A stretch of 33,429 nucleotides of DNA from Chloroflexota bacterium (lineage in GTDB: Bacteria; Chloroflexota; Anaerolineae; Aggregatilineales; Phototrophicaceae). The position numbers and the translations under genes were made by a program. Where the stretch lies: assembly GCA_026706395.1 (NCBI GenBank), contig JAPOYU010000165.1, positions 1 through 33,429 on the forward strand, written 5' to 3'. Below the pieces are notes generated by a model that saw only the letters and a list, made by a program, of their open reading frames with translations, did not search any database and had not been told where the DNA came from. Below, one piece after another: positions 1 to 33,429 of this stretch; positions within the stretch are counted from its first letter, which is position 1, and each line of letters opens with the position of its first letter.

Positions 1-1
1 C

Positions 2-802
2 CCGGCTCTGCCACTGGACTATGCCGTTAGAGCAGGCGCCGATTTGACAGACGTGGTGATCGAAAATATGCAGCTCCAAGCGATAGACTTTGCCGGGCGC
101 CAGAAGCGGCAGGCGCGGGAAGACGCCGCTCCAAACGTGTCAGTCATTGCCGTGGCCGAGGGCGACGGCATGAAGGCCATATTTCGTGAATTGAATTGCG
201 CATCGATCATTTCAGGCGGCGCGGGCTGTAACCCGTCGACGGAAGCCATCATCGGCGCTATAGAGCGGGTTCCAGCCGAGAACGTAATCGTTTTACCCAA
301 CCATAAAGACGTCGTGCCGGCGGCCGAGCAAGCCGCCAAGCTGCAAACCGGCAAGCGTGTTCGGGTGGCGCCCACGTCGACCATGATGCAGGGCGTCAGC
401 GCGATGATCGCTTACGGAGATGCGAGCGAACAGGAGGTCGACTTCAAAGCGATGGCGGAGGCGATGGAGGCAGCCGGCGCCGGCGTTATATCGGTCCAGA
501 TCACGCGCGCCACTCGACCGGCAAAGCTCAATGGTCTAAACATTTGCGAAGATGATTATATCGCGATTGTCGATGGCGCGGTTTCTGCAGCTGCCTCAGA
601 CATTGAGAGGACTCTGAAAGACGCCCTCTCGCTCACGGGCATCAACGGAAAAGAAATTGTGACGCTTTATTGCGGCGCGGAATTCGATACAGCGTCGGCA
701 AAGGAACTGATTGAGAGTTTATCAATGACAATTAAGGGAATAGAATTTGAAGCAGTTTACGGCGGGCAAGCCCTGTATCCGCTCTTGGTAAGCATCGAAT
801 AA
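2..802 (+). CDS. fakA: FakA-like (DhaL/DAK2-type) fatty acid kinase, C-terminal part; 5' end outside window
   Basis: The reading frame is open to the left edge, so this is the last 266 codons of a longer gene; the family is usually about 550 residues. The visible part matches the C-terminal region of FakA/YloV proteins. Recognisable stretches are SGGAGCNPSTEAII, VIVLPNHKDVVPAAEQAA and VRVAPTSTMMQGVSAMIAY. In Firmicutes FakA phosphorylates fatty acids held by DegV/FakB carriers, feeding phospholipid synthesis. The kinase active site lies in the N-terminal DhaL domain, which is not in this window. The stop overlaps the next ATG by one base, and two DegV genes follow, which is the expected partnership. 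Family placement is confident; the substrate in this organism is inferred. Confidence 0.85.
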   Translation, partial: PALPLDYAVRAGADLTDVVIENMQLQAIDFAGRQKRQAREDAAPNVSVIAVAEGDGMKAIFRELNCASIISGGAGCNPSTEAIIGAIERVPAENVIVLPNHKDVVPAAEQAAKLQTGKRVRVAPTSTMMQGVSAMIAYGDASEQEVDFKAMAEAMEAAGAGVISVQITRATRPAKLNGLNICEDDYIAIVDGAVSAAASDIERTLKDALSLTGINGKEIVTLYCGAEFDTASAKELIESLSMTIKGIEFEAVYGGQALYPLLVSIE

Positions 803-1677
803 TGCCGAGAATCCAGATCGTAACCGATAGTGGCGCGCGCTTTTCCAACCCACGTCTAGTGAGGCATTTTCCGGTGACTATCCTTCCCAACATCATCGAA
901 ATCGGGGGGAGGCGCTTCCAAGAAGACATCGATATCAATACCGAAGAAGCTTTCCAGCTAATCTCGCAGCTTGATGCGCCGCCAAAGGTCATACCGCCAT
1001 CGGAAAACGACTACGCGGAGTTGTTCGCGCGGTTGTCTCACTTCTGTGATGCCGTCATCTCCGTCCACCCTTCCCGCGAGTTGTCAGACAGTTGGCGGAA
1101 TGGCCGCCTGGCCGCTCAGCAGGTTAATGGCAGTTGCGAGATCGCCGTGATTGATTCGCAGAGCCTCTGCGCCGGTCAAGGCATGCTCATCCGAGTGGCG
1201 GCTCGCGCAGCGCAGGAGCAGGAGACCGCCGAAGCTGTCGTCCACACTGTGCGGCAAGCTGTAAACAGGATTTACTCCGTCTACTGCATCGAGAATGTAA
1301 ACTTCCTATGCGCAAACGGTTTCATGAAACCTTCACACGCCATCTTGAGCCAGCACCTGGATATCAAACCCTTTGTGAGCCTCGAAGACGGCCAGATAAT
1401 CGTCATCGAAAAAGTGCGCACCCGCAGCGAGATCATCGAACGGCTTGTCGAATTCCTGGTGGAATTCACCGAATTGGAGGACGCCGTTGTGCTGCAGGAT
1501 AAGAAGCACATCAGCGAAGAGACGCGGATCATGCAGGATCGGCTGGCGCTGGAATTCCCAGGCCAACATTTCCCCTTTGCCATGTACAGCGCAACGATGG
1601 CGTCATATCTGGGAACCAAAGCCACCGGCGTTGCCGTCCTGGAAAAAGAGGGCGACACCTTTGACGATGAATTCTAA
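802..1677 (+). CDS. DegV family protein (FakB-like fatty acid carrier), first copy
   Basis: A 291-residue DegV-fold protein. It begins IQIVTDSGARF, matching the DegV opening IVTDS. It continues with the VHPSRELSDSW and AVIDSQSLCAGQG stretches that line the lipid pocket in the family, and ends SYLGTKATGVAVLEKE. DegV/FakB proteins bind one fatty acid and present it to FakA for phosphorylation. This copy is diverged: where family members usually carry an arginine-rich LRRxGR segment it reads VNFLCANGFMKPS. The start ATG overlaps the upstream stop (TAATG), indicating translational coupling. Its end overlaps the second DegV gene. It may bind a different acyl chain from the second copy, but that is inference. 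Confidence 0.85.
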   Translation: MPRIQIVTDSGARFSNPRLVRHFPVTILPNIIEIGGRRFQEDIDINTEEAFQLISQLDAPPKVIPPSENDYAELFARLSHFCDAVISVHPSRELSDSWRNGRLAAQQVNGSCEIAVIDSQSLCAGQGMLIRVAARAAQEQETAEAVVHTVRQAVNRIYSVYCIENVNFLCANGFMKPSHAILSQHLDIKPFVSLEDGQIIVIEKVRTRSEIIERLVEFLVEFTELEDAVVLQDKKHISEETRIMQDRLALEFPGQHFPFAMYSATMASYLGTKATGVAVLEKEGDTFDDEF

Positions 1678-2524
1678 TACCGTCAAGATCGCGGCGGACA
1701 GCGTCTGTGATCTCCCGCCGGAGCTTGTTGAAGCCCTCGGGGTGCACATCATCCCCACATACGTCAACATTGGCGGCGAGAGTATCGCCGATGACGGCCG
1801 GCAACTGGATCGAGCGCGCTTCTACAGCCAATTGCCGGCCATGGAGATCCAACCTACTACCGCCGCCCCTTCCCCGGGCGATGCCGCTGCCTTCTATAGC
1901 AAGATACTTGCCGCCAGCGATTGCGAGATCATTTCTATTCACGTACCCGAGAAGTTAAGCGGTGTACTGAATGCGATGCGCCTCGGGGCGGAAGAAGCTG
2001 GGGGAGACCGGATAACGCTGGTTGATAGCTTTCAACTGTCGTTTGGTATCGGCTTGCAGGTCTGGGCTGCGGCTGAACTAGCCATGGATGGCGCCGACCG
2101 CGATTCAATCCTGGCTGCGATCGAGAGCGTACGCCGCAATACGAGGCTTTACGCGATCATCGAATCGATGGAGTATCTGCGCCGCAGCGGGCGCGTCACT
2201 GCGCTTACTGCAAGCCTGGGCGGCATATTAAGAATCAAGCCTGTCATCGAGGCGGTCGATGGCGGAGTGGAATCAATCGGACGCTTGCGCACATGGTCGC
2301 GGGCCGAGCAGCGCCTGCGCCAATTGACCCGGGAACAAACGCCTCTGGACCGGCTGGCTGTTCTGCACGTCGCGAATCGTGAGGGCGCGGAAAGATTCCT
2401 GAGCTCCATACAAGATATCGCGCCATCTGATACACTGGTCATCGAAACCACGCCGACAATCGGCACGCATATCGGTCCCGGTTCTATCGGCGTGGCGACA
2501 TTGAAGAGCAACTGGAGGCAATAG
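1667..2524 (+). CDS. DegV family protein (FakB-like fatty acid carrier), second copy
   Basis: A 285-residue DegV protein starting at the ATG at 1667, 11 bases inside the preceding gene. The frame is open further upstream, but that extension lies inside the first DegV gene and has no DegV similarity. Family features are AADSVCDLPPELVEALGV at the N-terminus, the AAPSPGDAAAFY loop, IHVPEKLSGVLNAMRLG, and the canonical MEYLRRSGRVTALTASLGG segment with IKPVI after it. The C-terminus (TPTIGTHIGPGSIGVA) carries the usual GxHxGPG motif. By homology it carries a fatty acid for the FakA-like kinase encoded upstream. It keeps the canonical arginine motif that the first copy lacks. recG follows after three bases. 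Confidence 0.88.
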   Translation: MNSNTVKIAADSVCDLPPELVEALGVHIIPTYVNIGGESIADDGRQLDRARFYSQLPAMEIQPTTAAPSPGDAAAFYSKILAASDCEIISIHVPEKLSGVLNAMRLGAEEAGGDRITLVDSFQLSFGIGLQVWAAAELAMDGADRDSILAAIESVRRNTRLYAIIESMEYLRRSGRVTALTASLGGILRIKPVIEAVDGGVESIGRLRTWSRAEQRLRQLTREQTPLDRLAVLHVANREGAERFLSSIQDIAPSDTLVIETTPTIGTHIGPGSIGVATLKSNWRQ

Positions 2525-2527
2525 TCC

Positions 2528-5212
2528 ATGCCGTCGGCTTTGGAAACGCTCGTAAAGATTCTGAAACTTGAACGAGACCAGGGAGCGAAGAATACAGCGG
2601 TTGTCGGCGGCTTGGGCGACTATGCCCGAACATGGCAGCAGCAGGCCCGTGAACAGGCTCGCCGCCCGCATCATCAGATACTCATTGACGAGATCGTCGA
2701 CAGCCTTGGCGAATATGAAAAGATTGAGACACAGGACAAGCGCATTGAAAAGATCAACTATTTGCTGGATCGCATAGTTAATCGGCAGAAAGCGCCGCCC
2801 GAGTATAAGAATAGGCTCTCGGAATGGGAATCCAAGATGCGGTCGCAACCTGATTCGCCGCCGCGCCGCAGCCCTGGCCCGCCCCGACGACACCACGTCG
2901 ACCGGCGAACGGCGCGTCAACCAAGAAGCGGCGCTCAGAATCGCTTTCATGCCTATGACAGCGCCTCTTATGACGAGGACTTCACAGGCGGACCCCGTCA
3001 GAATCGACTGGACATCCCGCCGATGCCGTCATTGGACCGCCCGCCGCGGCGAAACCGAGAGGAGCAGAGCCTCGCCGCGCAGCGCGAGATTCTCGACGAA
3101 TTGGTTGCGCCAACGACCGAAATCAATGGCATCGGCAACAAATATGCCGAATTGCTCAGTCAACTGAATCTGCACACAGTCAGAGACTTGCTGTATAGCC
3201 TGCCGCGAGATTATGTCGATTACACCAGGATGGTGCCGATTCGAGACTTGCAGGAGGGCCAGACGGCGAACGTCATCGCCACGGTCACGCGGGCCAGCAC
3301 CGTCGCCGGCAGCTCCGGCAACATGGACTTGCTGATACAGGTATCGGACGAGACGGCCACGATGTCCCTCCGCTTCTTCAGCCAGCCCTACTTGTCCGTC
3401 AAATTGCGCAAAGGCATCAAGCTGCTCTTGCGCGGCAAGGTGCGTTATTACCGCGATATGCCGCAAATGGCGAATCCAGAATGGGAAGAACTGGACCTGG
3501 AGAACCTGCGCAACGTCGGCATCGTGCCAGTCTATCGCATGACGAAGGGTCTGCGTCCCAGGATGTTTCGCCGCACGATGAAGTCGCTGACGAGCGCCTG
3601 GGAAACGAAGATACCCGACCCCATTCCGCATTCAGTGTTGGAGCGCAATGATCTCGCCGACCTGGGCTGGGCAATCAGCCAGGCGCACTTCCCGGATGGC
3701 GACGACCACAAATGCCACGCCAAACGCCGCCTGGCCTTTGATCACCTGTTGATGTTGCAGCTTGCGCTCCTCGGGAAGCGCCGCGCCTGGCAATCAGTCC
3801 CTGGACCGCAACTGGATGTCGATGCGGCCTTCGTAAACCAGTTCATCCAAGATGTCTTTCCCTTCGACTTGACCAATGATCAAAGGCGCGCAATAGAAGA
3901 CATACAGCACGATGTCTCCAGCACGTTGCCCATGAACCGCCTGGTGCAAGGCGATGTTGGATCCGGCAAGACCGCAGTGGCCTTGGTAGCGCTCGCCATC
4001 GCTTTCGCCAATGGCAAGCAGTCAGCCCTAATGGCGCCGACTGCTGTGCTGGCGGAACAACATTACCGCGCCGTCAGTCAGACCTTTGCGCGGATGAGCG
4101 GCGAAGACAAGCCAAACGTAAAGCTGTTGACGAGCGCACTTTCCGCCGCCGAACGCGAGGCGGCATACCGCGACATTACGGTTGGCGCTGTCGATATTGT
4201 GGTCGGCACGCAGGCCTTGATCCAAGAAGGCCTGGAATTTGATGACCTGGCGGTGGCCGTCATTGATGAGCAGCAGCGCTTCGGCGTGGTGCAGCGGTCG
4301 CATTTGCGCGGCAAAGGCGGTAACCCGCATCTTTTGGTCATGTCGGCCACGCCATTTCCCCGCACGCTGGCGCTCACGGTCTTCGCAGACTTGGATCTTA
4401 CTGTCATTAGCGAGAAGCCCGCCGGCCGCAAGGATGTCAAGACCTGGATCATCGATCCCGCCGCTCGCGAACGCCTCAACGGCTTCGTCATCGAACAGCT
4501 CACGCAGGGGCGACAAGCCTTCTTCATTCATCCGCTTGTCGAAAAGTCTGAGACGGTTGAAACACCTTCGGCTGTTGAAGCCTATGACCAGCTGTGTCAA
4601 GTCTTCTACCGCTTTCGCGTTTGCCTCTTGCACGGGCGGCTCAGCGCAGCGGAAAAAGACGAACTGATGGCGGATTTCGCCGCCCGGAAATACGATGTCA
4701 TGGTGACAACATCGGTGGCCGAGGTCGGCGTTGATGTGCCCAACGCCAGCGTCATCGTGATTGATGGCGCTAATCGCTTCGGATTGGCGCAATTGCATCA
4801 GTTTCGTGGCCGCGTCGGCCGCGCTGAGCATCAATCTTACTGTTTTCTCATACCGGATAGCTCGACTGAGATAGACATCGATCGAATCCATGCGGCACAG
4901 GCCGGGGGGCTCAATGCCAGCGAGTTGACCATCGCCGAGCAGCGTCTTTCCGCCATGGAAGAATCGAACGATGGCTTCGTCTTGGCCGACCGGGACTGGC
5001 AATTGCGCGGAACCGGCGAATTGATGGGAACACGGCAAAGCGGCCGCTACGAGATTGACCTGCTGGATCCGTCTCAGGTTGACCTGGCGCGCCTTGCGCA
5101 GCAGGAAGCGCTTACTCTATACGAAGAAGACCCGGAGCTTAAGCAACCCGAGCACCAATTGCTCGCGGAGTTTGTCAGAAAGCAATACCCGGGAGAAGCC
5201 GACTTTAGCTGA
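2528..5212 (+). CDS. recG: ATP-dependent DNA helicase RecG with long N-terminal extension
   Basis: RecG remodels stalled replication forks and branched recombination intermediates. At 894 residues it is about 200 longer than the usual 690. Residues 1-185 are a charged region with an Arg/Pro-rich, probably disordered stretch near 115-165. The wedge/OB domain follows at about 190-370 (INGIGNKYAELLSQL, LYSLPRDYVDY). Helicase motifs are Walker A GDVGSGKTA (about 476), motif II DEQQ (580-583, normally DEQH), MSATPFPRTLALT (605 on), and TTSVAEVGVDVPNA with QFRGRVGR in the second RecA lobe. The TRQSGRYEIDLLDP end fits the RecG C-terminus. It is the last gene of the FakA-DegV operon, starting three bases after the upstream stop. 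Confidence 0.96.
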   Translation: MPSALETLVKILKLERDQGAKNTAVVGGLGDYARTWQQQAREQARRPHHQILIDEIVDSLGEYEKIETQDKRIEKINYLLDRIVNRQKAPPEYKNRLSEWESKMRSQPDSPPRRSPGPPRRHHVDRRTARQPRSGAQNRFHAYDSASYDEDFTGGPRQNRLDIPPMPSLDRPPRRNREEQSLAAQREILDELVAPTTEINGIGNKYAELLSQLNLHTVRDLLYSLPRDYVDYTRMVPIRDLQEGQTANVIATVTRASTVAGSSGNMDLLIQVSDETATMSLRFFSQPYLSVKLRKGIKLLLRGKVRYYRDMPQMANPEWEELDLENLRNVGIVPVYRMTKGLRPRMFRRTMKSLTSAWETKIPDPIPHSVLERNDLADLGWAISQAHFPDGDDHKCHAKRRLAFDHLLMLQLALLGKRRAWQSVPGPQLDVDAAFVNQFIQDVFPFDLTNDQRRAIEDIQHDVSSTLPMNRLVQGDVGSGKTAVALVALAIAFANGKQSALMAPTAVLAEQHYRAVSQTFARMSGEDKPNVKLLTSALSAAEREAAYRDITVGAVDIVVGTQALIQEGLEFDDLAVAVIDEQQRFGVVQRSHLRGKGGNPHLLVMSATPFPRTLALTVFADLDLTVISEKPAGRKDVKTWIIDPAARERLNGFVIEQLTQGRQAFFIHPLVEKSETVETPSAVEAYDQLCQVFYRFRVCLLHGRLSAAEKDELMADFAARKYDVMVTTSVAEVGVDVPNASVIVIDGANRFGLAQLHQFRGRVGRAEHQSYCFLIPDSSTEIDIDRIHAAQAGGLNASELTIAEQRLSAMEESNDGFVLADRDWQLRGTGELMGTRQSGRYEIDLLDPSQVDLARLAQQEALTLYEEDPELKQPEHQLLAEFVRKQYPGEADFS

Positions 5213-5412
5213 ATACGTCATACATTCCCAATCCACATGTAGTGGTCGCATTTCTTCTTTTGGACGATGCGCTCGTCGGCTGGACCCACAATACGCCGCG
5301 TGTTGCGTCCCCCAGAAGAAGCTGAATTCATCGCTCACTGCATCCCCTTATGTTTAAGAATTGCCAGCCTCTCCTTGGCCCCCGTAGGATTTGAAATCTG
5401 CTTGCATATCGG

Positions 5413-5442
5413 TTGGCGTGAATTTCTGACTGCTACTACAAT
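5413..5442 (+). promoter_or_regulatory. Putative sigma70-type promoter for coaD
   Basis: TTGGCG at 5413-5418 and TACAAT at 5437-5442 are separated by 18 bases in the 255-base gap after recG. A small hairpin (TGCGC, loop TGGTA, GCGCA, 5442-5456) follows and ends just before the GGAG ribosome-binding site. I saw nothing else in the rest of the gap, 5213-5412. Motif match by eye only. Confidence 0.4.
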
Positions 5443-5467
5443 GCGCTGGTAGCGCAGGAGAAAATGA

Positions 5468-5959
5468 ATGGCAGGACGAGGAATTGCGCTTTATCCGGCA
5501 TCGCTCGACCCAATTCACTACGGACACATTGATGTCGCTGTGCGCGCCTCTCGTTTGTTTGAAAAACTTGTCGTCGCTATTTACGACAAGCCCAACAGAA
5601 AGCGCTTGCTGTTCGATGTTGATGAGCGGGTGGCATATGCTCGGCATGTATTCAAGAAATATCCATCCATATCAGTGGCGAAATATAATGTTCTCACAGT
5701 ACAATACGCTCAGTCAGTCGGGGCGGATGTTCTGATTCGCGGCTTGAGAGTGTTTGGAGATTTCGAATTTGAATTCCGCATGGGTATGGCCAACAAAAAG
5801 CTGGCTCCCGAGTTGGAAACCATAATGATCCTGGCGGACGAGCAGTACATGCATATCAGTTCAAGTACGATACGAGAAATTGCAGAGTTGGGCGGCGACG
5901 TAAGTTCGATGGTGCCGCCGATCATCTCGGACGCGCTGCGCGCCAAGTTCGGAAACTGA
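5468..5959 (+). CDS. coaD: Phosphopantetheine adenylyltransferase
   Basis: CoaD transfers AMP from ATP to 4'-phosphopantetheine, the penultimate step of coenzyme A synthesis in the cytosol. The 163-residue length is normal. The nucleotidyltransferase motif is YPASLDPIHYGHID, with the (H/T)xGH element as HYGH. Other family signatures are KRLLFDVDERV, VLIRGLRVFGDFEFE with the substrate-binding arginine of RGLR, and the ISSSTIRE motif near residue 136. In the first motif the common GSFDP is ASLDP, a mild variation. The start at 5468 is preceded by AGGAG with about nine bases spacing; an ATG four bases earlier is out of frame. The coiled-coil gene follows after 41 bases and is probably cotranscribed. 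Confidence 0.95.
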   Translation: MAGRGIALYPASLDPIHYGHIDVAVRASRLFEKLVVAIYDKPNRKRLLFDVDERVAYARHVFKKYPSISVAKYNVLTVQYAQSVGADVLIRGLRVFGDFEFEFRMGMANKKLAPELETIMILADEQYMHISSSTIREIAELGGDVSSMVPPIISDALRAKFGN

Positions 5960-6000
5960 CTTCGTAAGCATTGACAAGGGTTCACTCGGGGAGGGTTTCG

Positions 6001-6564
6001 ATGGATATTCAGCACTTAGTGGATCGATTGGAAGACTTGGTTGACGAGGGGCGGCACCTCTTCGGTACAAAGTACACGATGGTTGATGAAGAGCGCGCCT
6101 TGGAAATCATCGACCAGATGCGGATATCGATTCCGGAAGAGATCGAGAGGGCAGCGCGTACGATTCAGCAGCGCGATCGCGTCCTGGCGGAAGCCAATGA
6201 AGAGGCCGCGCGCATCGTGCAGCAGGCGCGTCAGCACAGCGAAGACTTGATCGACGAGCAGGAAATGGTCAAGCAGGCCAAAGTTCGCGCCGAGTTCGTT
6301 GTGGAGCAGGCCAAGCTCGAAGCGCAAAAAATCACGCAGGAAGCTGATGAGTACGTTTTGGTCCAGCTGAGCCAGCTCGAACAGCGCTTCACCCTGACGC
6401 TCGATGAAATCCGCAATGGCATCCAGTTGATGCAGTATCAAGAGTCAGTCGCGGTCGAGGTCGAACCCGAATTGGAGCCCGTGCACGCGCCAGTCGCCGA
6501 AGGTGACAGCGACCCAATCAGTTTCGACCGTCCCGCTCAGGCGCCAATGGGCAGCCGCATCTAA
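6001..6564 (+). CDS. Coiled-coil protein, DivIVA/SepIVA-like, linked to coaD
   Basis: A 187-residue acidic protein that is mostly one long helix. Residues 40-130 are rich in Ala, Glu, Gln and Lys with heptad character (EEAARIVQQARQHSEDLIDE, EQAKLEAQKITQEADEYV). The first 40 residues (IQHLVDRLEDLVDEG) are followed by a short MVDEERALEIIDQMR motif resembling the front of DivIVA-like proteins, and the C-terminal 40 residues look disordered. There is no membrane segment. Actinobacterial SepIVA and similar proteins near coaD or rnc have this architecture and act in cell-envelope growth, so a septum or envelope scaffold is a fair guess. An ATP-synthase b-subunit-like coil would look similar. The ATG at 6001 follows GGGAGG at five bases and is preferred over an upstream TTG at 5971. 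Confidence 0.75.
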   Translation: MDIQHLVDRLEDLVDEGRHLFGTKYTMVDEERALEIIDQMRISIPEEIERAARTIQQRDRVLAEANEEAARIVQQARQHSEDLIDEQEMVKQAKVRAEFVVEQAKLEAQKITQEADEYVLVQLSQLEQRFTLTLDEIRNGIQLMQYQESVAVEVEPELEPVHAPVAEGDSDPISFDRPAQAPMGSRI

Positions 6565-6593
6565 ATCATCCGCAAAGCAAAGAAAACTCACTG

Positions 6594-6627
6594 CAGACAT
6601 CAATCCAGCGATGTCTGTTTGTGTTTC
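6594..6627 (+). terminator. Probable intrinsic terminator after the coaD operon
   Basis: CAGACATC (6594-6601) and GATGTCTG (6610-6617) form a perfect 8-bp stem with an 8-base loop. The stem is followed by TTTGTGTTTC. It lies 30 bases after the stop of the coiled-coil gene and before comEC. Confidence 0.6.
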
Positions 6628-6685
6628 TCGCCGGCTAGTTGACGTTACAATTCGATTCCTTGCCGGTTGCTGACCCTCTCATCTC

Positions 6686-9031
6686 ATGCGCTTACTCATC
6701 CTGACAGCTGCCTGGGTTTTCGGAATAAGCGTCTCGCGAGCCCTTCCCGCCCTCGAAACTTTGCCATGGGTCATAGCATCTGCGATTGCGGCGGTTGCAG
6801 CCTTGGCGCTATCGCGGACAGCGCCGCGAAACTTGTGCGTCCTGCTGCTTTTTATCGCCGCCGGCGCGGCCCGACAATCGCTGGTCCCCCGCAGCAGCGA
6901 GGTCGCGGCCTTCAATGGCTACACGGGAACGATCACGGGCACGGTGTTCGCCGAGCCGATTATCCGCGATGATCGCATCCAGTTTCGTCTGGATGTTGAT
7001 TCAATTTTCGTCAACAACCGGACGGAACCGACAAGTGGCCTGGTCTTGGTGGAAGCCTACGGCAGCGTCCCCGCCGCCTATGGCGATCGCGTCCGCGCGA
7101 CCGGCGCGCTAGACCATCCGGGCGCGGGAGACAGCTTTTCTTACGCCGACTACCTGGGACGGCAAGGCGTCTTCACAATTATGCGGAACGCCGGCTTGGA
7201 AGTAATCGGCCCGGGTCACGGTCTTCCTTGGACGGCGGCGCTTCTTGAACTTAAGCATATCGTGCGCGGCATCATCGCAGACCTGCTGCCGGAACCTCAA
7301 GGCGGCCTGCTGACGGGCATTCTGCTCGGCGATGAGCGCGGTATCTCGCCCGAACTGGAAGAGGCCTTCGAGAGCGTCGGCGCGTCGCATGTCATCGCCA
7401 TCAGCGGCTTTAACATGGTCATAGTCAGCGCCATCGTACTGCGCGTGTTTTCCAGCGCGCTGGGCGACAGAAGCGCTGTCGCTACACTTCTCGCGGTCGC
7501 GGTCATAGCGTCCTACTCGCTTTTTGTCGGCGCCAGCCCGGGCATACTGCGGGCCGCCTTGATGAGCAGCCTGCTTGTAATTGGCAATCAACTGCGGCGC
7601 AGGACCTTCCTGCCGACATCGCTGGCTTTCGCCACACTTTTTCTCTCGATCATCGATCCGAACGTGCTGCTCGACATCGGCTTTCAGCTTAGCTTCTTCG
7701 CCGTTCTGGGGCTTGGCCTATTTGCCGATCCACTGTCCGAAAGGTTCCAGTCGCTTTTGGAAACGGTTCTTCCTCGTCGCTTCGCGGTACCGATCCACAG
7801 CTTTCTCAATGAGCCCTTTATCGTTTCCTTCGCGGCGCATATAGCGACTCTGCCACTTATCATTCTTTACTTCGGCCGCTTGTCATTATTGGCCTTGCCG
7901 GTGAACCTGCTCATCGTGCCGGTTCAGTCGGCGGTGCTGATTCTTGGCTTCCTCGCCGTTGCAGCCTACGTCTTTGTACCGGCCATCGGAACGCTGGTCT
8001 TCTGGGCCGATTTGGTGTTCCTGTCATGGACCATAGGGGTTGTGAGGGCGTTCGCGCGGTTGGAATTCGCCGAGGTCGTCGTTGATTTCGATGGTCGAAT
8101 CATACAAGTCTACTATTTGCTCTTGATAGGATATGCCATGGTTAACGCTGCGCGTCCGCCGCTCTGGACAAGACTACAAGCGTTCGCCCGCAGGAATGCA
8201 GTTGTCGCAAGCATCAGCGGTTGCGCGCTGATTGCGCTTGTTCTGATGTGGTCTATGAGGCTGAGCCGCCCCGATGGTCGGCTGCATGTCTGGTTTCTCG
8301 ATGTCGGGCATAGTAATGCAGTGCTCATGCAGACACCGGGCGGCGCGCAAGTGCTGATTGACGGCGGACGCTTTCGCTCGCGCCTGCTCACCGCCATCGG
8401 AGACCGCCTGCCCTTTTACGATCGCGAGATCGAGATCCTGGTCATCACGCATCCGGATGATTGGAATATCGCCGCGCTGAATGCCGTTCTGGAGCGTTAC
8501 GATGTCGGCGCCTGGATGTATCACGGACAGGTCAACCGCAGCGCGGTCTTTGCGGAGATCGAGGACCGGCTCAAGCGATCGGGCGCAAAGGCGGTGGAAC
8601 CACGCGCCGGCTACACGGTGGAGTTCGATGACGGCGCGCTGATAGAAGTGCTTCACCCGCCGGCCATGCCATCCATCGGCGATAAGCTCAGCGACAGTGT
8701 CCTGGTTATGCGTGTAACATACGGCGATGTGTCGTTCTTGGTCACGTCCGATCTCAGCGTTGCCGGGCAGCAGGAGATGCTGGCGCGCGGCATTTCGCCG
8801 GTCGCGGCTGTGATGCAGGTTCCGCAGCACGGCACCGAACGCGCAATTGACGACGAGTTCTTGGAGTTGGTGCAGCCGCAGGCCGTCGTGTTGCAAACGG
8901 ATATCGCAAATCGGCGCGGGGATCCCGATCCGGATACGCTGGCCAAACTGAATGGGCTGCCCCTATTCCACACTGATGAATTGGGAACGATCCATCTTCA
9001 GACGGATGGCAAGACCTTGCTGGTCAACTGA
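6686..9031 (+). CDS. comEC: ComEC/Rec2-type DNA uptake channel with degenerate metallo-beta-lactamase domain
   Basis: ComEC is the inner-membrane channel for single-stranded DNA during natural transformation. The 781-residue protein has N-terminal membrane helices and a soluble DUF4131-like region. The competence domain follows, with LLTGILLGDERGISPELEEAF, VIAISGFNMVIVSAIV and FVGASPGILRAALMSSLLV, and then further helices. A C-terminal metallo-beta-lactamase-like domain starts near residue 530 (WFLDVGHSNAVLMQTPGG, VLIDGG). The family's SHPHxDH metal motif is replaced by THPDDWN at 588-594, and the later HHGS is QHGT at 714-717, so metal-dependent nuclease activity is doubtful. There is no clear Shine-Dalgarno before the ATG. 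The gene stands alone between a terminator and a convergent operon. Confidence 0.93.
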   Translation: MRLLILTAAWVFGISVSRALPALETLPWVIASAIAAVAALALSRTAPRNLCVLLLFIAAGAARQSLVPRSSEVAAFNGYTGTITGTVFAEPIIRDDRIQFRLDVDSIFVNNRTEPTSGLVLVEAYGSVPAAYGDRVRATGALDHPGAGDSFSYADYLGRQGVFTIMRNAGLEVIGPGHGLPWTAALLELKHIVRGIIADLLPEPQGGLLTGILLGDERGISPELEEAFESVGASHVIAISGFNMVIVSAIVLRVFSSALGDRSAVATLLAVAVIASYSLFVGASPGILRAALMSSLLVIGNQLRRRTFLPTSLAFATLFLSIIDPNVLLDIGFQLSFFAVLGLGLFADPLSERFQSLLETVLPRRFAVPIHSFLNEPFIVSFAAHIATLPLIILYFGRLSLLALPVNLLIVPVQSAVLILGFLAVAAYVFVPAIGTLVFWADLVFLSWTIGVVRAFARLEFAEVVVDFDGRIIQVYYLLLIGYAMVNAARPPLWTRLQAFARRNAVVASISGCALIALVLMWSMRLSRPDGRLHVWFLDVGHSNAVLMQTPGGAQVLIDGGRFRSRLLTAIGDRLPFYDREIEILVITHPDDWNIAALNAVLERYDVGAWMYHGQVNRSAVFAEIEDRLKRSGAKAVEPRAGYTVEFDDGALIEVLHPPAMPSIGDKLSDSVLVMRVTYGDVSFLVTSDLSVAGQQEMLARGISPVAAVMQVPQHGTERAIDDEFLELVQPQAVVLQTDIANRRGDPDPDTLAKLNGLPLFHTDELGTIHLQTDGKTLLVN

Positions 9032-9053
9032 ATCTCCGTCGACCTCCGCAAGC

Positions 9054-9078
9054 GAAAAGAGGGAGCGGCGCCCCCTCT
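9054..9078 (-). terminator. Intrinsic terminator of the leftward dehydrogenase operon
   Basis: On the minus strand AGAGGG (9078-9073), a GC-rich nine-base loop and CCCTCT (9063-9058) form a hairpin that runs into TTTTCGC. It lies 30 bases past the stop of the 9108-10310 gene and 27 bases past the convergent comEC stop. There is no T-run in the plus direction. Confidence 0.6.
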
Positions 9079-9107
9079 CCCAAGCAGCTCGTGACGATGC
9101 CGTAGCT

Positions 9108-10310
9108 TTAGTAGCTGATATCGACATGCTTTCGCGATGCGGCGGACTCGAGAATGGCATCGCAGATAACGGCGTTGCGATAGCCATCGACGAAGGTGGC
9201 GCCATAGGGCGCAACATCGTTGTCATTGACGATGGCGTCGAAGAAGTGGTGGAATTCGTGCACGAAACTGTGCTCCCAACCGATTATATGGCCGTGGGGC
9301 CACCAGTTCTCCCAGTAGGGATGATGCGCTTCGGTGACGAGCACATTGTGAAAGCCCTGCGTTGTATCGGGGCTCTCGCCTTTCCAGAAGACGTTCAGCT
9401 CGTTCATGCGTTCCAGGTTGAAGTGGATGGAACCGTTCTCGGCATTGATCTCGAAAGAGTTGAAGTTCTTGCGGCCTTGAGCGAACCTGGTCGCCTCGAC
9501 CGTGCCTAATGCGCCGTTCTCAAAGTCCAGCAGGGCGACGAAGCCATCGTCGACATCGGATTTCACCATGCCGCCAGAGCCATCGGGGCGTTCGGTAATC
9601 CAGGTCTGCGCCAAGCCGGATACGGCTTTAGGTTCGCCGACGAGGAAACGCGCCAAATCAATGATGTGGGCGCCGAGATCGCCCAGCGCGCCGCTGCCGG
9701 CTATATCTTTTTGGAAGCGCCAACTGGTTTCCGCCGCGCGATCCATACCCCACTCCTGCAGGTAAACCGCGCGCCAGTGATAGATTTGCCCCAGCTTGCC
9801 GCTATCGACCAGCTTCTTCGCCTGCTGGACAGCGGGGACGAAGCGGTAGTTGAATGCGACCATGTGTTTGACGCCAGCGCTCTCGACGGCGTCCAGCATC
9901 GACTTGGCTTCCGCGGCGGTACGCGCCAGCGGCTTCTCGCAGAAGACATGCTTGCCCGCCTGGGCGGCGGCGATGCAAGGCTCGGCATGGGCGTCGTTGG
10001 GACCGCCGTTGTCAAGCACATCGACCGCGTCATTGGCGAGCATATCGCGCCAGTCCGTGTAGGCGTTTTCGTAACCATAGCGTTTTGCGGCATCGTTCAC
10101 CGCGTCAGCATTACGGCCGGCGATGCCCACCAGACGCGGAATCGCCACGGGCGGGTACATCATGTAGGGGATCTTTCTGAAGGCATTGGTGTGCGCCTTG
10201 CCCATGAAGGCATAACCGACCATTCCGATACCGATCTCGGGCGCATCGGCAGCGCTGCCGCTCGCGGCCATACTGGTGAATGAGCTGCTCACTTGTTTCT
10301 CGTCAGCCAT
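9108..10310 (-). CDS. Gfo/Idh/MocA family NAD(P)-dependent oxidoreductase
   Basis: A 400-residue dehydrogenase of the family that includes inositol 2-dehydrogenase and glucose-fructose oxidoreductase. A Rossmann start GIGMVGYAFMGKAHTNAF lies at about 27-44, after a 25-residue polar leader. It is followed by the CEKPLA motif (124-129), whose lysine is catalytic in the family, and by SGALGDLGAHIIDLARFL, which carries the histidine and aspartate of the active site. FNSFEINAENGSIHFNLERMN is typical of the C-terminal sheet. AGGAG stands seven bases before the ATG. It is the second gene of a leftward pair after the TIM-barrel isomerase, a common pairing in breakdown of sugars, inositols or their acids. 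The substrate cannot be read from the sequence. Confidence 0.9.
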   Translation of the reverse strand: MADEKQVSSSFTSMAASGSAADAPEIGIGMVGYAFMGKAHTNAFRKIPYMMYPPVAIPRLVGIAGRNADAVNDAAKRYGYENAYTDWRDMLANDAVDVLDNGGPNDAHAEPCIAAAQAGKHVFCEKPLARTAAEAKSMLDAVESAGVKHMVAFNYRFVPAVQQAKKLVDSGKLGQIYHWRAVYLQEWGMDRAAETSWRFQKDIAGSGALGDLGAHIIDLARFLVGEPKAVSGLAQTWITERPDGSGGMVKSDVDDGFVALLDFENGALGTVEATRFAQGRKNFNSFEINAENGSIHFNLERMNELNVFWKGESPDTTQGFHNVLVTEAHHPYWENWWPHGHIIGWEHSFVHEFHHFFDAIVNDNDVAPYGATFVDGYRNAVICDAILESAASRKHVDISY

Positions 10311-10343
10311 TTTTCATCTCCTGAATCTGTAAGTTAGCCAGGC

Positions 10344-10363
10344 GGGCGAGCCAAGGCTCGCCC
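10344..10363. repeat. REP-like palindrome, unit 1
   Basis: GGGCGAGCC and GGCTCGCCC form a perfect 9-bp inverted repeat separated by AA, followed by CCTACAAC. It lies in the 96-base gap between the isomerase and dehydrogenase genes. A similar unit, also followed by a C-rich CTAC flank, occurs near 25.9 kb, which suggests a dispersed palindromic repeat. Confidence 0.6.
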
Positions 10364-10406
10364 CTACAACCGTCCATGTTTGTTGCGGACGATACAAGTA
10401 TCGCCT

Positions 10407-11408
10407 CTATTCGTCAGCGAAGGCGGCGTCGAAGGCGACGGCGGATGAGGGGAAATCGCTAGCCTTCACCCATTCAGCCGCTTCAGTCGCGCCGAACTCG
10501 CGATCCATTCCGCTATCTTCCCATTCAACAGAAAGCGGTCCCTGGTAGCCGGCGCGGTTCAAAGCGCGGATCATCGCGTCAATGTCCAGATCGCCATGAC
10601 CGGGCGAGACGAAGTCCCAGCCGCGGCGGGCATCGCCAAAGTTGAGGTGGGAGCCGAGGATGCTGCTGACATTATCCAGCGTCACTTTGGAATCTTTGAT
10701 GTGAACGTGGAAGATTCGGTCGGCGAAACGGTCGATGAATTTGACCGGATCGAAAAGCTGATGGATGAAGTGGCTTGGATCGAAGTTGAAGCCGAAAGCG
10801 GGGTGCTGATCAAGCGCTTCGAGCGTCTTTTCGGCGGTATAGATATCGTAGGCGATCTCGCCGGGATGCGCCTCAAGAGCGAACTTAACACCTTCGGCGG
10901 CGTAGGCGTCGAGCACGGGTGTCCAGAGCGCGGCGAAATCGGCGTAGCCGGCGTCAATCATCTCGTCAGATGTGGGCGGGAAGCGATAGATGAGATGCCA
11001 GACCGTGCTGCCGGTGAAGCCGTTCACCACGTCGACTCCGAAGGCCTTGGCGGCTTTGGCAGTGTCGATCATCTCTTGCGCGCAGCGTTGGCGCACACCA
11101 TCGGGGTCACCATCGCCCCAGAGACGATCGGGCAAGATAGCGCGATGCCGCTCGTCGATCAAGGCGTCGGCGACGCATTGGCCGACGAGATGGTTGCTGA
11201 TGGAGAAATATTGCAAGCCATGCTGCGCGAGAACGTCTTTGCGCGACTGGATGTAGGCGTCGCTTTCGAGCGCCTTGTCCACCTCGAAATGATCGCCCCA
11301 ACAGGCCAGCTCCAAGCCGTCGTAGCCGAAGCTGGCCGCCTTCTCGGCGATGGTTTCAAAGGGCAAGTCAGCCCACTGTCCTGTGAATAGAGTTACCGGT
11401 CTCGGCAT
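10407..11408 (-). CDS. Sugar phosphate isomerase/epimerase (xylose isomerase-like TIM barrel)
   Basis: A 333-residue TIM-barrel protein of the AP-endonuclease-2/xylose isomerase-like family (PF01261 type). It begins [19 protein letters not shown] and continues [17 protein letters not shown]. Probable metal ligands are the glutamate in [14 protein letters not shown], the Asp-His pair in [13 protein letters not shown], the histidines of [11 protein letters not shown], and the glutamate in [13 protein letters not shown]. Such proteins isomerise or epimerise sugars or keto-sugars and often sit beside Gfo/Idh/MocA dehydrogenases, as here. AAAGGA stands eight bases before the ATG. It is the first gene of the leftward operon and faces the rightward amidohydrolase/ABC operon across 810 bases. 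The substrate is not identifiable. Confidence 0.9.
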
Positions 11409-11457
11409 AAGTCGTGTCCTTTCAAACGTGAATCATCTGTTTAGCTCAACGGACACA

Positions 11458-11486
11458 AGTATAGCGAGCAATCGGGCGTCGTCCAA
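11458..11486 (-). promoter_or_regulatory. Putative promoter of the leftward isomerase-dehydrogenase operon
   Basis: On the minus strand TTGGAC (11486-11481) and TATACT (11463-11458) are separated by 17 bases. They lie about 50 bases upstream of the isomerase ATG. The -10 is close to consensus and the -35 is partial. Confidence 0.45.
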
Positions 11487-11592
11487 TAGCGCCGACAGGA
11501 GTAGGCCGTCACCGGGCTCGACACTCAATGGCAAGGGGGATGAACGCCCCGGCAACAGAGCCACTGGCGGCCACTACAACCCCATCCCCCAG

Positions 11593-11620
11593 CCCCTTCC
11601 CCAATGAATTAGGGAAGGGG
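11593..11620. repeat. GC-rich hairpin, probable dispersed intergenic repeat
   Basis: CCCCTTCCC (11593-11601) and GGGAAGGGG (11612-11620) form a perfect 9-bp stem around a 10-base loop, preceded by a run of CCCCATCCCCCAG. Hairpins of this composition are common between genes in related genomes. It has no T-run and is not a good terminator. Confidence 0.5.
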
Positions 11621-11820
11621 AGCTAAATGCGCGCGAACACGCAGATTAGGTCAGAGAAACGCCACGCTGACAAGACTTTACAGAAGTAATTGGGCACAGA
11701 TTGAGCGCCAGACAGCTAATACCAATCAAGCCTTAGAGACGGGGGAAAGGCAAGCCGGAAGTGTTTCGCGAATGTTTGCCGTCAGCATGGCAAGTCCAGG
11801 TCATGCAGTGGAGAATAGGA

Positions 11821-11900
11821 CGGAAAATTACGGATAATTACGGTTGGGACCGTTGAGAACGGTGAATTTTCCGGTCTCTATCGATACAGTATTGATACAG
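11821..11900. promoter_or_regulatory. Nested dyads and helically phased repeats, possible operator or structured RNA
   Basis: An outer inverted repeat CGGAAAATT (11821-11829) / AATTTTCCG (11865-11873) encloses two copies of AATTACGG ten bases apart (11826, 11836) and a dyad ACCGTT-GAG-AACGGT (11849-11863). Immediately after comes an 11-base tandem repeat, TATCGATACAG then TATTGATACAG (11879-11900). Spacing of 10 and 11 bases suits protein binding on one DNA face. The function is not known. Confidence 0.45.
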
Positions 11901-12012
11901 CGGCGGTTTAGGGGCTGAAATCCGGGAAAATGGCGACAATTGTTGGAATTCGGGTGAGGCAGGGCATGTTTTCGGATAAGATACAGGGCTGGCGATGATG
12001 AAAAAATTTTTT

Positions 12013-12039
12013 TGGCCATCTGGCCAGATGGCCATCTGG
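12013..12039. repeat. Perfect 20-bp palindrome after an A/T tract
   Basis: A/T tract AAAAAATTTTTTT (12001-12013) is followed at 12014-12033 by a fully self-complementary 20-mer made of GGCCATCTGG and CCAGATGGCC. TGGCCATCTGG occurs twice, at 12013 and 12029, so the site is both palindromic and a 16-base-period direct repeat. It lies about 180 bases before the amidohydrolase start. Confidence 0.7.
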
Positions 12040-12140
12040 AGTCGGGCGCGTTTCGAGATTTGGTTTCGGGTGAGAGAGCATGGAGTCATGATAGCATAGA
12101 ATCGTCCGCTATAGGTGAACAAATGTTCAGGCATTAAAAA

Positions 12141-12170
12141 TTGGGCGCTTGTTGGTCCCTGCGTTATTAT
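12141..12170 (+). promoter_or_regulatory. Putative promoter of the amidohydrolase/ABC operon
   Basis: TTGGGC (12141-12146) and TATTAT (12165-12170) are separated by 18 bases and lie about 50 bases upstream of the amidohydrolase ATG. Partial match to a sigma70 consensus, judged by eye. Confidence 0.35.
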
Positions 12171-12218
12171 GGTTGACTTGAGGCGGATGCAATTTGCGAA
12201 TAGAAGAGGAGAACGCTT

Positions 12219-13172
12219 ATGTACAACGGACTGGAGATAATCGACTTTCATGTGCATTTTCCGACGCAGAGCGGGTCGTTCATCGAAGGGGGACCCAATC
12301 CCAGGCAGCAGTATGTTGAACGCGTGGGCGAAAAGAGAGCCAAGATCGCCCGGGAACTCGCCATGAGTTACAACCGTCAATGGCGGGCCACCTGGGGGTT
12401 TGAGCCGCCGGAGCGGAATACTTTCAGCGATGAGGAACAAGCCGATCGCTGGGCGGCGGAGGTCGAGCGATATGGATTGCGCGCTGTTGGTTTCGTCACG
12501 GGCGGCGGCAATAGGAATCTGGCCAAGATTATTCGGCGGCATCCTGACATCTTTGTCGGCTTCGCACACAATTACCTGTTTGCGGAAGGGGCGGCGGAGG
12601 AGTTGAAGCGCGCTGTTGAAGAGGACGGGATGAAGGGTTACAAGCTGCTGGCGCCGGCGCTGGACCGGCCGGTCGAGGACGAAGCGGGCTATCCAGTTTG
12701 GGAGATGTGCGCCGAGCTGGATATCCCCGTGCTGATTCACTTCGGCATCCTGGGCAGCGGCGGTGGGGTCGCCTGGCACGAGAACATCAACCCGCTTAAG
12801 CTGCACAATGTCGCCAAGGACTTCCCGGATGTCACGTTCGTGGTGCCGCATTTCGGCTGCGCCTGGATACGCGAGACGCTGCAGCTTTGCTGGGCCTGCG
12901 GCAATGTCTGCATTGATACCTCGGGCTCGAACCAATGGGTGAAGTGGGTTGATGGCGAGTGGGATACGAAGAAGCTCTTCCGGAAATATATGGAGACGAT
13001 CGGTCCCGAGCGCATCATCTTCGGTACGGATTCGAGTTATTTCCCGCGTGGTCTCGCCGAGCCGTATCTGGCGCAACAGATTCGCGATGTGCGAGAGCTG
13101 AATTACCGTGAGGAAGATATACAATTGATCTTCGCAGGCAACGCGGCGCGGCTGTTCAAAATCGCCTTGTAG
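12219..13172 (+). CDS. Amidohydrolase family 2 metal-dependent hydrolase/decarboxylase
   Basis: A 317-residue TIM-barrel hydrolase of the amidohydrolase-2 group (PF04909 type). The metal motif HxH is DFHVHFP at residues 9-15. Further conserved elements are VLIHFGI and FVVPHFGCAW with likely metal or active-site histidines, and IIFGTDSSYFPRG with the catalytic aspartate. The end NAARLFKI matches the family's usual GNAxRLF ending. Members hydrolyse lactones or amides, or decarboxylate aromatic acids. AGAGGAG stands about six bases before the ATG. It is the first gene of the rightward operon and is followed by a sugar-type ABC importer, which suggests that it acts on an imported compound or an early product of it. 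A 456-codon minus-strand frame over this gene is a shadow. Confidence 0.88.
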   Translation: MYNGLEIIDFHVHFPTQSGSFIEGGPNPRQQYVERVGEKRAKIARELAMSYNRQWRATWGFEPPERNTFSDEEQADRWAAEVERYGLRAVGFVTGGGNRNLAKIIRRHPDIFVGFAHNYLFAEGAAEELKRAVEEDGMKGYKLLAPALDRPVEDEAGYPVWEMCAELDIPVLIHFGILGSGGGVAWHENINPLKLHNVAKDFPDVTFVVPHFGCAWIRETLQLCWACGNVCIDTSGSNQWVKWVDGEWDTKKLFRKYMETIGPERIIFGTDSSYFPRGLAEPYLAQQIRDVRELNYREEDIQLIFAGNAARLFKIAL

Positions 13173-13210
13173 GTTTTCGACAATAAAGGCGGTGGGATTC
13201 TGTGACAATG

Positions 13211-13243
13211 TTTGCCAGTCTCGGCAAAATAGGTTAGGCTAAC
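13211..13243 (+). promoter_or_regulatory. Two small dyads ahead of the ABC substrate-binding gene
   Basis: TTTGCC-AGTCTC-GGCAAA (13211-13228) is a perfect 6-bp hairpin. GTTAG-G-CTAAC (13233-13243) is a perfect 5-bp dyad just after it. Both lie in the 111-base gap between the amidohydrolase and the substrate-binding protein gene. They could be an operator or a weak processing or attenuation structure. No T-run follows. Confidence 0.35.
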
Positions 13244-13283
13244 TTTGTCCGCAGAGCATCTGAAGATTCATAAGGAGATGAAA

Positions 13284-14588
13284 ATGCTTCGTTCACGGCT
13301 TCTTGCAATCCTAGCAGTTCTTATCATCTTGCTGTCGCTCGGCGCTGTCGCTGTGGCACAGGATGACATGGTAGAGATCGAATACTGGCAATATAACTTC
13401 GGCGCCCGCGTCGCTGCGATGGACATACTCATCGGACTATTCGAAGTGGCGAACCCGGGCATCAAGGTCGTACATAACAGCGACATTCCCTACGCCAATT
13501 TCCGCGATGAACTGGCCGCCTCCGCGCCGGCTGGCGTTGGGCCGGATGTGGTGACGCTTTTCTATGGCTGGATTCCCGCGTTTGTCGATGCCGGCTACCT
13601 GGTGCCGTTGCCGGAAGATCCGTTCAGCGAAGAGTTCGTCCTGGAGACATTCTCGCCGATGGTGGCGAATTCCAAGTTCGAAGGCAGCTATTGGGCGATA
13701 CCGACAGCGGTTCGTTCGCTGGCGCTGTTCTGGAACAAGGATATCTTCGCCGATGCCGGATTGGATCCGGAGACGCCGCCGGCCACTTTGGATGAATTGG
13801 TTGAAATGGCGATCGCGACGACGAAATACGACGGCGACGAGAGCGATATTTACAACATCGTTCAACAGGGCCATGCCCCGGCGCTTGCCGCGCAGGATCA
13901 TCACTGGTTCCGCGAGGTCCTGATCCGTCAGTACGGCGGCGCTCCCTACAGCGATGACGGGCGCACGGTGACGTACAACAGCGAAGAAGGCTGCGCGGCG
14001 TTCAGTTGGCTGGCGGCGTTCGAGACCGAGCATGTCACCGGGAGCAACGACATTCTGGATGGCGCGACCAACGCCTTCGTCAACGGCGAGACGGCATTGC
14101 ATGTCGATGGCTCCTTCCGCGTGGGCACGATCGCCAGGAACAATCCGGATCTTAACTACGGCGTGACCGAGCTGCCGGTTGGTCCCAACGGGGAACAGCA
14201 CACATTCGGCTCGTATTGGACGCATGGCATCACGCGGCGCGCCAATGACGATCCGGCGCGTTTGGAAGCGGCGGTCAAGTTCTTGCAGTTCATCACTTCT
14301 CCGCCAGCGGGAACGCTTTGGGTGAATATGGTGGGCGAGTTGCCGGCTCAAGCCACAGCGGCAGCGGACGCCGATATTATTGCCGATCCGATCCTGGGCG
14401 CATTTTCGGCGGGACTGGCTTATTCGCACGCGACCTTCTTCGTCGACGAGAGCGCGCAGCGGCAGGTCTTGATTGACGCCTTCGACAACATTCGTCTGGG
14501 CGGCATGGACCCCTGCGACGCGCTCGATGAAGCGGCGGCGGCGGAACAAGAGTTGATCGACGCTTTCTGGGCCGACCGTGGCATGTAG
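13284..14588 (+). CDS. ABC transporter extracellular substrate-binding protein (carbohydrate type, family 1)
   Basis: A 434-residue secreted binding protein. Residues 1-25 are a signal peptide (LLAILAVLIILLSLGAVAVA, cut before QDD) with no lipobox cysteine. The mature part shows the sugar-binding family pattern: VEIEYWQYNFG, LFEVANPGIKVVHNSD, GPDVVTLFYGWIPAFVDAGYL, YWAIPTAVRSLALFWNKDIF and NGETALHVDGSFRVG. The start at 13284 is chosen because AAGGAG ends six bases before it; the ATG at 13278 touches the Shine-Dalgarno, and a TTG frame from 13245 adds only polar residues. It feeds the two permeases downstream. The ligand is unknown: the fold binds sugars, sugar acids and polyols, and the nearby lyase leaves an amino-acid conjugate open. 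Confidence 0.92.
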   Translation: MLRSRLLAILAVLIILLSLGAVAVAQDDMVEIEYWQYNFGARVAAMDILIGLFEVANPGIKVVHNSDIPYANFRDELAASAPAGVGPDVVTLFYGWIPAFVDAGYLVPLPEDPFSEEFVLETFSPMVANSKFEGSYWAIPTAVRSLALFWNKDIFADAGLDPETPPATLDELVEMAIATTKYDGDESDIYNIVQQGHAPALAAQDHHWFREVLIRQYGGAPYSDDGRTVTYNSEEGCAAFSWLAAFETEHVTGSNDILDGATNAFVNGETALHVDGSFRVGTIARNNPDLNYGVTELPVGPNGEQHTFGSYWTHGITRRANDDPARLEAAVKFLQFITSPPAGTLWVNMVGELPAQATAAADADIIADPILGAFSAGLAYSHATFFVDESAQRQVLIDAFDNIRLGGMDPCDALDEAAAAEQELIDAFWADRGM

Positions 14589-14650
14589 CCTCTGACCGTC
14601 AGGGGTATTCTCAACTACGTCAGGTGATTTGTCCGTCGCCTGGCGTAGTT
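14589..14650 (+). promoter_or_regulatory. Intercistronic hairpin pair between binding-protein and permease genes
   Basis: Right after the binding-protein stop, CCTCTG-ACCGT-CAGGGG (14589-14605) can fold. It is followed by AACTACGTCAGG (14613-14624) and CCTGGCGTAGTT (14639-14650), a 12-bp stem with one G-U pair and a 14-base loop. The last bases run into CTTCATT. Stems in this place often protect the upstream mRNA or partly terminate, giving more binding protein than permease. The structure is seen; the role is inferred. Confidence 0.6.
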
Positions 14651-14690
14651 CTTCATTGCCAAGCTCCAAATCGGTATCCTGGCGAAAGAC

Positions 14691-15629
14691 ATGGCGCAGA
14701 GGCTCCAATCCATATTCAGGCCGTCAACCGGCTGGACACTGGCGAAGAAGAAGATCTTCTGGGCTTATGTTTTCCTCGCCATCCCGATAGTGTTTTTCGC
14801 TTACATTCGGATCTACCCCACCCTCTTCGCCTTCCAGATGAGCTTGCACGACTACAACCCGCTGGCGGCGGAGCAGCCCTTCGTCGGCTTCGACAATTAT
14901 GAGAAGGTCGTTGAGGAACTCGGAAAAACCAAGTCGACCACGAAATCAGCTTTCCGCAACACGATAAGTTATGTGGCGCTGGGCGTGCCAATTCAATTGT
15001 GCCTGGCGCTGGCAATCGCTTTGATGCTCAATGAAATCCGCTTCATGAGCACGTTGTATCGCATATTGTTTTTCCTGCCCTTTGTGACTTCAACCATCGC
15101 TATCGCCTGGGTATTCAGAATGTTGTATCAGCCGCGCTTCGGCCTGTTTAACGTCATATTACAGATGCTTTCGCTGCCGCAGCAGCCCTTCCTGCGGAGC
15201 ACGCATCAGGCTTTGCCATCGGTGCTTGCGCTGGTGATATGGCAAGGCATGGGCTTCGCGGTGATCATCTTTTTGGCCGGGCTAAAACAGATTCCGCGCA
15301 CTTATTACGAGGCGGCCGAGGTCGATGGCGCGAGCCGTTGGCATACATTTCGGTACATCACCATGCCGCTGTTGAATCCGAGCATCGTCTACCTGTTGGT
15401 ATTGCAGACGATTTCGTTTTTGCGCATGTTCGCGCCGGTGGTAGCGATGACGGAACAAGGGCAAGGCGGACCGCTGAATTCGACGACTACGGTCGTACTG
15501 CGCGTCTATCGCGAGGCCTTCCAGAGCTTCAATATGGGCTATGCGTCGTCGCTGACTGTAGTGCTCTTCGCCATGATACTTGGCGTTACGATCATTCAAC
15601 TCGCGGCGACAAGTCGGCGAATAAACTAA
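14691..15629 (+). CDS. ABC transporter permease, MalF/UgpA-like
   Basis: A 312-residue inner-membrane permease with about six helices. The first is KIFWAYVFLAIPIVFFAYI. Periplasmic-loop sequence FQMSLHDYNPL and SFRNTISYVALGVPIQLCLALAIAL is typical of the MalF/UgpA branch. The EAA loop that docks the ATPase reads YYEAAEVDGASRWHTFRYI followed by TMPLLNPS. It pairs with the second permease downstream to form the pore. No ATPase gene is present in this cluster; one encoded elsewhere, as with the shared MsmX-type ATPases, would be needed. The ribosome-binding site is weak (GGCGAAAG), which may reinforce lower expression than the binding protein. Confidence 0.93.
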   Translation: MAQRLQSIFRPSTGWTLAKKKIFWAYVFLAIPIVFFAYIRIYPTLFAFQMSLHDYNPLAAEQPFVGFDNYEKVVEELGKTKSTTKSAFRNTISYVALGVPIQLCLALAIALMLNEIRFMSTLYRILFFLPFVTSTIAIAWVFRMLYQPRFGLFNVILQMLSLPQQPFLRSTHQALPSVLALVIWQGMGFAVIIFLAGLKQIPRTYYEAAEVDGASRWHTFRYITMPLLNPSIVYLLVLQTISFLRMFAPVVAMTEQGQGGPLNSTTTVVLRVYREAFQSFNMGYASSLTVVLFAMILGVTIIQLAATSRRIN

Positions 15630-15639
15630 GGCAGGCGCG

Positions 15640-16533
15640 GTGGAATCGGTCACTCCCTCGAACATTTTTAAGGACCAGGCCAGGGTCAGGTCTGTGGGGA
15701 AAGCGGGCGACAGCCGGGCGCACAAGTTCTTCTCCTACCTGGTGCTGACGCTGTGCGCTTTCACGATGATCATTCCCTTCATCTGGATGTTGTCGACGTC
15801 GGTCAAGCCAGAGAAGGAAATCCTGCGGCGCAACCTGTTTCCGGTCGAGCCGACGCTGGACAATTACAGCGAAGTCATCAACCAGACGGATTTGCCGCTG
15901 TGGTACAAGAATTCATTCATCGTCGCCGTGATCAGCACGGTGAGCGTGGCATTCTTTGACGCGCTGGCGGGTTTCGTCTTCGCCAAATATGAGTTTCCGG
16001 GCAAGCGTCCGATTTTCATTATATTCTTGACATCATTGATGGTGCCGACGGAGATGCTGCTGATACCCTGGTTCATCATGTCATCAAATCCGCCGATTGG
16101 ACCGACTTGGGTGGATACTTATTGGGGCATCGCTTTCCCGGGCGTCATCACGGCGGCCGGGATCTTCCTGATGCGGCAATTCATGCAAGGCGTGCCGGAT
16201 GAATTGCTTGATGCCGGGCGTATTGATGGCGTCAGCGAATTCGGTTTGTTTTGGCGCGTGGCAGTGCCCTTGAGCTTGCCAGCGATCGGGGCGCTCTGCA
16301 TATTCAACTTCCTCGGCAATTGGAACGCATTCATCTGGCCGCTCATCGCGACGACGCGATCGGAAATGTTTACCTTGCCGGTTGGTATCCAGCAGTTTTC
16401 GTCCGAGGCCGACACGCCTTGGAATCTGATCATGACGGGCGCCTCTCTTTCGGTCGTGCCACTTTTGATTGTGGTCATTCTCTTCCAGCGATACATTATC
16501 GAAGGGATCGCGCTGACAGGCTTGAAGGGCTGA
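15640..16533 (+). CDS. ABC transporter permease, MalG/UgpE-like
   Basis: A 297-residue permease, the partner of the preceding one, beginning at a GTG ten bases after its stop. A cytoplasmic leader of about 30 residues is followed by the first helix (VLTLCAFTMIIPFIWMLSTS) and the MalG-type SVKPEKEILRRNLFPVEPTL segment. The EAA loop is ELLDAGRIDGVSEFGLFWRV followed by AVPLSLPAIG. The ending VVILFQRYIIEGIALTGLKG is the classic MalG/UgpE C-terminus with its TGLKG tail. Together with the binding protein it makes a carbohydrate-type importer. The lyase gene begins four bases after the stop, so uptake and the lyase are almost certainly one transcription unit. Confidence 0.94.
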   Translation: MESVTPSNIFKDQARVRSVGKAGDSRAHKFFSYLVLTLCAFTMIIPFIWMLSTSVKPEKEILRRNLFPVEPTLDNYSEVINQTDLPLWYKNSFIVAVISTVSVAFFDALAGFVFAKYEFPGKRPIFIIFLTSLMVPTEMLLIPWFIMSSNPPIGPTWVDTYWGIAFPGVITAAGIFLMRQFMQGVPDELLDAGRIDGVSEFGLFWRVAVPLSLPAIGALCIFNFLGNWNAFIWPLIATTRSEMFTLPVGIQQFSSEADTPWNLIMTGASLSVVPLLIVVILFQRYIIEGIALTGLKG

Positions 16534-16536
16534 GCC

Positions 16537-18024
16537 GTGTCGCGCGCTTCGGCTTCCTTTCCGCATCCGCTATACGACAAATATGTGCTGAGGCCCTTTT
16601 ACGAGGACGCCAAGAAATACTTCTACGAGCCGATGCTGGCCGCGAACAAGGCGCATGTCGTCATGCTGCATCGTTGCGGCATCATCAGTCATGAGAACGC
16701 GACGGCGCTGCTTGAGGCGCTGGCGCAGGTTGAGGTGATGGGCGTCGAGCAGCTGACATACCGGTCCGGCGTTGAGGATCTTTTCTTCGCCATGGAGGGC
16801 AAACTCATCGAGCTGGCCGGCGCGGCTTACGGCGGCAATTTGCAGTTGGCGCGCAGCCGCAATGATCTGGGATACGCCCTGACGCGACTGGCGCTGCGTC
16901 CGCTGATACTGAGCACGGCTAACGATCTGCTGAATCTGCGCGAGAGCCTGCTGGCGTTCGCCCGCGAGCACCTGAACACGCTGATGCCCGGTTACACGCA
17001 CACGCAACCGGCTCAGCCGACCACGCTGGCGCACTATATCGCCGGCATACTGGCGGTTTTGGAGCGTGATTCGGCGCGTTTGCGATTCGCGCAGGCCACC
17101 AACAATCGGAGTCCGCTTGGCGCGGCCGCGTTGACCGGCACCGCCTTTCCGATTGATCGACAACTAGTCGCGGACTTGCTGGGCTTCGACGCGGTCCAGC
17201 TAAGCACATACGACAGCATCGGCGCGTCGGACAACCTGACCGATGTCGCTGGCGCATTGGCCTCTTTGGGTGTGAATCTGTCCCGTTTCACCAGAGATAT
17301 GCTCTTTTGGGCGACTCAGGAGAGCGGCGCGATCCGCATCCATGACAGCTTCATACAGATCAGCTCGATCATGCCGCAGAAGCGCAATCCGGTTGTGCTG
17401 GAGCATCTGCGCGCGCGGATCAGCCGGATGATGGCGCAGGCACAGGGCATCGTCCTGCAATGCCACAATATCCCGTTTGGCGATACACAAGACATTGAAG
17501 ACGAGATCTTCCCGCTTCTTTTCGGATCGTTGGAGACGGCGCAAGAGGTATTGCAATTGTATCGCACGCTCATCGATACGCTGGAGGTAAATGTCGATCA
17601 CTTGCGGAAGCGCGCGGGCGCCGGTTTCACTACGGTGACGGAGCTGGCCGACACCTTGACACGCCACTGTCATCTACCCTTCCGGCAAGCGCATAGCGTC
17701 GTTTCGGCGCTGGTGAATTACGCCCAGGAGAATGACATCGCTCCTGACGATGTGACTGCGGCAATGTTGCGCGAGGTTGCCGCGGAGGCTTTGGGCATTG
17801 ACCTGGATTTGCCGGAAGCGCAGTTCAAGCGAGCGCTTGATCCGCGCGCATTTGTCGAAGCGCGTATCTTGCCGGGCGGTGCGGCGCCGGCCGCTACAGC
17901 AGCTGTTCTCGATGCGCAGAGCGATTCCATCAGCGCCGATCGCGCCTGGCTGAAGGATGCTCACACTGCCCAGTCAATGGCGGAGCGGTCACTGCAAGAT
18001 GCGGTAGAGGCCTTACTGTCGTGA
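16537..18024 (+). CDS. Argininosuccinate lyase-like protein (fumarase/aspartase superfamily), probable catabolic paralogue
   Basis: A 495-residue all-helical lyase, slightly longer than ArgH (about 460). ArgH-like motifs are ARSRND (105-110), GYTHTQPAQP (152-161, with the active-site histidine), SPLGAAALTGTAFPIDR (192-208) and the superfamily signature SSIMPQKRNP (276-285, with the catalytic serine). Two elements usual in true ArgH are altered: the EDxH segment near residue 80 is EDLFFAME, and the SDRDF segment is GASDNL (229-234). There is no argG or other arginine gene here; it closes a carbohydrate-type ABC operon with a four-base gap. It probably cleaves a fumarate- or acid-releasing C-N bond in an imported compound. 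True argininosuccinate lyase activity remains possible. It starts at a GTG. Confidence 0.8.
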   Translation: MSRASASFPHPLYDKYVLRPFYEDAKKYFYEPMLAANKAHVVMLHRCGIISHENATALLEALAQVEVMGVEQLTYRSGVEDLFFAMEGKLIELAGAAYGGNLQLARSRNDLGYALTRLALRPLILSTANDLLNLRESLLAFAREHLNTLMPGYTHTQPAQPTTLAHYIAGILAVLERDSARLRFAQATNNRSPLGAAALTGTAFPIDRQLVADLLGFDAVQLSTYDSIGASDNLTDVAGALASLGVNLSRFTRDMLFWATQESGAIRIHDSFIQISSIMPQKRNPVVLEHLRARISRMMAQAQGIVLQCHNIPFGDTQDIEDEIFPLLFGSLETAQEVLQLYRTLIDTLEVNVDHLRKRAGAGFTTVTELADTLTRHCHLPFRQAHSVVSALVNYAQENDIAPDDVTAAMLREVAAEALGIDLDLPEAQFKRALDPRAFVEARILPGGAAPAATAAVLDAQSDSISADRAWLKDAHTAQSMAERSLQDAVEALLS

Positions 18025-18063
18025 GGCAGCTAGTGCAGCAAGAGCGGCAAGCGAGCTCCTCGA

Positions 18064-18762
18064 CTAGTCCTGCTCAGTTGCTTCTTCCCCCTCAGCTTCG
18101 GCCGGATCCGGATCATTGATGTCGGACTCGCCTTCGAGCGTAAGCACATAGGCGACGATGTCGAAGATTTCCAGATCGGTGTAAATCTCCGACCAGTTTT
18201 TCGGCATGAGTTCAGCATCAAAGCCTTCGACCAGGAAGGCCGCTGGATCGATGATTGAATCATATATGTATTCCGCCGCGCTTTGTCCCTCGACGCGTGT
18301 GAGGGCGCGGTCTCTGATGTTCAGCAAGCCGGGACCGAGATTCGCCTTTTCGCTGTCAACCAGGTGACAGTTGGAGCAGGCGTAACCGCTACCGGCGGTT
18401 TCCTGGAAGGTGTTGAACAAAATAGCGCCCTTTTCCGGATTGCGCACCGACACCATACGATCGATTGGCGATAGAACAGGAAGGGCAGTTGGTTCCGGCG
18501 TCGGGCTAGGCATTGGCGTCGGCGTCGCTGTGGGCGCAAGGGTTGGCGTTTCAGTTGGGGGCAGGGGCGTGTTGGTCGGTAAGGCAGTGGGCTGGGTTAC
18601 GGGTCGCGCGTCCTCAGACACTTCGTCTTCGGGCGCCACGGTTGCCTGTTGCATGACTGGTGATTCAAGCGCGCCACAACCCGCAAGAATGATGCAAAGC
18701 GCAAAACAAGTGTAGCGGAAGAGCACATTCGCGCCCGCCATTTCAATACGCCGCATGATCAT
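18064..18762 (-). CDS. c-type cytochrome lipoprotein with Pro/Thr-rich linker
   Basis: A 232-residue exported lipoprotein that carries electrons at the outer face of the membrane. The signal segment VLFRYTCFALCIILAGC has a lipobox with acylated Cys29. Residues 53-98 are a Thr/Pro-rich spacer (repeats such as TPTPMPSPTP) like those of many Chloroflexota surface proteins. A mono-haem domain follows: haem attachment CSNCH (129-133), LGPGLLNI, and a probable sixth ligand Met186 in AELMPKNW. The acidic tail is GESDINDPDPAEAEGEE. The start is the ATG at 18762, giving a normal signal peptide; the frame is open further upstream to 18855 without signal character. It converges on the lyase gene with 39 bases between them. 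The redox partner is unknown. Confidence 0.88.
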   Translation of the reverse strand: MIMRRIEMAGANVLFRYTCFALCIILAGCGALESPVMQQATVAPEDEVSEDARPVTQPTALPTNTPLPPTETPTLAPTATPTPMPSPTPEPTALPVLSPIDRMVSVRNPEKGAILFNTFQETAGSGYACSNCHLVDSEKANLGPGLLNIRDRALTRVEGQSAAEYIYDSIIDPAAFLVEGFDAELMPKNWSEIYTDLEIFDIVAYVLTLEGESDINDPDPAEAEGEEATEQD

Positions 18763-18900
18763 GCTAACCGCCCTTTGTGATATCTCGATAGCTGGAGTCA
18801 TTGCAATCCGCGGGACATTATTGCAAATCGTCGGCGCATATTGTAGGGGAAGCACAGAGGGATTGGCGTATCGTGGCAGTCATTCGGTCGCGGAAGGCAC

Positions 18901-18929
18901 TAGACAGTGCAGGAGTGGCGTGATATGAT
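18901..18929 (+). promoter_or_regulatory. Strong sigma70-type promoter of rpsT
   Basis: TAGACA (18901-18906) and TATGAT (18924-18929) are exactly 17 bases apart, and TG at 18921-18922 gives an extended -10 (TGaTATGAT). Transcription should begin near 18936, leaving a leader of about 87 bases before rpsT. Confidence 0.7.
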
Positions 18930-18994
18930 GTGCCGCCGTATAGCTGGAAGATAGAGAGGCATGCGCCTCGAAACAGGCTCGGAAAGGAGCGCCG

Positions 18995-19009
18995 GGAAGC
19001 GCGGCTTCC
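18995..19009 (+). promoter_or_regulatory. Hairpin in the rpsT leader
   Basis: GGAAGC-GCG-GCTTCC is a perfect 6-bp stem with a 3-base loop, 13 bases before the rpsT ATG. No usual Shine-Dalgarno lies between it and the ATG; the nearest purine-rich motif, AAAGGAG (18984-18990), is upstream of the stem. Folding would bring that motif nearer the start codon. S20 represses its own translation in E. coli, so a regulatory role is possible but untested. Confidence 0.4.
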
Positions 19010-19022
19010 TCCAACTCAGATT

Positions 19023-19289
19023 ATGGCAAATCACAAATCCGCACTGAAGCGAATCCGTCAGAACGAAAAGAGGCGCCTGCACAATCGCGTCTATCGCAAT
19101 CGCGCGCGCACGCTGGTGAAGAAGGCGCGCGCCGCCATCGAAAGCGGCGACTTGGAAGAGGCGCGTGAAGCGACGCGGATCGCTGTGCGGGACCTGGACA
19201 AACTTGCCAGCCGTGGCGTGGTCCACAAGCGGAATGCGGCGCGGCGCAAGAGCCGTTTGATGAAACAGCTGGCAGCCTTGGCGACATAA
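19023..19289 (+). CDS. rpsT: 30S ribosomal protein S20
   Basis: S20 binds 16S rRNA early in 30S assembly. The 88-residue, very basic sequence starts MANHKSALKRIRQNEKRRLH, the universal S20 opening, and continues NRVYRNRARTLVKKARAAI with the C-terminal NAARRKSRLMKQLAAL. The start at 19023 is fixed by this opening; an upstream ATG-like frame from 18930 adds 31 residues that do not belong to the family. It is a single-gene unit with its own promoter and a leader hairpin, and it converges on the aminotransferase gene. Confidence 0.97.
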   Translation: MANHKSALKRIRQNEKRRLHNRVYRNRARTLVKKARAAIESGDLEEAREATRIAVRDLDKLASRGVVHKRNAARRKSRLMKQLAALAT

Positions 19290-19309
19290 CAAATAAACGT
19301 CACTCGCCC

Positions 19310-19330
19310 TGCCCGGATTCGGCCGGGGCA
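19310..19330 (+). terminator. Weak hairpin after rpsT
   Basis: TGCCCGG (19310-19316) can pair with CCGGGGCA (19323-19330) with one bulged G and a six-base loop, in the 50-base gap between convergent rpsT and the aminotransferase. No T-run follows on either strand, so it may only slow polymerase. Confidence 0.3.
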
Positions 19331-19339
19331 ACTGATTCA

Positions 19340-20590
19340 CTAGATTGATTCGATGAGGTTCAACACGCGCTCGATTTCGGCGCGTGTATTGTATTGAGCG
19401 ATGCCGATACGGACCATGCCATCGGGGCGGTTCAAGCGCTGCATGATCTCGGGCGCGTAGTAGTTCCCGCTCCAAACATAGACATGTTGCTCCGCCAGGG
19501 CAGCGGCGATTTCATCAGGAGTCTTGCCGTCCTTAACCATCGCCACTGTCGGGACGCGCCAGGCGTAGCGTTCGCTGTCGATGATGCCCGCGACCGTGAC
19601 ACCCTTTATCGCACGAAGTCCTTCAATCAGCTGGGCGGCCAAGGCGCGCTCATAAGCGCTTACGGCATGCAGCGCGCGTTTCATTTGCAGGCGGGGGCCC
19701 TGATACTGCGGCAAGCGAGCATCGCCGAATCGCTCGCCGATTAACTGCCAAAACTCAAGGCAAGCTCGCAGCCCGTTCCAGGTCTCGAAGCTGGGTGTGC
19801 CGTTTTCCCAGCGGTTCGGGGCGACATCCTTTGCCGGACGGACCTTGTAAGCGGGCAATGTATTGAGCAAGTCTTCGCGCCCCCACATTATGCCGAGGTG
19901 CGGCCCATAAAACTTGTATGATGAGCAGAGCAGGAAGTCGCAGCCGATCTCAGCCACATCGATCGGCACATGCGGCGCGCTCTGTACCGCGTCCACCACA
20001 TGCCAGGCGCCGACGGCATGCGCCATACCGGCAATCTGCTTCACGGGATTGATCGTCCCAACCGCGTTGGAGGCGTGAGCGGTCGCGACTATTTTCGTCC
20101 GTTCGGTCAGGGCTTCCTCCAGCGAATCCATATCAAGCGTACAGTCGGCGGCGTGGATATCGACCCACTTCAACTCAAGATCGCAATCGCGGGCGATGAA
20201 AGTCCAGGGGCTGACGTTGGCATCATGATCCATTCGCGTCACGACGATTTCGTCGCCGGGCGCCAGCGTACGAGCCAGCGCGCGGCTTAGGGCGAAGTTC
20301 AGCGTCGTCATGTTGGGACCAATGACGATTTCCTTGGGGCTCGCGGCATTCAGAAAGTCCGCCATGCTTTCCCGCGTGGCCGCGACCATTTCGTCGTTGC
20401 GGAGGCTGGTCGCGAAGGAGGCACCCGAGTTGGCATTCATGGTGAGGTAGTAATGAGTCACCGCTTCCATCACGCTGCGCGGTACCTGTGTGCCGGCCGG
20501 ATTGTCAAGGAAAATCGGCAGGGAGCCGTCCTCGGCGGGAACACTCAAGGACGGGAATAGCGGTCGTATTTCGTCTACGAGAAAGCTCAT
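19340..20590 (-). CDS. Class V aminotransferase, cysteine desulfurase-like (VC1184 type) without the catalytic cysteine
   Basis: A 416-residue PLP enzyme of fold type I. The N-terminal IFLDNPAGTQVPRSVMEAV and the substrate loop MNANSGASFATSLRND match the VC1184-like 'cysteine desulfurase-like' group. PLP contacts are THASN-type TAHASNAVGTINP (170-182), VDAVQSAPH with Asp200 and Gln203, and the Schiff-base lysine K226 in CSSYKFYGPHLG. In the C-terminal lobe, where SufS-type enzymes hold the sulfur-carrying cysteine, it reads VWSGNYYAPEIM (372-383), with no cysteine. It is therefore unlikely to supply sulfur by a persulfide. GAGG stands eight bases before the ATG. It follows the riboflavin-transport operon but is separated from it by a terminator. 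Confidence 0.88.
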   Translation of the reverse strand: MSFLVDEIRPLFPSLSVPAEDGSLPIFLDNPAGTQVPRSVMEAVTHYYLTMNANSGASFATSLRNDEMVAATRESMADFLNAASPKEIVIGPNMTTLNFALSRALARTLAPGDEIVVTRMDHDANVSPWTFIARDCDLELKWVDIHAADCTLDMDSLEEALTERTKIVATAHASNAVGTINPVKQIAGMAHAVGAWHVVDAVQSAPHVPIDVAEIGCDFLLCSSYKFYGPHLGIMWGREDLLNTLPAYKVRPAKDVAPNRWENGTPSFETWNGLRACLEFWQLIGERFGDARLPQYQGPRLQMKRALHAVSAYERALAAQLIEGLRAIKGVTVAGIIDSERYAWRVPTVAMVKDGKTPDEIAAALAEQHVYVWSGNYYAPEIMQRLNRPDGMVRIGIAQYNTRAEIERVLNLIESI

Positions 20591-20633
20591 CGGTTGGCCT
20601 CACTCTGCGGTTTCGAACTAATTGACTCAGGAC

Positions 20634-20670
20634 AGAAAAGCGGTTGAGGCAGCGGACATGGTTCAACCGC
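20634..20670 (-). terminator. Intrinsic terminator of the riboflavin transporter operon
   Basis: On the minus strand GCGGTTGA (20670-20663) and TCAACCGC (20647-20640) form a perfect 8-bp stem with a 15-base loop, followed directly by TTTTCTG. The stem includes the stop codon of the ATPase gene. It separates the operon from the aminotransferase start 45 bases further on. Confidence 0.7.
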
Positions 20671-21424
20671 GCTGGTCCTCAATGTAACCACGGACTTCTC
20701 TGGTCAACTGGAGGAACTCACCCTTGTATATCATCTCCGCTGATCGCGGGCGCGGCAAGTCGATCATAATGTCGGCGACCAGCGTACCAGGGCGGCGCGA
20801 CATTACAATGACGCGATCGGCAAGCAAGACCGCCTCATTGATATCATGCGTTACAAGAATGATCGTCTGTCTGGCGCGCCTGCGGAGCCGCAGAAATTCC
20901 AGGCGGAGCGATTCACGCGTTAAGGCGTCGAGCGCGGCAAAGGGTTCGTCCAGGAGCCAAACTTGCGGCTCCTGCAGAATGACGCGACCAAGGGCAACAC
21001 GCTGCGCCATCCCGCCTGACAACTCAGCCGGATAGGCGCTTTCGAAACTCTCCAGATTGAGTTGTGGCAAGAGCTTGCGCACAGTGCGGTAGCGCTCCGA
21101 CCTTGGCACACCGGCGATTTCCAAGGGTAAGGCGATGTTGTCCAACACCGTGCGCCAGGGCATGAGATTGGTATCCTGGAACATGATTGCGGCGTCGGTC
21201 AAGGGGCGCTGAATGACCAGGTCGTCACAGTAAGCAGCGCCGGCCGAGGGCTTCAGCAAACCGGCCAGCACCCGTATCAAGGTGGATTTGCCACAGCCGC
21301 TCGGACCCAGCAGGCAAACGAACTGATCATCCTCTACCAGGAAGGATATCGGGCCCAGCGCTGGAAGCAAGTCACCACTGGGACCGTGGAAGCTGACGGC
21401 GAGATCCTCCGCACGCAGTCTCAC
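20663..21424 (-). CDS. ABC transporter ATPase, NitT/TauT type, of the riboflavin-uptake operon
   Basis: A 253-residue ATP-binding subunit. Walker A is GPSGCGKST (40-48), the Q-loop is MFQDTNLMPW, the signature is ELSGGMAQRVALGR, Walker B is VWLLDEPFAALD, and the switch histidine is in VTHDINEAV. The D-loop-to-H-loop spacing and LFxALDALTRE-like wording fit the SsuB/TauB/ThiZ branch. It begins at a GTG that overlaps the stop of the binding-protein gene by four bases (GTGA), so the two are translationally coupled. With the permease and binding protein it forms a complete importer behind an FMN riboswitch. RibXY systems are named for the permease and binding protein; here the ATPase is encoded in the same operon. 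Confidence 0.9.
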   Translation of the reverse strand: MRLRAEDLAVSFHGPSGDLLPALGPISFLVEDDQFVCLLGPSGCGKSTLIRVLAGLLKPSAGAAYCDDLVIQRPLTDAAIMFQDTNLMPWRTVLDNIALPLEIAGVPRSERYRTVRKLLPQLNLESFESAYPAELSGGMAQRVALGRVILQEPQVWLLDEPFAALDALTRESLRLEFLRLRRRARQTIILVTHDINEAVLLADRVIVMSRRPGTLVADIMIDLPRPRSAEMIYKGEFLQLTREVRGYIEDQRG

Positions 21425-22554
21425 TCGTCGTTAACCGCCAGAAAATCATTGGAGAAGGCGTCGCCCAGGTCGCCGAGATCATCGCCCAACAAGTTCATTA
21501 ACGCGAGTGTATCGCGCATTGCTTCCCAGGACGCCAAGTCGCTGTATCCGAGCGCGTCGGCATCCCACAGTTCGATGGAATTCAACAGCACTTCCAATTG
21601 CGCCAAGATGCCGGCATCGAATTGCTGCCGAAGCTGAATCCGCAAGGCCTGGCGGCTCTCCACAATTTCCTCGCGCGCTGGGTGGGCGGCGAGGAATTCG
21701 CGCTGCCGTTCGCTCGCCTCAGTTAAAGCCGAGACAAAGGCATCATCGCTGGGAAGCGTATCCACATGCGGCAGACTGGCCAGGTAAGCGCCCGCCGGAT
21801 TATCAATTGTAAACCGCAATGCATGCCGAAGCGCTCCGACCATACGAGCGGTCTGTTCCGGCGCATCATTCAATTGGCTGCGACTGACGATAAGTCCGTT
21901 TGAGACCAAGTCGACTTGCGACGCGACGGTGAGCACGGCGACATCCTGGAGATCGCCACATTCACCGGCGGCAGCCAAGTTGCGTATCTGCAAGGGCTCG
22001 TTATTGGCATAGACAACGGCGGCATCAACAGCGCCGAGACAAAAGACCTCCGGGGCATTAAAGCCGATCTCATTCACTTCGATCTCGGATTCAGTCAAGC
22101 CGGCGCTGGCTAACAGCGTAGTAAGGCCACTGTAACTTGCGCCGAAACGCCCGGGAATGCCGACCCTCAGTCCACGCAACTGGCGCAAATCGCTCAGGTC
22201 CAATTCGCTCGAATAGACCAGGCCAACCGGGTATTGCTGGAACCACTCAAACACATAGACGACATCGCGTCCGCGCGACCGCGCCAGGATCACTTGCTCG
22301 CCACTGACGATGCCGTAATTCGCCTGCCCGAGCGCCACTAAATCCAGCACTTCCGGCTCCTGGAGATGTTCCAGCGATACGTCGAAGCCGGCGGCGGCAA
22401 AGATACCGTGTTGAATGCCCACATAGAAAGGGGCGAATTGAACGTTGGGAATGAACGTAAGCAGAATACGTTCTTCGGCCAAATCATCTTGCGCCGTTAC
22501 GAGCAATGTGAGTGTCAGAACAAGAAATGTGACGAACCTCTTCAGCTTGAGCAT
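21421..22554 (-). CDS. ribY: Riboflavin ABC transporter substrate-binding protein, RibY-like (NMT1/THI5 fold)
   Basis: A 377-residue exported binding protein. The signal peptide LKRFVTFLVLTLTLLVTA ends before QDD. The mature sequence is of the NMT1/THI5-like fold: LTFIPNVQFAPFYVGIQHGI, AAAGFDVSLEHL, LVALGQANYGIVSGEQVILA, LRGLRVGIPGRFGASYSGL and VDAAVVYANNEP. Relatives bind thiamine precursors, taurine or sulfonates. The FMN riboswitch upstream points to riboflavin, as in the RibXY family described by comparative genomics. A strong AGGAGGTGA (22572-22564) lies nine bases before the ATG, better than those of its neighbours and suited to high output of the binding protein. It follows the permease by 32 bases. 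Confidence 0.85.
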   Translation of the reverse strand: MLKLKRFVTFLVLTLTLLVTAQDDLAEERILLTFIPNVQFAPFYVGIQHGIFAAAGFDVSLEHLQEPEVLDLVALGQANYGIVSGEQVILARSRGRDVVYVFEWFQQYPVGLVYSSELDLSDLRQLRGLRVGIPGRFGASYSGLTTLLASAGLTESEIEVNEIGFNAPEVFCLGAVDAAVVYANNEPLQIRNLAAAGECGDLQDVAVLTVASQVDLVSNGLIVSRSQLNDAPEQTARMVGALRHALRFTIDNPAGAYLASLPHVDTLPSDDAFVSALTEASERQREFLAAHPAREEIVESRQALRIQLRQQFDAGILAQLEVLLNSIELWDADALGYSDLASWEAMRDTLALMNLLGDDLGDLGDAFSNDFLAVNDE

Positions 22555-22586
22555 GGAATATATTCACCTCCTCACGATGTTTCGAA

Positions 22587-23396
22587 TCATGATGCAGCGC
22601 GCCGCTGCCAGACCAGGAAGCGCCATTCGACAAAGGCCACCAGGCTGTACAAACTTAGAGCAATAACCGTCATGGTCAGCACTGTGACGACGACAAGGGG
22701 CGTATTGTATTGGCTGCGCGCCATGATCACCAAGACACCCAAACCGCTACCCGAACCAACGAATTCGCCTACAACCGCGCCTATCACCGCCAGAGTCGCG
22801 CTCGTCTTCAAACCGGCGAGAATAACCGGCAGCGCGGACGGCAGCTCCAAGGCGCGAAACGTGCGCCAGGGCCCGGCGTTCAAAGAGCGCATCAAATCGC
22901 GCAGGCGCGGCGATACGCTTCGAATGCCGACGATGGCGTTTACCAGCGTGGGAAAGAAGACAATGACCGCTGTGGTCACGACCTTGCTGCTCGGTCCCGT
23001 ACCGAACCAGATAATAAGCAAGGGGGCATATGCCACGATCGGCGTGGACTGGAAGGCGACAATGATCGGAGACAATACGTATTCCAGCAAAGGCGCTTTA
23101 GCAATGGCGTAACCAAGTACAAGGCCGATTCCGACGCCTAATACGAGACCGTACATCATCTCACCAAGCGTCGTCATGGTGTGCTTGGCCAGACTGCCAT
23201 CAGCAAGAGCGTCGGCGAAAGCGGCGTAAACATCAGCCGGCGCTGGAACAAGAATCGGTGAGATGATCCGCTGGTGAGTGATCCACTGCCATAGCAGAAG
23301 AAGCAGCAGAATTGTCAAGAGCGGCGACAGGCGGCGCAATGCGACTTGTCGCCTTTGCTTCGCTCGAAAATCATTATCTATGCTGGTAGTCCGCAT
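22587..23396 (-). CDS. ribX: Riboflavin ABC transporter permease, RibX-like
   Basis: A 269-residue inner-membrane permease of the NitT/TauT/ThiX type. The first helix is LSPLLTILLLLLLWQWITH. The SPILVPAPADVYAAFADAL loop and TTLGEMMYGLVLGVGIGLVL are typical of the group. The cytoplasmic EAA-type loop is LMRSLNAGPWRTFRALELPS with ALPVILAGLK after it. The start is the ATG at 23396, with GGAAG six bases upstream; the frame stays open through the riboswitch to 23660, but that extension is aptamer RNA and not protein. It is the first gene after the FMN riboswitch, so flavin level should set its expression. Assignment to riboflavin rests on the riboswitch and the operon partners. Confidence 0.88.
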   Translation of the reverse strand: MRTTSIDNDFRAKQRRQVALRRLSPLLTILLLLLLWQWITHQRIISPILVPAPADVYAAFADALADGSLAKHTMTTLGEMMYGLVLGVGIGLVLGYAIAKAPLLEYVLSPIIVAFQSTPIVAYAPLLIIWFGTGPSSKVVTTAVIVFFPTLVNAIVGIRSVSPRLRDLMRSLNAGPWRTFRALELPSALPVILAGLKTSATLAVIGAVVGEFVGSGSGLGVLVIMARSQYNTPLVVVTVLTMTVIALSLYSLVAFVEWRFLVWQRRAAS

Positions 23397-23402
23397 ATCG
23401 CG

Positions 23403-23430
23403 CTTCCAGGATTTCACAACTGAGGAAGGG
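23403..23430 (-). promoter_or_regulatory. Candidate expression platform of the FMN riboswitch over the ribX ribosome-binding site
   Basis: On the minus strand CCCTTCC (23430-23424) can pair through CTTCC with the Shine-Dalgarno GGAAG (23407-23403), closing the ribX start. The same CCCTTC is complementary over six bases to GAAGGG (23528-23523), the 3' strand of aptamer helix P1. The two pairings exclude one another, as in a translational switch. No T-run terminator was found in this leader. Confidence 0.5.
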
Positions 23431-23522
23431 CGATACGCAAAGCGAGGCACCGCAGAATTACGCGATGGACCAACGCAAAGCCGTATGTCTAACCAGGCGA
23501 GCCCCCAGTGGCGGCCTGCCAA

Positions 23523-23692
23523 CCCTTCTCCCATCCGGACTATCACCGTCGGCTCCGGAATCTCACCGGAATCCACCTGCCCAGCGTTTCGCTGAGACAC
23601 AACGCCAAACCACAGGCGATGATCAGGGTCACGGGCTTGGCATGCCGCAGCATGCATCACCGCCGGTAGGGACTTTCACCCTGCCCCGAAGG
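23523..23692 (-). promoter_or_regulatory. FMN riboswitch (RFN element)
   Basis: About 170 nt on the minus strand carry the RFN consensus in order: CTTCGGGGCAGGGTGAAAGT, CCCTACCGGCGGTGATG, a variable hairpin GCATGC-TGCG-GCATGC, AAGCCCGTGA, a second variable hairpin CAGCGAAACGCTG, GGTGAGATTCCGGAGCCGAC, GGTGATAGTCCGGATGGGAG, and the closing GAAGG. P1 forms between CAACCTTC and GAAGGGTTG with one bulged G. The aptamer binds flavin mononucleotide and normally turns expression off when FMN is plentiful. It heads the ribX-ribY-ATPase operon, 126 bases before the ribX ATG. Recognition is from sequence pattern only, but it is strong. Confidence 0.95.
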
Positions 23693-23716
23693 TTGGTTCA
23701 GATTTACACTGCGGCA

Positions 23717-23744
23717 AGTATATCAAAACTTAAGAGGAATTCAA
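23717..23744 (-). promoter_or_regulatory. Promoter of the riboswitch-controlled ribX operon
   Basis: On the minus strand TTGAAT (23744-23739) and TATACT (23722-23717) are 16 bases apart, with TG in the extended -10 position (TGaTATACT). Transcription would begin near 23710, about 18 bases before the aptamer. It fits in the 60-base gap after the histidine kinase stop. Confidence 0.6.
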
Positions 23745-23752
23745 TCAGAAGC

Positions 23753-25012
23753 CTAGAGCGGCGCAACCGACTGAGGCAGCTCCAGCGCCGGCTCATCTTC
23801 AGACTGCTCCGCGCTTGGCTGCTGGAAGTCCGCATCAGCTTTGAGCACGCTGAAGACAAATTTCCCTCCGATGCCTTGGCTGTTGCCTTCAGCCCAAATG
23901 CGCCCGCCATGCGCTTCGACGATGTGTTTGCAAATGGCGAGGCCCAAGCCGGTTCCTTCGTCGCCGGAGCGCGAGACATCCGCCTGGTAGAATCGCTCAA
24001 AAATACGCTCGCGAACATCGTCGGGCACGCCGGGACCGTTATCAAACACTGTAACTACGATTTCTTCCTCGATTTCGGCGGCGGTAATCGTGATGGCATC
24101 ATCCGCGGGCGACCACTTGATTGCATTGTGCAGCAGATTGCCCAGGACCCGCCGCAACTGGTCGGCGTCGCACAGGACATCAAGATTCTGTGGCACGTGG
24201 CTGACGATTGTAAGATTCTTTGTCTGGGCCTGCGATTCCAGCCGCTCGATCGCATCGTCTATGACTTGCTTCAATGGGGTCTTCACCAGACGCAGAATGG
24301 CCTCGCCCGATTCAATCATGGACAGGTCGAGCAGCTCCTGAGCCAGCCATAGCAGCGAGTCGGTCTCCATTGCGATTTCCTTGAGCGATTGAATGCTGGC
24401 CTTCCGCTTTGGTTTATCGGCGTCAAGGAAAAGACCTTCAATAATCAGGCGGATCCGTGTAATCGGCGTTCGCAATTCGTGCGAGATATTGGCGACCAGG
24501 TCGCGCCGGGCGCGGTTAAGCTGCACCAGGTCGGTAATGTCGCGCATGACAATGCCAACGCAAACAGCTCCCCCAAGATAATCGATAGCCAGGGCACGAA
24601 CTCGATAGTTGGAGCTGCCAATTAGGAATTGCTCCTCGAGCCGCTCGCTTTCTCGCTGGGCCATGGCGACCAAGCTGATAAGCTCAGGCGACTCAATTAC
24701 CTGCGAAAGTGCTTTGCCTATGGCAGATTCATCGGTGATAAGGCGGGCAGCTGACTGATTCAGGGCGAGTATATTCTGATCGGCATCAAGCAAAAACATT
24801 AGATCAAAGGAGATATGATCCGCAGCGGAAACGAGCCCCTGATGCAAGAGCTGTTTACGTTCGCTCTCGTTGAGTTGAGCGCGAAGATGGCCGATTTCTT
24901 CGGCTTGACCACGTACGGTCGAGTTGGCCGCATGCAAGCGCCGGCTCTGATTGTAAGCAACACTGCCCATGCCAAGCAAGGAGACAATCAAGAGTGTCAG
25001 CAGAACTTCCAC
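23753..25012 (-). CDS. Sensor histidine kinase, PhoR-like
   Basis: A 419-residue membrane kinase that phosphorylates the response regulator encoded just upstream. One N-terminal helix (LLTLLIVSLLGMGSVAY) is followed by a short coil (30-55) and a PAS domain (about 62-165, MFLLDADQNILALNQSAARL). The HisKA dimerisation helix carries phospho-acceptor His178 in NISHELRTPI. ATPase boxes follow: N box NLLHNAIKWSP (292-302), G1 DNGPGVPD (324-331), F box FERFYQ and G2 GTGLGLAI (353-360). There is no periplasmic sensor loop, so the signal is probably internal or at the membrane. The start is a GTG one base after the regulator's stop, showing tight coupling. The inducing signal cannot be read. Confidence 0.94.
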   Translation of the reverse strand: MEVLLTLLIVSLLGMGSVAYNQSRRLHAANSTVRGQAEEIGHLRAQLNESERKQLLHQGLVSAADHISFDLMFLLDADQNILALNQSAARLITDESAIGKALSQVIESPELISLVAMAQRESERLEEQFLIGSSNYRVRALAIDYLGGAVCVGIVMRDITDLVQLNRARRDLVANISHELRTPITRIRLIIEGLFLDADKPKRKASIQSLKEIAMETDSLLWLAQELLDLSMIESGEAILRLVKTPLKQVIDDAIERLESQAQTKNLTIVSHVPQNLDVLCDADQLRRVLGNLLHNAIKWSPADDAITITAAEIEEEIVVTVFDNGPGVPDDVRERIFERFYQADVSRSGDEGTGLGLAICKHIVEAHGGRIWAEGNSQGIGGKFVFSVLKADADFQQPSAEQSEDEPALELPQSVAPL

Positions 25013-25013
25013 A

Positions 25014-25718
25014 TCAGCCCTCGAATCTGTAACCGACGCCGCGGACTGTGCTTATGCGCTCCGGTTTTGATGGGTTGTCTTCGATCTTTTCACGCAGCCA
25101 GCGGATGTGGACATCAACCGTACGTTTGTCACTCGCGCCTATCAGGTAGTCTTCACCCCAAACGTTAGCAATAAGAAAGTCGCGCGAGAGGACTGCTCGT
25201 TGGTTGCGCATAAATACGGCGAGCAGGGTGTATTCCTTGTTGGTGAGCTTAACTTCATTCTCGCCTTTGAATACGCGTCTTCCAGTGAGGTCGAGGCGCA
25301 GATCGCCCGAGGAAAGTTCATCTCGCTTCAATCCGGTTTCCGGCGCAGGTCGGCGCATCTGCACGCGCACACGCGCCAGGAACTCGCCCAAGCCAAAGGG
25401 CTTGACGATGTAGTCATTGGCGCCGCTCTCCAAACCTAAGATTTTGTCATTTTCGGTGCCGCGGGCCGTCAGCATGATGACCGGCACACTTGATGTCTTA
25501 CTGTCGTTGCGGATCATGCGACAAAGGCTGACACCGTCGAGACCAGGCAACATAATGTCCAACACGATTAAATCGTAACTGGCGCTGCGCGCCATGTTCA
25601 AACCGGTCTCGCCATCAAACGCGGTGAAGACATCATAACCTTCAGCGCGCAAGTTATCAGCCAGTTTGCTAATCACTCTTTCGTCGTCTTCAACGACCAG
25701 AATCTTTTTAGCCACCAT
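25014..25718 (-). CDS. Response regulator, OmpR/PhoB family
   Basis: A 234-residue transcription factor. The receiver domain (1-120) has the acidic pair Asp11-Asp12 (VVEDDE), phospho-acceptor Asp54 (IVLDIMLPGLDG), Thr84 (IMLTARG) and Lys106 (YIVKPFGLGE). A winged-helix domain follows (about 135-234), with LTNKEYTLLAVFMRNQ, VWGEDYLIGASDKRTVDVHI and the final STVRGVGYRFEG, the standard OmpR/PhoB ending. It is the first gene of the pair with the histidine kinase. No target site could be assigned; the operon following the kinase, ribXY, already has its own promoter and riboswitch. Confidence 0.95.
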   Translation of the reverse strand: MVAKKILVVEDDERVISKLADNLRAEGYDVFTAFDGETGLNMARSASYDLIVLDIMLPGLDGVSLCRMIRNDSKTSSVPVIMLTARGTENDKILGLESGANDYIVKPFGLGEFLARVRVQMRRPAPETGLKRDELSSGDLRLDLTGRRVFKGENEVKLTNKEYTLLAVFMRNQRAVLSRDFLIANVWGEDYLIGASDKRTVDVHIRWLREKIEDNPSKPERISTVRGVGYRFEG

Positions 25719-25862
25719 GACTATCCATTATGTGGCTGACAGCGCATTTAGCATACTCCAAATCCACTAAGTCTATGTTAAGTCATTTGGCATGTCTTTT
25801 AAACATCTGGGAGTGGTGAAAATGAGGACATGGCGTCCGGTCACAGGACATAATAGATGCAG

Positions 25863-25929
25863 GGGCGACTTTGTGAGTCACCCGCGTAAATCAATAATGA
25901 CAGGTTTCGGGCGACATACAATGTCGCCC
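25863..25929. repeat. REP-like palindromes, tandem pair (unit 2)
   Basis: GGGCGACT-TTGTG-AGTCACCC (25863-25883) has one mismatch. GGGCGACAT-ACA-ATGTCGCCC (25909-25929) is perfect over 9 bp and is followed by CCTAC-type flank. They are spaced by 25 bases in the 286-base gap between the response regulator and the P1 peptidase, where no gene was seen. The core GGGCGA and the flank resemble the unit at 10344. Confidence 0.65.
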
Positions 25930-26004
25930 CTACGAGCTAGACAAGGCGGCGGCTGGGACAAAACACAGGCGATGCCGTCCAAGGAACGGGCATGTCCTAT
26001 GGGG

Positions 26005-26970
26005 TTAGCTTTGCGGGTCGGTGATCGCAGTAACACCTGCCAAAGTGGTTGCGTGGCGCACAGCGCGACGGATTGATTCCGCCACCATTTCCGCGGCATG
26101 AGCGCCGATAAAGGTTGGGTCACCCGGCAGATCCCCAGTGGCCACAGCAAAAATCGTATCGCCATCGAACATCGTGTGGGCTGGATTCACCGCACGCGCG
26201 ATCCCGTCATGAGCCATCTGCGCAACCTTCTGCGCACCCGCCTTGTCCAGCGTCCCGTTGGTCGCAACAAGGCCAATGACTGTATTCTCGGCAGCGGGAA
26301 TTTCCGTCGCCATACGCGCCATTTCCGCCAGCACGGAGACAAAACCGTCTCCATCCGCCTTTCGCAGGCCAGCCATGATTTTGCCATCGTCAGCGATAAT
26401 ATTGCCCACAGAATTCACAGCCATCAGCGCGGCAATAACGAGCCCGTTCGGCAAGGTCACAGCTGCCGAGCCGATGCCGCCTTTGGTCGCGCGTTCGTTC
26501 CCGAGGATGGCCGCAATTCTAGCGCCGGTCCCCGCGCCAACAGAGCCCATGGCGACGGGTTCACTGGACGCCTCCTCGCAGGCTTGGTATCCCGCATCGG
26601 GCCCCGGCACTCGTCCCGGTTCGCCTAGAGTGAGGTCGAAAAGAATCGCAGCAGGCACTATCGGAACAACAACGCCACTGCGTGACCGATAACCCAGACC
26701 GCGCTCCACATGCCAGCGCATGACGCCGTCAGCCGTCGCCAGGCCGAATGCGCTGCCGCCAGAAAGCACGACCGCGCTAACTTCTCCCACCAGGTTGTGC
26801 GCCTGCAGCAGATCGGTTTCGCGCGTGCCCGGCGCTCCACCGCGAACATCAACCGCCCCCACTGTGCCTTGTTGGCAAAGCACGACAGTACAACCGGTGG
26901 CGCCAGCGATATCGGTATAGTGCCCGACGCGTAGGCCCGGCACGCTAGTCAGCGTGTCATTCTTCGTCAT
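26005..26970 (-). CDS. P1 family (S58, DmpA-like) self-processing aminopeptidase
   Basis: A 321-residue Ntn-type peptidase of the P1/DmpA family, made as one chain and cut into two subunits. It opens TSVPGLRVGHYTDIAGATGC, then AVDVRGGAPGTRETDLL and VVLSGGSAFGLATADGVM, which are the family's N-terminal hallmarks. The probable self-cleavage site is before Ser168 in KGGIGSAAVTLPNGL, which would become the N-terminal nucleophile. HTMFDGDTIFAVATG matches the C-terminal part. Relatives release N-terminal D- or beta-amino acids from peptides; the substrate here is unknown. It overlaps the stop of the small DUF2007-like gene by 14 bases, so the two are one unit. Confidence 0.9.
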   Translation of the reverse strand: MTKNDTLTSVPGLRVGHYTDIAGATGCTVVLCQQGTVGAVDVRGGAPGTRETDLLQAHNLVGEVSAVVLSGGSAFGLATADGVMRWHVERGLGYRSRSGVVVPIVPAAILFDLTLGEPGRVPGPDAGYQACEEASSEPVAMGSVGAGTGARIAAILGNERATKGGIGSAAVTLPNGLVIAALMAVNSVGNIIADDGKIMAGLRKADGDGFVSVLAEMARMATEIPAAENTVIGLVATNGTLDKAGAQKVAQMAHDGIARAVNPAHTMFDGDTIFAVATGDLPGDPTFIGAHAAEMVAESIRRAVRHATTLAGVTAITDPQS

Positions 26971-27298
26971 CTTCTACGTAGTATTCGACGCCATCGCCGT
27001 CGTCCTGCCAGATCAGTTGAACCTTATCGTTGCTGGCTTCAAGTTGATCATCGAAGTCAGTGCGCAGCAATGCGACCGCCTGGTCATAGTCTGCCGGAGC
27101 CACCAGTATCTTAATCTCGCCAAGGTTGCCCAGCGTAATGCCGAGCGCTGTCGCGCCGGCCTCTTGGTGGATCATCGCAGGAATTTCATGCGCCCTTAAC
27201 TTGCCCAACAAGATATGCGCTTCCTGCAGATTATGTGTGATGTAAGCGGCGATCCAGCGCGGACCATCGCTCGACTTGTCATTCTTGCGCAGGCTCAT
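26957..27298 (-). CDS. Small DUF2007-like protein
   Basis: A 113-residue cytosolic protein. The middle (RWIAAYITHNLQEAHILLGK, then IPAMIHQEAGATALGITLGN and IKILVAPADYDQAVALLRTD) follows the DUF2007 pattern: a beta-alpha-beta unit with 'several routes to a value' helices and the VPxxDYxxAxxLL-type ending. DUF2007 proteins are proposed signal-transducing or PII-like folds without an agreed role. The acidic tail GDGVEYYVEDDEE overlaps the beginning of the P1 peptidase gene by 14 bases, suggesting translational coupling. Assignment is by pattern and moderate. Confidence 0.7.
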   Translation of the reverse strand: MSLRKNDKSSDGPRWIAAYITHNLQEAHILLGKLRAHEIPAMIHQEAGATALGITLGNLGEIKILVAPADYDQAVALLRTDFDDQLEASNDKVQLIWQDDGDGVEYYVEDDEE

Positions 27299-27413
27299 GA
27301 TGTGCTTTCGGAAATTGGTCGCAACTGCGTCAAGCGCTCAGGATTAGGATAATCCAGCCGATGGCCCCTGACAAGTCGTTCGGGCAATTCAGAATGATCC
27401 CGCCGCAACACCG

Positions 27414-29321
27414 TCAATCACCGATTCGTATTTGCGCGATTTCCACCTCGCGTTCAAAGCGTCTTTCACCGTCAAGGACTGCGCCCGGCTGGCTGCGCCC
27501 CGTCTCGTAATCGTACAGGATCAGCTTTGCAGCGTATTCTGCCTGTGGCAATTCCGCGACATTGAGCGATTTATGATACAAGGCATCGCCGCCAATCACG
27601 TCGTCCAATTGGGCAATCATGTCGCCTTGCGCGTCAAACAGCTGGAGCGAAAACGCGTACTGACTCGCCATCGTGTTGGTCCACCAAAAGTAGATGTTCA
27701 GGTCTTCATTTAGCGGCCGAAGCAAGATGTTCGCGAGCTCAGTGCCGTTCTCGTAATGAATTTCAAGCGGCTGCCGCGAGACGAGCAGTTCGCATGGTAT
27801 TGAGCGTTTGGCATACAGGTCGACGATCGAATTGTCAGTTTCGAGGAAGCGGCCGCAAGAATGAAAATGATTCGAGAAATCATCGGCAAAGGCCTTCATG
27901 GACTGCAAGTCAGTCTCCTGAGGATTATGTATGAGCCAAATCGGGAAGTTCCAGATCGCCATGCTCTCCACATCGACGTAGCGCGCATCCGTGCTCTGAA
28001 CGACGGGATTGCCGTCGGCATCATTCCAAATATGTATTAGTCCGCGCCAGTTTCCCGTTTTCCTGCCATAGTAATCCAGAAGCTTATTCTCGTTGAGTAG
28101 CGTATCCCGGTGAAAGCTAAGGACAAAATCGCTTCTTCGCGGATCAATTCCCGGTTCATACAGCAGGTCTTGAAAATGCGGCACCGTATTGTGTTTCTGG
28201 TCTCGTTGATTCGTGTACAGATACAACTCGTCAGAACGCCAAAACATGAAGAAGAGCGCGATCCATACAGCCATAAACGGCAGGCGCAACAGATTCCATC
28301 CCGGCAACAAGTTTAATGCTATAGCCAGGGTGCAGATTAGAAGGATGCCTGCCGAAATTGTATATCGAATGCGCCGAGCGATTATCAGCGCAGTGAATTC
28401 GTTGGCAACAAGCAGCAACGCCAAGACAAAAACGCAGATAATCGTTATGTAGACTTGCGATGGGGCTAACTGCCTGAACCGGAAGACAAGCACAGCGGCG
28501 GCGGCAAAGATAAGTGGTTGGCCATTGGAGTAAATCGAAAGCAGAGCAGACAGCGCATCGCCCAGGGCAAGAGCATCGCTCGCAGGCACGTTACGAATCT
28601 GCAGATATGACCAAGCGTATGGCAACCAGGGCAAGAATAGCAGTGCAACAAAGACTGCCGCCACGCAGATTTGCACCCAGCGCAAGTTCTTTGGCGCGAT
28701 CAGCAGATGATATATGCCGATTGCAGCAAGCAGAATGAAACCGAAATAGTGAGTATAAACAAGTGCCGCGCAGCTGGCGACCAAAGAAAGCCACCGCCGT
28801 CTCATCTTTGCGTTAGCAGAGATCAATGACGTCCAGTAAGACCATAGAACCCAGGCTGAAACTAGGGCCAAGAGGGCATACATTCTCGCCTGATGGGCAT
28901 AAAAAATGAAGAAGGCCAAAAATGATGCAATCAGGACTGCATCCAGTGCTGTGTCTTTGTGCACAGTTGCGCGTACCAGACGGTACGTGAAGGCGATTGC
29001 CAACAGTCCTGTGAACAGTGACAGCAGCCGGATGGTGAACAAGTCTCGGCCTGTGTAACGAATCCATAGATTAAGCGCCATGTGATACAGTGGCACGTGA
29101 ACTGGATCCTCTAGGGCTATTCTGCGCACCACCTCATTTACACTGTAATTCGGATGCGCGCGCGAAATATACATATCCTGGATAGAGTTTATGTCCGCCG
29201 GACGCGCGGGTTCGGACTTCAATATTGGCAGGCTGGAGCCGAAGACAAAGGCAAGGCACAGCACTGCAACCGTGAAATGCGCGATTGCACTCTTGCCAAC
29301 GAAGAGACGTTCTCTGTTCAT
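27414..29321 (-). CDS. GT39-like membrane glycosyltransferase, copy A
   Basis: A 635-residue integral membrane protein with about ten helices in residues 1-380. The PMT/ArnT-like fold uses a polyprenyl-phosphate sugar on the outer face. The start HFTVAVLCLAFVFGSSLPIL is the first helix. The first loop has ADINSIQDMY where the family usually has Asp-Glu, and PLYHMALNLWIRYTGRDLFT matches the PLY motif. The C-terminal 240 residues are outside the membrane and end in a beta-domain (LNIYFWWTNTMASQYAFSLQ, AEYAAKLILYDYETG) common in Chloroflexota glycosyltransferases. It is a close paralogue of the next gene upstream. The Asp is kept but the adjacent Glu of copy B is Ile here. Probable role: envelope polymer or glycoprotein. 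Confidence 0.8.
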   Translation of the reverse strand: MNRERLFVGKSAIAHFTVAVLCLAFVFGSSLPILKSEPARPADINSIQDMYISRAHPNYSVNEVVRRIALEDPVHVPLYHMALNLWIRYTGRDLFTIRLLSLFTGLLAIAFTYRLVRATVHKDTALDAVLIASFLAFFIFYAHQARMYALLALVSAWVLWSYWTSLISANAKMRRRWLSLVASCAALVYTHYFGFILLAAIGIYHLLIAPKNLRWVQICVAAVFVALLFLPWLPYAWSYLQIRNVPASDALALGDALSALLSIYSNGQPLIFAAAAVLVFRFRQLAPSQVYITIICVFVLALLLVANEFTALIIARRIRYTISAGILLICTLAIALNLLPGWNLLRLPFMAVWIALFFMFWRSDELYLYTNQRDQKHNTVPHFQDLLYEPGIDPRRSDFVLSFHRDTLLNENKLLDYYGRKTGNWRGLIHIWNDADGNPVVQSTDARYVDVESMAIWNFPIWLIHNPQETDLQSMKAFADDFSNHFHSCGRFLETDNSIVDLYAKRSIPCELLVSRQPLEIHYENGTELANILLRPLNEDLNIYFWWTNTMASQYAFSLQLFDAQGDMIAQLDDVIGGDALYHKSLNVAELPQAEYAAKLILYDYETGRSQPGAVLDGERRFEREVEIAQIRIGD

Positions 29322-29424
29322 CCTGTTCCGATTTTACGCCTGAGTGGGTGGATTTGCCCGCCCAATAAACGACAAGACCTGACGCAGATGCGACCACACG
29401 CAGCCAGTTTCTCAGCAGATCGCG

Positions 29425-31326
29425 TCAAGTTTGTTCAGCAAGCGAGAAGCTGTCGAGAGTAACGGTACGCTCGAATCGTTCTTCGCTGTTGACTACATGG
29501 CCAGACACACTCTGTTTCGTCTCAAAGTTATACACGATTAGCTGCACAGTGTAATCTCCCGCAGGCAGTTCAGACAAATCAAATGAGAAAGCGTCAATCG
29601 GCTCGCTAGAGATTACAGCGTCCAATTGGCGGACCTTCGCCATCTGACTGTCAAAAACCTGCAGAGAAACCGAGTACTCTTTGCCGATGGTCTCGCGCCA
29701 CCACAAATACACTCTGAATTCGCTATCGACAAATTCACTGTGGGCATTTGCCAACTCTATTCCGTTGTCATAGTGGACGGCGAAGGGCTTTGCATTTGTC
29801 ACTAAATCACATGGTAGATCATTCCTCAGGTAATACTCAATGACACTTGTATCACGGTCCAGGAAACGATTGCAGGCTTTGAAATGCTGCAGGAACCAAT
29901 CTGTGTAGACGGGCAGATCGTCCAACGAGGTCTGCTCGGGATTGTGTAAAACCCAGATTCCGTTGCTATTTTCAGCTATGGCTTCAAGCGAGCCATATTT
30001 TGCATGGCCGCTCTGCATGACGAGTTCCCCATTCTCATCGTAGGTAATGTGAACGATATACGCCCACCTAGATATGACGCTTCGGTAATACGGAAGAGTC
30101 TTATTAGACGACAGTATCATATTTGGATGAAAACTAAGAATCAGCTCCTTGTTCCCGGGCAACTTCGCAGATTCGTAAATAAAGTCTTGATAATGAGGTA
30201 TCTTCTCGGTTTCGTGCTGTCGAATGTTCGTGAAGATAGCGTAATCTTCAGTTTCCAAATAGTAAAAAAATGACATACACCATAAGAAAGCAAAGGGAAA
30301 GCGCAAAAGCCTCCAGGCAGGCAGCATTCTCAGACCTATGATGGCGAGGCAAGAAAAGGGAACCGCCAATACTAAAGAGTAGCGCAGCCGATTCGCTATG
30401 AGAATCGGCGCGAATTCGTTCAGTAAGAAGAGCGTGGCTACTGTCCACAAGGCAACAAATGCCAAGTAGCGCTCGGAGTCATTGAGGCGCCTGATGTTCA
30501 GAAGTACTAAGCCCGCGACAAGCGGTGGCAGCAGAAGTATCCCGTTTGAGGAAACTGACAAGACTGTATACACAGCCTGGATGAACGGCAATCTTATCGC
30601 TGTCGGATCAAGTCTATGTTCCGCAAGGCCACCGACAACAACGGGAATCCAGGGCAAAAACAGAAGCCCTGCCAGCGCCATTATCGCGAGTATCCGCCAC
30701 CAGCGCTTATCTCGCCGCGCAAATACAAGATGATAGCTGCCGATAGCGACCAATATCAGCCCGCCCATGTAGTGAATATATGGTATCGACGCGGCCAGAA
30801 CGAAAAGGGAAATCCAACTCCATTTGCTAAGGGGGCGTTTTCGGCCCGCGTACCAGTACGACAATAGGACCCAGCCACAAGCGAGCGTCAAAAAGGTGTA
30901 CATTCTTAGGTACTCAATATGAAAGATATAGAACGCCAGAAACGACAACGCAATGGTCGCGGCGGCGGCGTTCTCGCGCTTTCCCGTTATGTTCGCAAGC
31001 CGGTACACCATTGCAATCGAGAGAACTCCGAACAGCACAGATAGAAAGCGTAGCGAAAAAAGATCTGAGCCGACAAGTTTGTGCCAGACGTTTAGGACAA
31101 CAAAGTAAAGTGGTCCGTGCTGAGAGCTGAGTTTCGCGACACTTCGGATCGTTTCCGGTATGGTATATATTTCCGAATGCCAAACGGGTTCAATGTGATT
31201 GAGGGTTCTGAACTCGTCGTTTTCGATGGGGTCAGTTTTAAGATTGGTGACACCAACAACGAACACGAAGAAGACGCAGATCACCGCAAGGGCCGGGTAA
31301 ATGCGTGACGTAGCCTGTATTGGCAC
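29425..31326 (-). CDS. GT39-like membrane glycosyltransferase, copy B
   Basis: A 633-residue paralogue of the following gene, with the same plan. The first helix is YPALAVICVFFVFVVGVTN, and the first loop has ENDEFRTLNHI with the family's Asp-Glu pair. QHGPLYFVVLNVWHKLVGSD is the PLY motif, and about ten helices run to residue 380. The extracytoplasmic C-terminus has matching landmarks to copy A: ILSFHPNMILSSNKTL, GIWVLHNPEQTSLDD, FRVYLWWRETIGKEYSVSLQ and GDYTVQLIVYNFETKQ. It starts at a GTG with GGAG five bases before it. The two genes are 103 bases apart on the same strand, a tandem duplication whose copies have diverged widely in sequence. Substrate and acceptor are unknown. Confidence 0.82.
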   Translation of the reverse strand: MPIQATSRIYPALAVICVFFVFVVGVTNLKTDPIENDEFRTLNHIEPVWHSEIYTIPETIRSVAKLSSQHGPLYFVVLNVWHKLVGSDLFSLRFLSVLFGVLSIAMVYRLANITGKRENAAAATIALSFLAFYIFHIEYLRMYTFLTLACGWVLLSYWYAGRKRPLSKWSWISLFVLAASIPYIHYMGGLILVAIGSYHLVFARRDKRWWRILAIMALAGLLFLPWIPVVVGGLAEHRLDPTAIRLPFIQAVYTVLSVSSNGILLLPPLVAGLVLLNIRRLNDSERYLAFVALWTVATLFLLNEFAPILIANRLRYSLVLAVPFSCLAIIGLRMLPAWRLLRFPFAFLWCMSFFYYLETEDYAIFTNIRQHETEKIPHYQDFIYESAKLPGNKELILSFHPNMILSSNKTLPYYRSVISRWAYIVHITYDENGELVMQSGHAKYGSLEAIAENSNGIWVLHNPEQTSLDDLPVYTDWFLQHFKACNRFLDRDTSVIEYYLRNDLPCDLVTNAKPFAVHYDNGIELANAHSEFVDSEFRVYLWWRETIGKEYSVSLQVFDSQMAKVRQLDAVISSEPIDAFSFDLSELPAGDYTVQLIVYNFETKQSVSGHVVNSEERFERTVTLDSFSLAEQT

Positions 31327-31684
31327 AGCTGCTCCATAGAGTCGACCTTTTCTGAAAACTAATAGATGAGTCTAACGCAAGATCGCTACTTGTGCTGTTC
31401 GCGAAGGCTTCTCTCTCTTAACAGATATCTCGCAATCGCAACAACTAATAAGCAGCGCCACGGCAAACCAGAAGATTTGATCACCAGGCAGGCCCCTTAC
31501 ATGTTGACACTACTAGAATTGTGACAGAGCCACCGCCAATAGGAGCGAGGGCCTGTGTCATGCATTCATTCAAGTCTTTAGGAACCGTGAACAAAATGCT
31601 GCATGTCAAAGTTAGTCGCCGTGGCAGGGCAGTCACGTGCGGTCGCCAAGGAAGAGTTCCAGTTATCAGTAGTTGAGAACCGAA
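31327..31684. other. 358-base gap without recognisable content
   Basis: It lies between the start of glycosyltransferase copy B and the end of the SGNH hydrolase, both on the minus strand. Short frames here have no start site or family feature. TTGACA at 31504 has no -10 partner at a usual distance. No tRNA, repeat or terminator hairpin was recognised. Confidence 0.6.
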
Positions 31685-33250
31685 TCATTCTCTTTCATTT
31701 ACCATGATGTCCGCCTTTGGCAGCAGTCCAGAATCATCAAGGAACGCAGCATAGCGCCTTGCTTGCTCGTATGTGCCAGCAGCCACAAGATGGACACCGT
31801 CAAGTTCCCAATAGTTGTTATTAACCGGAAAGTCTTCTGTCAGATTGATGTAAGGAATATCCATATCTGTAGCGATTTGGCGCGTGACGGCGTTGTGCTG
31901 GGCTATTGACTCTCTCCACAGTTGTGGACGATCGGCTTCTACATTGTATATCCATGACGAGACTACAGGTTGCACATTATGCGCCAGCGCCAGCGTCATG
32001 AGATTGCGTATGTTGCGCTCGAAGTAAATTGGAGTATTCGCAACGAGGCGCTTTTCCAGCGTGGTATCGCCGGGATCCCGCTCACACTGCACCCGTGACG
32101 GCTCAAACGAGGAATCCAAAGCCAAGGGATTGCTCATCCAGTCGAAGGAAATCGCAACCAAGCGGTACAGAGCTGAGGCTGGCAGTTCTGCATTCCGCTC
32201 GACAAACAGGCCTCGATGCCCATTTAAGCCGCGCTGTGGATTCAGACCGCGATAGCAATCGCTACTGAGCCATTCACGCACGGTAAGATCGTTGAGGGCT
32301 CCGTAAAAGATCAGCATGTCCGGCTCGAGCTCCAGTACTCGGAACACAAAACTGGAGAGAACCTCCCAAGAGGTATAACCACTCACACCGGCATTGATGA
32401 CTTCGACATTGCTATAGCCGTAATCATCACGCAGGATCGATTGCAGGAAGGCTGGGTAGGATTCTTCTTCTGTGGTACCCGTGCTATAGGTAGTCGAGCC
32501 GCCCATTGCGACGATGCGGAAAGTTCCTTGCGGTTTGGGAATCGCAATCTCTGGTCCCCGATAGCCAAGAGCGTTATGCCCTTCGTAGGCAGGATCAGGT
32601 ACATAGCTCACATATGGCACGGGAATTATATTGCTTTGCAGTTCACGTATCTCCTTAAGCGAGTAGAGATACATGATCTTTTGCTCACGGCTACCCGCGG
32701 CGCTGAAATAGGTTGACAGTGCGATCTCAATAATCACCAGCGTGATTCCGACGGCAAGAACGATTGCGCAGCCGGCTCTAGCAATCGCGCGGACAGTCAA
32801 CAGCCGCGACGCTTCACGCCCCGCTTGCCACAGAAAATCACTAAAGCCCAGGCAAAGCAGCGCGAGCGCGATGAAAACAACGGTCACAAACATCGGCTGC
32901 GTCACCAATATAGTGATCGGCTGAGTAACCGTCACCTCGCTGCCGTCCATCAGCATGACCTGAAGCGTCGGCTGCGATAACGTATTGATGCACAGCGTCT
33001 TCTCACCAACAGCGGGCGAGAGTTCCTCATTTGCTAGAACACGCTGCGCATACGCTACATTCCAGCGCATTTGAATGCAGTCGCCGGGAAAGAGAACGGT
33101 GCTGCTGCTGGCTGTCAAGAAGATTGTGGTATTTGCGTAGGCAGCGTTTTTCGTGATTGGCCTTGGGTGGTAGTGCCAGTACAAGCCAACTGTCAGCAGC
33201 AAGGGCAGCCCCACCTGGAGAATCCGCCTTAGTGATCTGCGGCGAAACAT
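31685..33250 (-). CDS. Membrane-anchored SGNH/GDSL hydrolase with Ig-like N-terminal domain
   Basis: A 521-residue protein. Residues 9-25 form helix one. Residues 40-115 look like a small Ig-like domain (LFPGDCIQMRWNV with Cys58, and Cys87), a type common in Chloroflexota surface proteins. Two further helices lie near 117-140 and 155-180. The SGNH catalytic domain (about 205-505) has block I MGGSTTYS with nucleophile Ser252, block II NAGVSGYTSWE, block III GALND with Asn320, and block V DGVH with Asp484 and His487. Such enzymes remove or transfer acyl groups on polysaccharides or lipids outside the cell. GAGG stands seven bases before the ATG. With the two glycosyltransferases it suggests envelope glycan modification. 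Confidence 0.88.
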   Translation of the reverse strand: MFRRRSLRRILQVGLPLLLTVGLYWHYHPRPITKNAAYANTTIFLTASSSTVLFPGDCIQMRWNVAYAQRVLANEELSPAVGEKTLCINTLSQPTLQVMLMDGSEVTVTQPITILVTQPMFVTVVFIALALLCLGFSDFLWQAGREASRLLTVRAIARAGCAIVLAVGITLVIIEIALSTYFSAAGSREQKIMYLYSLKEIRELQSNIIPVPYVSYVPDPAYEGHNALGYRGPEIAIPKPQGTFRIVAMGGSTTYSTGTTEEESYPAFLQSILRDDYGYSNVEVINAGVSGYTSWEVLSSFVFRVLELEPDMLIFYGALNDLTVREWLSSDCYRGLNPQRGLNGHRGLFVERNAELPASALYRLVAISFDWMSNPLALDSSFEPSRVQCERDPGDTTLEKRLVANTPIYFERNIRNLMTLALAHNVQPVVSSWIYNVEADRPQLWRESIAQHNAVTRQIATDMDIPYINLTEDFPVNNNYWELDGVHLVAAGTYEQARRYAAFLDDSGLLPKADIMVNERE

Positions 33251-33343
33251 AAATGCCTCACATCAAGACAGAAAGGAAATCCGGGAGAGATATTGGTGGC
33301 TGTTGAAACAGGTCTTGGTTCAGCGGGAATCATCCGGTTGTAG

Positions 33344-33373
33344 CACAAAAAAGAGGGTGTAGCGGGGTAGAGA
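33344..33373 (-). terminator. T-tract downstream of 5S rRNA, possible terminator
   Basis: On the minus strand CCCTCTTTTTTGTGC lies about 15 bases past the 3' end of 5S. No clear hairpin stands next to it apart from the 5S helix itself, so this is a partial terminator signal. Confidence 0.35.
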
Positions 33374-33429
33374 GGTGTTGGCGGCGGCATACTCTCCCAC
33401 ATCGTCTCCAATGCAGTACCATCTGCGCT
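33374..33429 (-). rRNA. rrf: 5S ribosomal RNA, 3' half (cut by window edge)
   Basis: The minus strand reads AGCGCAGATGGTACTGC, TTGGAGACGATGTGGGAGAG and TATGCCGCCGCCAACACC. This matches the conserved 5S 3' half (AGCGCCGATGGTA, GGGAGAGTA) with helices IV/V formed around GGAGAC. About 56 of roughly 117 bases are present. The 3' end is set by the expected helix I strand and may be off by a base or two. The rest of 5S, and probably 23S and 16S, lie beyond the right edge. Confidence 0.9.

Follow-up and report, generated by a model that had tools for sequence, protein, structure and literature searches.

A predicted RibXYZ riboflavin importer controlled by an FMN riboswitch in an uncultured Chloroflexota lineage

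The stretch analyzed here (hereafter, the window) comprises 33,429 nucleotides of a Chloroflexota contig. On its minus strand, an FMN riboswitch aptamer (RFN element, RF00050; 23519..23697) precedes ribX, coding for a 269-aa permease (22587..23396; BPD_transp_1 PF00528, 103.7 bits), ribY, coding for a 377-aa NMT1/THI5-like substrate-binding protein (21421..22554; NMT1 PF09084, 110.4 bits), and ribZ, coding for a 253-aa ABC ATPase (20663..21424; ABC_tran, 97.1 bits). The Rfam and Pfam matches place the aptamer and the three genes where an earlier note on this DNA had put them and agree with its description of the genes as an NMT1/THI5-type ABC system. The overlap of ribZ with ribY that it reported is borne out by the open reading frame coordinates: the ribZ start and the ribY stop share the four bases GTGA (21424-21421), and a 4-base overlap also occurs in 25 of 26 close loci, with the ribZ starts extrapolated from the alignment. 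These close loci belong to a set of 79 (26 close and 53 distant), obtained by keeping the best 80 of 188 relatives. The ribXYZ genes are presumably co-transcribed. Of the 5 weak records that a plasmid search gave, none spanned 80% of the query.

The boundaries of the unit are less clear-cut than the earlier note had proposed. A promoter-like site, TTGAAT and TATACT separated by 16 bases with TG ahead of the -10 hexamer, is indeed present (23717..23744, minus strand; 9 of 12 matches). The scanned region holds 2 promoter-type matches versus 1.4 expected by chance, but across 21 aligned leaders, from which the divergent leader L025 was left out, every base of the TG and the -10 hexamer is either invariant or conserved to 90% or more. 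Past ribZ, the hairpin GCGGTTGA/TCAACCGC is followed by TTTTCTG (20633..20670, minus strand; -13.7 kcal/mol for 60 bases), and its 8-bp stem (20640-20647 with 20663-20670) overlaps the ribZ stop. Its loop is longer than the limit of 8 in our hairpin scan, which therefore omits it. By eye, the same hairpin was found in none of the 26 closest loci within 75 bases past the stop, and a scan of these loci detected a hairpin with a T-rich tail after ribZ in one of them (L011). A class-V aminotransferase gene (19340..20590) starts on the same strand 72 bases downstream of ribZ, and this adjacency is conserved. Thus, the hairpin and T-rich tail of the proposed closing terminator exist and might form a weak terminator, but because the hairpin is not conserved and another gene follows so closely, a sealed operon is not established.

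The RF00050 search suggested in the earlier note gave a full-length match (model positions 1-138) at 95.7 bits (E 4.2e-21), above the gathering score of 66.2. Rfam gave no second match in the window at gathering thresholds, and none to a TPP riboswitch. The element is thus predicted to bind FMN and to change expression in response. Of the 79 kept loci, 58 carry an RFN pattern ahead of ribX (21/26 close and 37/53 distant), and at the genome level RF00050 scored over its cut-off in 33/40 and 24/39 genomes. Among the 21 kept loci without the pattern, 10 either offer fewer than 300 bases upstream of ribX or do not include ribX at all; in the other 11 (5 close, 6 distant) the pattern is absent even though sequence ahead of ribX is available. 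The riboswitch is missing in five close relatives.

RibXY importers, which the earlier note described as predicted, were indeed predicted in 2013, but their standing has since advanced: in 2015, a riboflavin auxotroph complemented with ribXY of Chloroflexus aurantiacus grew again at low riboflavin, confirming uptake (PMC4418817). According to PMC4418817, flavin binding by RibY is reported in a paper that it cites, and Rodionova et al. (2014) noted a ribZ ATPase gene beside ribXY in a few Chloroflexi, C. aurantiacus not being among them; association with an ATPase gene is, on that account, shared by those loci and the window. The C. aurantiacus locus (Caur_0816-0817), which we pinpointed because both published primers match it exactly, has an RFN element of its own and the same order of FMN riboswitch, permease and NMT1-type binding protein as the window. 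The next open reading frame after its ribXY matches AAA_21 rather than an ABC transporter ATPase, whereas the window carries ribZ. As the RibXY(Z) definition asks, the FMN riboswitch of the window stands before genes for a permease and an NMT1-type binding protein, which were assigned with PF00528 and PF09084 in place of the COG numbers of PMC4418817. The ribX product is 41% identical to C. aurantiacus RibX over 237 residues. RibY is 29% identical to its counterpart, below the 38% that PMC4418817 used as a first cut-off and adjusted for some families; this is a cut-off on similarity, not on mechanism.

Despite this divergence, the RibY tree places the window protein in a 42-row group that includes C. 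aurantiacus RibY (support 100/97), with 15 NMT1 paralogues outside. Eight genomes yielded 28 NMT1 matches, 8 RibY and 20 others, and the five weakest of the latter were omitted from the tree; rows L086, L089, L100 and L107 were flagged as long and of unsure position. An alignment of 36 chosen RibY rows, from which L031 was omitted owing to an in-frame stop in the translated stretch, revealed a 44-residue insertion (residues 274-317) in the clade of the window RibY, which at least 17 of the 18 distant rows lack.

Riboflavin metabolism in the relatives points in the same direction. The check for biosynthesis genes proposed in the earlier note, run on the 26 closest genomes, found RibA, RibB, RibE and RibH in 0/26 each, and riboflavin kinase (RibF) in all 26. 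RibH is present in 2 of the 25 genomes whose RibY matches score best, a set delimited by an E 1e-103 band that was picked after the scores were seen, versus 127 of 201 Chloroflexota overall; L077-L079 were left out of one RibH count. In 5 of the 201 genomes, ribY and ribH share a contig at a distance of 4.2-4.8 kb. Since the synthesis genes were not found in the close relatives, the importer is, as judged from genome content, probably their main or only source of vitamin B2, and the source organism itself may be a riboflavin auxotroph.

The Rfam match, the grouping with C. aurantiacus and the missing synthesis families together uphold the central proposal of an FMN riboswitch-controlled, RibXY-type importer with its own ATPase, and the window very probably encodes a riboflavin importer of the RibXYZ type from an uncultured, Anaerolineae-like member of the Chloroflexota. 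ThiXYZ and THI5-type systems share the protein families and fold of the window system, and the nearest solved folds retrieved by PDB sequence and fold searches are 3ix1 (formyl-aminopyrimidine), 4nmy (thiamin) and Thi5, which would suit an importer of thiamin or a thiamin precursor whose FMN riboswitch is there by chance or for cross-regulation. No riboflavin-binding protein was among the structure matches listed in these searches; the matches neither support nor exclude flavin binding by RibY. We nevertheless consider a thiamin-type cargo very improbable: the window has an FMN and no TPP riboswitch, the RFN pattern recurs ahead of ribX in most kept loci, the four synthesis families are unmatched in the close genomes, and RibY groups with C. 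aurantiacus RibY on a branch apart from an outside C. aurantiacus NMT1 paralogue that has a TPP riboswitch ~1.1 kb upstream. That paralogue forms a long branch whose position the tree tool called unsure, in a tree without any solved thiamin-binding protein.

The riboflavin assignment could also err within the flavins, with FMN, FAD, lumichrome, roseoflavin or another flavin-like compound as the cargo, since the leader speaks only for FMN sensing and the clade of the window RibY is divergent and carries its insertion. This too seems improbable, if marginally less so, given the growth that C. aurantiacus RibXY restored at low riboflavin and the kinase retained in all 26 close genomes, as expected if riboflavin enters. 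Riboflavin is therefore the substrate that the sequence comparisons suggest for the window RibY. A sulfonate/taurine importer (SsuABC/TauABC) was tried separately and rejected, with scores below all NCBIfam curated cut-offs (SsuA_fam, 32.5 versus 163.5; TauC, 101.1 versus 342; taurine ATPase, 197.4 versus 357).

Translational FMN riboswitches work through a sequestor and an anti-sequestor around the Shine-Dalgarno sequence, and the window leader can be read by the same logic, with nothing new in principle. The ribX Shine-Dalgarno, GGAAG (23407-23403, minus strand), lies in GGAAGCGCGATA (23396..23407, minus strand), the 3' arm of a putative sequestor hairpin that ends at the A of the ATG; the 5' arm is TATCGCCCTTCC (23424..23435, minus strand), and the hairpin contains one C-C mismatch. 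The 3' strand of aptamer helix P1, GAAGGG (23523..23528, minus strand), has an alternative partner in CCCTTC (23430-23425), which would form the anti-sequestor. With FMN bound, P1 would keep GAAGGG, leaving the downstream CGCCCUUCC free to pair with GGAAG and block translation; with FMN scarce, GAAGGG would pair with CCCUUC instead, exposing the Shine-Dalgarno. The switch thus probably works at the level of translation, masking the ribosome-binding site of ribX, and FMN would turn the operon down.

The aligned leaders speak both for and against such a switch. In its favor, 85.3% of cells in the sequestor are paired versus 40-54% when slid, and in 20 of 21 leaders the anti-sequestor state leaves the Shine-Dalgarno more exposed. 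On the other side, the six anti-sequestor pairs are complete in 15 of 21 leaders, with one mismatch in the other six; sequestor covariation is modest, with two-sided changes at 3 pairs, a number reached by 133 of 500 shuffles; and the 3' leader, taken by itself, does not exceed shuffled sequence in stability (z 0.47). For the window leader, the calculation favors the P1 state over the anti-sequestor state by ~6 kcal/mol even without ligand, as it does in 8 of 21 leaders, so that a simple equilibrium switch is not established. The same importer could instead be regulated by transcription termination, as strong hairpins with a T run, found in 29 of 36 distant leaders among the kept loci (3.5 expected from shuffles), would suggest for those relatives; with a looser scan, hairpins also turned up among the close leaders, in 7 of the 21 where 3.2 would be expected. 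For the window we consider termination unlikely, although less so than either change of cargo: its leader has no terminator-like hairpin by the strong or the looser scan, the close leaders include one with a strong hairpin (L011; 1 of 21, with 1.2 expected), and in the close leaders the sequestor is conserved in place of terminator hairpins.

The start of RibY is signal-like and lacks a lipobox, unlike C. aurantiacus RibY, with its lipobox-like ...ITACS start. By the lipobox pattern, the lipid anchor of most distant RibY relatives is missing from the window protein; L053 had no readable start in this check, and, counter to the finding, the pattern is present in 2 of the 120 protein relatives listed. 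A comparison with sugar-binding proteins, made with a wider pattern than for RibY, covered 30 loci, of which 24 were mapped and 23 read (L128 is out of frame, L124 is too short, and the stretches for L123 and L141 begin past the signal).

In the system that we propose, RibY would capture riboflavin, and perhaps also FMN, outside the cytoplasmic membrane, RibX would pass riboflavin through it, and RibZ would supply ATP hydrolysis. Riboflavin kinase would convert the imported vitamin to FMN, which would bind the leader RNA and turn the operon down. The importer kind is already known, and the window holds a further member of it; new here are the likely translational switch, as against terminator-like hairpins in distant relatives, the absence of the riboswitch from five close relatives, and a RibY without a lipid anchor. 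Within one family, a single aptamer thus appears to be coupled to two kinds of expression platform and, in one branch, to have disappeared. A broader scenario is possible but doubtful as a whole: the lineage may have given up riboflavin synthesis and come to depend on a single importer, one branch may also have deleted the riboswitch while keeping promoter and operon, leaving B2 scavenging always on, and the binding proteins of the whole lineage may have turned from lipid-anchored to freely exported. If so, some outer layer or space would have to retain the exported proteins. In a passage of a 2018 study of sponge-associated Chloroflexi, riboflavin-synthesis genes are assigned only to SAR202 genomes and riboflavin-activating enzymes to all three classes; the passage names an importer for thiamin in Anaerolineae and Caldilineae and none for riboflavin (PMC6306507). 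If the genomes identified here belong to that sponge-associated group, the operon would be a likely path for B2 uptake, and whether community members depend on one another for B2 would become directly testable.

Read along the minus strand of the window, positions 23744-20633 start with a sigma-70-like promoter and an FMN riboswitch aptamer, continue with three genes and end in a hairpin; the order claimed in the earlier note, from promoter to ATPase, is thus present. The aptamer, recognized there as RFN, matches the whole Rfam model RF00050 with 95.7 bits against a gathering threshold of 66.2. The genes encode a BPD_transp_1 permease (ribX), an NMT1 binding protein (ribY) and an ABC ATPase (ribZ), and the proposed overlap of the latter two was also borne out, the ribY stop and the ribZ start sharing GTGA. 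The ribX frame stays open in the 5' direction into the aptamer, up to a GTG at 23660; the likely start is nevertheless the ATG at 23396, because GGAAG lies six bases ahead of it. A class-V aminotransferase gene (19340-20590) follows ribZ on the same strand, and a two-component kinase and response regulator (23753-25718) are located directly 5' of the importer locus. At the far end of the window, 44-2524 hold an ORF resembling the FakA C-terminus, then two DegV-family genes in tandem; the DegV match of the second ORF starts just past the end of the first.

The probable RibXYZ importer belongs to an already known type of system. RibXY was predicted in 2013 and described as lacking an ATPase (PMC3766115), then confirmed in 2015 (PMC4418817), where ribZ is tied to ribXY in a few Chloroflexi with reference to Rodionova et al. 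2014. Thus, the description of RibXY as predicted is correct for 2013 but no longer as predicted only. When RibY was run against genome contigs, 188 relatives turned up; the best 80 were kept and correspond to 79 loci, all titled as Chloroflexota (Chloroflexi, Anaerolineae or groups inside these). Of these loci, 26 are close, at 62-79% identity, and 53 are distant, at 30-39%. All 26 close loci contain ribX, ribY, ribZ, the downstream aminotransferase and the upstream two-component pair, the last being absent from the stretch covered for most distant loci. The 4-base ribY/ribZ overlap recurs in 25 of the 26 (ribZ starts extrapolated from the alignment), and in 25 the aminotransferase gene lies within 400 bases after ribZ.

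The check for biosynthesis genes, suggested earlier, was run on the 26 close genomes: RibH (PF00885), RibB (PF00926), RibE (PF00677) and RibA (PF00925) were found in none, and riboflavin kinase (PF01687) in all. In 14 control genomes, RibH and RibB were each detected in 14, RibE in 11 and RibA in 10. Draft completeness is not given, but four families missing in 26/26 with RibF in 26/26 is unlike random draft incompleteness. RibH was present in 1 of 50 distant genomes tested. A sample of 201 genomes from the phylum had it in 127, including 2 of the 25 whose RibY matches score best (Fisher p 1e-9, for a score band picked after the fact and with kinship ignored), 21/27 in the next band, then 4/15 and 1/11, and 99 of the 123 without a RibY match. 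Since weaker RibY matches co-occur with RibH, the link between RibY and missing RibH holds for part of the RibY family. Judging from some isolate names, the 26 close genomes may be of sponge origin. Among sponge-associated Chloroflexi, PMC6306507 places riboflavin synthesis only in SAR202.

The RFN pattern precedes ribX in 21/26 close and 37/53 distant loci; 10 of the 16 distant loci without it either lack ribX or are covered for fewer than 300 bases before it. At the genome level, RF00050 scored above the cut-off in 33/40 and 24/39 genomes. Five close loci lack the pattern (L016, L017, L019, L020 and L022); with the E limit relaxed to 1 they still gave no RFN, and they have just 153-193 bases between the upstream kinase stop and the ribX alignment start, where a promoter-like TTGAAYC...TACACT is kept (by eye). 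The RibY tree includes four of these five (all but L022) and places them in a single clade nested within rows that bear the riboswitch; the FMN riboswitch was therefore probably lost once in the close group. All five retain ribXYZ, in genomes without detected riboflavin synthesis.

The leader of the window was aligned with those of the close loci that carry the riboswitch, 20 of 21 in number (all but L025). A hairpin of the form UCGCCCUUCC...GGAAGGGCGA-AUG, with the Shine-Dalgarno sequence buried in it, is found directly 5' of ribX; 85.3% of its alignment cells are paired, versus 40-54% with the partners slid. The 3' strand of the aptamer helix P1 reads GAAGG in 21/21 leaders, extended to GAAGGG in 18 of them; it is able to pair with CCCUUC of this sequestor, with all six pairs in 15 and one mismatch in six. 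Under forced folding, the mean free fraction of the Shine-Dalgarno was 0.00-0.41 with P1 and 0.12-0.65 with this anti-sequestor pairing, which left it freer in 20/21 leaders. Strong hairpins followed by a T run occur in 29/36 distant leaders (3.5 expected from shuffles); among close leaders the same scan gave 1/21 (1.2 expected), and it gave none for the window leader. The expression platform therefore seems to have changed within the family. Against this reading of the switch, however, we count the modest covariation of the sequestor, the greater stability of the P1 state without ligand in 8/21 leaders, including that of the window, the stability of the 3' leader alone, no greater than that of shuffled sequence, and a looser scan that found hairpins in 7/21 close leaders (3.2 expected). 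In the literature text available to our search, we found neither switch loss nor the coexistence of two expression platforms described for this family, which is no proof of absence.

RibY itself also differs between the groups. All 18 close alignment rows share a 44-residue insertion (274-317) that at least 17 of the 18 distant ones lack. No lipobox was found in RibY of the 26 close loci, whereas 43/53 distant loci fit the pattern, several of the rest have one by eye and L053 was unreadable; 2 of the 120 listed protein relatives fit. SBP_bac_1 matches number 66-68 per genome in three close genomes (L001, L003 and L012) versus 8-22 in three distant relatives; the former invest heavily in ABC uptake. 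The missing anchor is not peculiar to RibY: a sample of 15 sugar-binding proteins taken from three close genomes (14 readable) gave no lipobox, versus 6/8 read in three distant genomes; the window's own sugar-binding protein (13245-14588) has none. Lipoprotein sorting may still exist in this clade, given a lipobox-like LAGC stretch in a cytochrome-like protein (18855-18064). Binding proteins of the clade (window 21421-22554 and the sugar-binding protein; L001-L026; those sampled among L114-L140) have signal-like starts, often ending ...AQ. Such starts without a lipobox, unlike in most distant Anaerolineae, suggest that this clade has another means of keeping its binding proteins outside the cell.
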